From positions 192,073-256,072 of the forward strand of contig NZ_JAVHJP010000004.1 of the NCBI RefSeq assembly GCF_031020795.1: a stretch of DNA of 64,000 nt. The letters run 5' to 3'. The notes beneath the pieces were generated by a model that saw only the letters and a program-made list of their open reading frames with translations, did not search any database and had not been told where the DNA came from. This DNA comes from Hydrogenophaga pseudoflava. GTDB lineage: Bacteria > Pseudomonadota > Gammaproteobacteria > Burkholderiales > Burkholderiaceae_C. This document shows positions 1-64,000 of the stretch, piece by piece. The stretch's first letter is position 1. Each line of letters opens with the position of its first letter. Both the position numbers and the translations under genes were made by a program.

Positions 1-856
1 CTTCTTGCCAAGGCGGCAGGCGCAGGCCGAAGGTCTCGGTGAAGCGGCGGGTGTCCAGCCGCGAGTTCAAGGGGCGGCGGGCGCGGGTGGGGTAGTCGGC
101 GCTGGCGATGGGGTGGACGTCCGCTGGCGTCAGGCTCAGCGGTCGACCCGCCCGAAGGGCACGCTCGATCACGAAGCGGGCGTAGTCGCACCAGGAGGTC
201 TCTCCGCCGGCGCTCATGTGGTACAGGCCGAACGGAAAGGTCACGTCGTGGCGCATGCGCATGACCATGTGCGCGGTCAGATCGGCGATCAGGGCGGCCG
301 AGGTGGGGGCACCCACCTGGTCGTGAACCACGTTCAGCTCCTTGCGCTCGGCCGCCAGGCGCAGCATGGTTTTGGCGAAATTGTTTCCGTGGGCACCCAC
401 CACCCAGCTGGTGCGCAGGACCAGGTGCCTCGGATTGCCGCGCATCAGCGTCAGTTCGCCGTCGCGCTTGCTTCGCCCATAGGCCCCCAGCGGCGCGGTC
501 GGGTCGGTTTCCACGTAAGGCGTGGCCTTCTCCCCATCGAAGACATAGTCGGTGGAGTAATGGATGACGGCCGCCCCCAAGCGGGCCGCTTCCTCACCCA
601 TGACCGCTGGCGCGACGGCATTGACCGCCATGGCCAGCCGTCCATCGGCTTCGTCTTCGGCGCGGTCGACGGCGGTGTATGCGGCGGGATTGACGATGAG
701 GTCGGGGCGCGATGCCCTGATCAGGGCGCGCAGCGCTTGTTCGTCGGCCAGGTCGCAGTCGCCCGAATCCACTGCATGAACGGTGCCCAGTGGTGCCAGG
801 GCTCTCTGCAACTCAAACCCGACCTGGCCGTTTCTGCCGGTCAGGAGGATCTTCAT
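1..856 (-). CDS. rfbD: dTDP-4-dehydrorhamnose reductase RfbD (3' end outside window)
   Basis: Translating the minus strand from the ATG at 856 gives an NAD(P)-binding start ([13 protein letters not shown]), the [14 protein letters not shown] stretch, the STDYVFDG segment and a YGRSKRDGE motif, all typical of RfbD (extended SDR family). It reduces dTDP-4-keto-L-rhamnose to dTDP-L-rhamnose in the cytoplasm. About 285 codons are visible and the family is about 295 aa, so only the last residues are missing at the left edge. The start overlaps the rfbB stop as ATGA, so the two are translationally coupled. The product feeds the rhamnosyltransferase-like genes upstream. Confidence 0.95.
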
Positions 857-1917
857 GCAAGCGCTCCGTACTGCTGGCCGATCCAGTTGCGGTAGTCGCC
901 GCTCTGCACATGCGCCACCCAGTCGGGATGGTCGAGGTACCACTGCACCGTCTTGCGGATGCCGGTCTCAAAGGTCTCGGCGGGCTTCCAACCCAGTTCG
1001 CGGTGGATCTTGGTCGCGTCAATGGCGTAGCGGCGATCATGACCCGGGCGGTCTTTCACGTAGGTGATCTGCGTGGCGTAGGACTGGCCGTCGGCACGGG
1101 GGCGCAGGTCGTCCAGCAGTGCGCATACCGTCTTCACGATTTCGATGTTCGGCTTTTCGTTCCAGCCGCCCACGTTGTAGGTTTCGCCGGTGGTACCGGC
1201 TTCCAGCACGCGGCGGATGGCGCTGCAGTGGTCCTTGACGAACAGCCAGTCGCGCACCTGCATGCCGTCGCCATAGACTGGCAGCGGCTTGCCGGCCAGG
1301 GCATTGACGATCATCAGCGGGATCAGCTTCTCGGGGAAGTGATAGGGACCGTAGTTGTTCGAGCAGTTGGTGGTCAGCACCGGCAGGCCGTAGGTGTGGT
1401 GGTAGGCGCGCACCAGGTGGTCGCTGGCCGCCTTGGAGGCCGAGTAGGGGCTGTTGGGGGTGTAGGGCGTGGTTTCGGTGAACGGGGCATCGTTCGGTCC
1501 GAGCGTGCCGTAGACCTCGTCGGTCGACACGTGCAGGAACCGGAAGGCCGACTTGGCTTCGCCTTCAAGGGAGCCCCAGTACGCGCGCACGGACTCCAGC
1601 AGGTGGAAGGTGCCGACAACATTGGTCTGGATGAAGTCCTCGGGGCCGTGGATGGAGCGGTCGACGTGGCTCTCAGCGGCGAAGTTCACCACCGCACGGG
1701 GCCGGTGTTCGGCCAGCAGCCGGTCCACCAGGGCGCGGTCACCGATGTCGCCTTGAACAAAGATGTGTGCGGAGTTGCCCTGCAGGCTGGCCAGGTTCTC
1801 GGGGTTGCCGGCGTAGGTCAGCTTGTCCAGATTCACCACGGGTTCCTGGGACTGTGCGACCCAGTCGAGCACGAAGTTCGCGCCGATGAAGCCTGCGGCG
1901 CCGGTTACCAGAATCAT
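853..1917 (-). CDS. rfbB: dTDP-glucose 4,6-dehydratase RfbB
   Basis: A 354-aa extended SDR enzyme converting dTDP-glucose to dTDP-4-keto-6-deoxyglucose, the second step of dTDP-rhamnose synthesis. Visible features are the N-terminal Rossmann motif [15 protein letters not shown], the [12 protein letters not shown] segment, STDEVYG, and the catalytic [10 protein letters not shown] (YxxxK). A longer in-frame reading exists upstream, but the ATG at 1917 places the nucleotide-binding loop at the N-terminus as in the family. It is coupled to rfbD by ATGA. A 97-bp gap separates it from the preceding glycosyltransferase gene; the gap holds only its ribosome-binding region as far as I can see. Confidence 0.96.
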
Positions 1918-2014
1918 CTTTTCTCCTGCTTGGTGTGTCGGGCGAATCCGTGAAGACCCATCACGCAACCCAGGGATGCGGTGGATCTTTGGCGGGTATG
2001 TCTTGCGGGGATGG

Positions 2015-2746
2015 CTACACCTGAGGCAGACGACCCAGGTGCTTGCCGAAGTAGCGCGCCATGCTCGCCGCGTGCCAGCGCATGTACCGGAAGTTGTGCC
2101 GGCTGGCGCGCTGGGCCTCATGCACCACCGTGACCCCCGGATCGCACATCACTTTCCACCCCGATTTCCACAGGCGGGCGCAGATGTCCACATCCTCGTA
2201 ATAGAGGTGGAATTTAGCATCAAAGCCTCCCACATCCCGAAACGCCTCGGTGCGGAACAGCAGAAACATGCCCGCCGCCCATTCGACGGGGCGTGCCAAG
2301 GACTGGGGTGTCAGGTGGCAGCGCCCGTCGTCCACGCCTGCGAGTTTCAGCGCCAGGTTCCACGGAGTGGGAAAGCGCCGGGCGTTGTCCTCCGGTTGGC
2401 CGGTCGGGCCGAGCACGAGCGGCGCCACCAGTCCCACCGAAGGGTCCTGCATGGCGGCCAGCAGCCCCGGGAACGGGTTGGACAACAGGCGGATGTCCGG
2501 GTTGGCGACACAGTAGAACGGCTGTGTACAGCCCTCGAAGGCCTGGTTGTGGTTGCCGGCGAACCCCATCGGTGACGGGTTGCGCTGTGTCCGGGCGATC
2601 AGGCCGGGGGGCGGGAGCAGGGGGGCGTCCGGGATGTTCTCGGTCACCACCAGCTCATCCACCTCGGGTGTACCGGCCAGGTCCTGGAGGAACTGGTTGG
2701 CCAGCCGGGCCTGGCCGTGGCTGACCATGGACAGGCGGATGCTCAC
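2015..2746 (-). CDS. Glycosyltransferase family 2, rhamnosyltransferase-like
   Basis: About 243 aa. A GT-A type glycosyltransferase resembling WbbL-like rhamnosyltransferases: the N-terminal strand ([11 protein letters not shown]), the ANPDIRL segment where the DxD-type metal site sits, and a central [19 protein letters not shown] motif (the ED acidic pair of family 2 enzymes). I chose the GTG at 2746 because it overlaps the upstream TGA as GTGA and removes a non-homologous N-terminal extension. It probably adds a sugar, plausibly rhamnose from the RfbBD product, to a lipid-linked surface glycan. Acceptor and linkage cannot be read from the sequence. Confidence 0.85.
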
Positions 2747-3705
2747 AGGCGCCTCAGCACGCGGTAGATCAGGCGCTGCACGGGTGGAAATGGCAACGAC
2801 AGCTGGGACGCCAGCCACGTCGTCCATCGCTGGCGGGCGGTGAGCTCGCCGCCGAACCGGGCCAGGAATCCGCGCGCCTGGCGGGCGTTGAGGCGAAAGA
2901 TCTCGCCATGCCGGTCATCGAACAAACGGTGCAGGATGGTCTTGAAGGCCACGGGCTTGTCCTGCGCCTTGGCACCGATGGCGTTGCTGGCGTGCTGGCG
3001 GTAGTCGATCAGGGGCTGGTCGAGGTAGCGGCGGCTGCCCAGCGCGCTGGCCACCAGCGACAGCCACCAGTCGTGCATGATGGCCTCGGGTGGGACCGGA
3101 AGGGCCTTTTCCAGCAGCGCCCGGTTCATCAGACTGGTGCAACCGGTCAGTGTATTGCTCAGGAGTTGGGCCGAAAGGCCGCTGAGGTCGGGCCGCAGGC
3201 CCTGGTAGCGGGCCATGGAAGGCGCGATTTCCCGGCCATCCTCTTCGATGACACGCAGGTCGCTGTGCACCAGCGCGGGGGCCCCAGGACGCGCCTGTTC
3301 AAGCGAACGGATGGCGGCCAGTCCGATGGCCAGCTTGTCGTCGTGCCAGACGTCGTCCTGATCGGAAAGTGCAATGTAGGCTGCCCGTCCCCATCCGGCC
3401 GGCGCCAGATCCAGGGCCTGCCGCATCAGGCAGGAGAAGTTCCCGCTGGCGCCCAGGTTGCCCAGGTCGTCCTTGAGCACGGTGATGCGATCCGGCCAGC
3501 GCAGTCGCAACTCGTGCAACAGAACCGGTGAGCCGTCGTTCGAGCCATCGTCGCGGCACAGAAGGTGGGTGTTCACGCCGCTCTGGTTCAGGATGGATTC
3601 GACCTGTTGCGTGAGAAAGCGCTGGCCGTTGTACACAGGCAGCAGCACCAGCACCCCGGGCAATGCGGCGGTGTCGGAAAGAGGGGAGGCAAGAGGCTGG
3701 CTCAT
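2743..3705 (-). CDS. Glycosyltransferase family 2
   Basis: About 320 aa from the ATG at 3705; a TTG at 3729 is a less likely alternative. The N-terminal half has the family 2 nucleotide-sugar fold: LVLLPVYNGQRF, CRDDGSNDGS, and SDQDDVWHDDKL as the DxD-type site. A later HDWWLSLVASALG segment matches rhamnosyl/galactosyl family 2 enzymes of O-antigen loci. It is the middle of three family 2 genes in a row and is coupled to the downstream one by GTGA. Donor and acceptor sugars are unknown. Confidence 0.86.
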   Translation of the reverse strand: MSQPLASPLSDTAALPGVLVLLPVYNGQRFLTQQVESILNQSGVNTHLLCRDDGSNDGSPVLLHELRLRWPDRITVLKDDLGNLGASGNFSCLMRQALDLAPAGWGRAAYIALSDQDDVWHDDKLAIGLAAIRSLEQARPGAPALVHSDLRVIEEDGREIAPSMARYQGLRPDLSGLSAQLLSNTLTGCTSLMNRALLEKALPVPPEAIMHDWWLSLVASALGSRRYLDQPLIDYRQHASNAIGAKAQDKPVAFKTILHRLFDDRHGEIFRLNARQARGFLARFGGELTARQRWTTWLASQLSLPFPPVQRLIYRVLRRL

Positions 3706-3739
3706 GGAGAAGAAAAGGGTGTCCGGCAATAGGACCCGG

Positions 3740-4693
3740 TCAGAGCTGGTTGAGCGCCAGACCCAGCCAGAACGAGGCGCGGCCGGAACGGGTCTGCCGC
3801 CAGAGACCGCTGTGGCGTCCGGCCTGCATGCGTCCGATCAGGTCGGGGCGGCGGCGCATGTCCTGGAACTTGCGCAGCACCTCCAGCGCCTTGGGCTGCA
3901 ACTCGTTGGCGATGTCGTTCATGGCCGCTTCCGTCTGGTCCCCCCAGGCCCGGTACTGCCCTTTGAACAGCATGCCCATGCGCAGCACCTTGTCCCAGGA
4001 TCGGCCTTGCGATCCGATCAGGTTGTCGGCGTGCTGCCGGTAGAGCAGGCAGGGCTCCGGGTCGAAGTGCATCTGTCCGCCGCAGCCGGTGACGACCTGG
4101 TAGGCCGTCCAGTCGTGCAGGACCGAGTGTTCGGGTTTGACCCGGCGCATCAGCCGCAGCAGCGGCTGGTTGAACACCATGGTGTTGCCGCTGGCGACGT
4201 TCTGCAGCAGGGCGTTGCCAAACCCCAGGGGGCGTTGCGGCAGGCGGCTCACGCCGATGGGCTCCAGCCGCTCATTGACCAGGCGGGTGCGCCCCGCATA
4301 CAGCGCCGGCTGGCCCGTGGTCGGCCGCAAGGCCCGCAGCGCATCGACCGCGCGCGCGAGCTTTTCAGGTAGCCAGACGTCGTCCTGGTCGCTGAATGCG
4401 ATGAGGTCGTGGCTGGAGGTGATCTCGACGGCACGCAGGAGGTGGAAAAAGTTGGCGGTGGAGCGCCGTCCCGGCCCTTTGAGAAGCCGGACGCGGTGGT
4501 CGCCGTGTGTGCGAGCGAAGGCCTCGCACATCGCGAGGGTGTCGTCCGTAGATCCGTCGTCGCTGACGGTCAGCGTCCAGTTGGTGTGGGTCTGGCAAGC
4601 GATCGATTCCAGCTGCTCGCGGATGTACCGGGCGCCCTGGTAGGACGCCAGCAGCACATGCACACGGGGTTGGGCGCCGGACGGTTCGTTCAT
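3740..4693 (-). CDS. Glycosyltransferase family 2
   Basis: 317 aa. Same architecture as the next gene downstream: VHVLLASYQGARYIREQLES, VSDDGSTDDT, FSDQDDVWLPEKL (DxD-type), and HDWTAYQVVTGCGG in the acceptor half. The two are likely paralogues from duplication inside the operon, since motif order and spacing match. The start at 4693 overlaps the stop of the GT4-type gene as ATGA. It probably extends the same repeat unit as its neighbours. Specificity not assignable. Confidence 0.87.
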   Translation of the reverse strand: MNEPSGAQPRVHVLLASYQGARYIREQLESIACQTHTNWTLTVSDDGSTDDTLAMCEAFARTHGDHRVRLLKGPGRRSTANFFHLLRAVEITSSHDLIAFSDQDDVWLPEKLARAVDALRALRPTTGQPALYAGRTRLVNERLEPIGVSRLPQRPLGFGNALLQNVASGNTMVFNQPLLRLMRRVKPEHSVLHDWTAYQVVTGCGGQMHFDPEPCLLYRQHADNLIGSQGRSWDKVLRMGMLFKGQYRAWGDQTEAAMNDIANELQPKALEVLRKFQDMRRRPDLIGRMQAGRHSGLWRQTRSGRASFWLGLALNQL

Positions 4694-5760
4694 TCGGCGG
4701 TGCTGCGCGTTCCCAGCACCTCGTGCAGGATCGCCGTGAAGCGCTTTCCGAAGGTCTCCGTGGCGCACTGCTGCTTGAACACGGCGTGGCCGTTGGTCGC
4801 GATGCGGTGGCGCAGGGCTTCGTCGTTCTTCAGGCGCAGGATGGCATCGGCCAGTGCCTGCGGGTCGGCCGGATTCACCAGCAGCACGCTCTCGCCGTCC
4901 TTGAGCAGTTCCTGCACCGGCTCGTTGCGGCTGGTAATCAGGGGTTTGCCCACACCGATCGCTTCCACCACCTTGTTGGTCAGCACAAGCTTGGCGCGCT
5001 CGTTGTCGCCAAAGATGCCCAGGCACACATCGGCCCGGGCCATCAGGGCGGCCAGTTCGGCGTAAGGCACGGGGCCGAGGAAGTTCACATGTGGCAGGCC
5101 AAGTTCTCGGGCCAGCTGCATGTCTTCCTCGAAGGTGAGGCCCTTGCCGACAATCTGGAACTTCACACCATGGGGTTCCAGCAGCTTGGCCGCCTTGAGG
5201 ATGTGGCGCACCCCGTGGAAGGGGATGTACTCGCCATGGAAGTGCACGAGGAACTCGCCATCGGCAGGCCGTGAGGGACCGGGCTTGATCACGCTGTCGT
5301 CCACCGCCAGGAAGAGGCGGCGGAACTTGCTGGTTTCGGTGTGGATGGTGCGGCCGAAATGGCCAATGACGTAGTGGCTGTCCAGGATCGACAGCTTGGT
5401 CATCTTGTAGGACAGCCAGTCGCTGAGGCCGTAGATGCGGGCCTTGAGGGTGCCGGGTGCCGCCTTTTCGCGGTCGAAGACCATCGTGTCGTAAGTCGTG
5501 ATGTACATGTCGAACAGGATGGGCTTCCAGGTGAGCAGCCGCACCAGCGGTGCGAGCAGCTGACCGTAGAAGCCCACCACGACCGCATCACAGCGGGGCG
5601 CGTTCAGCAGTGTCTTCAGCAGCAGGCCGGGGTAGTGCTTGAACGACTTGTCCTTCGGCAGGCATTCGATGACCTCGAAGCCGTTCCGGCGCATGGCGTT
5701 GAGCACGATGCGGGTGCGCGAGTAGGTGGCCTCCCGTCCGGCGACATACAGGATTTTCAT
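4690..5760 (-). CDS. Glycosyltransferase, GT4-like (GT-B fold)
   Basis: About 356 aa from the ATG at 5760 (a TTG one codon earlier is possible). The N-terminal half is an acceptor-binding Rossmann domain. The C-terminal half has the donor-site pattern of GT4 enzymes: FQIVGKG, VNFLGPVPYAELAALMARADVCLGIF, then NKVVEAIGVGKPLITSRNEPVQELL with the E-x7-E-like arrangement. It starts about a dozen bases after the autotransporter stop and is coupled by ATGA to the family 2 gene downstream. Role: retaining sugar transfer in assembly of the surface polysaccharide; the sugar is unknown. Confidence 0.85.
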   Translation of the reverse strand: MKILYVAGREATYSRTRIVLNAMRRNGFEVIECLPKDKSFKHYPGLLLKTLLNAPRCDAVVVGFYGQLLAPLVRLLTWKPILFDMYITTYDTMVFDREKAAPGTLKARIYGLSDWLSYKMTKLSILDSHYVIGHFGRTIHTETSKFRRLFLAVDDSVIKPGPSRPADGEFLVHFHGEYIPFHGVRHILKAAKLLEPHGVKFQIVGKGLTFEEDMQLARELGLPHVNFLGPVPYAELAALMARADVCLGIFGDNERAKLVLTNKVVEAIGVGKPLITSRNEPVQELLKDGESVLLVNPADPQALADAILRLKNDEALRHRIATNGHAVFKQQCATETFGKRFTAILHEVLGTRSTAE

Positions 5761-5771
5761 CAAAGGCAGGG

Positions 5772-7568
5772 TCAGAAGCGGAGGTTGGCCTTGAGCACCA
5801 CACTTTGGGTCTTGCGCACATCCTGCAGCTGGGCGCCGTAGGTGGCACTGAACTGGAGGTGGCGGGCCACCTCCATGGTGGCCTGCAGACCCAGCTGGGT
5901 GCGCTCGACCTTCGACAGCGGGAAGATTTCACGCTGCACGACACCGGGCGAGCCCGACTCGCGCATCGACACCGTCACGGTGTCGCGGGACAGGCTGGAG
6001 GTGTGGTGCAGGCTGCCGCCGAACCGCAGCTTGCGCTGGCCGCTCAGACTGATGGGGTCCGTTTGCAGGTCCACGCCGATGCCCGAGAGCCACTCGTTGA
6101 CCCGGTTGGAGCTGAACAGCACGTCGGTGGTGTAGAGGGTGGACGTCAGGGCCGGGTCCAGGCTGTGCGACTGGTTGGTCAGCGACACCCAGGGCGTCAC
6201 GCTGAAGAAATCGCCACGCATCGGGTAGCGCATCTTGTTCTCGAACGACCAGGTGCTGCCGCTCTGGCGGTTCTCCAGCGTGCGGCGGACCAGACCGTCC
6301 TGTGCGTGGCTGGCGAAATTCAGGTCGAGGTGAGAGAACTGGCTGCTCATCACCCAGCCCGACACCGGCTTGTTCCAGTACAGCGACACCGCGTCGGAGG
6401 TGTACTGCTTGGAGTTGCGCATTTCGGTCGTGGACAGGTACTTGGCCTGGCCCTGCTGGAACACGGCGACGCCCATGCGGCTGCTCTGCGCGTTGTCGGC
6501 CGACCCGACGCGCATGTCGAAGGCCAGGCCGGTCGGCGCCGAGGCCTGCTGCGTATGGGCAAACGGCTGGAACACCCTGGTGTTGCGCGCGTTGAACTGG
6601 AAGGCATCGCCCTCCCGCAGGCCCAGGGGCAGCAGCCGGAAGCCGGGCTGCAGCGTCTTCTGCTCGGCCATGGACAGCACCAGCGTGCCGTTGTCGATGT
6701 CCTGGTTGATGCGCCCGGCCGAATCGGCGCCGGCGCTCACGCTGTTGGCCCAGTCCCAGCCGCGGGTCAGGTAATGCTGGTAAACGCGGGTGATGATGTC
6801 CTGGCCCCGGTTGCCGAAGTGGGTGGCGTCGTGATACAGCGTGTCGGTGGCCGAGCGGGAAGGGTTGGCCGTCGAGACGTTGTTGAAGCCGAACTTGCCC
6901 GGCTCGTTGAACACGCGCTGGAACACGGTGTACATGTCCACGGCGATCACGTTGGGGGTGGCGTTGGCCACTGACGCGATGTAGTTGTTCCAGCCGATCA
7001 CCTGTTTGGACGCCAGAGACGATACGCCCGGTCCGCGGCCCCAGTCGTGCAGCTGGGTGACAAACAGCCTGCGGTTGTCGGCCGCCGCACCGGCCGCGAT
7101 CAGGCGCGCCACACCATCCGAATAGCCCTTCTTGGCGTTCGTCAGGTTGTTGTCCGGCGAACCGTTGCGACCCATGTCGTTGTGGCCGAGGTAGACCACG
7201 GTCAGATCCCGGTCGGCGATGGCGCTGCCCCGGCTCTTCCAGTTGTCGATCTGTTTGTCGAAGGCACGGGCCTCGCCATAGCTGGCGCGGGCACCACCGA
7301 TCGCATAGATGTCGGACTTGGTGACCGTTCCACGACCCTGCATCTGCGTGGCCCAGTTGATGGTGCCGATGGAGTTGGTGAAGTTCGGGTCGGAGTAGCT
7401 GTCACCGAACACCCGCATGGTGTTCACGTGCACCTCGCCGATCGAACTGCCGCCACTGCTGCTGTACGGGTTGGCCACCGAAGGGGTGGAGCCACCGGAA
7501 CTGGCGCAGCCGGTGATCAGGGCCGTGACCGCCAGGGTCATGGTCGACAGGGCGTGGTGGGACTTCAT
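5772..7568 (-). CDS. GDSL/SGNH esterase autotransporter with lipoprotein signal
   Basis: 598 aa. The N-terminus is a lipoprotein signal with the lipobox LITGC (Cys21). Residues from about 50 to 260 form an SGNH hydrolase: FGDSYSD (nucleophile Ser block I), GGARASYG, YLGHNDMG (block III Asn) and DATHFG (Asp-His of block V). The C-terminal 280 residues look like an outer-membrane beta-barrel and end in Phe (ANLRF), as autotransporters do. Family knowledge: EstA-type autotransporters display esterases on the cell surface. Inference: in this polysaccharide operon it may remove or transfer acyl groups on the glycan. Combining lipidation with a type V barrel is uncommon. Confidence 0.85.
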   Translation of the reverse strand: MKSHHALSTMTLAVTALITGCASSGGSTPSVANPYSSSGGSSIGEVHVNTMRVFGDSYSDPNFTNSIGTINWATQMQGRGTVTKSDIYAIGGARASYGEARAFDKQIDNWKSRGSAIADRDLTVVYLGHNDMGRNGSPDNNLTNAKKGYSDGVARLIAAGAAADNRRLFVTQLHDWGRGPGVSSLASKQVIGWNNYIASVANATPNVIAVDMYTVFQRVFNEPGKFGFNNVSTANPSRSATDTLYHDATHFGNRGQDIITRVYQHYLTRGWDWANSVSAGADSAGRINQDIDNGTLVLSMAEQKTLQPGFRLLPLGLREGDAFQFNARNTRVFQPFAHTQQASAPTGLAFDMRVGSADNAQSSRMGVAVFQQGQAKYLSTTEMRNSKQYTSDAVSLYWNKPVSGWVMSSQFSHLDLNFASHAQDGLVRRTLENRQSGSTWSFENKMRYPMRGDFFSVTPWVSLTNQSHSLDPALTSTLYTTDVLFSSNRVNEWLSGIGVDLQTDPISLSGQRKLRFGGSLHHTSSLSRDTVTVSMRESGSPGVVQREIFPLSKVERTQLGLQATMEVARHLQFSATYGAQLQDVRKTQSVVLKANLRF

Positions 7569-7598
7569 GAAGGTTCTCCCCGAAAAGTGTCTGGTGGA

Positions 7599-8765
7599 TC
7601 AGTCGCTGCCGAACAGGTCGCGCGTGTAGACCTTGTCCTGCACATCGGCCAGTACTGGCGTGAGGCGGTTGGTGATGATCACGTCCGATTCCTTCTTGAA
7701 GGTCTCGAGGTCGTTGACCACCGGCGAATGGAAGAACTCGTCTTCCTGAAGGGCTGGTTCGTAGATGATGACGCGGATGCCTTTGGCCTTGATCCGCTTC
7801 ATGATGCCCTGGATGCTGGAGGAGCGGAAGTTGTCCGAGCCCGCCTTCATGATCAGCCGGAACACGCCGACCGTCTTGGGCTTCTGCTTCAGGATGCTCT
7901 CGGCGATGAAGTCCTTGCGCGTGGTGTTGGACTGGACAATCGCCTGGATCAGATTCTGGGGCACATGCTGGTAGTTGGCCAGCATCTGCCTGGTGTCCTT
8001 GGGCAGGCAGTAGCCGCCATAACCGAAGGACGGATTGTTGTAGTGGTTGCCGATGCGCGGGTCGAGGCCCACGCCTTCGATGATCTGGCGCGAGTCGAGG
8101 TTGTGCGCTGCGGCATAGGTGTCCAGTTCGTTGAAGTAGGCCACCCGCATGGCCAGGTAGGTGTTCGAGAACAGCTTGACCGCCTCGGCCTCGGTCGAGT
8201 CGACGAACAGCACCGGGATGTCCTGCTTGCGCGCGCCTTCCTTGAGCAGCCCGGCGAAGGTCTCGGCCCGCTGCGACCGCTCGCCCACGATGATGCGCGA
8301 CGGGTACAGGTTGTCGTGCAATGCCTTGCCTTCGCGCAGGAACTCGGGCGAGAAGAGCAGGTTCTGGCATCCGGTCTGTTCGCGCACCTGGGCGGTGTAG
8401 CCCACGGGCACCGTGGACTTGATCACCATCACGGCCTGCGGATTGATCTGCATCACGTCGCGGATCACCGCCTCGACCGATCGCGTATTGAAATAGTTGG
8501 TCTCGGGGTCGTAGTCGGTGGGTGTCGCGATGATGACGAAGCTGGCGCCTTCGTAGGCCTCGTGCTTGTCCAGCGTGGCGCGCAGGTTCAGTGGCTGGTG
8601 GGCCAGGAATTCCTCGATGTCCGTGTCGACGATCGGACTCTTGCGCGCATTGATCAGCGCCACTTTCTCGGGAACGATGTCCAGGGCGACGACCTCGTGG
8701 TGCTGGGACAGCAGCACGGCGTTGGACAGACCGACGTAGCCGGTGCCAGCAACCGCAATCTTCAT
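7599..8765 (-). CDS. ugd: UDP-glucose 6-dehydrogenase
   Basis: 388 aa from the ATG at 8765, the same length as E. coli Ugd. It shows the NAD-binding [41 protein letters not shown] and the catalytic Cys motif [11 protein letters not shown]. It oxidises UDP-glucose twice to UDP-glucuronate, a precursor for acidic polysaccharides. It is the first gene of the left-edge operon, followed 30 bp later by the autotransporter. A longer in-frame start adds 11 residues before the Rossmann motif and is less likely. Confidence 0.95.
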
Positions 8766-8819
8766 GGAGGGCCTTGTGTAAGAGCGAGTAAGAACCAAAC
8801 CTAAAACCGCGGAATTTTG

Positions 8820-8845
8820 CCATAGGGCCCCTGAGACCCTTATGG
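8820..8845. terminator. Inverted repeat between the AEC gene and ugd
   Basis: CCATAGGG and CCCTTATGG face each other with one bulged base across a short GC-rich loop. It lies just after the stop of the minus-strand AEC gene and 55 bp before ugd. There is no T-run, so it may be a weak terminator or an operator for the polysaccharide operon. Confidence 0.35.
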
Positions 8846-8850
8846 TTTCC

Positions 8851-9756
8851 TTAGGCCAGCACTCCCAGCGCGAACGGCAGGCTGACCATGCCCAGCAGCG
8901 TGGACAGGGTCACCAGGCCGGCCACATAGGGCCCGTCGTAGCCCATGCGGGCCGCCAGCACGTAGCAGCTGGAGGCGGTCGGCACGGCAGAGAACATCAG
9001 CAGGATGGTGGTCTGCGCCGTGTCGAGGCGGAAGGCCATGGCCACCCCGAAGGCCAGCAGCGGCATGCCCAGGTGCTTCGCGCACAGCACCATGATGCCC
9101 AGCTGTTTGGCCTTGGCCAGGCTGCCCAGCTGCATGCCGGCGCCCGCGGCCATCAGGCCAAGGGCCAGCGAGGCTTGACCGATCCGGTTGACCGTCGGCT
9201 CCAGCCAGGGCGGGACCGAGAACCCGAGCAGGTTGGCAGCGAGCCCGCTGGCGGTGGCGATGATCAGCGGGTTGCGCACCAGCTCGCGGGCGAAGCCTTT
9301 GTTGGCATGGCGCGCCATGGGCCAGACCGCGCCCACGTTGAACAGCGGCACGCAGACCCCGATGAGCACAGCGATCATCAGCAGCCCCTGCGGACCGGCG
9401 ATTTTGTCGGCCAGCGCCAGGGCGATGAAGGAGTTGAACCGGAAGCCCACCTGCGCGCTGGCGGCGTGAAGCCGGGTGTCCAGCCGGCGGCCCAGCCAGG
9501 GCCAGTGGGGCAGCGAATACGCCAAGGCGATGCCACAGATCCCCAGCGCCAGGCCGGCCGCCATCAGGCTGGAGGCGGCGCCCAGATCCAGCGGGCTCTT
9601 GACGATCGAGTGGAAAAGCAGGACCGGGAACAGGAAGAAATACACCAGGCTTTCCAGCGGTTCCCACACCTTGCGGTTCAGGGCGGTGAAGCGGCACACC
9701 AGATAGCCGCAAAGGATCAGCGAGAAATCGGGAAAGAGCAGTTGGGCGAAGTTCAC
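8851..9756 (-). CDS. AEC-family (auxin efflux carrier-like) permease
   Basis: About 301 aa from a GTG at 9756 ([13 protein letters not shown]); ATG at 9819 would add 21 hydrophilic residues that do not fit the family. The protein has about ten hydrophobic segments. The AEC-type features are an early FPVLLFHSI and late [21 protein letters not shown], where the family's conserved polar residues lie. AEC proteins export or import small organic anions such as malate or malonate; the substrate here is unknown. The gene is monocistronic, and a Bug-type solute-binding protein gene is divergent to it. Confidence 0.82.
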
Positions 9757-9914
9757 CAGGCGAGCATAGCGTCCGGCATGCACCGCTTCCGGGGGTTTGT
9801 ACTTATGTAGTCTCCCCATGGTCAAGCGGGAGCGGGCTGACTACAGTCCCTGGGGAGTTGGCAGGGGTAATATGCCCGCTGCTATTGTTTTGTGCACAAC
9901 GAAGGAGATATCGC

Positions 9915-10892
9915 ATGTTTGCTCGCCGTTCCCTGTTGGGGCTGGGTCTGGTGGCCGCGTCGCTGGGCGCGACCGGAGGGGCCTGGGCGCAGGCTTATCC
10001 GACCAAGGTCATCCGCCTGCAGGTGCCGTTCGCGCCCGGGGGCACGACCGACATCGTTGCGCGCGTCATGTCCGAGCCACTCGGCAAGTCGCTGGGCCAG
10101 AGCGTGGTGGTCGAGAACAAGGCCGGTGGTGGTGGGGTGATCGGTGCCACCGAGCTGGCGCGCGCGGCCGCGGACGGTTACATCATCGGCATGGCGACGG
10201 TGTCGACCACGGCGGCCAACCCGGCGATCAACCCCAAGATCCCGTACAACACGCTCACCGATTTCACGCCCATCATCAACATCGCTGCAACGCCCAACGT
10301 GATCGCAGTGCATCCCAGCTTCCCGGCCAAGGACTACAAGGGCTTCATCGCGGAACTCAAGAAGAGCCCCGGAAGGTACAGCTATGCCAGCTCCGGCACC
10401 GGCGGCATCGGCCACCTGCAGACCGAACTCTTCAAGAGTCTGGCCGGGGTGTTCATGACCCACATCCCGTACCGCGGCGCCGGCCCGGCGCTCAATGACA
10501 CCGTGGGCGGCCAGGTGCCGATCATCTTCGACAACCTGCCGTCGGCCCTGCCGCACATCAAGGCCGGCCGCCTGGTGCCCATCGTGGTGGCCGCGCCGCA
10601 GCGCCTGCCGGTGCTGCCCGATGTGCCGACCTTCAAGGAAGTGGGGCTGGAGCCTGTGAACCGCATGGCCTATTACGGCCTCATTGGTCCCAAGGGCCTG
10701 CCCAAGGAAGTGGTGGACAAGCTGTACAACACCACCAAGACGGCACTGAACGATCCGGCGGTGCGCAAGCGCATCGAGGACACCGGTTCGCTGATCGTGG
10801 CCAACACGCCCGAGCAGTTCACGGCCCAGATCAAGGCCGAGTACGAGGTGTACAAGGAAGTCGTCACCAAGCAGAAGCTTTCGTTGGACTGA
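9915..10892 (+). CDS. TctC/Bug-type tricarboxylate-family solute-binding protein
   Basis: 325 aa. The ATG at 9915 follows a good ribosome-binding site (AAGGAGATA, 9902-9910) and opens a Sec signal peptide cut near AWAQA. The mature part has the Bug signature: VPFAPGGTTDIVAR, VVVENKAGGGGVIG, YSYASSGTGG and IPYRGAGPALNDTVGG. These periplasmic proteins bind carboxylates, aromatic acids or similar anions. No TctAB membrane genes are adjacent, as is usual for the expanded Bug family of Burkholderiales. The stop overlaps the xerD start (TGATG). Confidence 0.93.
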   Translation: MFARRSLLGLGLVAASLGATGGAWAQAYPTKVIRLQVPFAPGGTTDIVARVMSEPLGKSLGQSVVVENKAGGGGVIGATELARAAADGYIIGMATVSTTAANPAINPKIPYNTLTDFTPIINIAATPNVIAVHPSFPAKDYKGFIAELKKSPGRYSYASSGTGGIGHLQTELFKSLAGVFMTHIPYRGAGPALNDTVGGQVPIIFDNLPSALPHIKAGRLVPIVVAAPQRLPVLPDVPTFKEVGLEPVNRMAYYGLIGPKGLPKEVVDKLYNTTKTALNDPAVRKRIEDTGSLIVANTPEQFTAQIKAEYEVYKEVVTKQKLSLD

Positions 10893-11812
10893 TGGACGCC
10901 ACGGCGCTCGCGCGCAGTGAGGAGAGCGCGGGCGCCTTTGTCGACGCACTCTGGCTGGAGGAAGGCCTCTCGCGCAACACGCTCGACGCCTACCGGCGCG
11001 ACCTTGTGCTGTTCGGCCAGTGGCTGGCGGCCGAGGGCGCGCGCTCCCTGCCGCAGGCGGGCGAAGCCGACATCCACGCCTACTTCGCCAGCCGACACGC
11101 CGAGACCCGCGCCACCACGGCCAACCGGCGTCTCACGGTGTTCAAGCGCTACTTCCGCTGGGCGTTGCGCGAGCGCCTGATCGACGCCGATCCCACGCTG
11201 CGCCTGATGGCCGCCCGGCAGCCGCTGCGCGTGCCCAAGACCCTGTCCGAGGCCCAGGTTGAGGCTCTGCTGAATGCGCCGGACACCTCGACCCCGCTCG
11301 GCCTGCGCGACCGTACCATGCTGGAGCTGATGTACGCCAGCGGGCTTCGGGTGAGCGAGCTGGTGACGCTGCGCACCTTTCACGTGGGCCACCAGGACCA
11401 TGTGCTGCGGGTCACGGGCAAGGGCAACAAAGAGCGGCTGGTGCCGTTCGGTCAGATCGCGGGCGAGTGGCTGCAACGCTATCTGAAGGAAGGGCGCCCC
11501 GAGATCCTGGGCGGTCAGGCCAGCGAAGACCTGTTCGTCACGGCGCGCGGCAGCAAGGCGGGCGAGGCCATGAGCCGGGTGATGTTCTGGAACCTGGTCA
11601 AGCGCTACGCGCTGGCCGCCGGCATCACCGCGCCGCTGTCGCCTCACACGCTGCGCCATGCCTTCGCCACCCACCTGCTCAACCATGGCGCCGACCTGCG
11701 CGCGGTGCAGATGCTGCTGGGCCATGCCGACATCTCCACCACCACGATCTACACCCACGTGGCGCGCGAGCGGCTCAAATCCGTCGTGGCGCAGCACCAT
11801 CCGCGCGGCTGA
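10892..11812 (+). CDS. xerD: Tyrosine recombinase XerD
   Basis: 306 aa. An N-terminal SAM-like DNA-binding domain (LWLEEGLSRNTLDAYRRDL) is followed by the catalytic domain with the Arg in YASGLRVSEL, HTLRHAFATHLL, LLGHADISTTTIYTHV (His and nucleophile Tyr) and a C-terminal tail ending QHHPRG. Tail and length fit XerD rather than XerC or a phage integrase. With XerC it resolves chromosome dimers at dif at the septum. The start overlaps the Bug-gene stop by one base, so part of its expression may depend on that unrelated upstream gene. Confidence 0.93.
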   Translation: MDATALARSEESAGAFVDALWLEEGLSRNTLDAYRRDLVLFGQWLAAEGARSLPQAGEADIHAYFASRHAETRATTANRRLTVFKRYFRWALRERLIDADPTLRLMAARQPLRVPKTLSEAQVEALLNAPDTSTPLGLRDRTMLELMYASGLRVSELVTLRTFHVGHQDHVLRVTGKGNKERLVPFGQIAGEWLQRYLKEGRPEILGGQASEDLFVTARGSKAGEAMSRVMFWNLVKRYALAAGITAPLSPHTLRHAFATHLLNHGADLRAVQMLLGHADISTTTIYTHVARERLKSVVAQHHPRG

Positions 11813-11841
11813 AGGGATGGTCCTGGGGGTATAACCCGGGC

Positions 11842-13044
11842 ATGGACGGTTTCTTCCAATCTCCGGTGGCGCAGGCTGCCGTGCTGGCCGCGGCCGGCGC
11901 GCTGGCGTTCTGGCTGAAAGACGTGCCCGGGCTGGTGGTGTCCTGGGGCCAACGCTTCTTCATCTCCATGCTGACCATCGACTCGCGCGACGAGTTCCTG
12001 TTCTCGGCGCTGGTCGAGTACATGGACGCGCATCCCTCGCTGCGCCAGGTCAACCAGTTCACGGCGCGAAGCGTGCGCCAGGGCACGGCCTACCAGAGCC
12101 TGGAAGAAGACCTGCGCGCCGGTCAGGCACCGCGGGCCTACCTCTCACCAGGCGAAGGCCTGCACATCCTCCGGATCGATGGCCGGCTGGTCTGGATCCG
12201 CCGCGAACTGCAGGTGACGCAGAGCGTGTTCGAACGCATCAGCCTGTCGCACTTCGGGCGCACCGGCGGCTGGCTGGAGGCTTTCCTGCAGCGCGCCATT
12301 GACGCGCGCGCCAGCCGAGAGAGTGACACGCTCTCGGTCTACATTCCCAACCCTTTCCACGGCGGCGACTGGATGCGGGCGCGGCTGGGCTCGCGCCGCC
12401 CGCTGTCGTCGGTGGTGCTCAAGGCCGGGCAGGCCGAGGCGCTGCTGGCCGACCTGCAATCGTTCTATGCCGCCCACGAGCGCTATGCGGAACTGGGCAT
12501 TCCCTGGCGGCGCGGCTACCTGCTATATGGGCCGCCGGGCACCGGCAAGACATCGCTGGTCACCGCGCTGGCGTCCGAGCTGCACCTGAACGTCTGCACG
12601 CTCAGCCTGGCCTCGCCCATCGTGACCGACGAGAAGATCCACACCCTGCTGGCGGCCGTGCCGCAGCGCTCGCTGCTGCTGATCGAGGACGTGGATGCCT
12701 TCTTCCGCCAGCGCGACGCGGCGCACGCCCAGGTGCGGCTGTCCTTCTCCGGCTTCCTCAACGCGCTGGACGGTGTGGCCACGCAGGAAGGCAATGTGCT
12801 GTTCATGACCACCAACCACGCCGAGCGGCTGGACCAGGCGCTCATCCGCGCCGGCCGGATCGACGAGCGCGTCGAGCTGGGTGTTTGCGACGAGGAGCAG
12901 CTGCAGCGGCTCTACCTCAAGTTCGATCCCGACGAGGTCGCTGCGCTGGCCTTCGCCTCGGAGAACGCACCGCAAGGCCTGTCGCCGGCCCAGGTGCAGG
13001 GCATGCTGATGCGCCGCTTCGGCACGGTGGGCCGTCGGGCCTGA
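11842..13044 (+). CDS. BCS1-like membrane AAA+ ATPase
   Basis: 400 aa from the ATG at 11842. An N-terminal hydrophobic helix (about residues 8-27) precedes a BCS1-N-like region (about 30-200). The AAA core follows with Walker A GPPGTGKTS (Lys236), Walker B LLLIEDVDAFF, sensor 1 MTTNH and the arginine finger near ALIRAGRIDERVEL. Mitochondrial BCS1 moves the folded Rieske protein across the inner membrane; bacterial homologues are scattered and mostly uncharacterised. No Rieske or bc1 gene is in this window, so function is not assigned. It stands between xerD and convergent minus-strand genes. Confidence 0.82.
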   Translation: MDGFFQSPVAQAAVLAAAGALAFWLKDVPGLVVSWGQRFFISMLTIDSRDEFLFSALVEYMDAHPSLRQVNQFTARSVRQGTAYQSLEEDLRAGQAPRAYLSPGEGLHILRIDGRLVWIRRELQVTQSVFERISLSHFGRTGGWLEAFLQRAIDARASRESDTLSVYIPNPFHGGDWMRARLGSRRPLSSVVLKAGQAEALLADLQSFYAAHERYAELGIPWRRGYLLYGPPGTGKTSLVTALASELHLNVCTLSLASPIVTDEKIHTLLAAVPQRSLLLIEDVDAFFRQRDAAHAQVRLSFSGFLNALDGVATQEGNVLFMTTNHAERLDQALIRAGRIDERVELGVCDEEQLQRLYLKFDPDEVAALAFASENAPQGLSPAQVQGMLMRRFGTVGRRA

Positions 13045-13050
13045 CGAAGT

Positions 13051-13635
13051 TCACTGTGGCGGCCGCTGCACCAGCTCCACCAGCAGACCCTGCTCGGTCA
13101 CCGTGATCTGTCCGGGCCGCAGGCCCAGCAGGTCGGCCATGGCGGCCTCCTTCTGCGGCAGCTGGTAGAGCACCACTTCGCGCAGCGACTGTTCGGCCAG
13201 CGCGGGGGCGTAGGTGTTGAGCAGGTCCACCGCCTCGGGCTGCAGGCCGGGGAAACGGAAACGGTAGACCTTGAGCTGGTGCGCGCGCAGCGAGCGGTCG
13301 CTGTGTTCGTAGCGCAGCGCGAAATCGACCGTGAAGCTGCCTTGCTGGGTGCGGGCCAGCGCGGCGCCGGCGGCGGTCACCGGCATCTCGGCGCGCAACC
13401 GGTTCTGCGCCGGCAGCAGGCCCAGGCGCGGCGCGCCCAGGTCCAGGTTCACCAGGCCGGCCACCGGGTAGCGCACCGGAAAACGCTTGGCCACCTCGGT
13501 CTGCAGCAGGTCCTGGGGCACGGTGATGCGCGGCAGGGCGGGGGCGGTCCCTGTTTCAGCGGGGGCGGTCTGCGCACGGGCGGCCAGTCCGGCGCCGAAC
13601 AGCGGAAGGCACAGGAGCAAAAAGCGGCGCCGCAC
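13051..13635 (-). CDS. DUF1439-type exported protein
   Basis: 194 aa. A signal peptide (MRRRFLLLCLPLFGAGLAARAQ) is followed by a domain like the YceB/DUF1439 lipid-binding-like fold, including VAKRFPVRYPVAGLVNLDL and a C-terminal KVYRFRFPG...LLNTYAPALAEQSLREVVLYQL block. No lipobox Cys is present, so this copy appears soluble in the periplasm rather than lipid-anchored. Function unknown. It ends 6 bp from the stop of the convergent AAA gene and is followed 3' by nothing else on this strand. Confidence 0.7.
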   Translation of the reverse strand: MRRRFLLLCLPLFGAGLAARAQTAPAETGTAPALPRITVPQDLLQTEVAKRFPVRYPVAGLVNLDLGAPRLGLLPAQNRLRAEMPVTAAGAALARTQQGSFTVDFALRYEHSDRSLRAHQLKVYRFRFPGLQPEAVDLLNTYAPALAEQSLREVVLYQLPQKEAAMADLLGLRPGQITVTEQGLLVELVQRPPQ

Positions 13636-13649
13636 GGGTTCTCCCGGCC

Positions 13650-13895
13650 TCAGCGGTAGAACACCTCGACCCGGCCCTTGAGCTGGATCAGCACGGGCTG
13701 GCCCCGGCGGTCCACCGTCTTGGCCGATTGCACCTTCACCCAGCCCTCGCTGATGCAGTACTCGGCCACGTCGAAGCGCTCCTTGCCGTTGAAGCGGATG
13801 CCGATGTCGTGCTGGAACACGGCCGCCACATGGTGGGGGCTGCGCGGGTCGATGGACAGGTGGTCGGGAAGTTCGGGGCGGGCGGTGTCGGACAT
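13650..13895 (-). CDS. DUF3297 family small protein
   Basis: 81 aa, with LPDHLSIDPRSPHHVAAVFQHDIGIRFNGKER at the start and a basic, strand-rich C-terminus (RRGQPVLIQLKGRVEVFYR). The layout fits the conserved proteobacterial DUF3297 family, which has no established function. It is cytoplasmic with no signal or membrane segment. It lies 14 bp upstream of the DUF1439 gene on the same strand and could share its transcript. Confidence 0.75.
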   Translation of the reverse strand: MSDTARPELPDHLSIDPRSPHHVAAVFQHDIGIRFNGKERFDVAEYCISEGWVKVQSAKTVDRRGQPVLIQLKGRVEVFYR

Positions 13896-13950
13896 GGCGT
13901 CGGAGGGGCGGAAATCGGAAAGTGCCGATTGTCCCGCATCGTGCGCCGGC

Positions 13951-15345
13951 TCAATCTTCCAGCACCCGCACCTTCACGCTCTTGCCCTTGACCTTGGTGG
14001 TGGCCAGGCGGCTGGCCGCCTGTTGCGCGATGGCGCGGTCCACCGCCACGTAGGTGGACCATTCGTTGACGTTGATCTTGCCCACCTGCTCGCGGGTGTA
14101 ACCCAGGTCAGCGGTGAGCGCGCCCAGCACGTCGCCGGGGCGGATCTTTTCCTTGCGCCCGCCCTGGATGTGCAGGGTGGCCATGGGCGGCTGCAGCGGT
14201 TCCTGGCTCGCGGGCGTCAACTCGTTCACGGCGTGCCATTCGGACTCGCGCTTTTGCAGCTGTTCGATGCGGCCGACGTAACCCATCTCGTCCATGCTGG
14301 CCAGGTTCAGCGCCAGGCCGCTTTCGCCCGCGCGGCCGGTGCGGCCGATGCGGTGCACGTGCACTTCGGGGTCGGGCGTCACGTCCACGTTGATGACGGC
14401 TCCCAGGCTGGCGATGTCCAGCCCGCGTGCGGCCACGTCGGTGGCCACCAGCACGCTGCAACTGCGGTTGGCAAAGCGCACCAGCACCTGGTCGCGCTCA
14501 CGCTGCTCCAGTTCGCCGAACAGGGCCAGCGCGCTGAAGCCCTGGGCCTGCAACACGGCCACCAGGTCGCGGCACTGGGCCTTGGTGTTGCAGAAGGCGA
14601 TGGCGCTGGCCGGGCGGAAGTGCAGCAGCAGCTGACCGACCACGTGCAGGCGCTCCTTGTCGCTCACCTCGTACCAGCGCTGTTCGATCTGCGCGGGGCT
14701 GTGCTGGGCCTGCACGGCAATCGTCTGCGGATCGCGCATGAACTGCTGGGCGAGCTTGGCAATGCCCTCGGGGTAGGTGGCCGAGAACAGCAGGGTCTGG
14801 CGTTCCTTCGGGCACTGCTTGGCGACCTTGACGATGTCGTCGAAGAAGCCCATGTCCAGCATGCGGTCGGCTTCGTCCAGCACCAGGGTGTTGAGCGCGT
14901 CCAGCTGCAGGCTGCCCCGCTCCAGGTGGTCCATGATGCGGCCGGGCGTACCGACCACGATGTGGGCGCCGTGCTCCAGCGTGGCCAGCTGGCCGCGCAG
15001 CGGCACGCCGCCGCAGAGCGTGACCACCTTGGTGTTGTCCTCGGCGCGCGCGAGACGCCGGATCTCGGTGGTGACCTGGTCGGCCAGCTCGCGCGTGGGG
15101 CAGAGCACCAGCGTCTGCACCGCGAACCTTCTGGGGTTGAGGTTGGCCAGCAGGGTCAGGGCGAAGGCCGCGGTCTTGCCGCTGCCGGTCTGGGCCTGGG
15201 CGATCAGGTCCTTGCCCAGCAGCGCGGGCGGCAGGCAGGCCGCCTGGATGGGCGTCATGCTCAGGTAACCGAGCTGCTGCAGGTTGGCCAGCGTGGCCGG
15301 CGACAGGGGGAGGCTGCCGAAATCGGCGGAGGGGGCGGAAGTCAT
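13951..15345 (-). CDS. dbpA: ATP-dependent RNA helicase DbpA
   Basis: 464 aa DEAD-box protein. Motifs in order are the Q motif (LSMTPIQAACLP), AQTGSGKT (I), PTRELADQ (Ia), TPGR (Ib), VLDEADRMLD (II), FSATYP (III), ATDVAARGLD (V) and HRIGRTGRAG (VI). The C-terminal 75 residues form a DbpA-type RNA-recognition domain (GRKEKIRPGDVLGALTADLGY). DbpA is stimulated by 23S rRNA hairpin 92 and acts in large ribosomal subunit assembly. Monocistronic on the minus strand. Confidence 0.95.
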   Translation of the reverse strand: MTSAPSADFGSLPLSPATLANLQQLGYLSMTPIQAACLPPALLGKDLIAQAQTGSGKTAAFALTLLANLNPRRFAVQTLVLCPTRELADQVTTEIRRLARAEDNTKVVTLCGGVPLRGQLATLEHGAHIVVGTPGRIMDHLERGSLQLDALNTLVLDEADRMLDMGFFDDIVKVAKQCPKERQTLLFSATYPEGIAKLAQQFMRDPQTIAVQAQHSPAQIEQRWYEVSDKERLHVVGQLLLHFRPASAIAFCNTKAQCRDLVAVLQAQGFSALALFGELEQRERDQVLVRFANRSCSVLVATDVAARGLDIASLGAVINVDVTPDPEVHVHRIGRTGRAGESGLALNLASMDEMGYVGRIEQLQKRESEWHAVNELTPASQEPLQPPMATLHIQGGRKEKIRPGDVLGALTADLGYTREQVGKINVNEWSTYVAVDRAIAQQAASRLATTKVKGKSVKVRVLED

Positions 15346-15383
15346 GCCCGATTATCGGGCGGCCACCCCGGTCACTGGCGGGC

Positions 15384-16868
15384 TCAGCCCGCCAGCGTGA
15401 AGTGGAAGGCCGCTCCCAGGCCCGGTTCCGCGTAGGCCCAGATCCGCCCGCCGTGGCGCATGACGATGCGTTGCACGATGGTCAGGCCGATGCCGGTGCC
15501 TGCGTACTCGCTGGCGCGGTGCAGGCGCTGGAACGGGCCGAACAGGCGCTCGGCGGCTGCCATGTCGAAACCGCAGCCGTTGTCCCGCACGAAGTACACG
15601 GTTTCCCCGTGGGTCTCCCGGGCGCCGATGTCGATGCGGGTGATCTCGCGGCGCGCCGAAAACTTCCACGCGTTGCCGATCAGGTTGTCCAGCAGGCTGC
15701 GCACCAGGGTCGGGTCCGCCATGGTTTTCAGGTTGGGAGCCACGTTCAGCTCGATCCGGCGGGCCGGGTCGGACTGCGACAGCGCATGGACGATCTCGCG
15801 GGCCATCTGCCCCAGGTCCACCACCCGCCGCTGCATGGGCAGCTGATTCATGCGCGCCATGTTCAGCAGGGCGTCGATGAGCTCGCCCATGCGCCGGGCG
15901 GACGTCGTCAGGCCTTGCAGCAGGGCCAGTTCTTCGGCCCCGAGCCGCTCGGGCTGGGCCTGAAGCTCCTGGCTGATGCTGATCACCGCGCGCACTGGCG
16001 AGCGCAGGTCATGGGCCACCGAATAGCTGAAGGCCTCCAGCTCCTTGACGCTTTGCTGCAGCTGGGCGGTGCGCTCGACCACCAGTTCCTCCAGGCCGTC
16101 CTTGAGCATGCGCAGCCGCTGCTCGCTGAGCTTGCGCTCCGACACATCCTGCATCACGCCCGCGACGTGTTGTACGCTCGTGCCGGCGGCGTCGAGCTTG
16201 ATCCAGCGCTCTCCGGCCCCGTTGCTCAGCAGGCGGAACTCCTGGCTGAACTGCTGCAACTCCTTCAGGCTGCGCTCCAGGTTCGCGGCCAGCACCTCGC
16301 GTTCGTTGTCGTGCACACGTGCGAGCAGTTCCGCCACCGTCAGGGGTTCGCCCTGGGGCGTGCCGATCAGTTCGGCCGATCGCGGCGTGGTGGTGATGAC
16401 GGAGCGCCTGCCGTCCACTTCCAGGATGCCCAGGCTCGCGGCGTCCAGTGCCTGCTGCAGCAAGCGCCGGTGGTGTTCGAGGGCGCTGCCCAGGCGGTGG
16501 CGTTCCAGCGCCATCTGGATGCTGGCGTGCAGCTCGCGCTCGGAAAACGGCTTGAGCAGGTAGCCGTAGGGCTGGGTCTCGCGGGCGCGCTCCAGGGTGG
16601 AGTCTTCGGAGTAGGCGGTCAGGTAGATCACCGGCACCGTGTGTTCACGCTGCAGCCGGGACGCCACCTCGATGCCGTCCAGATCGCCCTGGATGTGGAT
16701 GTCCATGAGCACCAGATCGGGGCTTGTGGCAGCCACCTGCTCCATGCATTCCTGCCCCGACACGGCAATCGACGGCACGTCGTAGCCCAGGTGGGTCAGC
16801 CGCTGCTGCAGGTTGAAGGCCACGATGCTTTCGTCTTCGACGACCAGGATGCGGGCTGCCGTGTTCAT
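15384..16868 (-). CDS. Response regulator-PAS-histidine kinase hybrid
   Basis: 494 aa from the ATG at 16868. Order: REC domain (about 5-120; ILVVEDES, phospho-site DLVLMDIH, and KPF), a PAS-like domain (about 145-265), a coiled segment, a HisKA dimerisation domain with EAFSYSVAHDLRSPVRAV (His box), and an HATPase domain (NLIGNAWKFSA, DNGCGFDM, GTGIGLTIVQRIV). A receiver at the N-terminus of a kinase suggests that phospho-input controls kinase output. It overlaps the upstream HWE-type kinase gene as ATGA, so the two probably form one relay. No DNA-binding output is encoded nearby. Confidence 0.88.
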   Translation of the reverse strand: MNTAARILVVEDESIVAFNLQQRLTHLGYDVPSIAVSGQECMEQVAATSPDLVLMDIHIQGDLDGIEVASRLQREHTVPVIYLTAYSEDSTLERARETQPYGYLLKPFSERELHASIQMALERHRLGSALEHHRRLLQQALDAASLGILEVDGRRSVITTTPRSAELIGTPQGEPLTVAELLARVHDNEREVLAANLERSLKELQQFSQEFRLLSNGAGERWIKLDAAGTSVQHVAGVMQDVSERKLSEQRLRMLKDGLEELVVERTAQLQQSVKELEAFSYSVAHDLRSPVRAVISISQELQAQPERLGAEELALLQGLTTSARRMGELIDALLNMARMNQLPMQRRVVDLGQMAREIVHALSQSDPARRIELNVAPNLKTMADPTLVRSLLDNLIGNAWKFSARREITRIDIGARETHGETVYFVRDNGCGFDMAAAERLFGPFQRLHRASEYAGTGIGLTIVQRIVMRHGGRIWAYAEPGLGAAFHFTLAG

Positions 16869-17878
16869 GATGGGTGCTCCATGGGGAAACGCAGGGTGAA
16901 GCACACCGGCGACTCACGCCGGATGTGCAACCCCCCGTTGAGCTGCCGCGCCAGCAGGCGCACCAGTTGCAGGCCCAGCGAACCGGTGCGCTGAAGGTCC
17001 TGGTCGGCGGGGATGTCCACACCGTCGTTGCCGATGGACAGCTCCACCTGTCCTTGTCCATCGTGCCGCAGGTCCACGCGGATCACACCCTGGCGCTGTG
17101 CCGGAAAGCCGTGCTTGAGCGCGTTGCTCACGAGTTCGTTGACGATGAGCCCGCAGGGAATCGCCTCGTTGATGGGCAGGCGGACCTGATGGGCATCGAC
17201 TTCCATGGCGACACGACCTGCCTGCGTGCCGTACGAGTCCATCAGGCTGGGCAGCAGATCGCCCAGGAATTGCTGGAAGTCCACCCGCGCAAAATCGTGC
17301 GACTGGTACAGCGTCTGGTGGATCATCGACATCGAACGGATGCGGTTCTGGCTGTCACGCAACATCGCCAGAAGCTCCGGATCACGGAGTTTGAGCATCT
17401 GCAGATCCAGCAGGCTGTGGATCACCTGCAGGTTGTTCTTGACACGGTGGTGAACCTCTTCCAGCAGCAGTTCCTTCTCACGCAGCGCTTCCTGCATGCG
17501 CTGTTCGTGCTGTTTGCGCTCGCTGAGGTCCAGGATCACCGACAGAGTCATCGGTCCTTCGCCGGTTTCCACCGGATTGATCCCGATCTCCACCGGGAAC
17601 TCGCTGCCGTCCTTGCGCAGACCGCTGAGGTCGCGCCCGGCGCCCATGGGCCGGGCGGTGGCGTTCTTCTGGAACCCCTGGCGGTAGCTCGGGTGGTGGT
17701 GGCGGAACCGCTCGGGTACCAGAACCTCCACGGGCTGTCCCAGCAATTCGGCAGTGGCGTATCCGAAGGTGGTATCGGCCAGGCGGTTGGTGCGTGTGAT
17801 CAGACCTTGCTGGTTGACCACGACCATGGCGACCGGAATGCGGTCGAAAGCCTTTCCAAGGTAGTCGTCCAGTTGCAT
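16865..17878 (-). CDS. PAS-domain histidine kinase, HisKA_2/HWE-related
   Basis: 337 aa from the ATG at 17878 (MQLDDYLGKAF), preceded by GGAGG. An N-terminal PAS/PAC sensor (about 5-125) with no membrane segment suggests cytosolic sensing. The kinase core has the LEEVHHRVKNNLQVIHSLLDLQ phospho-acceptor box of the HisKA_2 class and an HATPase with IVNELVSNALKHGFP. Such kinases often work with single-domain or hybrid receivers; the REC-kinase hybrid is coupled directly downstream. Signal unknown. Confidence 0.87.
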   Translation of the reverse strand: MQLDDYLGKAFDRIPVAMVVVNQQGLITRTNRLADTTFGYATAELLGQPVEVLVPERFRHHHPSYRQGFQKNATARPMGAGRDLSGLRKDGSEFPVEIGINPVETGEGPMTLSVILDLSERKQHEQRMQEALREKELLLEEVHHRVKNNLQVIHSLLDLQMLKLRDPELLAMLRDSQNRIRSMSMIHQTLYQSHDFARVDFQQFLGDLLPSLMDSYGTQAGRVAMEVDAHQVRLPINEAIPCGLIVNELVSNALKHGFPAQRQGVIRVDLRHDGQGQVELSIGNDGVDIPADQDLQRTGSLGLQLVRLLARQLNGGLHIRRESPVCFTLRFPMEHPS

Positions 17879-18046
17879 GCCGCGTGCACCTCCAGTCAGT
17901 TCCGGGAAGCCTCCCCCGCGGGGTCCAGGCCCGTGGACAGGATGCAAGGTGCCAGCATAAGCGCGAATCACCGGTCATGCGAGATGTTCCCTGCAGACCT
18001 TACGACCCGGGTCGTGCAAAGAGTCTCATCCGGGCCGCGCCGGTGT

Positions 18047-18898
18047 TCAGGCGCTGAGCAGATCGTCCAGTTCGGCCTGGCTGAAGCCGGCCGCCCTGCG
18101 GGCCTCGTCGTTGAAGGGCGGGCGCAGACGGGGCGCGGCGTGCAGGCGCGCCAGGTGGCGGTAGTGCGACACCGGCTCCAGCCCTTGCCGTTCGCACAGC
18201 CAGGCGTACCAGCGGTTGCCGATGGCCACATGGCCGACCTCGTCGCGCAGGATGATGTCCAGGATGTCCACGGCGCGCAGAGCGGCGGGCGTGCCGACCT
18301 TGCGCAGCCGGGCCTGGATCAGCGGCGTCGCGTCCAGGCCGCGTGCTTCCAGCGTGCGCGGCACCAGGGCCATGCGCGCGGTGATGTCGTGCTGCGTCTT
18401 CACGCACATCTCCCACAGACCGTTGTGGGCCGGGAAGTCGCCGTAGTCGTGGCCCAGGCTCTGCAGGTGTTCACGCAGCAGGCCGAAGTGGGTGGCCTCT
18501 TCGTCCGCCACCCGCAGCCAGTCGCGGTAGAAGCCGGCGGGCATGCCGGCAAAGCGCCATACCGCATCGAGCGCAAGATCGATGGCGTTGAATTCGATGT
18601 GGCAGACCGCGTGCAGCAGCGCCGCCAGGCCCTCGGAGGTGAACGGCGAGCGCTGCGGCACCGCCATGGGAGGCACCAGAACCGGCCGGGGCGGACGGCC
18701 GGGCAACACCCTGCCCTCGGACACGGGGATGGACGGGGCTGGCACCAGCGCCCGTTCGCGCGCGTCTTCGTCGCCCAACGCCACCAGCCGCTGCCACAGC
18801 GCATGCGCCGCCTGTACCTTGGCCTGCGGATCGGGCAGGCACAGGGCGTCGAGCGCGGCATCGCGCAGGCCGGGTTCGGAGCTGGGAGCGGTGGGCAT
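18047..18898 (-). CDS. DUF455 ferritin-like protein
   Basis: 283 aa from the ATG at 18898. Helical, with repeated E..H patterns that fit a ferritin-like di-iron bundle: HIEFNAIDLALDAVWRF, DEEATHFGLLREHL, and ILRDEVGHVAIGNRWY. The family (DUF455) is widespread in proteobacteria and uncharacterised; some members are annotated as rhamnan synthesis-related without experimental support. Divergent from the gamma carbonic anhydrase gene 46 bp away. Confidence 0.83.
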   Translation of the reverse strand: MPTAPSSEPGLRDAALDALCLPDPQAKVQAAHALWQRLVALGDEDARERALVPAPSIPVSEGRVLPGRPPRPVLVPPMAVPQRSPFTSEGLAALLHAVCHIEFNAIDLALDAVWRFAGMPAGFYRDWLRVADEEATHFGLLREHLQSLGHDYGDFPAHNGLWEMCVKTQHDITARMALVPRTLEARGLDATPLIQARLRKVGTPAALRAVDILDIILRDEVGHVAIGNRWYAWLCERQGLEPVSHYRHLARLHAAPRLRPPFNDEARRAAGFSQAELDDLLSA

Positions 18899-18944
18899 CC
18901 CTACAATTCTAGGTTTGCCCCGCAGACCACTGGAGACTCCCCGC

Positions 18945-19469
18945 ATGGCGATCTATGAACTCGACAGTAAGCGCCCGCAGGTGGCCGAATCGGCCTGGGT
19001 GGCCGAGAACGCGCAGGTGATCGGCGAGGTGCATCTCGCCCCCGGCAGCAGCGTGTGGTTCGGCGCCACGCTGCGGGGCGACACCGAGCCCATCGTGGTG
19101 GGCGAGGGCAGCAACATCCAGGACGGGTCGGTGCTGCACACCGACAAGAACCTGCCGCTGACCATCGGCCGCCACGTCACCGTGGGTCACCAGGTGATGC
19201 TGCACGGCTGCACCATCGGCGACGAATCGCTGATTGGCATCGGCGCCATCGTGCTCAACGGCGCGAAGATCGGTAAAAACTGCCTGGTCGGTGCCGGTGC
19301 CCTGGTCACCGAGGGCAAGGAGTTCCCCGACGGCTCCATGATCATCGGCAGCCCGGCCAAGGCCATGCGCCAGCTCACGCCCGAGCAGATCGACGGTCTT
19401 CGCCGCAGCGCCTTGCATTACATGGAGAACGCCGAGCGCTACCGCCAGGGCTTGAAAAAGGTCGGCTGA
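18945..19469 (+). CDS. Gamma-class carbonic anhydrase family protein
   Basis: 174 aa left-handed beta-helix with hexapeptide repeats. It has GATLRGDTEPIVVGEGSNIQDGSVLHTD and TVGHQVMLHGCTIGDESLIGIGAIVLNGA, which supply the three zinc-binding His of the Cam/YrdA/PaaY group. It may hydrate CO2, although many bacterial members have low or unknown activity. It reads divergently from DUF455 and is followed 37 bp later by hslO on the same strand. Confidence 0.9.
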   Translation: MAIYELDSKRPQVAESAWVAENAQVIGEVHLAPGSSVWFGATLRGDTEPIVVGEGSNIQDGSVLHTDKNLPLTIGRHVTVGHQVMLHGCTIGDESLIGIGAIVLNGAKIGKNCLVGAGALVTEGKEFPDGSMIIGSPAKAMRQLTPEQIDGLRRSALHYMENAERYRQGLKKVG

Positions 19470-19506
19470 TCCCGATCTGCGAGCGTTCTTTTTCTGAAAG
19501 CACAGA

Positions 19507-20487
19507 GTGTCCGAACTCCACAAATTCCTGTTTGAAGGCCTGCCGGTGCGCGGCATGCTGGTGCGCCTGACCGACAGCTGGCAGGAGATCCTGCGCCGCC
19601 GCCAGCAGGCCGGTGGCTACCCGGCCGCCGTGACCGAGCTGCTGGGCGAGATGGCCGCGGCGGCCACGCTGATGCAAGCCAACATCAAGTTCAATGGTGC
19701 GCTGATCCTGCAGGTCCAGGGCGACGGCCCGGTCAAGCTGGCGGTGGCCGAGGTGCAGCCCGATCTCGCGCTGCGCGCCACAGCCACCGTGACCGGCGAG
19801 GTCGCGGCCGACGCCCCGCTCTCGCACATGGTCAACGTCAACAACCAGGGACGCTGCGCCATCACGCTGGATCCCAAGGACCGCCTGCCCGGCCAGCAGC
19901 CCTACCAGGGCGTGGTGCCGCTGTTCGGAGACCGGCACGAAAAGCTGGAGAAGCTCAGCGAGGTCATCGAACACTACATGCTGCAGAGCGAGCAGCTCGA
20001 CACCTGCCTGGTGCTGGCCGCCAGCGACCAGGTGGCCGCCGGTCTGCTGATCCAACGCCTGCCGCTGCAGGGCGAATCGAACCTGTCCGGTGCGGGCGCG
20101 GTGGCCCGCGACGAAGACCAGATCGGCCGCAACGAGGACTACAACCGGATCGCCATCCTGGCCGCGAGTCTGAAGCGCGAGGAACTGCTGACGCTGGACG
20201 CCGACACCATCCTGCACCGCCTGTTCTGGGAAGAGGATGTGCGCCGTTTCGAACCGCAGACCGGCGCCGACGGCCCACGCTTTGCCTGCACCTGCTCGCG
20301 CGAGCGGGTGGCGGGCATGCTCAAGTCGCTGGGGCGTGAGGAGGTCGAGTCCATCATCGCCGAGCAGGGTCAGGTGGAGGTGGGTTGCGATTTCTGTGGC
20401 GCGCAGTACCACTTCGATCCGGTCGATGCCGCCCAGGTGTTCCTGCAGGCGGCGGCCCAGCCGCCCGTCGCCGGCGGCACGCACTGA
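19507..20487 (+). CDS. hslO: Redox-regulated chaperone Hsp33
   Basis: 326 aa, GTG start at 19507. The N-terminal Hsp33 fold is visible (FLFEGLPVRGMLVRL, LLGEMAAAATLMQANIKFNG). The C-terminal zinc/redox switch is CTCSRERV followed about 30 residues later by CDFCGAQY, giving the CxC and CxxC pairs. Oxidation releases zinc and activates the holdase under oxidative or hypochlorite stress. It converges with the AGE-epimerase gene; the stops are one base apart, and there is no visible terminator. Confidence 0.95.
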   Translation: MSELHKFLFEGLPVRGMLVRLTDSWQEILRRRQQAGGYPAAVTELLGEMAAAATLMQANIKFNGALILQVQGDGPVKLAVAEVQPDLALRATATVTGEVAADAPLSHMVNVNNQGRCAITLDPKDRLPGQQPYQGVVPLFGDRHEKLEKLSEVIEHYMLQSEQLDTCLVLAASDQVAAGLLIQRLPLQGESNLSGAGAVARDEDQIGRNEDYNRIAILAASLKREELLTLDADTILHRLFWEEDVRRFEPQTGADGPRFACTCSRERVAGMLKSLGREEVESIIAEQGQVEVGCDFCGAQYHFDPVDAAQVFLQAAAQPPVAGGTH

Positions 20488-20488
20488 G

Positions 20489-21691
20489 TCACTTCAGGAC
20501 ATCGAGCACATCGTGGCAGGCTCCCATGGTGTGGTAGTCCACCTTGCCGGCCGGGCTCTTTTCGTCCGAGTACTTGCGGTTGTCGGCCGAAAGGATGCGC
20601 CACCAGGCGCCGTGCTCGTGGTCCACGAAATGACGCCATGAGTAGGCCCAGAGGTGCTCGTAGGCCGCCCAGTAGCGCGGCTCGCCCGTGACGGTGGCCA
20701 GCCGCGCGGCGGCGGCCAGCGACTCGGCCTGCACCCAGAAGTACTTGTCGCTGTCGCAGATGCTGCCGTCGGGCGCGAAGCCGTAGTACAGGCCGCCGTG
20801 CTCGCCGTCCCAGGCCTTGTGCATCGCGGTGTCGAAGAAGTGGCGGGCACGTTCGACCAGGGCTGCATCGGGCCGGCGTTCGTTCAGTTGCAGCAGCAGC
20901 TTGGTCCACTCCGTCAGGTGACCAGGCTGGAATCCCCAGGGCCGGAAGATGTTGGTCTTGTCGTCCTTGTTGTAGTCCCAGTCCACCGTCCAGTCGGCCT
21001 TGTAGTGCTCCCAGACCAGCCCGTCGGCCAGGGCCGCCTGGCGCACGGTGATGTGCTCGGCCAGCAGGGCGGCGCGGTCCAGGTAGCGAGGCTCCTGTGT
21101 GGCGTCGTGGGCGGCCAGCAGGGCTTCGCACAGGTGCATGTTGGCGTTCTGCCCGCGGTAGGGCCGCACCTGCCAGTCGGCCGTGGCCTCGTCGGCGTAC
21201 AGGCCATGCTGCGGTTCCCAGAAGCGCCGCTCCAGCAGCTCGAAGGTCTGCGCGATGCCGGCGTGCGCGCCGGCCACGCCGGCCATGTGGGCGTGCGCAT
21301 GGGCCAGCAGCACGAAAGCCAGACCGTAGGCGTGGTTGGTGGCGTCCAGCACGCGGGCCTGACCGTCCCGCCAGTCGATCAGCCAGGCGTAGCCGCCGGT
21401 GTCCGGGCGGCGGTGCACGGGCAGGAAGTCGAAGGCCTGCTGCAGCGCCTGCCGTGCGGCCGGGCCACCGAGCCCGCGCCGCACCGCCATGCCCAGCGTG
21501 ACCACGTAGCGCGTGCTGCTCACCAGGTGCCTGGTATGCGCGTCGTAGACGCTGCCGTCGTCGCGCAGGAAGTGGAACAGCCCGCCGCTGGGATCGATCG
21601 CTCGCGGCAGGTAGAACGACAGCGTGTCTTCGATGTGGGCGCGCAGGAAGGCCGGCGAGCGGAAGTCGGGCAGGGGCGTGGCGGGAATCAT
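20489..21691 (-). CDS. AGE-family epimerase/isomerase
   Basis: 400 aa, an (alpha/alpha)6-barrel of the N-acylglucosamine 2-epimerase/mannose isomerase family. Visible: RYVVTLGMAV, a long helical core with LDATNHAYGLAFVLLAHA, QNANMHLCEALLAAHD, FRPWGFQPGHLTEWTKLLL and a C-terminal HTMGACHD, which place the conserved active-site His and Glu. Members interconvert mannose/fructose, cellobiose/glucosylmannose or N-acyl sugars. ATGA-coupled to the kinase-like gene upstream. Substrate undetermined. Confidence 0.86.
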   Translation of the reverse strand: MIPATPLPDFRSPAFLRAHIEDTLSFYLPRAIDPSGGLFHFLRDDGSVYDAHTRHLVSSTRYVVTLGMAVRRGLGGPAARQALQQAFDFLPVHRRPDTGGYAWLIDWRDGQARVLDATNHAYGLAFVLLAHAHAHMAGVAGAHAGIAQTFELLERRFWEPQHGLYADEATADWQVRPYRGQNANMHLCEALLAAHDATQEPRYLDRAALLAEHITVRQAALADGLVWEHYKADWTVDWDYNKDDKTNIFRPWGFQPGHLTEWTKLLLQLNERRPDAALVERARHFFDTAMHKAWDGEHGGLYYGFAPDGSICDSDKYFWVQAESLAAAARLATVTGEPRYWAAYEHLWAYSWRHFVDHEHGAWWRILSADNRKYSDEKSPAGKVDYHTMGACHDVLDVLK

Positions 21692-22362
21692 GGGCGGGTG
21701 TCTCCGTGGGTGTTGGGTGCCAGCAGCTTGCTGAACAGCCGGTGCTCGCAATCCGGGTCGCTGCATTGGTCGCAGCTCCAGGCGCGCCGGCCGGTGGTCA
21801 GTGTCTGTTCGGTGGTGGTGAGGTCCTGCCCCAGGCGCCGCCCGATGGCGCGCAGGGCCTGCTCGGTGCGGGCCGTTCCGCGGCCGTGGATGGTCTGGAA
21901 GGCCAGCCCCGCGGTCTGCAGTTCGCGCCGGATCACGGTGTCCACCGCATCGCGCACGGCGGGGCTGTCGCGAAAAAAGCCGTCGGCGACCCAGGGCAGG
22001 TCCAGACCCATCAGCAGGGTGAGGTCCACACGGCACTGCCAGGCCAGGGCTTCGCTCCAGAGCGAACGGTCCTGGAAATAGAGCTCGCTGTAGGCCGCGA
22101 TCACCAGGGGGGAGGTGTCTGCAATGACGACGCCCTCCGCGAGACGGGAAGCCGCTTCGTCGGTGAGGCGGGCCTGTTCGCGGGCCAGCGCGGCCTGCTC
22201 GTGCAGGTGAGGGGCACGGCGGTGTTGCTCGCACCAGTGGCGCAGATGTTCGGCCACCATCGCAGACGCCACCCCCCTTGCTGCAAGTTGCTCGCACAAG
22301 GCGCGAGCCAGGGAGGTCTTGCCGGTGGATTCGCCGCCGAGCAGCGTGACCACAAGTGCCAC
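21688..22362 (-). CDS. NadR-like P-loop kinase with C-terminal cysteine cluster
   Basis: 224 aa. Walker A is LLGGESTGKTSLARAL; later come VIADTSPLVIAAYSE and the WVADGFFRD segment, as in the ribosylnicotinamide kinase part of NadR (AAA_28-like). There is no nucleotidyltransferase domain. The C-terminus carries WSCDQCSDPDCEHRLF, a CxxC-x3-C cluster that could bind zinc. It sits between ftsB and the epimerase gene, overlapping the latter. A nucleoside or sugar kinase role is possible; the substrate is not determined. Confidence 0.72.
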   Translation of the reverse strand: MALVVTLLGGESTGKTSLARALCEQLAARGVASAMVAEHLRHWCEQHRRAPHLHEQAALAREQARLTDEAASRLAEGVVIADTSPLVIAAYSELYFQDRSLWSEALAWQCRVDLTLLMGLDLPWVADGFFRDSPAVRDAVDTVIRRELQTAGLAFQTIHGRGTARTEQALRAIGRRLGQDLTTTEQTLTTGRRAWSCDQCSDPDCEHRLFSKLLAPNTHGDTRP

Positions 22363-22370
22363 GGCGCGGC

Positions 22371-22655
22371 TCAGGGCTTCTTGTGGGCGATCTGCACGAA
22401 GATCTCGTTGGGCCGGACCATGCCCAGATCGTTGCGGGCCAGCTCCTCGACCATGCCCAGGCCTTCTTCAAGGTCGCGCACCTCGTTGGCGAGCCGCTCG
22501 TTGCGCTGTCGCGCTTCCTGGTTGACCGACTCCAGGGCGGCCAGTTCGGCCTTCATGCGCGAGACCTGGGGCACGCTGCCCCGGCCGAACCACAGCTGCG
22601 CGTGCAGCACGAGCAGCAGCGTGATCAGCAGGCCGGGGACGATGCGATGTGCCAT
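22371..22655 (-). CDS. ftsB: Cell division protein FtsB
   Basis: 94 aa. A single N-terminal membrane helix (about 5-24) is followed by a coiled coil (MKAELAALESVNQEARQRNERLANEVRDLEEGLGMVEELAR) and the conserved end NDLGMVRPNEIFVQI. It is the bitopic divisome subunit that pairs with FtsL and FtsQ. The location just after eno is the usual betaproteobacterial arrangement. Confidence 0.94.
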   Translation of the reverse strand: MAHRIVPGLLITLLLVLHAQLWFGRGSVPQVSRMKAELAALESVNQEARQRNERLANEVRDLEEGLGMVEELARNDLGMVRPNEIFVQIAHKKP

Positions 22656-22702
22656 GGAGCAGTATTGCTTGGTCTGGCGTCCGGAGGAGCCGCCGGTCCA
22701 GA

Positions 22703-24010
<1,308 letters not shown>

Positions 24011-24035
24011 TCAAAAAAGAAATCGGGACGGGCGT

Positions 24036-24323
24036 TCAGACACCCTCAACGGCAAACATGCGGATCGAACCCGCGCCCTCGCGCAGCGAGCGCGCATGGG
24101 TGTAGGTTTGTGAGCGGTAGTAAGCCTGCGCGGTGGCGATGTCCTTGAACTTCAGCACCACGACCCGCTGCGGCTGCCAGTCGCCTTCCAGCGGCTCCAC
24201 CCGGCCACCGCGCACCAGCACCTCGGCGCCGAACTCCTGCATGGCGCGCGTGCTCCACTCGCGGTAGACCTTCATCTGCTCTTCGTTGGTGACGGTCACG
24301 TCCGCAATGATGTACGCGCTCAT
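24036..24323 (-). CDS. DUF1330 family protein
   Basis: 95 aa ferredoxin-like alpha+beta protein: [22 protein letters not shown], a central [18 protein letters not shown] and [17 protein letters not shown], the standard DUF1330 pattern related to dimeric alpha-beta barrel monooxygenase-like proteins. No function is established. The start overlaps the kdsA stop as ATGA, and it lies 46 bp upstream of eno, an arrangement seen in related genera. Confidence 0.85.
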
Positions 24324-25174
24324 TGGAAATCGTTCTCCAGCAACGGAGTTGTTTTGGTTACGGAATCGAGCGCGACCAGGGTTTCCAGCAGCGCCTTCAT
24401 GCGGCCCAGCGGCACGGCGTTGGGACCGTCGGACCAGGCCTCGGCCGGCTTAGGGTGGGTTTCCATGAACAGGCCCGACACGCCCGCCGCCACACCCGCA
24501 CGGGCCAGCACCGGCACCATCTCGCGGGCCCCGCCACTGACCGCGCCCAGCCCGCCGGGTTTCTGGACTGAGTGGGTCACGTCGAACACCACCGGCGCGC
24601 CGGACTTGCGCATCTCGGCCAGGCTGGTCATGTCGGCCACCAGGTTGTTGTAGCCGAAGCTCACGCCGCGTTCGCAGGCCAGGAATCGGTCTTCTGACAG
24701 GCCGGCTTCCTTCGCGGCGGCGCGGGCCTTGTCGATCACGTTCTTCATGTCCCAGGGCGCCAGGAACTGGCCCTTCTTGATGTTCACCGGCTTGCCCGAC
24801 TGGGCCACGGCGCGGATGAAATCGGTCTGGCGGCACAGGAAGGCCGGGGTCTGCAGCACGTCGACCACGCTGGCCACTTCGGCCACCTGCGATTCGTCGT
24901 GCACGTCGGTCAGGATGGGCAGCTGCAACTGCCTGCGCACCTCGTCCAGGATCTTCAGGCCGGCGTCCAGGCCCACGCCGCGCTGGCTGGTGCCCGACGA
25001 GCGGTTGGCCTTGTCGAACGAGCCCTTGTAGATCAGCGGAATGCCGAGCGCCGTGCAGATCTCCTTGAGCTGGCCCGCGACGTCGAGCGACATCTGCAGG
25101 CCTTCGATGGAGCAGGTGCCGGCGATCAGGAAGAAGCGCTTGTCCAGTCCGACGTCGAATCCGCAGAGTTGCAT
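24320..25174 (-). CDS. kdsA: 3-deoxy-8-phosphooctulonate synthase (KDO-8-P synthase)
   Basis: 284 aa. Condenses phosphoenolpyruvate and arabinose-5-phosphate to KDO-8-phosphate for the lipopolysaccharide inner core. Motifs: [77 protein letters not shown] and a C-terminal [15 protein letters not shown]. Position and family imply the cytoplasm. Located 13 bp after pyrG, the classic pyrG-kdsA-eno order. Confidence 0.97.
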
Positions 25175-25187
25175 GGCTGTGTTCCGA

Positions 25188-26885
<1,698 letters not shown>

Positions 26886-26958
26886 TTATAGGCGCCACCC
26901 CCTGTTCGCCCGGCTGTGCGGAGCGGTCGCGGCTCGGCCGGTCCGCGGGCTGTGATGG

Positions 26959-27507
26959 TCAGCGATTGCCGCGCACCCGCAGCAGGAAATTCCTCTCCAG
27001 CTTGCCGCCACCGCTGGCCTGCGCCGTCACGGTCACGAGGAAGTCCTCGTCCTGGCCGGAGCTGTTGTCGTAGCACTCGGGGAAGCCCTTGCAGGTCTGG
27101 GTGATGAGGCCGGTGGCGCTGTTGATGCGCAGGTTGGCCAGCAGGGCCGCGACCGCACTGCCCGAGGCGCTGACGCCATCGATCTTGAAGGTGTAGCTCA
27201 GGGTCTCGCCGGCCGGGGGCGTGGCCGAGGTGTCGATGGCCCAGCGGGACTGGGTGGCGGTGCTGCCCGCGTAGGCGGGATTGACCGGCCCGAAATCGGC
27301 TTCGTTGCCGGAGTAGAAGCTGCCGTCGGGCCGGATCTTGTCCAGCGGGTGGTAGCTGTCGCTGTCGGCAAACCAGACATTGGCCAGGGCCCCTCCCGTG
27401 GGCGCTTCGCCTTCCGGTCCGTCGGAACCTCCTCCACAGGCGGCCAGGGAGGCCAGGACAACGCTGGCGCTGAGAAGCATCGGGAGTCGGGTCATGTGCA
27501 TGGCCAA
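26959..27507 (-). CDS. Putative lipoprotein of unknown function
   Basis: 182 aa. Signal with lipobox LAAC (Cys24) followed by a Gly-rich linker GGGSDGPEG. The mature part has one region with ADSDSYHPLDKIRPDGSFYSGNEADFG and an Ig-like C-terminal half. Several ATGs near the start (27507, 27501, 27495) are equally plausible. No family recognised. Divergent from coaBC with about 96 bp between starts. Confidence 0.7.
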   Translation of the reverse strand: MAMHMTRLPMLLSASVVLASLAACGGGSDGPEGEAPTGGALANVWFADSDSYHPLDKIRPDGSFYSGNEADFGPVNPAYAGSTATQSRWAIDTSATPPAGETLSYTFKIDGVSASGSAVAALLANLRINSATGLITQTCKGFPECYDNSSGQDEDFLVTVTAQASGGGKLERNFLLRVRGNR

Positions 27508-27603
27508 AGGTGTGCTGGTGAGTGAAAAAACATCAGATGGCCGATTATGGATTCGCCCGGCCCGGGCTTGTTCGGGAACATTTCAAACTGCTACATTGCG
27601 GCC

Positions 27604-28854
27604 ATGAGCGAACTCGCCGGCAAACACATTGTTCTGGGTCTTTCGGGCGGAATCGCCTGCTACAAGGCGGCCGAATTCTGCCGAGCCCTGATCAAGGCCG
27701 GCGCCACCGTCCAGGTGGTCATGACCGACGCGGCCACGCAGTTCATCACGCCGGTCACGATGCAGGCCCTGTCAGGCCGCACGGTATTCTCGTCGCAGTG
27801 GGACGACCGCCACGCGGCGGGTGTGGACAACAACATGCCCCACATCAACCTGAGCCGGGAAGCCGACGCGATCGTGGTGGCCCCCGCCAGCGCCGACTTC
27901 ATGGCCAAGCTGCTGCACGGCCGTGCCGACGACCTGCTCAGCCTGATGTGCCTGGCGCGCCCGATCGATAAGGTGCCGCTCATCCTGGCGCCGGCCATGA
28001 ACCGCGAGATGTGGGCCCACCCGGCCACGCAGCGCAACGTGGCCCAACTCAAGGCAGATGGCGCCACGGTGCTGGACGTGGGCGTGGGCGATCAGGCCTG
28101 TGGCGAGATTGGCGACGGGCGCATGCTCGAACCGGACGAACTGCTGTACGAGCTCGTCCGCTTCTTCACGCCCAAGCTGCTGGCCGGCCAGCAGGTGCTG
28201 GTCAGCGCCGGCCCGACCTTCGAGGCGATCGACCCGGTGCGTGGCCTGACCAACCTCTCCAGCGGCAAGATGGGCTTTGCCATCGCGAGGGCGGCGCACG
28301 AAGCGGGTGCGCACGTGACGCTGGTGGCCGGACCGGTGAGCCTGCCGACCCCCCGCGGCGTGGGGCGCATCAACGTCAAGTCCGCGCTGAACATGCAGAA
28401 GACGCTCAATGTGCTGAGCCAGAACGCCACCGTGTTCGTCTCGGCAGCGGCCGTGGCCGATTGGCGTCCGGTCGAGATGGCGGTGCAGAAGATCAAGAAA
28501 GACGGTTCCGGACAGGTGCCGACCCTGGGATTCGTCGAGAACCCCGACATCCTCGCCGGCATCGCCCAGACCACACGGGCACAGAGCCGGGCGCTGTACT
28601 GCGTGGGGTTTGCCGCCGAAAGCGAGGATCTGCTGGCCCATGCGCAGGCCAAGCGTGTTCGCAAGGGCGTGCCGCTGCTGGTGGGCAACATCGGCCCGGA
28701 CACCTTCGGCCAGGACGACAACGCCCTGCTGCTGGTCGACGAGCAGGGCAGTGCCGAGCTGCCCCGGGCGTCCAAGCTGCAGCTGGCGCGCCAGCTGGTG
28801 GCAGAGATCGCACGGCGTCTGCCCAACCCCTCGCCACTGCCTTCGACCACCTGA
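27604..28854 (+). CDS. coaBC: Bifunctional phosphopantothenoylcysteine decarboxylase/synthase
   Basis: 416 aa from the ATG at 27604. The CoaC half (about 1-190) shows VLGLSGGIACYKAAEF, SSQWDDRHAAGVDNNMPHINLS (catalytic His), PAMNREMW and GDGRMLEP. The CoaB half (about 195-416) shows VLVSAGPTFEAIDPVRGLTNLSSGKMG, FVSAAAVADWRP and KIKKDGSG. It supplies 4'-phosphopantetheine for coenzyme A. A longer upstream in-frame extension is ignored because homology begins here. Confidence 0.96.
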   Translation: MSELAGKHIVLGLSGGIACYKAAEFCRALIKAGATVQVVMTDAATQFITPVTMQALSGRTVFSSQWDDRHAAGVDNNMPHINLSREADAIVVAPASADFMAKLLHGRADDLLSLMCLARPIDKVPLILAPAMNREMWAHPATQRNVAQLKADGATVLDVGVGDQACGEIGDGRMLEPDELLYELVRFFTPKLLAGQQVLVSAGPTFEAIDPVRGLTNLSSGKMGFAIARAAHEAGAHVTLVAGPVSLPTPRGVGRINVKSALNMQKTLNVLSQNATVFVSAAAVADWRPVEMAVQKIKKDGSGQVPTLGFVENPDILAGIAQTTRAQSRALYCVGFAAESEDLLAHAQAKRVRKGVPLLVGNIGPDTFGQDDNALLLVDEQGSAELPRASKLQLARQLVAEIARRLPNPSPLPSTT

Positions 28855-28861
28855 CTCTGTG

Positions 28862-28879
28862 GCACCGGTTGCCCGGTGC
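28862..28879 (+). terminator. Short hairpin after coaBC
   Basis: GCACCGG-TTGC-CCGGTGC forms a 7-bp stem with a 4-base loop eight bases after the coaBC stop. There is no T-run, so termination may be partial. Listed as a candidate only. Confidence 0.4.
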
Positions 28880-28892
28880 GGGCAAGCTCGTT

Positions 28893-28924
28893 ATCATCGA
28901 ATAAGCAATTGCTTATTCGATGAT
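28893..28924. promoter_or_regulatory. Perfect 32-bp palindrome, candidate operator
   Basis: The half-site ATCATCGAATAAGCAA is followed directly by its exact reverse complement. It is AT-rich in a GC-rich genome. It ends 15 bp before the metallo-hydrolase ATG at 28940, immediately before the AGGAG ribosome-binding site, and is followed by TTTTTA. Size and base composition resemble operators of dimeric winged-helix repressors such as ArsR/SmtB types, though that match is inferred. As RNA it would fold into a long hairpin next to the ribosome-binding site and could also act as a terminator for coaBC. Confidence 0.7.
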
Positions 28925-28939
28925 TTTTAGGAGACGCCC

Positions 28940-30013
28940 ATGCCATTCCCCCTTCCGACACGACGGCCCTCGCGGCCAGGTGTTCCTTCCGACACTCTCA
29001 ACGAGTCCCGGCGCCACTGGGTGCGGACCATTGCCGGCCTGGGCGCCGCCGGGGCGGGGCTGGCCCTGGTGCCCGAGGTCCGGCTGTTCGCCCAGCAGGT
29101 CCAGGAGTTCATCGAAGGCCTGCCGGTGCCCGACGTCAAACCCGAGCAACTGTCTCCCCACGTGTGGATGGTCTATGCAAAGGAAGGCTTTCCGACGCAG
29201 GAGAACCAGGGCCTGATGGCGAGTGTCGTCTTCGTGGTGACACGCAAGGGCGTGGTGGTACTGGACAGCGGTGCTTCGTTGCAGATCGGCCAGATGGCGA
29301 TCCGCATGATCAGGACCGTCACCCCCAAGCCGGTGATCGCGGTCTTCAACAGCCACTACCACGGCGACCACTGGCTGGGCAACCACGCCTTCGCCGACGC
29401 CTATGGCAAGGACCTGCCCATCCATGCGCTGGCCTACACGCGCGAGCAGATCGCCGGTCAGGAAGGCAGCCTCTGGCGCAGCCTCATGGAGCGCTGGACC
29501 AATCAGGCGACGCTGGGCACCAAGGTGGTGGCGCCCAACCAGACCGTGGAGCACGGACAGGTGTTCGACTACGGCGACGTGCAGATCCGGTTGCACCACT
29601 ACGGCCGGGCGCACACGCCGTCGGACCTGTGTTTCGAAGTCGTTCAGGACAAGCTGACCTACGTCGGCGACATCGCGATGGAGAACCGCATCGCCAACAT
29701 CGACGACGGTTCCTACCCCGGCACCTTCAAGTACTACGACGCGCTCAAGAAGGCCGCGGGCGACCAGCTCTGGCTGCCGGGCCACGGCCGGGGCAGCAAG
29801 GGCCTGCTGGACACCTACGGCACCTTCATGAAGGGCATCTGGGAGCCCTGCGTGCAGGCGGTCAAGGAGGGCATTCCGCTGGACGGCGCCAAGGCGCTGG
29901 TGCTGAAGGACCCGCGGGTCGCCAGCCGTGCCAAGACCATGGCCGGCTTCGAGAGCAACATCGGCAAGTACACCAGCCTGGCGTATCTCGAAGCCGAGAA
30001 AGAAGCGTTCTAG
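28940..30013 (+). CDS. MBL-fold metallo-hydrolase with Tat-like signal
   Basis: 357 aa. An N-terminal segment SRRHWVRTIAGLGAAGAGLAL looks like a twin-arginine signal (Arg24-Arg25). The metallo-beta-lactamase fold follows, with NSHYHGDHWLGNHAFAD (HxHxDH), HHYGRAHTPSD and a later LPGHGRG, so a complete di-metal site is present. The closest relatives by pattern are SoxH/quinoprotein-associated and related periplasmic hydrolases. It is alone, downstream of the 32-bp palindrome. Substrate unknown. Confidence 0.82.
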   Translation: MPFPLPTRRPSRPGVPSDTLNESRRHWVRTIAGLGAAGAGLALVPEVRLFAQQVQEFIEGLPVPDVKPEQLSPHVWMVYAKEGFPTQENQGLMASVVFVVTRKGVVVLDSGASLQIGQMAIRMIRTVTPKPVIAVFNSHYHGDHWLGNHAFADAYGKDLPIHALAYTREQIAGQEGSLWRSLMERWTNQATLGTKVVAPNQTVEHGQVFDYGDVQIRLHHYGRAHTPSDLCFEVVQDKLTYVGDIAMENRIANIDDGSYPGTFKYYDALKKAAGDQLWLPGHGRGSKGLLDTYGTFMKGIWEPCVQAVKEGIPLDGAKALVLKDPRVASRAKTMAGFESNIGKYTSLAYLEAEKEAF

Positions 30014-30019
30014 AAAAAT

Positions 30020-30099
30020 CGATCCGCCGCCGGGCCGCCCCAAGGCGGATCAACCCCCTCGGGGGGCAGCGACCCGCGCAGCGGCGGAGCGTGGGGGCG
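30020..30099. repeat. Dispersed GC-rich repeat, family 2 (copy A)
   Basis: About 80 bp. Its reverse complement matches the copy at 45489-45566, sharing CCCCCACGCTCCGCCGCT, GGGTCGCTGCCCCCC and CTTGGGGCGGCCCGGCG blocks. It lies between convergent gene ends and contains self-complementary G/C runs, so it may also serve as a terminator. Confidence 0.75.
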
Positions 30100-31218
30100 T
30101 CAGTTCTTCCACCAGGGGAGCAAGCGCTTCATGGCTGCGACTTCGCCCGGGTGGTCGGGCTGATAACCGGGCAGGGTCTGCAGCCGTTTCTGCCAGTCCG
30201 CGCCGCGCAGCAACCTCAGCAGGTTCTGCACCGGCGCTTGCTCCAGCGCCGATTTCAGGCACACCAGCAGGTAGCGCTCGTCGGTCAACGGCACAAAACC
30301 GAGTCCCTGGCTGCGCGCCGTGTACTCGGTGCCCAGACCCACGTCGGCGTCGCCGCTGGCCACAGCCTGGGCCACCGCCGCGTGGGAGCTTTCCTCCCGG
30401 TCGAAGCCTTTGAGGTCTGCGCTCGTCAGGCCGTCCTGCATCAACAGCTCCTCCAGCAACAGCCGGGTCCCGGTGCCGATGGCGCGGTTGACAAAGCGGG
30501 CGCTCTGTCGCGACACGTCCTTCAGGTCCCGCAGGCGCAGCGGGTTGCCGGGCGCCACCATCAACCCCTGCGAGCGGCGCGCAAAACCGACGATCTTGTG
30601 CGTGCCGGGCTTGAGCAGCGGGCGGTAGGTGCGGGCGCTGCGGCTGTCGGCGTCGGCAAACGGCTGGGTATGGAAGCCGGCCAGCAGACAGCGGCCTTCG
30701 TTGAGCGCGCGGATCGCGTCGACGCTGCCGGTGAAGCGGATGTCCAGGTGCACGCCGGGTTCGCTGCCCCCTTGCAAAGACGAAGCCAGCTCCTGCAATT
30801 CGGCCAGCGCGTGGTCGTGGCTGGCGTACAGCGTGAGCACCTCGCTCGGGCGCTGCGCGTCGTCGAAGGCCATGGCAAAGGCCCGCTCCAGCTCGGCGCG
30901 CAGGCTCTCCATTTGCGGTCCCAGCCGCGCCTGGGCCAGCCGCTCGGCCATCAGCAAGCGCTGGCCGAAGGGCGAGAGCAGGGCGGACTGACCGCGCTCC
31001 CAGACCAGCAGCTCGCGCCCGAGCTGCTGCTCCCACTCCTTGAGCTGGCCCCAGACATGGCGGTACGAGAGGCCCAGCTGCCGGGCTGCGGCGGAGATCG
31101 ATCCCTGCTCGTGCACGGCGTGCAGCACGTCCATCATCGGGTTGCGCAGCAGCGCCGATCCTTGCCCACGCTCCGGGCGTTCGGCCATCAGCGAGTAGGA
31201 CATCGCAATCCGTTTCAT
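30100..31218 (-). CDS. ModE-like transcriptional regulator with PBP-like sensor domain
   Basis: About 372 aa; ATG at 31203 is an alternative start. The N-terminal winged HTH is of LysR/ModE type (GSISAAARQLGLSYRHVWGQLKEWEQQLG). The C-terminal half is a PBP-like domain of the kind found in molybdate/tungstate-responsive regulators (LNEGRCLLAGFHTQPF, NRAIGTGTRLLLEELL, ASGDADVGLGTEYTA). It reads divergently from tupB with about 120 bp between, so it probably controls tungstate uptake. It has no Mop domain, unlike the modE gene 5 kb away; ligand binding is inferred. Confidence 0.82.
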   Translation of the reverse strand: MKRIAMSYSLMAERPERGQGSALLRNPMMDVLHAVHEQGSISAAARQLGLSYRHVWGQLKEWEQQLGRELLVWERGQSALLSPFGQRLLMAERLAQARLGPQMESLRAELERAFAMAFDDAQRPSEVLTLYASHDHALAELQELASSLQGGSEPGVHLDIRFTGSVDAIRALNEGRCLLAGFHTQPFADADSRSARTYRPLLKPGTHKIVGFARRSQGLMVAPGNPLRLRDLKDVSRQSARFVNRAIGTGTRLLLEELLMQDGLTSADLKGFDREESSHAAVAQAVASGDADVGLGTEYTARSQGLGFVPLTDERYLLVCLKSALEQAPVQNLLRLLRGADWQKRLQTLPGYQPDHPGEVAAMKRLLPWWKN

Positions 31219-31336
31219 GGGCGTCGAGTGTGCCTCAGACCTCGCATATGCAAACGAGTGCCTATGTTGGATTGTTCATACCGAGTTGCCACGTACTCCC
31301 AAACCCGTAGCACGCGCTTATGCTGCGGCGCGACGT

Positions 31337-32065
31337 ATGAACACCTTTTCCGACAGCGCGGTCACCGCGTTTGAACTCATTCTTTCCGGCGATGCCGGCC
31401 TCTGGGCCATCGTCGCCCGCTCGCTCGCCGTCAGCGCCACGGCCTGCCTGCTGGCCTGCGGCCTGGGCCTGCTGCTGGGCGCCTGGCTGGCGGTGGCGCG
31501 GTTTCCGGGCCGGCCGGTGGTGCTGACCTTGCTGAACACTTTCCTGGCCATCCCCTCGGTGGTGGTGGGGCTGGTGATCTACCTGCTGCTCTCGCGCTCC
31601 GGTCCGCTGGGTTTTCTCGGCTGGCTGTTCAGCTTCCAGGCCATGGTGCTGGCGCAGGCGATCCTGGTGCTGCCGCTGGTCACGGCGCTCACGCGCCAGG
31701 TGGTCGAGGACGCCGACCGCAGCCACGGCGAGCAGCTGTCCTCGCTGGGCGCGGGTCTGGGATTGCGCAGCCTGCTGATGGCCTGGGACGAGCGCTATGC
31801 GCTGCTGACGGTGCTGATCACCGCGTTCGGTCGCGCGGTGTCCGAGGTCGGCGCAGTCATGATCGTCGGCGGCAACATCGACGGTTTCACACGCGTCATG
31901 ACCACCGCCATTGCGCTGGAGACCAGCAAGGGCGACCTGCCGCTGGCGCTCGGCCTGGGTATCGTGCTGCTGGCGGTGGTGCTGCTGCTCAATGCCCTGG
32001 TGGCGCTGCTGCGGCGCTGGCGCGAGCACCTGGACGGTGGCGACCTGCGGATGGCCACGACATGA
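31337..32065 (+). CDS. tupB: Tungstate ABC transporter permease TupB
   Basis: 242 aa from the ATG at 31337. Five or six membrane helices and the EAA-type loop (DRSHGEQLSSLGAGLGLRSLL). The FGRAVSEVGAVMIVGGNIDGFTRVMTTAIALETSKGDL stretch is diagnostic of Tup/Wtp/Mod-like permeases. It forms the inner-membrane channel of the TupABC system. The stop overlaps the tupC start as ATGA. The divergent regulator probably binds the 31219-31336 interval, which contains GCATATGC. Confidence 0.92.
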   Translation: MNTFSDSAVTAFELILSGDAGLWAIVARSLAVSATACLLACGLGLLLGAWLAVARFPGRPVVLTLLNTFLAIPSVVVGLVIYLLLSRSGPLGFLGWLFSFQAMVLAQAILVLPLVTALTRQVVEDADRSHGEQLSSLGAGLGLRSLLMAWDERYALLTVLITAFGRAVSEVGAVMIVGGNIDGFTRVMTTAIALETSKGDLPLALGLGIVLLAVVLLLNALVALLRRWREHLDGGDLRMATT

Positions 32066-32844
32066 GGGTCGATCTTCCCGCCAGCGGGGCCGTGCCCGAC
32101 CGCGAGGCGGTTCAAGCCACAGTTCTGGACCTGCGCTCCGTGCACGTGAGCCTGGGCCCGGCCGCGCAGGTCGAGGCGCTGCGCGACATCACGCTGGCGA
32201 TCCGGTCGGGCGAGCGTGTGGCCCTGGTCGGACCCAATGGCTGCGGCAAGAGCACGCTGCTGCGCGCGCTGCACGGCCTGCTGCCGATCGCGCAGGGCCG
32301 ACGGGAGGTGCCGCAGGCCTCTCGCATCGCCATGCTGTTCCAGCGCCCGCACATGCTGCGCATGACGGTGCAGCGCAACCTGCAGCTGGGTCTGTGGCTC
32401 AGCGGTGTGGCCTGGGCGCAGACAAAAGCCCGTGCGCGGCAGGCGCTGGAGCGCGTGCAGCTGGCGGCGCTGTCGGAGCGCAACGGTCGTGCGCTCTCCG
32501 GCGGTCAGCAGCAGCGTGTGGCGCTGGCGCGGGCCTGGGCGCTGCAGCCCGATGTGTGGCTGCTGGACGAGCCCACAGCCAGCCTGGACCCGCACGCCAA
32601 GCGCGACGTTGAGGCGTTGATCGCCGATTTCTGCAACGAAACACCCGCGCCGGGTCGCCTGCCGCCCACGCTGGTGTTCGCCAGTCACAACCTCGGCCAG
32701 GTCAAGCGCCTGGCCAGCCGCGTGGTCTACCTCGAACAGGGTCGTGTGCGGGCCGACCTGCCGGTGCACGACTTTTTCAACCAGGACCTGCTGGAGCGGC
32801 TGTCTCCTCAGGCCAGCGCATTTGTCAAAGGAGAAACCACATGA
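32062..32844 (+). CDS. tupC: Tungstate ABC transporter ATPase TupC
   Basis: 260 aa. Walker A GPNGCGKST, Q-loop LFQRPHML, signature ALSGGQQQRVALARA, Walker B VWLLDEPTASLD and H-loop FASHN. A short N-terminal extension (about 20 residues) precedes the ABC fold. It is coupled on both sides by ATGA overlaps, giving a tight tupBCA transcript. It energises tungstate import. Confidence 0.92.
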   Translation: MRVDLPASGAVPDREAVQATVLDLRSVHVSLGPAAQVEALRDITLAIRSGERVALVGPNGCGKSTLLRALHGLLPIAQGRREVPQASRIAMLFQRPHMLRMTVQRNLQLGLWLSGVAWAQTKARARQALERVQLAALSERNGRALSGGQQQRVALARAWALQPDVWLLDEPTASLDPHAKRDVEALIADFCNETPAPGRLPPTLVFASHNLGQVKRLASRVVYLEQGRVRADLPVHDFFNQDLLERLSPQASAFVKGETT

Positions 32845-33671
32845 AAAAGCAAATGAATCACCCCTGCCGCGCCCTCGTTCGCGCTGCCTCGTTCGTGGCG
32901 GCGATGCTGGTCGGCTCCGCCGCCTTCGCGCAGAGCAGCATCGTCGTCGCCTCCACCACGTCCACCGAGCAGTCGGGCCTGTTCGGCCACATCCTGCCGG
33001 CCTTCAGGCAGGCCAGCGGCGTCGACGTGAAGGTGGTGGCGCTGGGCACCGGTCAGGCCATTGACATGGCGCGCCGCGGTGACGCCGACGTGCTGTTCGT
33101 GCACGACAAGATCGCCGAAGAGAAGTTCGTGGCCGATGGCTTTTCGGCCAAACGCCTGGAGGTCATGTACAACGACTTCGTGCTGATCGGCCCCAAGGCC
33201 GACCCGGCCGGCACGAAGGGCAACGACATCGTGGCGGCGCTCAAGAAGATCGCCACCGCCAACGCCCCCTTCGTCTCGCGCGGCGACAAGAGCGGCACCC
33301 ACGCGGCCGAACTGCGCTTCTGGAAGATGACGGACACCGATGCCAACAAGGGCAGCGGCTACAAGGAATGCGGCTGCGGCATGGGCCCGGCACTGAACAT
33401 CGGCGCGAGCAGCGGCGCCTACGTGCTGGCCGACCGCGGCACCTGGCTCAACTTCAAGAACCGCGCCGACCTGGCGGTGCTGGTGGAGGGCGACAGGCGC
33501 CTGTTCAACCAGTACGGCGTGATGCTGGTGAGCGCCGCCAAGCACCCGCAGGTCAAGACGGCCGAGGGCCAGAAGTTCGTGGACTGGGTGACCGGTGCCG
33601 CCGGCCAGAAAGCGATTGCCGACTACAAGATCGGTGGCGAGCAGCTGTTCTTCCCGAACGCGAGCAAATAA
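32841..33671 (+). CDS. tupA: Tungstate-binding periplasmic protein TupA
   Basis: 276 aa with a Sec signal cut near AFAQS. The mature protein begins IVVASTTSTEQSGLFGHILPAF, the anion-binding TTST motif of TupA/WtpA-type proteins, and continues with GDADVLFVHDK and VSRGDKSGTHAAELRFW. An unusual KECGCGMGPAL segment with two Cys lies near the middle. Tup systems prefer tungstate over molybdate. Downstream is a dispersed repeat and convergent modC. Confidence 0.92.
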   Translation: MKKQMNHPCRALVRAASFVAAMLVGSAAFAQSSIVVASTTSTEQSGLFGHILPAFRQASGVDVKVVALGTGQAIDMARRGDADVLFVHDKIAEEKFVADGFSAKRLEVMYNDFVLIGPKADPAGTKGNDIVAALKKIATANAPFVSRGDKSGTHAAELRFWKMTDTDANKGSGYKECGCGMGPALNIGASSGAYVLADRGTWLNFKNRADLAVLVEGDRRLFNQYGVMLVSAAKHPQVKTAEGQKFVDWVTGAAGQKAIADYKIGGEQLFFPNASK

Positions 33672-33673
33672 GT

Positions 33674-33743
33674 CCCCCCCTGCGCCGCTTCGCGTCTTCC
33701 CCCCGGGGGGACGGCGCGAGTGGCCCGGCGAAGCCGGTTCCAC
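33674..33743. repeat. Dispersed GC-rich repeat, family 1 (copy B)
   Basis: About 70 bp after tupA. It shares TGCGCCGCTTCGCGTCTTCC and a TGGCCCGGC(G/A)AAGCCGGTTCCAC block with the inverse copy at 57809-57893, and more loosely with 54410-54473. The CCCCCCGGGGGG core can fold back on itself, and the element sits between convergent genes. Confidence 0.78.
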
Positions 33744-33795
33744 CGCGCCCACTGGATCAGGCATCTCGCTCCGGAGCCGTGTTTGGCGCCCCTTT

Positions 33796-34899
33796 CTAGC
33801 GCACCATCGCCACGCCCTTGATCTGCGCGTAGACCGGCTGGCCTGGCGCCAGGCCCAGGCGCCGGGCCGACAGGCTGCTGATGCGCGAGAGCAGGGTGGC
33901 GCCATGGCCGTCTGCACCCAGGCGCAGGCGGACCACCACCTGGGCCGCGGCGTTCTCCGTCAGGCTGTCCACCACCGCCGGCAGCACGTTGAGCACGCTG
34001 GTCTGTGAGGGCATCACCTGCGACAGGCTCACGTCCCGCGCCTGGATGTGCAGCCGAGCGCGTGCGCCGTGGGCGGGCATGCCCCGGCGCGATTGCGGCA
34101 ACAGCAGCTGCCCGCCGTCGATGTCGTAGACCGCGAGCTGGTCTGCCGGCGAGTAGCCGCTGCAACGACCCTGCAGTACGGAGACTGCAGTGTCGCCGAG
34201 CGCCAGCGGCAGGTCGCTGCGCGTGAGCATGTCGGCCAGCCGGCCGTCGGCCTGCACCTGGCCTTGTTCCAGCAGCACCACGTGGTCCGCCAGGCGGGCC
34301 ACCTCGTCCAGCGAATGGGTCACGTAGACCACCGGCACGTCCAGCGCCTCATGCAGCTGCTCCAGCCAGGGCAGGATCTCGGCCTTGCGCGCCGCGTCCA
34401 GCGCGGCCAGCGGCTCGTCCATCAGCAGCAGTTGCGGGCTTGTGGCCAGCGCGCGCGCGATGGCCACGCGCTGGCGCTCGCCGCCCGAAAGCTCGTGCGG
34501 CCGGCGCTGCAGCAGGTGGCCGATGCCCAGCAGCTCCAGGCCATGGCGCCAGTCGTGCCGGCGCTGGGCGGCCGGCGTGCGGTCGAATCCGAAGCGCAGG
34601 TTGCCTTCGACCGTCAGGTGGTCGAACAGGCTGGCCTCCTGAAACACATAGCCCAGCGCGCGCCGGTGCGTGGGCAGGAACAGGCCGCGCGAGCTGTCCT
34701 GCCAGGCCTGGCCGTTCACCACCACCTGCCCGGTCGCCCGCCGTTCCAGCCCGGCGAGCACGCGCAGGCAACTGGTCTTGCCGCTCCCTGAGGGGCCGAA
34801 CAGCGCGGTGACGCCGTGGCCCGGCAGGGCCAGCTGCACGTCCAGCGCGAAGTCGCCCCGGTCCAGCCGGGCGTTCAGGGTCAGTGTGGCTGGGCTCAT
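33796..34899 (-). CDS. modC: Molybdate ABC transporter ATPase ModC
   Basis: 367 aa from the ATG at 34899. ABC domain (about 1-230) with GPSGSGKTSCLRVLAG, LSGGERQRVAIARAL, LLMDEPLAALD and THSLDE, followed by a C-terminal Mop/TOBE domain (about 290-360; SVLNVLPAVVDSL...VVVRLRLG), which marks ModC. Coupled to modB by ATGA. It powers molybdate import for molybdenum-cofactor enzymes. Confidence 0.94.
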   Translation of the reverse strand: MSPATLTLNARLDRGDFALDVQLALPGHGVTALFGPSGSGKTSCLRVLAGLERRATGQVVVNGQAWQDSSRGLFLPTHRRALGYVFQEASLFDHLTVEGNLRFGFDRTPAAQRRHDWRHGLELLGIGHLLQRRPHELSGGERQRVAIARALATSPQLLLMDEPLAALDAARKAEILPWLEQLHEALDVPVVYVTHSLDEVARLADHVVLLEQGQVQADGRLADMLTRSDLPLALGDTAVSVLQGRCSGYSPADQLAVYDIDGGQLLLPQSRRGMPAHGARARLHIQARDVSLSQVMPSQTSVLNVLPAVVDSLTENAAAQVVVRLRLGADGHGATLLSRISSLSARRLGLAPGQPVYAQIKGVAMVR

Positions 34900-35582
34900 G
34901 CGCGCACCTTCCGAACCTGCCGCGCGTTGAAGAACTGCAGCACCATCAGCACCGTGAACGCGAACACCAGCATCACCGCCGCCAGCCGGTGCGCATCGGC
35001 GTATTCCAGCGCCTCCACGTGGTCGAAGATCTGCACCGACACCACCCGCGTCACGCCCGGGATGTTGCCGCCCACCATCAGCACCACGCCGAACTCGCCC
35101 ACCGTGTGCGCGAAGCTCATGATGCAACCCGTCACCAGACCCGGCCGGCACAGCGGCAGCACCACATGGAAGAAGCGGTCCAGCGGCGAAGCGCGCAGCG
35201 TGGCCGCCGCCTCCAGCGGCCGCTCGCCCAGCGCCTGCATGCTGTTCAGGATGGGCTGCACCATGAACGGCAGCGAATAGAACACCGAAGCCACCACCAG
35301 TCCTGCGAAGGTGAAGGGCAGGGTGGGCAGTCCCATGGACACCATCCAGGCGCCGACGGGCCCATTCGGCCCCAGCCCCACCAGCAGGTAGAAGCCCAGC
35401 ACCGACGGCGGCAGCACCAGGGGCAGCGAGACCAGCGCCCCCACCGGCCGGGCCACCCAGGACCGCGACCGCGCCAGCCACCACGCCAGCGGCGTGCCCA
35501 GCAGCAACAGGATCAGCGTGGTCAGCGCCGCGACCTGGAAGGTCAGCCAGAGCGCCTGAAGATTGTCCGGAGTGAGGAACAT
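34896..35582 (-). CDS. modB: Molybdate ABC transporter permease ModB
   Basis: 228 aa. About five membrane segments with the binding-protein-dependent transport signature EAAATLRASPLDRFFHVVLPLCRPGL and HTVGEFGVVLMVGGNIPGVTRVVSVQIFDHVEALEY. Starts one base after the modA stop and overlaps modC. The modA-modB-modC order matches the common operon. Confidence 0.94.
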   Translation of the reverse strand: MFLTPDNLQALWLTFQVAALTTLILLLLGTPLAWWLARSRSWVARPVGALVSLPLVLPPSVLGFYLLVGLGPNGPVGAWMVSMGLPTLPFTFAGLVVASVFYSLPFMVQPILNSMQALGERPLEAAATLRASPLDRFFHVVLPLCRPGLVTGCIMSFAHTVGEFGVVLMVGGNIPGVTRVVSVQIFDHVEALEYADAHRLAAVMLVFAFTVLMVLQFFNARQVRKVRA

Positions 35583-35583
35583 G

Positions 35584-36339
35584 TCAGAGCTCGTAGCCGT
35601 AGCTGCGGATCAGGTCCTTGATGTTCGGGCTCTGCAGCAATTTGAGAAGGGCTTTGGCCGCCTCGTTGTTCGCTCCCCGCTTGAGCAGCACCGCGTCCTG
35701 CCGGATGGCTTCGTATTGGGATTGCGGAATCACCCACATCGACCCTTCCTTGAGTTGGCCGCCTTCGAGCACCTGCGACATTGCCACGAAGCCCACATCG
35801 GCGTTGCCGGTCTTCACGAAGTTGAAGGTCTGGCCGATGCTCTCGCCCTGCACCAGCCTGGACGCGATCGCATCCTTCATGGCCAGCTTGTCCAGCACCT
35901 GCAACGCGGCGGCGCCGTAGGGCGCGGTCTTGGGGTTGGCGTAGGCCACCTTGCCCAGGTCGGCCGCCTTGAGCACCGCGCCCTGGCCGTCCACGCGACC
36001 GGCCCTGGCCGACCACAGCACCAGCTTGCCGGTGGCATAGGTGAAGCGCGTGCCCGGCTGCGCCAGACCCTCCTTCTCCAGCAGCTCGGGCCGCTCGTTG
36101 TCGGCCGAGAGGAAGGCGTCGAACGGCGCGCCGTTCCTGATCTGCGTGTAGAACGCGCCCGACGCGCCGGTGGAGATCTTCAGCGTATGGCCGGTGGTCT
36201 TCTGCAGCACCGCGGCGATCGCCTTGATCGGATCGGCGAAGTTGGCGGCGACCGCCACCTGGGCTTCTGCGGCAACGGCAGCGGTGTGTGCGAACGCGAC
36301 GCACAGCAGGACGGAGAGGGAAGAAAACAGCAGACGCAT
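35584..36339 (-). CDS. modA: Molybdate-binding periplasmic protein ModA
   Basis: 251 aa from the ATG at 36339 after GAGGTG. Signal peptide cut near AVAAEA; the mature part has VAVAANFADPIKAIA, STGASGAFYTQIRNGAPFDAFLSAD and YATGKLVLWS, with the Ser/Ala/Tyr anion-binding set expected of ModA. First gene of modABC; the divergent modE starts 134 bp away with a ModE-box-like sequence between. Confidence 0.94.
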   Translation of the reverse strand: MRLLFSSLSVLLCVAFAHTAAVAAEAQVAVAANFADPIKAIAAVLQKTTGHTLKISTGASGAFYTQIRNGAPFDAFLSADNERPELLEKEGLAQPGTRFTYATGKLVLWSARAGRVDGQGAVLKAADLGKVAYANPKTAPYGAAALQVLDKLAMKDAIASRLVQGESIGQTFNFVKTGNADVGFVAMSQVLEGGQLKEGSMWVIPQSQYEAIRQDAVLLKRGANNEAAKALLKLLQSPNIKDLIRSYGYEL

Positions 36340-36383
36340 GGGGCACCTCGTGACACAGGGCAGCCGGCAAGGGAGGGGGTGGC

Positions 36384-36406
36384 CGTTATCCCAAAATGGA
36401 ATAGCG
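36384..36406. promoter_or_regulatory. Candidate ModE-binding box
   Basis: CGTTAT-N11-ATAGCG, a 23-bp imperfect palindrome with 8 of 11 base pairs matching, lies between divergent modA and modE. It resembles the CGTTAT...ATAACG type of ModE operator in E. coli but with a shorter spacer. It could shut off modABC at high molybdate and autoregulate modE. Confidence 0.5.
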
Positions 36407-36473
36407 AGTGTAGCGGGACATGGGCATGGTCCATCGAGCCCCAGGTGACGACGTGGCATGAAACAATCCTGCG

Positions 36474-37241
36474 ATGCCCGCGACCGCTCCTCATGCTGCC
36501 CTCTCCGAAGCCCTTGGCCACGCCCCCGCCGACAAGCGCCTGGAAGTGCTGCGCCGCGTGGCGGAGACCGGCTCGATCTCGCAGGCCGCGCGTGACGCGG
36601 GCATCAGCTACAAGGCGGCCTGGCAGGCCATCGACACGCTGAGCAACCTCAGCGGCCAGACGCTGGTGGAGCGCACGGTGGGCGGCTCGGGCGGCGGCGG
36701 TGCGCGCATCACGCCGCAGGGTCTGCAGCTGCTGGCGCTGGCGGACGAGCTGATGCGCGCGCGCGAGGCGGTGCTCTCGCGGTTTTCAGGCGGCGCAGCC
36801 TTGCCGATGGGCCTGGGCCTGCGCACCAGCATGCGCAACCAGCTGCCGTGCCGCGTGGAAGCGGTGGAGCCGCTGGGGCCGCAGGACCCGGCGGTGCGGG
36901 TGCGGCTGCGTACGCCGGGGCGGGCGCTGCTGACCTCGAACATCACCCGCGAGAGCGCCGACCTGCTGGCGCTCGCCGCTGGACTGGAGGTGCTGGTGCT
37001 GTGCAAGGCCACGGCGGTGCGCGTCGTCCGCGGTGCCGTGGGCACAGGGCCCGGCCAGTGCGTGCTGCACGGGCGCATCGAGCGCCTGGCGCGCGGACAG
37101 GACCGCGACGAGGTGGTGCTGGCGCTGGAGGGGGGCGGCCAGTGGGTCGGCTTTGCCGACCACCCGTTTGCGGCGCGCAGGGGCCAGCGTGCGACGGCCG
37201 CCATGTCTTCGAGTGCACTGGTGGTGGGGCTCGCGGGCTGA
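36474..37241 (+). CDS. modE: Molybdate-responsive regulator ModE
   Basis: 255 aa. N-terminal winged HTH ([34 protein letters not shown], about 22-60) followed by a wing with a Gly run. The C-terminal two Mop-like domains (about 120-255) include [16 protein letters not shown] and [10 protein letters not shown]. ModE dimers bind molybdate and repress modABC while activating some molybdoenzyme genes. Divergent from modA. Confidence 0.93.
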
Positions 37242-37266
37242 CGCGCCCGCCGCCTTTGGCAGCGGC

Positions 37267-37278
37267 GTTCATATGAAC
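37267..37278. promoter_or_regulatory. GTTCATATGAAC palindrome, candidate activator site
   Basis: A perfect 12-bp palindrome with the centre about 125 bp upstream of the sigma-54 promoter-like sequence at 37397. A second TGTTCA lies at 37305-37310. TGAAC half-sites also occur upstream of the other plus-strand sigma-54-like promoters in this window, so this is a candidate enhancer-binding-protein site. Confidence 0.45.
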
Positions 37279-37396
37279 AGGCGTGCCGTGGCAGCCTGGC
37301 GCAGTGTTCACGGGCCTGGACCCGAATGGCGCAACCCTGCGTTTTGTGTTGTCAAAAAAAAGAGCATTCGTCTCAGATTGAGTCGCTCCACGGTGG

Positions 37397-37412
37397 TGGC
37401 ACGGATGTTGTG
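37397..37412 (+). promoter_or_regulatory. Sigma-54-type promoter of the aldehyde dehydrogenase gene
   Basis: TGGCACGGATGTTGTG against the consensus TGGCACG-N4-TTGCW. All fixed positions match except T for C in the -12 GC. Its first 14 bases are identical to the quinoprotein dehydrogenase promoter at 52549. It would give a leader of about 60 nt before the ATG at 37471. Confidence 0.65.
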
Positions 37413-37470
37413 GACAGAAGCGTCAGCCGCAACGGCTTCTTTCCCTTTCCACCCTTTCAGAGGACGACAC

Positions 37471-38990
<1,520 letters not shown>

Positions 38991-38991
<1 letters not shown>

Positions 38992-39371
38992 TGGTCGACA
39001 AAGTGGTGGCCACCCCGGCCGCCCTGGAACTCATAGCGTTCCTCAAGGGCAAGCACGGGGATGGCCTCATGTTCCACCAGAGCGGCGGCTGCTGTGACAA
39101 CAGTGCCGCCAACTGCTACCTGCTGGGCGAGATCACCATGGGCCAGGGCGACGTGTTCCTGGGCACCATCGGCGGCTGCGAGTTCTACATGAGCAAGTCG
39201 CAGTACGCCACCTGGCGCCACACCCAGCTCATCATCGACGTGATCGAAGGTCACGGCGGCACCTTCTCGCTGGAGGGGCCGGAGGGCAAGGCCTTCCACA
39301 CCCGTTCGCGGGTGTTCACGCCTGAAGAAATGGCCGAGATCGAGGCCGAAGAGGCGCGCCAGGCCAGGTGA
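38991..39371 (+). CDS. DUF779 protein coupled to aldehyde dehydrogenase
   Basis: 126 aa. Contains HQSGGCCDNSAANCYLLGEI and GGCEFYMSKSQYATWRHTQLIIDV, the DUF779 signature with a CC pair and further Cys that could bind metal or sulfur. The family typically follows ExaC-type aldehyde dehydrogenases. Function unproven; a role in activity or maturation of the dehydrogenase is plausible. Starts on the last base of the upstream stop. Confidence 0.88.
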
Positions 39372-39396
39372 GTGTTCTCCGGCGGCATCCGCCCTG

Positions 39397-41193
39397 TCAG
39401 GGGTTTTCCTGAACGAAGCGCATGCCGCTGTGCATGAGCACCTCCCGGTGGTTCTCCTGCACCGCCTGCACCGTGTCGCCTCGACCGCGTCCCAGGCCCC
39501 GGACGATGGCCTGGCGGTCGTCCACCGGCGCCAGCGCCACGCGGGTGCTGTCCGTACCGGCGTCGACCTCGACCAGCAGCAGGCCAGCCTCCTCGAACAG
39601 GCGAACCGACTTGAACTGCCCGGCGATAAAGGGGTCGTCGCCCGCGTAACGGTAGAGGCCCATGCGTTGGCGCCAGCTGTCCGCGATGGGCACCGGGTCC
39701 AGCCGGGTGCCCAGCAGCGTGAAGCGGCCCTTGCGGCGCACCAGCAGCCAGGTCTGCCGGTCCGGGGTGTCGTGCCGCGTGAAGGCGATCTCCCCCAGCC
39801 GGCCGAGGTTCACCGGAAACAGACCCAGCAGCCGGTACCGCAGGCGGGCGTAGCCGTCCTGGTCGCTCACGAGGTCCAGCCGCTTGTCTTTGGATGAGGC
39901 GCTGGTCTTGGCACCGTCTGCCTGAATGTGGACCAGGCCCAGCGGTGTGTCGTAGCGACCGGCGAGGCGGCTCAGCGCCACCGGCGGATGGTGCTCGTCC
40001 CGGCCCTGCATGAGCGGGCGCACCGGGTCAATGCCGGTCTTGGCCATGGCCATCAAGGCCATGGCCTTGAGGGCGGTTTCCTGGGCGAGTTCGCCCGCTA
40101 CGACCGCGCTGGACATCACCGCAACGGCCAGCTTCAGCTGGGGCAGCAGCATCAGCTGGGCATGGTGGTGGGGTGTGCCGCCGGCGTGCCACAGCAGGGG
40201 GCCGACACCGTCCAGTTCTTCGGTCAGCACATGCCAGCCCAGTCCCACGCTGGCCTGGTCGCCCAGCAGCGGGTGGGAGGGGGCGCTCTGCATGGCAGCG
40301 ACCGAGGTGGGGGTGAGGATCTGGTGGCCGGTGAGGCGCCCGTCGGAAAACCACAGGCGCGCGAGTTGCAGCAGATCGGTCACGGTAGTGTTCAGCCCTC
40401 CGGCCGGTGTGTCGCGCAGCCCGGGTTCGGTCTCGGCCTTGCCTTTGATGTCGAGTGCTGCCGCGGCGTGCGTGCCCGTGGGCGGCGCGACGGAAAAGCT
40501 GGAGTCCGCCATGCCCATGGGCTCCAGCAGCTGGGCCTGCATCCAGCGGGCGAAAGGTTCGCCGGTGAGGTGTTCGATGGCGGCGCCCAGCAGCGAAAAA
40601 CCCAGGTTGCAGTAGGACTGGACTTCGCCGGGCGGAAACGCCAGATGCTCCTCGTGCAGCGCCAGCACCAGGTCCGACAGCGACTCGGGTGCGTCGGTCC
40701 ACATGCCCTCCACGCGGTCCGACGGCAGGCCCGAGCGGTGCTGCAGGATCTGGCGCACGGTCACCTGGCGGGCGCCTGTGAAACGGCTGCGGATGCGGAA
40801 CGCCGGCAGCGCGTCGCTCAAGGGGGCGTCCAGATTCAGGCGTCCCTGTTCGGCCAGCTGCATGACGGCCATGGTGGTGAACACCTTGGAGATCGAGCCG
40901 GCGCGGTAGCGGGTGCGTGCGGTTGCGGGCAGTGGACTGGACGGGTCGGCCAGACCGTAGCCGGCCGACCAGGCCAGTTGCTGGCCGTCGAGCACGGCCA
41001 CGCTCAGGTTGGCCGATGCGTGGCGGCGCAACTGCTGCTGCACCCAGGCGTCGAGCTGGCCCAGCGCTGCGGCGGTGTCGCCCTGGCGGATGGGCGGTAC
41101 GGGCGCCCTGCGCGAGGCGCAGCCGGGCAGGGCGGCGGCGCCCAGGGCGATGGCCAGGCCCTTGAGGGCGGTGCGGCGTGGTGGAACGGTCAT
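39397..41193 (-). CDS. Tat lipoprotein serine hydrolase, class C beta-lactamase fold
   Basis: 598 aa. RRTALKG followed by a hydrophobic stretch and the lipobox LPGC (Cys25) indicate an exported lipoprotein with a possible Tat route. The penicillin-binding/class C fold has SISK (Ser100, Lys103) and YCN (Tyr194-Asn196), plus HAGGTPHH in the KTG-like position. The C-terminal 220 residues form an extra beta-rich domain. More like esterase/peptidase EstB or Pab87-type proteins than an AmpC resistance enzyme. Substrate unknown. Divergent from the two-component pair. Confidence 0.82.
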   Translation of the reverse strand: MTVPPRRTALKGLAIALGAAALPGCASRRAPVPPIRQGDTAAALGQLDAWVQQQLRRHASANLSVAVLDGQQLAWSAGYGLADPSSPLPATARTRYRAGSISKVFTTMAVMQLAEQGRLNLDAPLSDALPAFRIRSRFTGARQVTVRQILQHRSGLPSDRVEGMWTDAPESLSDLVLALHEEHLAFPPGEVQSYCNLGFSLLGAAIEHLTGEPFARWMQAQLLEPMGMADSSFSVAPPTGTHAAAALDIKGKAETEPGLRDTPAGGLNTTVTDLLQLARLWFSDGRLTGHQILTPTSVAAMQSAPSHPLLGDQASVGLGWHVLTEELDGVGPLLWHAGGTPHHHAQLMLLPQLKLAVAVMSSAVVAGELAQETALKAMALMAMAKTGIDPVRPLMQGRDEHHPPVALSRLAGRYDTPLGLVHIQADGAKTSASSKDKRLDLVSDQDGYARLRYRLLGLFPVNLGRLGEIAFTRHDTPDRQTWLLVRRKGRFTLLGTRLDPVPIADSWRQRMGLYRYAGDDPFIAGQFKSVRLFEEAGLLLVEVDAGTDSTRVALAPVDDRQAIVRGLGRGRGDTVQAVQENHREVLMHSGMRFVQENP

Positions 41194-41244
41194 GGTGTGC
41201 GGGCTCCCTGAGTTGGCAATGCGCGCAGCCTAGCGGCCCAGCCT

Positions 41245-41268
41245 TTAGCGAAGCCAAAGCTTGGCTCG
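41245..41268. promoter_or_regulatory. Inverted repeat upstream of the response regulator
   Basis: AGCGAAGCCAA and TTGGCTCGCT flank AGC; the arms match except for one missing base. It lies 13 bp before the response regulator start and 51 bp before the divergent lipoprotein start. Candidate operator. Confidence 0.4.
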
Positions 41269-41281
41269 CTAGACTGCCGCC

Positions 41282-41935
41282 ATGCATGTGCTGCTGTTGG
41301 AAGACGATCTGGACCTGGGGCAGGCCATCCTGAACGCCCTGCGGCAGGAAGGACTGTCGGTGCTCTGGCACCGCACGGCCGAAGGGGCTCAAGGGCTGGA
41401 GACCACGGGCATCGACGCCGTGCTGCTGGACCTGGGCTTGCCGCAGGCGGACGGCATGGACTTGTTGCGCGGCTGGCGCAGGGCCGGCTGGCTGGTGCCC
41501 GTCATGGTCATCTCGGCCCGTGCGGAGTTGCCGCAGCGCCTGGCGGGTCTGGACGGGGGGGCCGACGACTACCTGCCCAAGCCCTTCGCCATGGCCGAGC
41601 TGATTTCACGCCTGCGTGCGCTGCACCGCCGGCAGGCACGCCAGGCCAGCGAGCGCTGGCGCATCGGAGCGCTGGAGATCGCGCCCAGGGACAACCGCGT
41701 CTGGGTCGATGGTGTGTCGGTGGAGCTGTCCGGCCGGGAGTTCCAGTTGCTCGAAGCCCTGGCGCGCAGCCCGGACGCGGTGGTGTCCAAGAGCGCCCTG
41801 GGCCGGCGTCTGCAGCCGCTGGGTGAGCCCCTGGAGGGCAGCGTGATCGAGGTCCACATGTCCAACCTGCGCCGGAAAATCGGCGCGCACCGCATCCGCA
41901 CCTTGCGGGGTGTGGGCTACCAGCTGATCGCATGA
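41282..41935 (+). CDS. OmpR/PhoB-family response regulator
   Basis: 217 aa. Receiver domain (1-115) with EDD at 7-9, phospho-acceptor Asp50, and Lys100 (LPKPF). The C-terminal winged helix (about 125-217) has LSGREFQLLEAL and EVHMSNLRRKIGAHRIRTLRGVGYQL. Sequence layout matches the TctD/QseB group, usually linked to carboxylate uptake or metal sensing. ATGA overlap with the kinase gene. Confidence 0.92.
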   Translation: MHVLLLEDDLDLGQAILNALRQEGLSVLWHRTAEGAQGLETTGIDAVLLDLGLPQADGMDLLRGWRRAGWLVPVMVISARAELPQRLAGLDGGADDYLPKPFAMAELISRLRALHRRQARQASERWRIGALEIAPRDNRVWVDGVSVELSGREFQLLEALARSPDAVVSKSALGRRLQPLGEPLEGSVIEVHMSNLRRKIGAHRIRTLRGVGYQLIA

Positions 41936-43296
41936 AGCCGTGGTTGAGGCCTTCCCTGTTGCGGCGCACTGTGCTCGCGCTGCTGGCGGCGCTGTTGCTG
42001 GTCTGGGTGGTGCTGTCGCTCAAGGACTTCTGGACCTTCAAGCAGGATGTGCGGGACCGCGAGTCGTTCGGGAAGATTGCCCGGGCGACGCTCAACGCCT
42101 TGCAGGGTCTGGACGAGCCGCAGGCCCGCGTGGCCCTGCTGGCGGCCGACCGGCAGTACAACGAGCTGAGGCGAAATGCCGAGAACGCGGCGCCTGGTGC
42201 GTTGCTGTTCCAGCTGCGCTCTGCCCAGGGGCGGGTGGTCTACGAGTCCGAAGGGGGCATGCCACCGGATGCGGCCGGTGACAGCCGTTCGGGAGAGACC
42301 GAACACCGGGGAATCCGCTACTGGGTGATGGAGCAGGAGGACGCGCGCTGGCGGCTGGTGGTGTGGGTGCCGGTGATGAGCGACGCCACCGCCATGGCCC
42401 TGATCGGTCGGGACATCCTGGGCTATCTGCTGCTGGCCCTGCCTTTCGTGGTGCTGCCGATGGCCCTGGCGGTGTGGCTCGGGCTGCGGCCCCTGCGCTC
42501 GCTGACGCGCCAGATCGCGCGCCGGCCACCGGACGATCTGACGCCCTTGCAGGAGCCGACCGGATATGTGGAACTGGCGCCGCTGGTCGAGGCTGCCAAT
42601 GTGCTGCTGGAACGCTCGCGCCACCAGCGAGAGCTGGAACAGTCCTTCGTGCAGGACGCCGCGCACGAGCTCAAGACACCGCTGGCGGTGGTGGCGGCGC
42701 AGGCCCACGTGCTGGCCCATGCGCGCGACGAAGCCCAGCGCCAGGTGGCGCAGCAGGCGCTGGAGCAGGGCGTGCAGCGCGCCTCGCACCAGGTCAACCA
42801 GTTGCTCATGCTGGCGGCGCTGGAACATGCGACGCTCAAGCCACCGCAGGCGGTCGATCTGGTCGAGATGGCGCGCGAGACGCTGATCGAGCTCGAGCCG
42901 CTCGCCTCGGGTCGGGGGAGCACCCTGGCCCTGCAGTCACCTGACCAGATGGTGGAATCTGTGGACACGGAAGCCCTGCGGCTGGCGCTGGTGAACCTGG
43001 TGCGCAACGCCATCCAGCACGGGGCCGACGCTGGGTCGGTCGAGGTGTCGCTGAAGCGGCAAGGTGGCCGGGTGAACCTGGAGGTGGCCGACGACGGCCC
43101 CGGCATTCCGGCCCACGAACGCCTCCTGGTGTTTGATCGCTTCTACCGCTCCGGTTCGTCCGGATCAAAAGGCAGTGGCCTGGGGCTTGCGATCGTGCAG
43201 CGGGCCGCGCAGAGGCTGAACGCCCAGGTGTCCATTGCCGACCGGCCCGGCGGGCAGGGAACTGTGTTCATGGTGACGTGGCCTGCGGCGGCCTGA
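41932..43296 (+). CDS. Sensor histidine kinase, TctE/QseC-like
   Basis: 454 aa. Two membrane helices (about 12-30 and 165-183) enclose a 135-residue periplasmic sensor. Then comes a HAMP-like linker, the HisKA box with His245 (QDAAHELKTPLAVV), and the HATPase (NLVRNAIQHGAD, DDGPGIP, GSGLGLAIVQ). Pairs with the response regulator. The next gene is the TonB-dependent receptor, so the pair may sense its ligand or regulate it; this is inferred from position. Confidence 0.92.
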   Translation: MKPWLRPSLLRRTVLALLAALLLVWVVLSLKDFWTFKQDVRDRESFGKIARATLNALQGLDEPQARVALLAADRQYNELRRNAENAAPGALLFQLRSAQGRVVYESEGGMPPDAAGDSRSGETEHRGIRYWVMEQEDARWRLVVWVPVMSDATAMALIGRDILGYLLLALPFVVLPMALAVWLGLRPLRSLTRQIARRPPDDLTPLQEPTGYVELAPLVEAANVLLERSRHQRELEQSFVQDAAHELKTPLAVVAAQAHVLAHARDEAQRQVAQQALEQGVQRASHQVNQLLMLAALEHATLKPPQAVDLVEMARETLIELEPLASGRGSTLALQSPDQMVESVDTEALRLALVNLVRNAIQHGADAGSVEVSLKRQGGRVNLEVADDGPGIPAHERLLVFDRFYRSGSSGSKGSGLGLAIVQRAAQRLNAQVSIADRPGGQGTVFMVTWPAAA

Positions 43297-43307
43297 ACCT
43301 CGTCCGG

Positions 43308-43324
43308 TGTTCCATTCCTGAACA
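43308..43324. promoter_or_regulatory. TGTTC-N7-GAACA inverted repeat
   Basis: A perfect inverted repeat 20 bp upstream of the sigma-54-like promoter of the TonB receptor. A further GTGTTCA lies at 43264-43270, inside the kinase gene and about 75 bp upstream of that promoter. Candidate activator sites shared with the alcohol-oxidation promoters. Confidence 0.4.
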
Positions 43325-43343
43325 TTCGCGGTCCCACCGCGCG

Positions 43344-43359
43344 TGGCATGGAACTTGTT
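43344..43359 (+). promoter_or_regulatory. Sigma-54-like promoter of the TonB receptor
   Basis: TGGCATGGAACTTGTT: the invariant GG and the TTG of the -12 element are correctly spaced, with T for C at two positions. A start about 12 bases downstream would leave a short leader containing GGAGACAAGAC before the ATG at 43389. Confidence 0.5.
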
Positions 43360-43388
43360 GGAGGATGGATCCTTCCCGGAGACAAGAC

Positions 43389-45479
43389 ATGACCCCACGC
43401 CCCACCCTCACCCTGCGGCGCCTGAACGCCGCGCTGCTCATGGCCCTGGCCGGCACGGCCGGCGCCCAGACCCTGCAGGAGGTCGTCGTCAGTGCCTCGC
43501 GGCAGGAACAGCAGAGCTTCGACGCACCGGCCTCGGTGCAGGCCGTCGGCCGGGTAGCCATCGAGGCCGCGGGCCCGCGCGTCAACCTCTCCGAGGTGAT
43601 GACCCGGGTGCCCGGCATCACGGTGCTGAATCGCCAGAACTACGCGCAGGACCTGCAGCTGTCGATCCGCGGCTCGGGCTCGCGCTCGCCGTTCGGCATC
43701 CGCGGCGCCAGGCTCATCGTCGACGGCATTCCGGCCACCATGCCCGACGGCCAGGGCCAGGCCTCGACGATCAGCCTGCCCTCGGCCCAGCGCATCGAGG
43801 TGCTGCGTGGCCCGCTGGCCCAGCTCTATGGCAACTCGGCCGGCGGTGTGCTGCAGGTGTTCACCGCCGACGGCCCGGCGAAGCCCGAGGTCCGGTTCAG
43901 CGTGGACGCGGGCTCCGACCAACTGCGCCGCTACGGCCTGCAGGCCGCGGGGCAGAGCGGTTCGTTGAACTACGTGATCGACCACAGCGACTTTTCCACC
44001 GACGGCTGGCGCACCAACAGCGCAGCGAAACGAAAGCACACCAACGCCAAGCTGCGCTGGTCGGCCAGCGAGCAGACGAAAGTCACCCTGGTGGCCAATG
44101 CGTTTGACCAGCCCGAATCGGGCGACCCGCTGGGCCTGACGCGCGAACAGTTCGAGGCCAACCCACGCCAGGCGGTGCCGAACTCCACGCTGTACAAGGC
44201 CGGCAAGGACGTGTCGCAGAACCAGGTCGGACTGGTGGCCGAACACCAGCTGGATGCGAAGAGCGAGCTCTCGGCACGGGTGTACGCGGGCGAACGCGAC
44301 CTGGACAACCGGCTCTCGATCCCGCTGGTGGCGCAGACCTCGCCGACTGCGGCGGGCGGCGTGGTGCAGCTGGACCGCAGTTACAGCGGCACCGGCCTGC
44401 GCTACGCGCGGCGCATCGCAGCCGGCGAAGGCGAGGTTCGGTTGAGCGCGGGGCTGGATGTGGAGCGCATGAGCGAGCGCCGCCGCGGCTTCATCAACAA
44501 CTTCGGCGAGCAAGGCGAGCTCAAGCGCGACGAGGACGACAGCGTCGACAGCACGGGCGTCTACACCCAGGCCGACTGGGCGATCAACGAAGGCTGGAGC
44601 GCGGTGGCCGGCCTGCGCGCCAACCGGGTGAGCTTCCGGGTGCAGGACTTCTTCGTGCGCCCCGGCAACCCGGACGACAGCGGCCGTGCGGAGTTCAGCG
44701 CCACCAACCCGGTGATCGGCCTCACCCGCCACCTCAGCGCCGACACCAACGTCTACGCCAACGTGGGCCGCGGCTTCGAGACGCCGACGCTGACCGAGAT
44801 CGCCTACACCGCCGACGGCAGCGGGCCGAACCTGGCCCTCAAGTCCGCACGCAGCACGCACGTGGAACTGGGCCTGAAGACGAAGCTGGGCGAAGGCCAG
44901 CGGCTGGACGCGGCGCTGTTCCACATCGGCACCAGCGACGAGATCGTGGTGGCGTCCAGCAGCGGCGGGCGCACGGTCTACACCAACGCGGGCAAGACCA
45001 GCCGCTCAGGCATCGAGCTGGCGCACAGCGCGCAGTGGAGCCCCGAGTGGCGCACGCACCTGGCGTTTTCCACGCTGAACGCGCGCTTCGACCAGGCCTT
45101 CACCAGCAGCAGCGGGGCCACCGTGGCCAAGGGCAACCGCATCCCCGGCACGATGAACCGCACGCTGTTCGGCGAAGTCGCGTGGCAGCCGCGCGCCTGG
45201 CCCGGCTTCACCGCCGCGCTGGAGGCGGTGCACCGCGGCTCGATGGTGGTGGACGATGTGAACAGCGACCGCACCGACGCGGCCACGCTGTTCAACCTGC
45301 GCCTGGGCTGGGAGCAGAAGCTCGGCGCCTGGACGCTCAAGGAGTACCTGCGCGTCGACAACCTGGCCGACAAGGCCACCGTCGGTTCGGTGATCGCCAA
45401 CGACGGCAACCGCCGCTTCTTCGAGCCGGCACCGGGCCGGCAGTGGGGCCTGGGAGTGACCGTCGGTTACGCCTTCTGA
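43389..45479 (+). CDS. TonB-dependent receptor, PqqU (YncD)-like
   Basis: 696 aa. Signal peptide cut near GTAGAQ. Plug domain (about 30-160) with LQEVVVSASRQ, NRQNYAQDLQLSIRGSGSRS, RLIVDGIPATMPDGQGQ and VLRGPLAQLYGNSAGG. The 22-strand barrel has GRGFETPTLTEIAY, DEIVVASSSGGRT, NAGKTSRSGIELA, and ends VGYAF. From memory many of these blocks match E. coli YncD, identified as the outer-membrane PQQ transporter PqqU. Position in a PQQ alcohol-oxidation region fits. An alternative is a siderophore or metal-chelate receptor. Confidence 0.82.
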   Translation: MTPRPTLTLRRLNAALLMALAGTAGAQTLQEVVVSASRQEQQSFDAPASVQAVGRVAIEAAGPRVNLSEVMTRVPGITVLNRQNYAQDLQLSIRGSGSRSPFGIRGARLIVDGIPATMPDGQGQASTISLPSAQRIEVLRGPLAQLYGNSAGGVLQVFTADGPAKPEVRFSVDAGSDQLRRYGLQAAGQSGSLNYVIDHSDFSTDGWRTNSAAKRKHTNAKLRWSASEQTKVTLVANAFDQPESGDPLGLTREQFEANPRQAVPNSTLYKAGKDVSQNQVGLVAEHQLDAKSELSARVYAGERDLDNRLSIPLVAQTSPTAAGGVVQLDRSYSGTGLRYARRIAAGEGEVRLSAGLDVERMSERRRGFINNFGEQGELKRDEDDSVDSTGVYTQADWAINEGWSAVAGLRANRVSFRVQDFFVRPGNPDDSGRAEFSATNPVIGLTRHLSADTNVYANVGRGFETPTLTEIAYTADGSGPNLALKSARSTHVELGLKTKLGEGQRLDAALFHIGTSDEIVVASSSGGRTVYTNAGKTSRSGIELAHSAQWSPEWRTHLAFSTLNARFDQAFTSSSGATVAKGNRIPGTMNRTLFGEVAWQPRAWPGFTAALEAVHRGSMVVDDVNSDRTDAATLFNLRLGWEQKLGAWTLKEYLRVDNLADKATVGSVIANDGNRRFFEPAPGRQWGLGVTVGYAF

Positions 45480-45488
45480 AGCGAGCGA

Positions 45489-45566
45489 GCCCCCACGCTC
45501 CGCCGCTTCGCGGGTCGCTGCCCCCCAAGGGGGCGGATCCGGCTTGGGGCGGCCCGGCGCCGGATC
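45489..45566. repeat. Dispersed GC-rich repeat, family 2 (copy C)
   Basis: About 78 bp between the receptor and the convergent ABC gene; inverse match to 30020-30099. CCCCCCAAGGGGG at its centre can form a hairpin, so it may terminate both transcripts. Confidence 0.75.
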
Positions 45567-45573
45567 GCCTGGC

Positions 45574-46332
45574 TTACAGCCCCGGCTTCTGCAAGGCCTT
45601 GAGCACTTCCGTCTGGAAGTCCGGGCCCTCGGCGGCGGCCATGAAGGTGTCGATGCTGCCGTCGAAGCGCACCGTGCCCTGGTGCAGCAGCAGCAGGCGG
45701 TCGGCGGTCTTCACTTCTTCGATCAGGTGCGTGGCCCAGAGCACAGCCAGTCCCTGCGCGCTGCACAGGCCGCGCACCGTGTCCAGCAGCTGCTGGCGCG
45801 AGGCCGGGTCCAGGCCCACCGTGGCCTCGTCCATCAGCAGCACGCGCGGCCGGTGCAGCAGCGCGCGCACCAGCTCCACCTTGCGCCGCGTGCCGCCCGA
45901 GAGGCTGCGCACCACGGCCTTCGCCTGGTCCTGCAGGCCAATGGCAGTCAGCTGCGCGGCTATGCGCTCACGCGCCGTCTGGCGCGGCAGCCCGTGCAGG
46001 TCGGTGTGGAACAGCAGGTTGGCCATCACCGTCAGGTCCAGATCGAGCGCGCTCTGCTGGAACACCACGCCCAGGCCCGCGAGCGCGCGCGCCGGGTGCT
46101 GGCGCATGTCCTGACCGAGCACCGTGATGGCGCCCTGGTCGGGTGTGAACAGCCCGGTGAGCAACTGCAGCAGCGTGGACTTGCCGGCCCCGTTGGGGCC
46201 GAGCAGCGCCACCATCTCGCCGGGCCGCAGCGACAGGCTCACGCCCTTGAGTGCGGCTTTGCCGCTGTAGGCCTTGTGCAGACCTTCGGCCTGGAGCACG
46301 GTGTCGGAGGCGGGCGGTGTGGGTTCGGTCAT
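45574..46332 (-). CDS. ABC transporter ATPase, PQQ-alcohol-dehydrogenase-associated type
   Basis: 252 aa from the ATG at 46332. Walker A GPNGAGKST, signature SLSGGTRRKVELVRALL, Walker B VLLMDEATVGLD and H-loop WATHLIEE: the drug/lipid-export subgroup (DRA/ABC-2) that pairs with ABC-2 permeases. The matching ABC-2 permease is at 49749 on the other strand, in the quinoprotein-associated set. Co-transcribed with the Bug gene (ATGA overlap). Transported substrate unknown. Confidence 0.82.
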   Translation of the reverse strand: MTEPTPPASDTVLQAEGLHKAYSGKAALKGVSLSLRPGEMVALLGPNGAGKSTLLQLLTGLFTPDQGAITVLGQDMRQHPARALAGLGVVFQQSALDLDLTVMANLLFHTDLHGLPRQTARERIAAQLTAIGLQDQAKAVVRSLSGGTRRKVELVRALLHRPRVLLMDEATVGLDPASRQQLLDTVRGLCSAQGLAVLWATHLIEEVKTADRLLLLHQGTVRFDGSIDTFMAAAEGPDFQTEVLKALQKPGL

Positions 46333-47387
46333 GAGGCGGTTTTGGCCAGCAGGTTCATGCGCGCGAGCAGCTTTTTCTCGCGCTCGACCGTGGCGAGCAC
46401 GGCCTGGCGGTAGTCGCGCGTGCCCAGGTAGTCGAGCGACTGATCGTAGCGGGCGAGGGCGCCCGCATGGCGTTCGCTGAACATGGCCTTGTGGAACACG
46501 TCGTGCAGCTTCTGGATGACCGCGGGCGGCGTGGTGGCCGGCGCGGCCAGGCCCCAGGGCGAGGTGTAGACCGCCTGCGGGTAACCCAGCTCGCGCATGG
46601 TGGGCGCGTCGGGCCAGCGCGGGTTTCGCGTGGCATTGAAGGTGGCGAGCAGGCGCATCTGGCCTTTCTCCACCCAGGGCGCGAAGCCGGTGGAGTTGAC
46701 GCCCGCCATGATCTGCGCGCCAGCGATGGCCAGCATCTGGTCGGCCGTGCCCTTGTAGGGCACGTGCACGTACTTCACGTTGTGCTGCAGCAGGATCTCT
46801 TCCATCGCCAGGTGGGCGGTGGTGCCGATGCCGGTGGAGCCCATGATCAACTCGCCGGGGTGCTTGATGGCCCAGTCGATCAGCTCGGTGACTGTTTTGA
46901 ACGGGCTGCTGGCCGGCACCAGCAGGCCGAAGCTCACGCCCGACACCTGCAGGATGGGCGCGAGGTCGGTGAGCGGGTCCCAGGGCACGTGGTTCATCAG
47001 GGCGTGCCTGTAGACGGTGATGGGCACCTGGCCGATGGTGTGGCCATCGGGCTCGGCGGCCTTCAGGGCGGGTGCCACCAGCGTGCCGGCCGCACCGGGC
47101 TTGTTGACCACCACCACCGGCTGGCCCAGCAGCGGTTCGGCCTCTTCGCAGAGGATGCGGATCGTCAGGTCGGTCTGACCGCCCGCGGGCCAGGGCACCA
47201 TGAGCTGCAGCGGCTTGCTGGGGAAGGGCGCCTGTGCCCTCGCCAGCGGCGCCGCCGACGCCAGGGCCATCGCGCCGGCCTGCCACAGGAAGCCGCGGCG
47301 CGAGGGGTGGGCGGCGGGTTGTGTGTCACGGCTCAGGGTTATCCCTGTGTCATTTTTGAACGCTGGGAACAGCGGTGTGTGTCTCAT
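46329..47387 (-). CDS. TctC/Bug-type solute-binding protein
   Basis: 352 aa from the ATG at 47387. A long N-terminal region with RRGFLWQAGAMALASAAPLARAQ looks like a Tat signal. The mature part has the Bug pattern: VPWPAGGQTDLTIR, VVVNKPGAAGTLV, STGIGTTAHLAMEE, VHVPYKGTADQMLAI. Coupled to the ABC ATPase rather than to TctAB. A sigma-54-like sequence upstream (47444-47459) suggests it belongs to the same regulon as the divergent alcohol-oxidation genes. Ligand unknown. Confidence 0.88.
   Translation of the reverse strand: MRHTPLFPAFKNDTGITLSRDTQPAAHPSRRGFLWQAGAMALASAAPLARAQAPFPSKPLQLMVPWPAGGQTDLTIRILCEEAEPLLGQPVVVVNKPGAAGTLVAPALKAAEPDGHTIGQVPITVYRHALMNHVPWDPLTDLAPILQVSGVSFGLLVPASSPFKTVTELIDWAIKHPGELIMGSTGIGTTAHLAMEEILLQHNVKYVHVPYKGTADQMLAIAGAQIMAGVNSTGFAPWVEKGQMRLLATFNATRNPRWPDAPTMRELGYPQAVYTSPWGLAAPATTPPAVIQKLHDVFHKAMFSERHAGALARYDQSLDYLGTRDYRQAVLATVEREKKLLARMNLLAKTAS
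47351..47371. promoter_or_regulatory. CATTTTTGAAC element, candidate activator site
   Basis: CATTTTTGAAC (47351-47361) followed by GGGAACA. The same 11-mer occurs at 52411-52421 upstream of the quinoprotein gene, and the distance to the downstream -24 box is similar (118 and 128 bp). It lies inside the 5' end of the Bug gene. Confidence 0.45.
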
Positions 47388-47405
47388 GGCGGGGCCTGAT
47401 AGTCT

Positions 47406-47434
47406 CCTGTCCCTCGGAGCTCCCTCGGGACAGG
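47406..47434. promoter_or_regulatory. 29-bp inverted repeat between divergent operons
   Basis: CCTGTCCC and GGGACAGG flank a centre that contains the palindrome GGAGCTCC. It lies between the Bug start and two divergent sigma-54-like promoters, overlapping the expected Bug transcript start. Candidate operator or activator site. Confidence 0.5.
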
Positions 47435-47443
47435 GGATGTTGA

Positions 47444-47459
47444 GGCAAATTCTGTTCCA
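47444..47459 (-). promoter_or_regulatory. Sigma-54-like promoter of the Bug/ABC operon
   Basis: On the minus strand the sequence is TGGAACAGAATTTGCC, with GG and GC exactly 10 bases apart and TTGC intact. It points toward the Bug start at 47387. Confidence 0.5.
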
Positions 47460-47478
47460 GTGACAGCCACCGCTGCAC

Positions 47479-47494
47479 TGGCACCGAATTTGCA
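47479..47494 (+). promoter_or_regulatory. Sigma-54 promoter of the PQQ-associated operon
   Basis: TGGCACCGAATTTGCA, one mismatch to TGGCACG-N4-TTGCW, with exact GG-N10-GC spacing. It is 70 bp before the beta-propeller gene start at 47564 and divergent from the Bug promoter. Confidence 0.68.
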
Positions 47495-47563
47495 CATTGC
47501 TCGCGCGCCCGAGGTGCCGAGCCACCCGGTCGCGACCCGACACAACATCAAGGAGACAAACCC

Positions 47564-48568
47564 ATGGCCCTTTGTGCCACCGCGTTCCGCCGTTCCCTGC
47601 GCCCCCTCACCACGGCCCTGTGCGCCGCGGGCGCCACACTCGCCTTCGGCCTCCCGGCCCACGCCCAGAGCAAGGTCTACGTGTCCAGCGAGAAGGACAA
47701 CAAGCTCTATGTGTTCAACACCGCAGGAGAGCGGCAAGGCGCCATCGACGTCTGCAAGCGCCCGCGCGACATGAAGTTCAATGGCGACGGTTCGCAGATC
47801 TACGTGATCTGCGGTGACAGCAACGCCATGGGCGTGGTGGACGTGGCCGGCGGCAAGCTGGCCGGCACGGTGCCGCTGGGCGAAAGCCCCGAGATGTTTG
47901 CCCTCAGTCCCGACGGCAAGACGGCCTACGTCTCGGTGGAGGACGACAGCGTGCTGGGCGCCTACGATGTTGTGGGCAAGAAGCCGCTGTTCGAGGTCAA
48001 AACCGGGGGCGAACCCGAGGGGGTGCTGGTCACGCCCGACGGCAAGACGGCCTACGTGACTTCCGAAGTGGCCAACGTGGTCCACGTGATCGACCTGGGC
48101 ACGAAGAAAGTGACCAAGAACATCAAGGTCGGCAAGCGCCCGCGCCGCTTCGTGATGTCGCCCGACGGCGGCGAACTGTGGGTCACCAACGAACTGGATG
48201 CGACCGTGAGCGTGGTCGACACCAAGACCCACACCGAAAAGCAGAAGATCAAGTTCGAGGTCAAGGGCATGCGGGCGGCCGACATCACGCCGGTCGGCAT
48301 GGCCATCAGTCCCGACGGCAAGAGCATGTGGGTGGGCCTGGGCCGTGCCAACCACGTGGCCGAGGTGGACGTGGCGAGCAAGGCGGTGAAGAACCAGATC
48401 CTGGTGGGCAAGCGCGCCTGGGGCCTGGGCTTCACGCCGGACGGCAAGACGCTGTTCGTGGCCAACGGGCTGTCGGACGACATGACGCTGGTGGACACGG
48501 CGTCGGGCAAAGCACTGAAGACAGTGCCTGCAGGCCGAGTTCCACACACCGTTCTCGTGAGCAAATGA
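47564..48568 (+). CDS. YVTN beta-propeller, PQQ-catabolism-associated
   Basis: 334 aa. Signal peptide cut at AHAQS, then about seven YVTN/40-residue repeats with the SPDGKTAYV core (for example SKVYVSSEKDNKLYVFN, TPDGKTAYVTSEVANVVHVID, TPDGKTLFVANGLSDDMTLVD). Matches the exported beta-propeller family that accompanies PQQ alcohol dehydrogenase systems (TIGR03866 type, by recall). AAGGAG precedes the ATG. Role in the pathway unproven. Stop overlaps the next start (ATGA). Confidence 0.9.
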   Translation: MALCATAFRRSLRPLTTALCAAGATLAFGLPAHAQSKVYVSSEKDNKLYVFNTAGERQGAIDVCKRPRDMKFNGDGSQIYVICGDSNAMGVVDVAGGKLAGTVPLGESPEMFALSPDGKTAYVSVEDDSVLGAYDVVGKKPLFEVKTGGEPEGVLVTPDGKTAYVTSEVANVVHVIDLGTKKVTKNIKVGKRPRRFVMSPDGGELWVTNELDATVSVVDTKTHTEKQKIKFEVKGMRAADITPVGMAISPDGKSMWVGLGRANHVAEVDVASKAVKNQILVGKRAWGLGFTPDGKTLFVANGLSDDMTLVDTASGKALKTVPAGRVPHTVLVSK

Positions 48569-49767
48569 CGTTGCATCCGAGCAGACCTCTGCGTGCCCTG
48601 CTGGGCGCACTCGCGCTGGCAGCGGCGTTGCCGTCGCTGGCGGCCACGAAGCTCACCATCGCGGTGGTGTCGCTCGACGGCGATCCGCGCCACGCGCCGC
48701 GGCGCCTGGAGAAGGCCTACCCCGGTCATCCGACCGGGCGCGCCATCGACGGCGTGCGGCTGGCGGCCGAGGATTCGGCGTTTGAACTGGACGCCGCCGG
48801 CATCGCGCTGGAGGTGAGGGATGTGGTGCTGCCGAACGCGGCGGGCCTGGGCAAGGCGCTGGCCGAACTGAAGGCGGCCAAGGTGCAGCACGTGGTGGCC
48901 GACCTGCCGGCGGCCGAGCTGCGCGCGCTGGTGCAGGCGGCGCCGGCCGCGCTCGGTGGCGCCATCGTGTTCAACGCCGCGGCCGACGACGACGCGCTGC
49001 GCGGCGCGCAGTGCGCGGCCCATCTGCTGCACACCGTGCCGAGCCGCGCCATGCTCAGCGACGCGCTGGCGCAGTACCTGGCCGCGCGCAACTGGCGCAA
49101 GGCCCTGGTGCTGCAGGGCCCGCTGCCGGGCGACGCGCTGCTGGTGGACGCCTTCAACCGCTCGGCCAAGCGCTTCGGTGTCAAGGCCACCTCCACCAAA
49201 CCCTTCAAGCTCACCGGCGACCCGCGCGAGCGCGACCTGGGCAATGTGCGCCTGCTCACCGGCAGCGACCGCGAGCACGAGGTGGTGGCCGTGCTCGACA
49301 GCGACGGCGAGTTCGCGCGCACCGTGCCCTATGCCACGCAGTTGCCACGGCCGGTGGTGGGCGCCAGCGGCCTGGTGGCCGTGCCCTGGCACCCGCTGTG
49401 GGAGCGCAACGGCGGCCCGCAGCTCTCGCGCCGTTTCGCCAAGGAGCACAAGCGCCCGATGACCGGCCACGACTGGGCCGCCTGGATCGCGGGCCGTGCG
49501 GTGGCCACCGTGCTGGTCGACCTGCCGAAGGCGCCGGTGGCCCAGCAGCTCAAGGCCCTGCGCGGCGGGCCGGTGGCGGTGGACGGCTTCAAGGGGCCGC
49601 GTCTGTCATTCCGCGCCTGGGACGGTCAGCTGCGCCAGCCGATCTTCCTCAGCCATGTGGACGGCGTGATCGGCACCGCGCCGCTGGACGGCGTGCTGCA
49701 TCCCAAGGAAGTGATGGACACGCTGGGCGTGGACGAAGCGGAAAGCGCATGCAAGCAGCGACCCTGA
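48565..49767 (+). CDS. ABC-type substrate-binding protein, PQQ-associated
   Basis: 400 aa. Signal peptide cut near SLAATK. The mature part resembles type 1 periplasmic binding proteins (leucine/branched-chain receptor fold) of the PQQ-dependent alcohol system (TIGR03863 type, by recall): LTIAVVSLDGDPRHAPRRLEKAYPGHPTGRA and GHDWAAWIAGRAVATVL. Although it binds a ligand, it is paired with an ABC-2 exporter-like permease, an odd combination typical of this locus. Overlaps the permease start by 19 bp. Confidence 0.87.
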   Translation: MTLHPSRPLRALLGALALAAALPSLAATKLTIAVVSLDGDPRHAPRRLEKAYPGHPTGRAIDGVRLAAEDSAFELDAAGIALEVRDVVLPNAAGLGKALAELKAAKVQHVVADLPAAELRALVQAAPAALGGAIVFNAAADDDALRGAQCAAHLLHTVPSRAMLSDALAQYLAARNWRKALVLQGPLPGDALLVDAFNRSAKRFGVKATSTKPFKLTGDPRERDLGNVRLLTGSDREHEVVAVLDSDGEFARTVPYATQLPRPVVGASGLVAVPWHPLWERNGGPQLSRRFAKEHKRPMTGHDWAAWIAGRAVATVLVDLPKAPVAQQLKALRGGPVAVDGFKGPRLSFRAWDGQLRQPIFLSHVDGVIGTAPLDGVLHPKEVMDTLGVDEAESACKQRP

Positions 49768-50594
49768 ACACCCCCGACCCGGCGCCCGCCCTGCTGCCGC
49801 ACCTGCTGCGCGCCCTGCGTGCGGTGGTGGGCCGCGAGATCGGCCGCTTCCTGCGCCAGCCCTCGCGCCTGGGCTCGGCCCTGGTGCGGCCGCTGCTGTG
49901 GTTCGTGGTGTTTTCTGCCGGTTTCCACAACGTGTTCGGCGTGGCGATCGCGCCGCCCTACGAGACCTACGTCGAATACAAGGAATACATGGTGCCCGGC
50001 CTGCTGGGCATGGTGGCGCTGTTCAACGGCATGCAGAGTTCGCTGTCCATGGTCTACGACCGCGAGATGGGTGTGATGCGCCTGCTGCTGACCGCGCCGC
50101 TGGCGCGCGGCTGGCTGCTGGCCTTCAAGCTGCTGGCGGGTACCGCGCTGTCGGTGCTGCAGATGGTGGTGTTCCTCGCCATCGCCTGGGCCTTCGGCGT
50201 CGAGCTGCCGCTGCTGCACCTGCCGGCCGCGCTGCTGGCCATGGTGTGTGGCGCGGTGATGTTGGCTTCGGTGGGGCTGGTGCTGTCGGTCTACGTGAAG
50301 CAGCTGGAGAACTTCGCCGGCACCATGAACTTCGTGATCTTCCCGATGTTCTTCATCAGCCCCGCGTTGTACCCGCTGTGGAAGCTCGAGGAGTCGGGTG
50401 CCTGGTGGCTGCTCAAGCTGGCCCAGGCCAACCCCTTCACGCACGCGGTGGAGGCGATCCGCTTTGCGATGTACGGGCAGTTCAACAGCACCGCCTGGGC
50501 GGTGGTGCTGGGCTGCACGGTGGTGTTTTTTGTCGCCGCGCTGTGGGGCTACGACCCTCAGCGCGGATCGATCAGCAAGAAACCTGGCGGTTGA
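49749..50594 (+). CDS. ABC-2 type permease, PQQ-associated (PedC-like)
   Basis: 281 aa. About six membrane helices of ABC-2 topology; the first cytosolic part has GREIGRFLRQPSRLGSALVRPLLW, and the middle has SLSMVYDREMGVMRLLLTAPLARGWLL, the domain contacting the ATPase. Its likely ATPase partner is the minus-strand gene at 45574. Substrate is unknown; relatives accompany phenylethanol/ethanol oxidation loci. Confidence 0.86.
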   Translation: MQAATLNTPDPAPALLPHLLRALRAVVGREIGRFLRQPSRLGSALVRPLLWFVVFSAGFHNVFGVAIAPPYETYVEYKEYMVPGLLGMVALFNGMQSSLSMVYDREMGVMRLLLTAPLARGWLLAFKLLAGTALSVLQMVVFLAIAWAFGVELPLLHLPAALLAMVCGAVMLASVGLVLSVYVKQLENFAGTMNFVIFPMFFISPALYPLWKLEESGAWWLLKLAQANPFTHAVEAIRFAMYGQFNSTAWAVVLGCTVVFFVAALWGYDPQRGSISKKPGG

Positions 50595-50615
50595 GCCAGG
50601 ACCGGAGATCCAGTG

Positions 50616-51413
50616 ATGCGCCTTGCCTCCAACCGCCGTCAATGGCTGCTGTCGACCGCCGCGCTGATCGGTGGATCTGCACTGGCGCAGGACGACCAGA
50701 CCGGCGGCGATCCGCTGGGCTCCATGCAGTACCCCAGCCTGCGCGAGCAGACCATCGGCAAGGCCACGGCGAAGTTCAGCGACGCGGTGATCGTCAAGGG
50801 ACCGGCCTTTGCAGACGACGCGATGAACGTGCCGCTGCTGGTGGACGCGCGGGGCCTGTCCGCTGTCGGTGGCGGGGTGGTGCGCATCAAGGTGTCGGTG
50901 GACCGCAACCCGGTGCGCCAGGTGCTGGACTTCGAGCCCCTGCAGGCACTGCCCATGCTGGCCTTCCGCATCCGCATGGAACAGGCCTCTCCGGTGCGTG
51001 CCTTCGTGCAGACGCGCGATGGCCGGTGGCATGTGGGCAGCACCTGGGTGCAGGCGGCCGGCGGCGGCTGCACGGTGCCGGGCATCACGCGCGCCGACGG
51101 GTCGTGGAGCAAGACGCTGGGCCAGGTGCAGGCGCGCTTCTTCAACAACGTGATCGAGGGCAGCCGCCGCCTGCGGCTGCGCGTGATGCACCCGATGGAC
51201 ACCGGCCTGGTGGCCGGCATCCCCGCCTTCTACATCGAGCAGATGGAACTGCAGGACCCGGGCGGCCAACCCTGGTGGCGGCTCGCGCTGCACGAGCCGG
51301 TGTCGGAGAACCCGCTCATCACCTTCGAGCTGCCGCCGCAGTCGCCGCCGGCCTTCCGCCTGATCGGCCGCGACAACAACGGCAACCGCATCGACGCGGA
51401 GGTGAGGGCATGA
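50616..51413 (+). CDS. SoxYZ-like carrier fusion, quinoprotein-associated
   Basis: 265 aa from the ATG at 50616. Signal peptide (cut near ALAQD). The SoxY-like N-terminal half has MNVPLLVDARGLSA and ends with the carrier motif AAGGGCTVPG, whose Cys would carry a substrate. The C-terminal half is SoxZ-like (MHPMDTGL, PAFYIEQMEL, ENPLITFELP). No other sox genes are present, so it is the quinoprotein relay type (TIGR04557-like) rather than thiosulfate oxidation. Coupled to the metallo-hydrolase (ATGA). Confidence 0.86.
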   Translation: MRLASNRRQWLLSTAALIGGSALAQDDQTGGDPLGSMQYPSLREQTIGKATAKFSDAVIVKGPAFADDAMNVPLLVDARGLSAVGGGVVRIKVSVDRNPVRQVLDFEPLQALPMLAFRIRMEQASPVRAFVQTRDGRWHVGSTWVQAAGGGCTVPGITRADGSWSKTLGQVQARFFNNVIEGSRRLRLRVMHPMDTGLVAGIPAFYIEQMELQDPGGQPWWRLALHEPVSENPLITFELPPQSPPAFRLIGRDNNGNRIDAEVRA

Positions 51414-52408
51414 GACGCCTGGGCGTGGCCACGCTGTGGACGCTGGCGGCATCCGCGGCATTGGCGCAGCCGGTGACCGTGCCTCCGTTCGCCTCCAAGC
51501 CCGACATGGCGCGGCTGGACTACGACCTGAAGCCACGCCCCATCGCGCCCGGCACCTGGGTGATCGAGGGCGAGGTGGCCGACTTCTCGCGCGCCAACGG
51601 CTGCAACATCATCAACACCGCCTTCATCGACACCGGCGACGGCGTGGTGGTGATCAACACGGGCCCCTCGCGCCTGTACGGCGAGCAGCAGCGCCGCGCC
51701 ATCGAACGGGTCACGAAGGCGCCCGTGCGCAAGGTGCTGCAGCTGAACCTGCACCCCGACTATTTCTTCGGCCACCAGGCCTGGGCCGACCGGCCGACCG
51801 AGGCGCTGGCGGGCACCATCGCCGGGGCGCGCGCCGAGGGCGGTGCCTACGCCGACAACCTCTATCGGCTCTGCGGCGACTGGATGCGGGGCACCGAGTC
51901 CTCGCCGTCGCGCGAAGCCATCGACCCGAAGGCGCTGCCCCAGACGCTGCAACTGGGCAGCCACCAGCTGGCGCTGATGCGCCTGCACGGCCACACGGCC
52001 GACGACCTGGTGGTGCTGGACACCAGCACCGGCGTGCTGTTCGCGGGCGGCCTGGTGTTCACCGAGCGTGTGCCGACCACGCCGCACGCCGACTTCGCCG
52101 CCTGGCTGGCCAGCCTGGACACGCTGGAACAGCTGCTCGCCAGCGGCCAGGCGAAAACCGTGATGCCCAGCCATGGTCCGGTGCACGAGGGGCTGGCCGG
52201 CCTGCGGCAGACGCGCGACTGGCTGCAGTGGCTCACGGCGCTGATGCAGACCTCCGCCGAGCGTGGACTGGACCTGGGCGAGGTGCTGCGCACGCCGGTG
52301 CCCGAGCGCTTCGCGAAGTGGGCCGCGCAGCCAGCGGAACTGCAGCGCTCGCTGACCCAGTGGTACCCGCGCTACGAGCAGCGGGTGCTGGTTGCGCCCG
52401 CCAGGTGA
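51410..52408 (+). CDS. SoxH-like quinoprotein relay metallo-hydrolase
   Basis: 332 aa with a signal peptide (cut near ALAQP). MBL fold: GCNIINTAFIDTGDGVVVINTG, then LNLHPDYFFGHQAW in place of the usual HxHxDH, LHGHTADDLVV and MPSHGPVHEGL. The first metal-binding motif is therefore changed (HPDYFFGH), as in the quinoprotein-relay SoxH-related proteins. Coupled to the SoxYZ-like carrier, and probably acts on what the carrier holds. Chemistry is unknown. Confidence 0.85.
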   Translation: MRRLGVATLWTLAASAALAQPVTVPPFASKPDMARLDYDLKPRPIAPGTWVIEGEVADFSRANGCNIINTAFIDTGDGVVVINTGPSRLYGEQQRRAIERVTKAPVRKVLQLNLHPDYFFGHQAWADRPTEALAGTIAGARAEGGAYADNLYRLCGDWMRGTESSPSREAIDPKALPQTLQLGSHQLALMRLHGHTADDLVVLDTSTGVLFAGGLVFTERVPTTPHADFAAWLASLDTLEQLLASGQAKTVMPSHGPVHEGLAGLRQTRDWLQWLTALMQTSAERGLDLGEVLRTPVPERFAKWAAQPAELQRSLTQWYPRYEQRVLVAPAR

Positions 52409-52410
52409 CC

Positions 52411-52426
52411 CATTTTTGAACAGTGT
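52411..52426. promoter_or_regulatory. CATTTTTGAACAGTG element upstream of the quinoprotein gene
   Basis: Shares CATTTTTGAAC with 47351-47361 and TGAACAG with the palindrome region at 37267. It lies 128 bp upstream of the -24/-12 box at 52549. Candidate enhancer-binding site. Confidence 0.45.
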
Positions 52427-52548
52427 CACAAAGGTGTCCCGGTCACCGTCGCTTCATTGGCGCAGTTGAGACGCGCAGGGACCACTTCCAGGGTGTCCGA
52501 GCCGTCCAAAAGTCGGTGTAAACCCTAGGCATTTCGGGGCCCTGCCGC

Positions 52549-52564
52549 TGGCACGGATGTTGCC
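52549..52564 (+). promoter_or_regulatory. Sigma-54 promoter of the quinoprotein alcohol dehydrogenase
   Basis: TGGCACGGATGTTGCC matches the TGGCACG-N4-TTGC consensus completely. Its first 14 bases equal the aldehyde dehydrogenase promoter at 37397. A leader of about 100 nt would precede the GTG start. Confidence 0.78.
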
Positions 52565-52675
52565 AATTCCTTTGCGTGATGTGTACGCCAGGCACCGGAG
52601 GGTCGGAGCCACGAGCGGTCCGGCGGCACCCACCACAGAAAAGCCATCAACCCTCGAACGAGCAGGAGACCCACA

Positions 52676-54397
52676 GTGAAACGCACCCTACTGAGCCTTT
52701 TGGTCATGGCCGCCACGGCCCACGTCAGCGCCCAGGGCGTGACCGACGCCATGATCGCCAACGACGCCGCGACGCCCGACAACGTTCTGAGCTGGGGCCT
52801 GGGCACGCAAGGCCAGCGCCACTCCACCCTGACGGGCATCAACGCCAAGAACATCAACAAGCTGGTCCCGGTGTGGTCCATGTCCTTCGGCGGCGAGAAG
52901 CAGCGCGGCCAGCAGAGCCAGCCGCTGGTGCACAAGGGCAAGATGTTCGTGACCGCGTCCTACTCGCGCATCTACGCGGTGGACAGCAAGACCGGCAAGA
53001 AACTCTGGAAGTACGAACACCGTCTGCCCGAGGGCATCATGCCCTGCTGCGACGTGATCAACCGCGGCGCCGCGCTGTACGACAACCTGGTCATCTTCGG
53101 CACGCTGGACGCCCAGCTGGTGGCCCTGGACCAGGACACCGGCAAGGTGGTCTGGCGCGAGAAGATCGACGACTACTCTGCGGGCTACAGCTACACCGCA
53201 GCCCCGCTGATCGCTGAAGGCCTGCTGCTGACCGGCGTGTCCGGCGGTGAGTTCGGCGTGGTCGGCCGCGTGGAAGCGCGCGATCCCAAGACCGGCAAGA
53301 TGGTCTGGACGCGTCCGGTGGTCGAAGGCCACATGGGCTACAAGGACGGCAAGGAAAACGGCATCACCGGTACCACCAACGCCTCCTGGCCGGGCGAAAC
53401 CTGGAAGACCGGCGGCGCGGCCACCTGGCTGGGCGGCACCTACGACCCCAAGACCGGCCTGGCCTACTTCGGCACCGGCAACCCCGGCCCCTGGAACAGC
53501 CACGTGCGCAAGGGCGACAACCTCTACTCCGCCTCCACCGTCGCCATCGACGTGAAGTCGGGCCAGATCAAGTGGCACTACCAGTCCACGCCGAACGACG
53601 GCTGGGACTACGACGGCGTGAACGAGTTCGTGACCTTCGACATGGACGGCAAGCGCGTCGGTGCCAAGGCCGACCGCAACGGCTTCTTCTATGTGAACGA
53701 CGCCGAGACCGGCAAGCTGCTCAACGCCTTCCCCTTCGTGAAGAAGGTGACCTGGGCCACCGGCATCGACCTCAAGACCGGCCGTCCGAACTACGTGGCC
53801 GACAACCGTCCGGGCGACCCGACGGCCGCTGGCGGCGATGGTTCCAAGGGCAAGGCGGTGTTCTCTGCGCCGGGCTTCCTGGGCGGCAAGAACCAGATGC
53901 CCATGGCCTACAGCCCCAAGACCGGCCTGTTCTACGTGCCCACCAACGAATGGGGCATGGAGATCTGGAACGAGCCCATCACCTACAAGAAGGGCGCGGC
54001 CTACCTGGGCGCCGGCTTCACCATCAAGCCGCTGTTCGACGACCACATCGGCTCGCTGCGCGCGATCGACCCGAAGACCGGCAAGGTGGCCTGGGAAGTC
54101 AAGAACGAGGCCCCGCTCTGGGGTGGCGTGCTGACGGCCGGCGACCTGGTGTTCTGGGGCACGCCCGAGGGCTACCTGAAGGCCGCCGACGCCAAGACCG
54201 GCAAGGTCGTGTGGCAGTTCCAGACCGGCTCCGGCGTGGTCGCGCCTCCGATCACCTGGACCGAAGGCGGCGAGCAGTATGTCTCGGTCGTCTCCGGCTG
54301 GGGTGGCGCGGTGCCGCTGTGGGGTGGTGAAGTGGCCAAGAAGGTCAACTTCCTGGAACAGGGCGGCTCCGTCTGGACCTTCAAGCTGACGAAGTGA
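52676..54397 (+). CDS. PQQ-dependent alcohol dehydrogenase, lanthanide-type Asp
   Basis: 573 aa, GTG start after AGGAG. Signal peptide (cut near HVSAQ), then an eight-bladed propeller with W-motifs (for example [22 protein letters not shown]). The adjacent cysteine pair is Cys124-Cys125 (MPCCD). The catalytic Asp is in [13 protein letters not shown] (Asp311), with a further Asp313 two residues on. By family knowledge, this extra Asp marks lanthanide-using XoxF/ExaF/PedH enzymes, while calcium enzymes have Ala or Ser there. It oxidises primary alcohols in the periplasm, passing electrons to cytochrome c. Substrate range is not readable from sequence. Confidence 0.93.
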
Positions 54398-54409
54398 TTT
54401 CCCTCTGCG

Positions 54410-54473
54410 CCGCTGAGCGGCTTCCCCCTTGAGGGGGGACCACACCTGAGGCCCGGCCAGGCCGGTTCCTCGG
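54410..54473. repeat. Dispersed GC-rich repeat, family 1 (copy D)
   Basis: About 64 bp between the quinoprotein gene and cytochrome c; shares CTGCGCCGCT, CTTCCCCC-GGGGG and GCCCGGCCAGGCCGGTTCC with copies B and E. It may form a hairpin reducing read-through into the cytochrome gene. Confidence 0.68.
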
Positions 54474-54557
54474 TGTGTGCTGGATGGGGCTCCAGACGTC
54501 CTTTGTCACGCTGGGCTCCCGTCCATTTTTTCGTCTGTGTTTTTCTGGTTTCTGATC

Positions 54558-54878
54558 ATGCGCACCCTTCTTCTCCTCTCCAGTCTTGTTCTCGCCACCG
54601 GCGCTGCCCACGCAGTCGATGAAGCCGCTGCCATCGAAATCGCCAAGAACAACGGCTGCCTCTCCTGCCATTCGGCCAAGGAAAAGATCGTCGGCCCCGC
54701 CTACAGCGATGTGGCCGACAAGTACCGCAACGACAAGGACGCCGTGGCCAACCTGGTCCAGTCGATCCAGTACGGCAGCAAGGGCAAGTGGGGCCGCATC
54801 CCCATGCCCGCCCACCCGAACATGAGCGCGGCCGACATCAAGACCCTGGCGCAATGGGTCATGACCGCCAAACACTGA
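54558..54878 (+). CDS. Small c-type cytochrome, electron acceptor of the quinoprotein
   Basis: 106 aa. Signal peptide MRTLLLLSSLVLATGAAHA; a single heme motif CLSCH after NNG, and a distal Met ligand in GRIPMPAHPNM. Resembles c551/c552-type cytochromes that take electrons from periplasmic dehydrogenases and pass them to an oxidase. It lies just downstream of the quinoprotein gene. I chose the ATG at 54558 because the signal peptide begins there. Confidence 0.9.
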   Translation: MRTLLLLSSLVLATGAAHAVDEAAAIEIAKNNGCLSCHSAKEKIVGPAYSDVADKYRNDKDAVANLVQSIQYGSKGKWGRIPMPAHPNMSAADIKTLAQWVMTAKH

Positions 54879-55420
54879 CCGCGCTGGCCGCGGTGCTCTG
54901 CATGGGCGCTGCGGTGGCACAGCCGGCCCTGCCCGAGGGCGAGAAGTCCCTCGTGGCGGTCACGCGCGACGGCCAGCGCACCCGCATCGGCACCGTGACC
55001 TTCGGTGCGCCCAGCGGTGGCCGGACCCGCTTCCAGGTGAAGATGGACCATGCGGTGATGCGCGACCACTTCCTCTCGATGCGCGAATTCAAGTGCCTGC
55101 CGGCGGCACCGGAAATCACCTGCTTCGTACCCTATCCGTATCCGCACCCGGGCTCTGTTGGCGCCGGCGACCTCGCCTGGCTCGAGCACAACCTGCTGTT
55201 CTTCTTCAAGCAGCCGGCCGACTTCGGCGCCAAGCTTTGGAACGGCATCATCTTCAAGTTCGCACCGACGCCGACCGGACTGGTGGGCACACCGCAGGCG
55301 GTGGACCTCAACCGCATCGGCGTGCCGCCCGAGAAACCCGACGAGCCACCTTACGGCCGGTTGGACCGGGACGACTTTGCACCCGGTGCGCGCTGGGTGC
55401 AGGAACTCCGGATCGAGTGA
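54854..55420 (+). CDS. Exported protein of unknown function in quinoprotein cluster
   Basis: 188 aa from the ATG at 54854, overlapping the end of the cytochrome gene by 25 bp. Signal-like N-terminus (TALAAVLCMGAAVAQP) and a mature domain with VAVTRDGQRTRIGTVTF, HAVMRDHFLSMREFKCL, ITCFVPYPYPHPG and a C-terminal DDFAPGARWVQELRI. Two Cys may form a disulfide. I recognise no family. Coupling to the cytochrome suggests a part in electron transfer or in processing the enzyme. Confidence 0.62.
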   Translation: MGHDRQTLTALAAVLCMGAAVAQPALPEGEKSLVAVTRDGQRTRIGTVTFGAPSGGRTRFQVKMDHAVMRDHFLSMREFKCLPAAPEITCFVPYPYPHPGSVGAGDLAWLEHNLLFFFKQPADFGAKLWNGIIFKFAPTPTGLVGTPQAVDLNRIGVPPEKPDEPPYGRLDRDDFAPGARWVQELRIE

Positions 55421-55453
55421 GCTGCGTGCGGACGGACGGTCCGCACGCCTGCC

Positions 55454-56152
55454 TCAATCCTTGTCGCAGTCCGACTTGCCTGCCTCGGCACAGTCGTCGT
55501 CGCTGTCGTCCGAATCGTCGTCGTGGTCGTCTCCGTCGTCATGCTCGTCGCCATCGTCATCATGGCAATCGGACTTGCCGGTGGCGGTGCAGTTGTCGTC
55601 GTCCGCGTCGTCATCGGAGTCGTCGTCGCCGTCCTCGATCTTGACGCGGCTGGCCACCAGGACGCCGTTGGCCATGGTTCCGTAGACCTCGACGCGCATG
55701 CCCACCGCCAGCGTGCTGGGTGCTCCGCTGGCGTCCACGGGGATGCCGTCCACACTGAAGCTGGTGGGGCTGGTGTAGGCCGTGACGCGCCCTTCGAGTT
55801 CGTTCGGATTGGCGTTGTCGTCGTCGCGGTCGTCGCTGTCGTCGAATTCGACCTTGCTCGCCTGCAGCGTGCCGTTCACCATCTGGCCATGGACTTCCAC
55901 CCGGCTGCCGGTGGTCATGCCCTGGGGCGTGGCGCTGGAGCCGCTGGCATCCACCGGAATGCCGTCGACGCTGAAGCGTTGCGGGCTCTCGAAACTCGTC
56001 ACGGTACCTGTCAGCGAGCGGTCACTGGCGGTGCTGCTGTCGTTTCCTCCCCCGCCCCCACAGGCGGCCAGACCGGCGATGAGCATGGAGGCGGTCATCA
56101 GCCGCAGGGCGGCCATGGGGAAGCGGATCAGCGTGGTGGTGGCTGGCGTCAT
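55454..56152 (-). CDS. DUF5666 lipoprotein with Asp-rich tail
   Basis: 232 aa from the ATG at 56152. Lipobox LAAC (Cys31) then GGGGG. Two DUF5666-type repeats of about 60 residues each contain FSVDGIPVDASG. The C-terminal 60 residues are mostly Asp with His/Cys and two copies of a GKSDC motif. The tail could bind calcium, lanthanide or transition metal ions at the outer membrane; this is inference. It faces the quinoprotein operon in a convergent orientation. Confidence 0.78.
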   Translation of the reverse strand: MTPATTTLIRFPMAALRLMTASMLIAGLAACGGGGGNDSSTASDRSLTGTVTSFESPQRFSVDGIPVDASGSSATPQGMTTGSRVEVHGQMVNGTLQASKVEFDDSDDRDDDNANPNELEGRVTAYTSPTSFSVDGIPVDASGAPSTLAVGMRVEVYGTMANGVLVASRVKIEDGDDDSDDDADDDNCTATGKSDCHDDDGDEHDDGDDHDDDSDDSDDDCAEAGKSDCDKD

Positions 56153-56324
56153 GGTGGAGGGTCCTCGGTGTAGTTGTGAACGACGGTCGGGCGACACATG
56201 CCGGCACGGTGGGGAGGGGCCGCCCGCGTCGGTGCAGAAGATCGCGGGCTCGCCTTAAGGCAGGCTGAAATGGGGAGCAGTTTTTCAATGCTTACCTTCG
56301 GTTGCGGACCGTCTGGCCAGGGAC

Positions 56325-56343
56325 TCCGTTCGTAACAAACGGA
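56325..56343. promoter_or_regulatory. TCCGTT-N7-AACGGA inverted repeat
   Basis: A perfect 6-bp-arm repeat in the 253-bp divergent interval between the DUF5666 gene and the Gly/Asn-rich gene, 63 bp before the latter's ATG. Candidate operator. I see no other clear element in the interval. Confidence 0.35.
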
Positions 56344-56405
56344 CACGGTGGGTGGTACCCGGGCGGGTAGCATCGCCGCACCGTCAACCACACAGGAGAA
56401 CCATC

Positions 56406-57089
56406 ATGAAGACCCCGCACCACCTTTCTTTCGCCCGTGGCCTGCTCGCTGTTGCCGCAGTGGCCTGCATGGGCACCGCCTCGGCGGCCGATGTGGTCGT
56501 GACCGTCGGGACCACCCCCCCGACCGCGCCGACCACTTCGCCATCGGCCCGCCAGCAGGAACTCGTCATGCAGCTGGCCAAGGCGGACCTCAGCAAGCAG
56601 GGCATCACCGAGCCGACCACCGAGCAGATGGCCCTGGCGGCGAGCAATGTGCAGGCGCTGCGCGACAAGGGCATGGGCTGGGGCGCGATCGCCAACAGCC
56701 TGGGCCTGCGCCTGGGGGCGGTGGTCAGTGCCGCCAAGCGCGCCGACCAGGCCGAGAAGGACGCCCTGCGCAAGACCAAAACCCCACGTGACACTGTGAC
56801 CACCGAGACGCCGGACCAGACCACCGTGGGTGTGGCGCTGGGCCGGCCAGCCGATGCGGGCAAGGGCCGCAGCGACGGCGCCGGTAATTCGGGCGGCGGC
56901 AAGGGCGGTGGCAGCGCCAGCGGCGGCGGCAACAACGGCGGCGGCCAGGGTGGCGGCAATGCCGGCAACGGTGGCGGCGGCAAGGGTGGCAGCAACGCCG
57001 GTGGCAACGGTGGCGGCAATGGTGGCGGCAACGGCGGCGGCAACGGCGGCGGCAACGGCGGCGGCAACGGCGGCCGCGGCAAGAACTGA
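56406..57089 (+). CDS. Secreted protein with Gly/Asn-rich repeat tail
   Basis: 227 aa. Signal peptide (cut near TASAAD). The central part (about 50-125) is helical and has GMGWGAIANSLGLRLGAVVSAAKRADQAEKD, like short motifs found in other proteobacterial small exported proteins. From about residue 160 to the end it consists of GGGN/GGGK-type repeats (NGGGNGGGNGGG and similar) ending in RGKN. The tail is disordered and possibly adhesive or matrix-forming. No family function known. Confidence 0.7.
   Translation: MKTPHHLSFARGLLAVAAVACMGTASAADVVVTVGTTPPTAPTTSPSARQQELVMQLAKADLSKQGITEPTTEQMALAASNVQALRDKGMGWGAIANSLGLRLGAVVSAAKRADQAEKDALRKTKTPRDTVTTETPDQTTVGVALGRPADAGKGRSDGAGNSGGGKGGGSASGGGNNGGGQGGGNAGNGGGGKGGSNAGGNGGGNGGGNGGGNGGGNGGGNGGRGKN
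57000..57080 (+). repeat. 12-base tandem repeat coding for GGGN units
   Basis: Seven or so near-identical copies of a 12-mer of the form GGCGGCAACGGC or GGTGGCAATGGT. The most 3' copies are nearly perfect, so slippage could change tail length. Confidence 0.7.
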
Positions 57090-57110
57090 CCCCCTCGGCG
57101 GGCCGGCTGC

Positions 57111-57902
57111 TCAGCGCAGCAGTTCGGCCTGCAGCACGCCGCCGGTCATGAAGCCCTGCGGCACCTTCTCCTCGCGCTCGAACTTCACCAGGCCCTGGCC
57201 TCTGCAATACCACTCGCGGCTGATCAGCGGCACGTCGGTGAAGCCGTTCACCGGGTCGGTGTAGAGGTTCAGCCGGGCCTGGCCCACCACCCGCAGGCAG
57301 GGCCGGTGCTCGCTGCCGTCGGCCAGGGTCACCACGTCGTCCACCGCCTCGATGCGCCAGGTCATCTGGGCCTTGTGCGTGTGCTTCAGGTCGCGCGGGT
57401 GTTCGTTCCTGCGTTGCAAAAGGTAAGGCACGGTGACCGTGGTCCACTCCGTGCCCACCTGGTAGGGCGCCTTGAGCACCCAGACCGGTTCCGCGTCGGG
57501 GGTCGGTTCGCTGTCGATGTCCGTGCGGATGGCGACGCGGCGCACCCCTTGGTCATCGGCCTTCAGGTAGTAGCTCACGCCGGCCGAGTGGTGTCGCACA
57601 GCGACCGGCTGCTCCTCGAACACCGCAGGTTCGTCGACGCGCATCAACCATTCTTCGGCCTCGCGCGGCTCGTCCATCCGGTAGATCACGGCCAGCGTCT
57701 GCTCGGCGCCGACACGCAGCGGAAACCACTCGTTGCCCAGATCACGACCCGAGCAGCCCGACAACATCAGCAGCGCCGCGACGGTAGGCGCCAGCCACCA
57801 GTCGTCCCGTGGAACCGGCTTTGCCGGGCCACAGGGACGGTCCCCCTCCCGCCGAAGGCGAGAGAGGGGGAAGACGCGAAGCGGCGCAGGGGGTGTCATC
57901 AT
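57111..57902 (-). CDS. Putative lipoprotein, last gene of extended pqq operon
   Basis: 263 aa; start overlaps the upstream stop (ATGA at 57899-57902). A lipobox LMLSGC lies unusually far in (Cys about residue 50), because residues about 4-32 are encoded by a dispersed repeat. The mature domain (FPLRVGAEQTLAVIYRMDEP..., HPRDLKHTHKAQMTWRIEAVDD) is beta-rich; no family recognised. It is the final gene after the ExbB/ExbD-like pair and is likely an outer-membrane or periplasmic partner of that module. Confidence 0.65.
   Translation of the reverse strand: MMTPPAPLRVFPLSRLRREGDRPCGPAKPVPRDDWWLAPTVAALLMLSGCSGRDLGNEWFPLRVGAEQTLAVIYRMDEPREAEEWLMRVDEPAVFEEQPVAVRHHSAGVSYYLKADDQGVRRVAIRTDIDSEPTPDAEPVWVLKAPYQVGTEWTTVTVPYLLQRRNEHPRDLKHTHKAQMTWRIEAVDDVVTLADGSEHRPCLRVVGQARLNLYTDPVNGFTDVPLISREWYCRGQGLVKFEREEKVPQGFMTGGVLQAELLR
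57809..57893. repeat. Dispersed GC-rich repeat, family 1 (copy E), inside a gene
   Basis: Inverse copy of 33674-33743. It is in frame within the 5' end of the lipoprotein gene, supplying about 28 codons before the signal peptide core. The other copies are intergenic. Confidence 0.78.
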
Positions 57903-58423
57903 TTCTCAGGCAGCTGCGCGCGTGGCAAATCTCTGAGCTTGATCTCGACCTTGTCGTTGGCGGCGGGGCGCAACCACGCCAGACCACCCTGGCCGCGCCG
58001 CGGCTCGGTCTCGCCGAGCTGCGTGTTGCCGTCGCGCGCTTTCTTGATGCCGTCACCCAGGATGCGGTGCAGGTCCTTTTCGTAGGGCAGTTTGAATTGG
58101 CGCGGCATCGCCAGCGGTGCGTCGTCCTTCATGGGGTGTACCCAGAGAAAGATCGCCCCTTCGTGGCCGCGCCCCGGGCTGGGTTCGTCGAACACGGCCG
58201 ACAGCAGCACGAACTGGCGTGGCAGCTCGTCCTCGGCCGGCCAGCCGGCCAGGCCGCGGAAGGTCTGGAACGAGAACACATAGAAGCCGCTGACCAGCAC
58301 GACCAGCGAGGCCTTGAGGCCCCAGTGCCAGCGCGTGCCCAGGCACAGGACCAGCAGCAGGAAGGCCAGCAGCGCGTAGACGATGGCCAGCAGCAGCAAC
58401 TGGGAAGAGACGGCAGGAATCAT
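57899..58423 (-). CDS. Inner-membrane protein of unknown function
   Basis: 174 aa. Two hydrophobic helices (about 6-28 and 36-54) followed by a soluble domain of about 120 residues with FRGLAGWPAEDELPRQFVLLSAVFDEPS and HEGAIFLWVHPMKDD. No recognised family. It lies 22 bp after the ExbD-like gene and overlaps the next gene by ATGA, so it is part of the same operon. Probably a membrane partner of the ExbB/ExbD-like complex. Confidence 0.68.
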   Translation of the reverse strand: MIPAVSSQLLLLAIVYALLAFLLLVLCLGTRWHWGLKASLVVLVSGFYVFSFQTFRGLAGWPAEDELPRQFVLLSAVFDEPSPGRGHEGAIFLWVHPMKDDAPLAMPRQFKLPYEKDLHRILGDGIKKARDGNTQLGETEPRRGQGGLAWLRPAANDKVEIKLRDLPRAQLPEK

Positions 58424-58445
58424 GGTTCTTGTTGTGTGTGGGAGG

Positions 58446-59057
58446 TCAGAGCCCGGCGCGCTGCACGATGGTCTTGGGCGAAGTCGAGAGCGCCAGCACC
58501 TGTCCCGTCTCGTCCAGCGTGAAGCGCACCAGGGTGCGCTCGTCGCCCTTGCGGGGAATCTGCTGGGTGCCGGTGTAGACGATCTCCGCCTGCGGGTTGA
58601 CCTTCACCACGGCCACTGTCACGTCCACCGGCTGCTGGTCGCCGCTGTCGTAGTAGTGGGCGTTCACCACGTACTCGCCCGGCACGATGCCACGCAGGGT
58701 CACGATCTCCTGGCGGATCGCGCTGGTGATCAGCTTGCCGTTGACCAGCACGCTGTTGTTCTTGGCGCCCCTGTCGTCGCGGTCCAGGTGCAGCATGCCT
58801 GCGTCGCGCTGGCGGAACCACAGCGTCTTGCCGCCGGGTTCGAGCACCCAGGTGTCCACGTCGTTGGGGTTGTTGTCGGGCCACGAAACCGTGACCATGA
58901 ATTCGGCCTTGGCGGGCACGTCGCCCGCCTTGCGCGCCTGCGGGTTGAAGGCCAGGATGGCGATCACGAAACAGAAGACGAAGGCGATCAGCATGTTGAA
59001 CAACATGTCGTAGAACGGATCGGCCTCGGTGTCACGGACCGGCCGGCCGATCGCCAT
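58446..59057 (-). CDS. ExbD/TolR-like protein with DUF2135-like periplasmic domain
   Basis: 203 aa. A single membrane helix (about 17-38) follows a short cytoplasmic start; Asp17 in DPFYDMLFNMLIAF is placed like the proton-carrying Asp of ExbD/TolR. The remaining 160 residues are a periplasmic beta-sandwich with PNDVDTWVLEPGGKTLWF and VPGEYVVNAHYYD, a pattern seen in DUF2135/YfaP-like domains, and not the usual ExbD domain. It overlaps the ExbB-like gene by 26 bp. Confidence 0.68.
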   Translation of the reverse strand: MAIGRPVRDTEADPFYDMLFNMLIAFVFCFVIAILAFNPQARKAGDVPAKAEFMVTVSWPDNNPNDVDTWVLEPGGKTLWFRQRDAGMLHLDRDDRGAKNNSVLVNGKLITSAIRQEIVTLRGIVPGEYVVNAHYYDSGDQQPVDVTVAVVKVNPQAEIVYTGTQQIPRKGDERTLVRFTLDETGQVLALSTSPKTIVQRAGL

Positions 59058-59763
59058 CGTGTCCTCCAGGAGCGGCCTTCAGCGACAGGGCCAGCGCGTC
59101 GGCCACCAGCGCGTCGGCAAAGCGGTCCAGCCGCATCAGCTGCAGGCCCAGCAGGATGTTGCCGGTCAGGCCGGTGACGGTGGTCAGCAGCGCGATGCCC
59201 AGTCCTCCGGTCAGGCTCTTGAGCAGCTGCGCGCTCTGGCTGGGGTCGAAGCTGTCCATCCGGCCCAGCTGCAGCGCGAGGATGGAAAAGCCGATCACCT
59301 TGCCCAGCAGGCCCAGCTTCAGCTGGATGCCGTTGAGCCACCAGGCCATCTCGTGCGGGCCGTGCGCGCGCTCGCCCAGCACCTGCAGCCAGGACGCCCG
59401 GTCGGCACCGGGCTGTCCGGTGCCCTGCAGGAACTCGCTGCTCCAGCCCTGCGCCCGACCCGCGTCGAGCGCGCTGCGCTGGCGGCCCAGCTCCCAGGCG
59501 CGCTGTCCGGTCCAGAGCGAGCAGCCGATGAACAGCACCACGATCACCAGCGTGAGGTGCGTCGGGTCGGCCTCCACCAGCCGGTGCCAGGCACCCGCCT
59601 GCCACAGCAGCCAGCCCGCGAACACGAGCAGGCCCATGTAGGCCAGCCAGAGCAGGAACAGACCCTGGTCGGCGCGCTCGATGTTCAGCGACGGCCGCGC
59701 CGCGCCGGGCAGGCGCCGCACCAGCAGCGCTCCGAACATGCGGTGGGTGGATGTGGTGCTCAT
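59032..59763 (-). CDS. MotA/TolQ/ExbB-family proton channel protein
   Basis: 243 aa from the ATG at 59763, overlapping the pqqE stop (ATGA). Four hydrophobic segments; the last two include KLGLLGKVIGFSILALQLG and the family signature SLTGGLGIALLTTVTGLTGNILLGLQL with the conserved Thr/Gly track. This is the channel component that couples proton flow to work in the envelope. With the ExbD-like protein it should form a motor complex. It may energise a step linked to PQQ or the quinoprotein, as inferred from its place in the operon. Confidence 0.75.
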   Translation of the reverse strand: MSTTSTHRMFGALLVRRLPGAARPSLNIERADQGLFLLWLAYMGLLVFAGWLLWQAGAWHRLVEADPTHLTLVIVVLFIGCSLWTGQRAWELGRQRSALDAGRAQGWSSEFLQGTGQPGADRASWLQVLGERAHGPHEMAWWLNGIQLKLGLLGKVIGFSILALQLGRMDSFDPSQSAQLLKSLTGGLGIALLTTVTGLTGNILLGLQLMRLDRFADALVADALALSLKAAPGGHDGDRPAGP

Positions 59764-60917
59764 GCGCCCGGATGCAGCGCTCTGGACTCCGCATCGCTGC
59801 GGAACACGATGGGGATGTTGCGGCGTTTGGGCGCGTCGCGCACCACCGCCACCACTTTCTCGTGGTGGGCGGACTTGCTGCACACCGGGTCGGTTTCGGC
59901 CGCGTCGCCGGTGAGCAGGAAGGCCTGGCAGCGGCAGCCGCCGAAGTCCTTGTGGCGCTCGTCGCAGCTGCGGCAGGTGGGCTTCATCCAGGCGTCGCCG
60001 CGGTAGGTGTTGAATGCGTTGCTGCGCTGCCAGATGTCGGCAACCGAAACGTCCTTCACGTTCGGCAGCTGCAGGCCGGGCAGGTCGCGCGCGTTGTGGC
60101 ATGGCATGGCCAGGCCGTCGGGCGCAATGGACAGGAACACCGCGCCCCAGCCGTTCATGCAGGCCTTGGGTCGTTCCTCGAAATAGTCGGGCACCACAAA
60201 GAGCACGCGGCACTTGTGGCCCGAGGTCCTGGCGTCCTGCTCGGCACGGAAGGCGTTGACCTCGGCCTCGGCGATCTGCAGCTCCTCGCGCGTGGGCATG
60301 AGGTGGTCGCGGTTGATCCAGGCCCAGCCGTAGTACTGGGTGTTGGCCAGCTCCAGGTACTCGGCCTCCAGCGCCACGGCCATGTCGATGATCTTGCGCA
60401 CGTGCGGCAGGTTGTGCCGGTGCAGCACGCAGTTCATGACCATCGGCCAGTCGTGCTGCTTGATCAGCTTGGCCACCCGCTGCTTGAGGTCGAAGGTCTT
60501 GGTGTGGCTCAGGAAGTCGTTCAGCTCCTTGGTGGAGTCCTGGAACGACAGCTGCACGTGGTCGAGCCCGGCGTCCTTGAGCTTCTGCGCACGCGCGGGC
60601 GTCAGGCCCACGCCGGAGGTGATGAGGTTGGTGTAGTAGCCCAGGCGGTGGGCTTCCTGCACCAGCTCTTCGAGGTCGTCGCGCAGCAGCGGCTCACCAC
60701 CGGAGAAACCCAGCTGCGCCGCGCCGAGCTTGCGCGCCTGCGTCATCACGTCGACCCACTGCGCGGTGCTGAGCTCGTCGCGCACCTGCGCATGGCTCGT
60801 CGGGTTGTAGCAAAACACGCAGTGCAGCGGGCACTGGTAGGTCAGCTCCGCCAGCAACCACAGAGGCGGGCCGGCGGGGATGGGCGTTGCGCTCAGAAGA
60901 TCAGTCGATCCAGCCAC
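59760..60917 (-). CDS. pqqE: PqqA peptide cyclase (radical SAM) PqqE
   Basis: 385 aa, GTG start at 60917. Radical SAM cluster motif CPLHCVFC (CxxxCxxC) near the start and a C-terminal SPASM domain with multiple Cys (CRSCDERHKDFGGCRC). PqqE forms the Glu-Tyr carbon-carbon cross-link in PqqA. FSGGEPLLRDDL is the SAM-binding GGE motif. The gene overlaps pqqD by 17 bp and is coupled to the ExbB-like gene. Confidence 0.96.
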   Translation of the reverse strand: MAGSTDLLSATPIPAGPPLWLLAELTYQCPLHCVFCYNPTSHAQVRDELSTAQWVDVMTQARKLGAAQLGFSGGEPLLRDDLEELVQEAHRLGYYTNLITSGVGLTPARAQKLKDAGLDHVQLSFQDSTKELNDFLSHTKTFDLKQRVAKLIKQHDWPMVMNCVLHRHNLPHVRKIIDMAVALEAEYLELANTQYYGWAWINRDHLMPTREELQIAEAEVNAFRAEQDARTSGHKCRVLFVVPDYFEERPKACMNGWGAVFLSIAPDGLAMPCHNARDLPGLQLPNVKDVSVADIWQRSNAFNTYRGDAWMKPTCRSCDERHKDFGGCRCQAFLLTGDAAETDPVCSKSAHHEKVVAVVRDAPKRRNIPIVFRSDAESRALHPGA

Positions 60918-61167
60918 GGCGTTGGCCCTCTTCGAGCAGGTTGCGGACTTCCGGGCCGATGCCCTGCGCGTTGAACGCGGCCTCCAGCTCGTTCACGATG
61001 GCGTCCACGGAGCGCTCGCCGTCGCAGCGCTTGAGGATCTCGGCCGCGCTCGGATTGAGCTGCACCATGCCTTCCGGGTAGAGCAGCACCCAGCGCGACT
61101 GCGCTTCTTCGTACTGCAGCCGGAAACGGCGCGAGAGCTTGGGGTGTTCGGGCAGGGAGGGTGTCAT
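60901..61167 (-). CDS. pqqD: PQQ biosynthesis peptide chaperone PqqD
   Basis: 88 aa from the ATG at 61167 (overlap with the pqqC stop as ATGA). RiPP recognition element: [38 protein letters not shown], then [28 protein letters not shown]. Binds PqqA and presents it to PqqE. Confidence 0.94.
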
Positions 61168-61895
61168 TGACACGCCTTTTCAATCGCGTCGAGCATGGTC
61201 CACAGAATGTCCAGCTTGAACTGCAGGATGTCCAGCGCGTGGTACTGCTGCTCGCGGCTCTGGAAGTGCGCCAGCGTCACGCGCAGGCCGTGTTCCACGT
61301 CGCGGCTGGCCAGCGGGATGCGGCTGCGGAAGTAGGCCAGGCCATTGGATTCGATCCAGGGATAGTGGGTCGGCCAGGTGGCCAGGCGGTCCTTGTGGAT
61401 CTGCGGTGCGAACATCTCGGTGAGCGACGAACACACCGCTTCCTGCCAGGGCGCGGTGGCGGCGAAATGCACATAGGCATCGCAGGCGAAGCGCACCGCG
61501 GGCACCACGTGCTGCAGCGACCACAGTTCCTCGCGCGAGATGCCCACAGCCTCGCCCAGGCGTGTCCAGGCCTCGATGCCGCCGGCGGCCGAGCCCTGGT
61601 GGTCGCCGTGTCCGTCGTGGTCGAGGATGCGCTCCACCCACAGGCGGCGGTGCTCGCGGTCGGGCATGTTGGCCAGGATGGCGGCGTCCTTGCGCGGGAT
61701 GCAGATCTGGTAGTAGAAGCGGTTGGCCACCCAGCAGCGGATTTCATCGGGCGTGCAGCCGCCCGAGTTCATGCGCACGTTGAACGGGTGGTGGATGTGG
61801 TAGCTGCGGCCCTTGTCGCGCAGCTGGGCCTCGAACTCTTCGGCGCTCCAGGCCGGCAGGCCTGCGTGGGGTCGGGGGTGGCGGGCGATCTCCAT
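61164..61895 (-). CDS. pqqC: Pyrroloquinoline-quinone synthase PqqC
   Basis: 243 aa all-helical oxidase: [72 protein letters not shown] and [25 protein letters not shown]. Catalyses the final oxygen-dependent ring closure and oxidation to PQQ without a metal. Coupled to pqqD; pqqB ends 7 bp upstream. Confidence 0.96.
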
Positions 61896-61902
61896 GGCGT
61901 GC

Positions 61903-62820
61903 TCAGAAAGAAATGTCCATGCCGTCGTGGGACACCTCGATGCCGTGCTGCGTCAGCAGCGCGCGTTCGGGCGAGTCTTCCACCAGCATGGGGTTGGTGT
62001 TGTTGATGTGGATGAGAACCTTGCGCACGCCCGCAGGCAGGCGGTCCAGCTGTTCGATCATGCCGCCCGGGCCGCTTTGCGGCAGGTGCCCCATGTCGAG
62101 CGCGGCCTTGGGCGAGAGGCCCAGGCGCTGCATTTCGTCGTGGGTCCAGAAGGTGCCGTCGACCAGCACCACCGCGCAGCCGCTCATGAGGTCGATCAGC
62201 TCGTCGGTGACCTCGGCCAGGCCAGGCGCGTAGAAAGCCTTGGCATCGGTGGCGGGGTTGGTGATCAGCAGGCCGATGTTGTCGCCCGGGCGGGGGTTGC
62301 CACGGAAAGGCGAGTACGGCGGCGGCTTGGACGAGAGCGAGACGGTGTGCAGCCGCAGGCCGGGCAGGGCGGCGATGTGCACCGCACTGCCGTCGATGGG
62401 CAGTTCCTGGCGCGCCGTGTCGCAGTAGTGCGAGAGGATGCCGGTGATCGGGAAGCCGCTGCCGATGTCGGAGAAGACCTCGGGCGTGGCCAGCAGCGGC
62501 AGCGGCGTCTTGCGCTCGCGCAGCATCAGCAGGCCGGTGACGTGGTCGATCTGCGCGTCCATCAGCAGCACGGCGGCGATGCCGCTGTCGCGGATGGCTC
62601 GGCCCGGTTGCAGCTCGGGGTTGTCGCGGATCTGGGTGAGGATGTCGGGCGAGGCGTTGACCAGCAGCCAGTCCTGGCCGTTGTCACTCACCGCGATCGA
62701 CGACTGGGTGCGTGCGCGGGCCTTGAGCGTGCCGCTGCGCAGGCCGCTGCAGTTGGGGCAGTTGCAGTTCCACTGCGGGAAGCCGCCACCGGCGGAGGAA
62801 CCAAGAACGCGGATGCGCAT
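61903..62820 (-). CDS. pqqB: PQQ biosynthesis MBL-fold protein PqqB
   Basis: 305 aa. Starts [26 protein letters not shown] (CxCxxC zinc site), then [49 protein letters not shown] and [15 protein letters not shown], all typical of PqqB. It is a metallo-beta-lactamase-fold hydroxylase acting on an intermediate with two tyrosine-derived rings. It is 71 bp after pqqA, separated by a terminator. Confidence 0.95.
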
Positions 62821-62833
62821 AGACTGGATTGGG

Positions 62834-62870
62834 AAAAAAAAGGCGCACGTGTGCGAACACCCGTGCGCCT
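62834..62870 (-). terminator. Intrinsic terminator between pqqA and pqqB
   Basis: Read on the minus strand, AGGCGCACG-(12-base loop)-CGTGCGCCT is followed directly by eight T. This fits a Rho-independent terminator or attenuator. It would make pqqA message exceed that of pqqBCDE. Confidence 0.85.
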
Positions 62871-62891
62871 GAGTTCGCTCGTCGCCGGTGG

Positions 62892-62966
62892 TCAGCGGTT
62901 GGCGATGTACATCGTGATTTCAAAACCGAAACGCAGGTCGGTGAAGGCGGGAGTGGTCCACTGCAT
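62892..62966 (-). CDS. pqqA: PQQ precursor peptide PqqA
   Basis: 24 aa, too short for most gene finders. The peptide begins [14 protein letters not shown] and holds Glu16-Ile-Thr-Met-Tyr20, the Glu and Tyr that become PQQ, ending IANR. GGAGA precedes the ATG at a good distance. It is the first gene of the pqq operon and is followed by a terminator. No pqqF-type protease is in this window. Confidence 0.96.
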
Positions 62967-63043
62967 GTCTTGTCTCCAGAAAAAGGTTGGCATGAATCGT
63001 GACTGCTGACCTGCCTGCACTGTTGCAGTCCAAGCCGCACCCG

Positions 63044-64000
63044 ATGATCAGCAAAAACGATGCCACCGCACAAGCTCCCTGGCGACGCCAGTGCGACCTC
63101 GGGCTGGCGGCGCCACATCGCATGGCCTGGCACCTTGGGGGAAACCCTGAGGGCGACCCCTGGCTGCTGCTGCACGGCGGGCCGGGCAGTGGCGCGAACG
63201 CAGGCCTGCTGGCGCCACTGGATCTGTCGAGGCACCGCGCCATCGCGCCCGACCAGCGCGGCAGCGGCGCCAGCCGCCCGCGTGGCAGCACCCTGCGCAA
63301 CCACACGGCGGCGCTGGTGTCCGACCTCGAATCCCTGCGGCGGCACCTGGGGCTGGAGCGCTGGTCGCTGTTGGCCGGCTCTTGGGGGACGGTGCTCGCG
63401 CTGGCCTATGCACAGGCGCATCCCCAACGGGTGCAGCGGCTCGTGCTGCGCGGGGCCTTCGCGCTGTCGCGGCGGGAGATCGGGGATCTGTTGCAGGGGC
63501 GCGCATCAGGGAAGACCCTGAGTGCGCCGCGGGCCTTCTGGCCGGTGTCGCGCGGCGTGGCACTGTCCGCCTTGCTGGCCCGTCTGCGTCAGTTGCTCCA
63601 AACCGGTACACCCGCTGTTGCAGCCCTGCGCGCAGCGCGGCGCTGGGCGTTGCTCGAGTCGCGCGCCGCGGCCCGGGGCCAGTGGCGCGCGTTGCTGGGG
63701 GTCGAGGGGGCAGAGGCGGCCGGACTCCGTGCGGTCTGGGCGGGACAGCGGCGCCGCGAGCGGCGGCTGAGCGCCGGGTTCCGGCACAGGGGCGACCGCA
63801 TCGACCCCACGGACAGGGCGCTGCTGCGCAAGTTCCGCATCCAGTCGCACTACCTGCTGCGGCGCGGCTTTGTGCGGCCGGGCGGGCTGGACTGTGCGGT
63901 GCGGGCGGTGGCGCTGGCGGGCGTGCCGGTGGACTGGGTGCATGGTGCGTTCGACGCCGTGTGTCCGCCGCAGAACAGCCGGCGCTGGCAGGCGCAGATG
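63044..64000 (+). CDS. Alpha/beta hydrolase, proline iminopeptidase-like (S33), partial
   Basis: The ATG at 63044 opens an ORF that continues to the window's right edge (319 codons visible). HGGPGSG (oxyanion loop) and AGSWG (nucleophile Ser elbow, G-x-S-x-G) match the proline iminopeptidase family, and SHYLLRRGF with [14 protein letters not shown] near the visible end holds the expected Asp; the catalytic His would lie beyond. Divergent from pqqA with a 77-bp intergenic interval. A peptidase next to pqqA could take part in trimming the precursor, but nothing in the sequence shows this. Confidence 0.75.

Follow-up and report, generated by a model that had tools for sequence, protein, structure and literature searches.

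A perfect 32-bp palindrome at the promoter of a SoxH-related metallohydrolase gene in Hydrogenophaga pseudoflava, a probable repressor operator

A palindrome between coaBC and a metallohydrolase gene

The window analysed here, a 64-kb stretch of Hydrogenophaga pseudoflava DNA, contains a perfect palindrome of 32 bp, which lies in the 85 bp separating coaBC from a gene for a hydrolase of the metallo-beta-lactamase fold. Its 16 uninterrupted pairs have no loop, the centre falls at 28908/28909, and the two halves read ATCATCGAATAAGCAA and TTGCTTATTCGATGAT. Four base pairs separate its right end from the Shine-Dalgarno sequence, and the ATG of the hydrolase follows at 28940. The features of the locus are as follows.

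27547-28854, plus strand: coaBC, the upstream neighbour (TIGR00521, above cut-off)
28869-28874, plus strand: TTGCCC, -35-like, with the TTG conserved in orthologous promoters
28892-28897, plus strand: TATCAT, -10-like, reaching into the palindrome from the left
28893-28924, no strand: palindrome and proposed operator, with the recognition core AATAAGCAATTGCTTATT at 28900-28917
28904, plus strand: predicted transcription start within the palindrome, placed by its spacing 7 nt past the -10
28929-28934, plus strand: Shine-Dalgarno AGGAGA, read from the sequence
28940-30013, plus strand: SoxH-related zinc hydrolase of the metallo-beta-lactamase fold, 357 aa, with a twin-arginine-like leader (Pfam Lactamase_B, 5e-21)
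30100-31218, minus strand: ModE-type regulator, TupR-like (HTH_1 + PBP_like), the next gene after the hydrolase

By chance, a perfect 32-bp palindrome would be expected about 64000/4^16 = 1.5e-5 times in 64 kb. When up to three mismatches were allowed, the half-site gave two matches in the window (0.06 expected), both of which were the palindrome itself. The original prediction had described a perfect 32-bp palindrome beside the ribosome-binding site of a metallo-hydrolase, which was borne out with exact coordinates and with the dyad kept in orthologous promoters. It had also proposed a genome-wide search for the half-site and had named a dispersed repeat, unrelated to the gene, as the finding that would speak against a regulatory site. 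The exact half-site occurred at a single location in the 4.98-Mb genome, the palindrome, and the next best match had two mismatches; a dispersed repeat was thus ruled out, the palindrome being single copy and tied to the hydrolase gene.

The hydrolase and its sulfur link

The hydrolase resembles the SoxH and quinoprotein-relay zinc metallohydrolases (TIGR04558 and TIGR04559) in its metallo-beta-lactamase fold, its twin-arginine-like leader and the linkage of its Limnohabitans orthologue to a sox operon. It differs from them in scoring far under the curated cut-offs of both SoxH_rel models (129 against 300 and 126 against 280, respectively). In Limnohabitans, the orthologue is the last gene of an apparent soxCD-YZ-A-X-B operon, which is adjoined by an ArsR-type gene; the sox gene names were assigned from the sequences, with SoxB recognized by its resemblance to the SoxB of the window genome. 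The product is a predicted exported, SoxH-related hydrolase that is putatively linked to sulfur oxidation. The sox cluster of the window genome is found elsewhere (L178), apart from the hydrolase gene, and no anti-phage defence model matched the hydrolase. A further sulfur link was observed in a Burkholderiaceae MAG (L107:4405-5826), where a SoxH-like gene is divergent from an apparent flavocytochrome-type sulfide dehydrogenase flavoprotein gene, named from its sequence.

A conserved promoter and a conserved core

The comparison covered promoters of the orthologous gene in Hydrogenophaga and neighbouring genera. TATSAT was present 2 to 6 bp ahead of the dyad in 15 of 18 nonredundant Hydrogenophaga-type sites, compared with about 1% expected from shuffled flanks, and 14 of these 15 promoters carried TTG at a distance of 17 to 18 bp from TATSAT, where shuffling would give 4.6%. 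As read from the sequence, these conserved elements (TTG-17/18-TATSAT) are a sigma-70-like promoter, represented in the window by TTGCCC-17-TATCAT. Because the putative -10 occupies 28892-28897, transcription would be expected to start near 28904, inside the palindrome.

Across Hydrogenophaga, the dyad AATAA-N8-TTATT was kept at the same place in the orthologous promoters. The ATAA/TTAT of its core was invariant in 26 of 26 distinct orthologous sites, a count that has to be read with the way these sites were selected, each matching at least nine of the ten core positions. Searching 60 genomes of the genus with AATAAGCNNNNGCTTATT at no more than one mismatch placed 12 of 12, among the matches listed, directly at the hydrolase gene. 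Many other Comamonadaceae have lost the full dyad but keep the octamer WTGCTTAT or its complement at other promoter distances; for sequence of this kind, 0.26 occurrences of the octamer would be expected in 64 kb. The retention of sequence while position shifts fits a DNA-binding protein, not a hairpin or a terminator, and the half-site at other promoter positions in distant relatives points to DNA recognition. Rearranged sites were also seen: in the L022/L075 and L026/L084 promoters, one half-site had been replaced inside a hairpin of greater length (CAACCAATGATCGATTGGTTG), or the site held two alternative inverted repeats that overlap each other.

The palindrome as a probable operator

The best reading of the palindrome appears to be a repressor operator over -10/+1. 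As such an operator should, the symmetric site overlaps the promoter and has a core whose sequence is conserved across orthologues. We consider it likely that the SoxH-like metallohydrolase gene is served by a dedicated promoter with the palindrome as its operator, to which a homodimeric winged-helix repressor with a sulfur inducer would bind, a stand-alone ArsR being the likeliest protein. In the mechanism that we infer, RNA polymerase would use TTGCCC-17-TATCAT and start near 28904; the repressor, bound to the symmetric core from just past the -10 to about +14, would block initiation, and the inducer would free it. The signal would most likely be reduced or sulfane sulfur, because of the sox linkage of the gene. 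Control of the sox type is suggested for the hydrolase gene despite its lying far from the sox cluster.

The arrangement is like the operators of the SqrR/BigR/SoxR systems in having an AT-rich dyad, with 8 bp between the half-sites, that lies over a sigma-70 promoter close to or at the transcription start, and like these systems in its link to sulfur-oxidation genes and in the presence of a multi-cysteine ArsR in the genome. The published dyad of Rhodobacter capsulatus SqrR, ATTC-N8-GAAT (PMC9774250), has the same spacing; its half-sites differ, being ATTC/GAAT rather than AATAA/TTATT. The site had been predicted to bind a dimeric repressor of the ArsR/SmtB or a similar type. The operator part of that proposal was strengthened by the conserved sigma-70-like promoter with its -10 abutting the dyad, the invariant core and the SqrR-like spacing, whereas the case for ArsR identity is circumstantial. 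One observation stands against the operator reading as it is given here: the outer arms change in sequence yet go on pairing, which is unexplained by a sequence-reading repressor alone.

Covariation of the outer arms

In the outer arms, 53 of 90 pairs were complementary compared with 31.1 in shuffles, although the kinship of the sequences inflates such counts. The pairing was bound to the exact register, falling to 20 to 36 when the right side was slid by 1 to 4 bases, and complementarity persisted between species that differ in arm sequence. Between the closest relatives (L014/L015), one change, C-G to A-T, was matched by compensation in the opposite arm; inside the palindrome, Hydrogenophaga flava differs from the window by one compensated pair of this type. 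Since the left outer arm is upstream of the predicted start, this covariation is probably a DNA-level effect, either hairpin-templated mutation (quasipalindrome correction), which is a known process (PMC7202029), or extended protein contact.

The chance falls only a little short of even that a real 18-bp operator core is accompanied by functionless arms, the perfect 32-bp length being a by-product of hairpin-templated mutation; this explanation is compatible with the operator. The excess of pairing, its restriction to the exact register, the compensated change in L014/L015 and the existence of a known mutational mechanism are all in its favour, but selection for extended protein contact or for pairing would look the same, and just one clean compensated pair was found among close relatives. 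It seems improbable, by comparison, that the symmetry itself is selected, with arms that evolve freely but must stay complementary and with the gene controlled in part by a hairpin or cruciform formed in the DNA around the -10 and start, or by a regulator responsive to symmetry or structure. The covarying arms are the sole surprising part of this putative operator, and they form a natural collection in which hairpin-templated mutation could be told apart from selection acting on a bacterial promoter. The switch itself, a probable repressor operator that is conserved and overlies the promoter of a sulfur-linked hydrolase gene, is fairly ordinary and of a known kind. Two arsR promoters of Tepidimonas (L237 and L238) carry differing inverted repeats right after the -10 (ATGATGCAG/CTGCATCAT and AGCGGACG/CGTCCGCT) that are reminiscent of the covarying arms; these repeats, for example GCGGACG/CGTCCGC in L238, may represent the same phenomenon.

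An unlikely alternative, a hairpin in RNA

The same complementarity could instead act in a coaBC read-through transcript, as an RNA hairpin that stops transcription of coaBC, serves as an insulator or tunes how accessible the ribosome-binding site is. The plus strand holding the whole palindrome does fold strongly (-43.3 kcal/mol, z -5), arm complementarity is kept across species, and among the arm mismatches A-C was scarcer than expected whereas G-T was not, an asymmetry that is at best an equivocal sign of RNA pairing. An mRNA hairpin, a trap for the ribosome-binding site or a coaBC terminator is nevertheless unlikely, because transcription is predicted to begin within the palindrome, and by fold computation the transcript from 28904 has no stable hairpin. 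No terminator was called at the site, and neither a T-run nor a constant distance to the ribosome-binding site was conserved in the orthologous promoters, the sequence past the palindrome varying, as in L015 (TTTAGAGG) and L016 (GACCGAGG). In L103, which has a gene other than coaBC upstream, a version of the site also occurs, and the core is kept as sequence, beyond mere pairing. An intrinsic coaBC terminator was rejected on these grounds, and a hairpin masking the ribosome-binding site, the other half of the alternative offered by the original prediction, is disfavoured by the predicted start.

A stand-alone ArsR as candidate repressor

The window genome has five ArsR-type matches. One is a stand-alone, two-cysteine ArsR/SmtB protein of 124 aa encoded at G000:C19, about 197.6-197.9 kb (L179:5575-5949, minus strand), whose gene carries TATCATGCATGCTTATATTGACA shortly before its start. 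Among Hydrogenophaga arsR promoters, ATGCTTATAT followed a TATSAT-like -10 in 29 of 30, the remaining one having ATGCCTATAT. A match to the protein was present in 57 of 66 genomes, two of which match only its paralogue, and identity was 77-98% in the other genomes holding it. Cys40, Cys96 and Cys100 were kept in orthologues where read. By the BigR model (62.7 bits against a cut-off of 155) the protein is not a member of that family, nor is it one by alignment, in which its Cys40 falls three residues away from the cysteine of BigR. In other species, a sox-linked ArsR paralogue (SoxR) has a related operator, TATGATTGATTGCCTATATA.

The stand-alone ArsR is the best candidate because it is a conserved protein with a half-site-like operator and has a sox-linked paralogue with a related operator. 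On this circumstantial evidence we propose it only tentatively as the most likely repressor at the palindrome, an assignment with appreciably less than an even chance of being correct. Its own operator shares a half-site but not the full dyad, genomes that lack the hydrolase have the gene too, and the arsR and hydrolase promoters of Tepidimonas share the half-site inconsistently. When the whole genome was searched for the arsR-promoter element, arsR itself gave the sole exact match, and thus no wider regulon emerged, and the genes adjacent in distant relatives included no consistent regulator partner. For the little-studied sulfur-linked hydrolase of Hydrogenophaga, these results provide a precise putative operator and a named candidate regulator.

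SoxR as the sole binder was rejected: a search of the window genome did not find soxR, though the palindrome is perfect there. A SoxR-type operator (TATATAGGCAATCAATCATATAG) stays before soxC at L178:5110-5150 (G000:C20), from which soxR, present at this place in sister species, is missing.

The adjacent ModE-like regulator

The original prediction had stated that no regulator gene was adjacent, which was incorrect, as the ModE-like TupR gene is convergent with and next to the hydrolase gene. Were the palindrome the operator of TupR, the hydrolase would follow the supply of tungstate or molybdate. Besides the adjacency, a Tepidimonas locus (L083:4500-6319) lends this some support, since the SoxH-like gene there precedes tupB by about 20 bp in the same direction, suggesting its co-transcription with the tungstate transporter. 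However, the tupR-tupB intergenic regions of Hydrogenophaga have in common GTACGT...CGGTATGAA and GCATAGG, without AATAA-N8-TTATT or WTGCTTAT. TupR is a weaker candidate because its own intergenic region shares this different motif across the genus, which is unrelated to the palindrome, and the protein is probably not the binder; we regard regulation of the hydrolase by TupR as a doubtful prospect. The cluster to which the regulator belongs (30100-33671 in the window) is a tungstate-type tupBCA cluster, in which the ModE-like regulator has a periplasmic-binding-protein-like domain.
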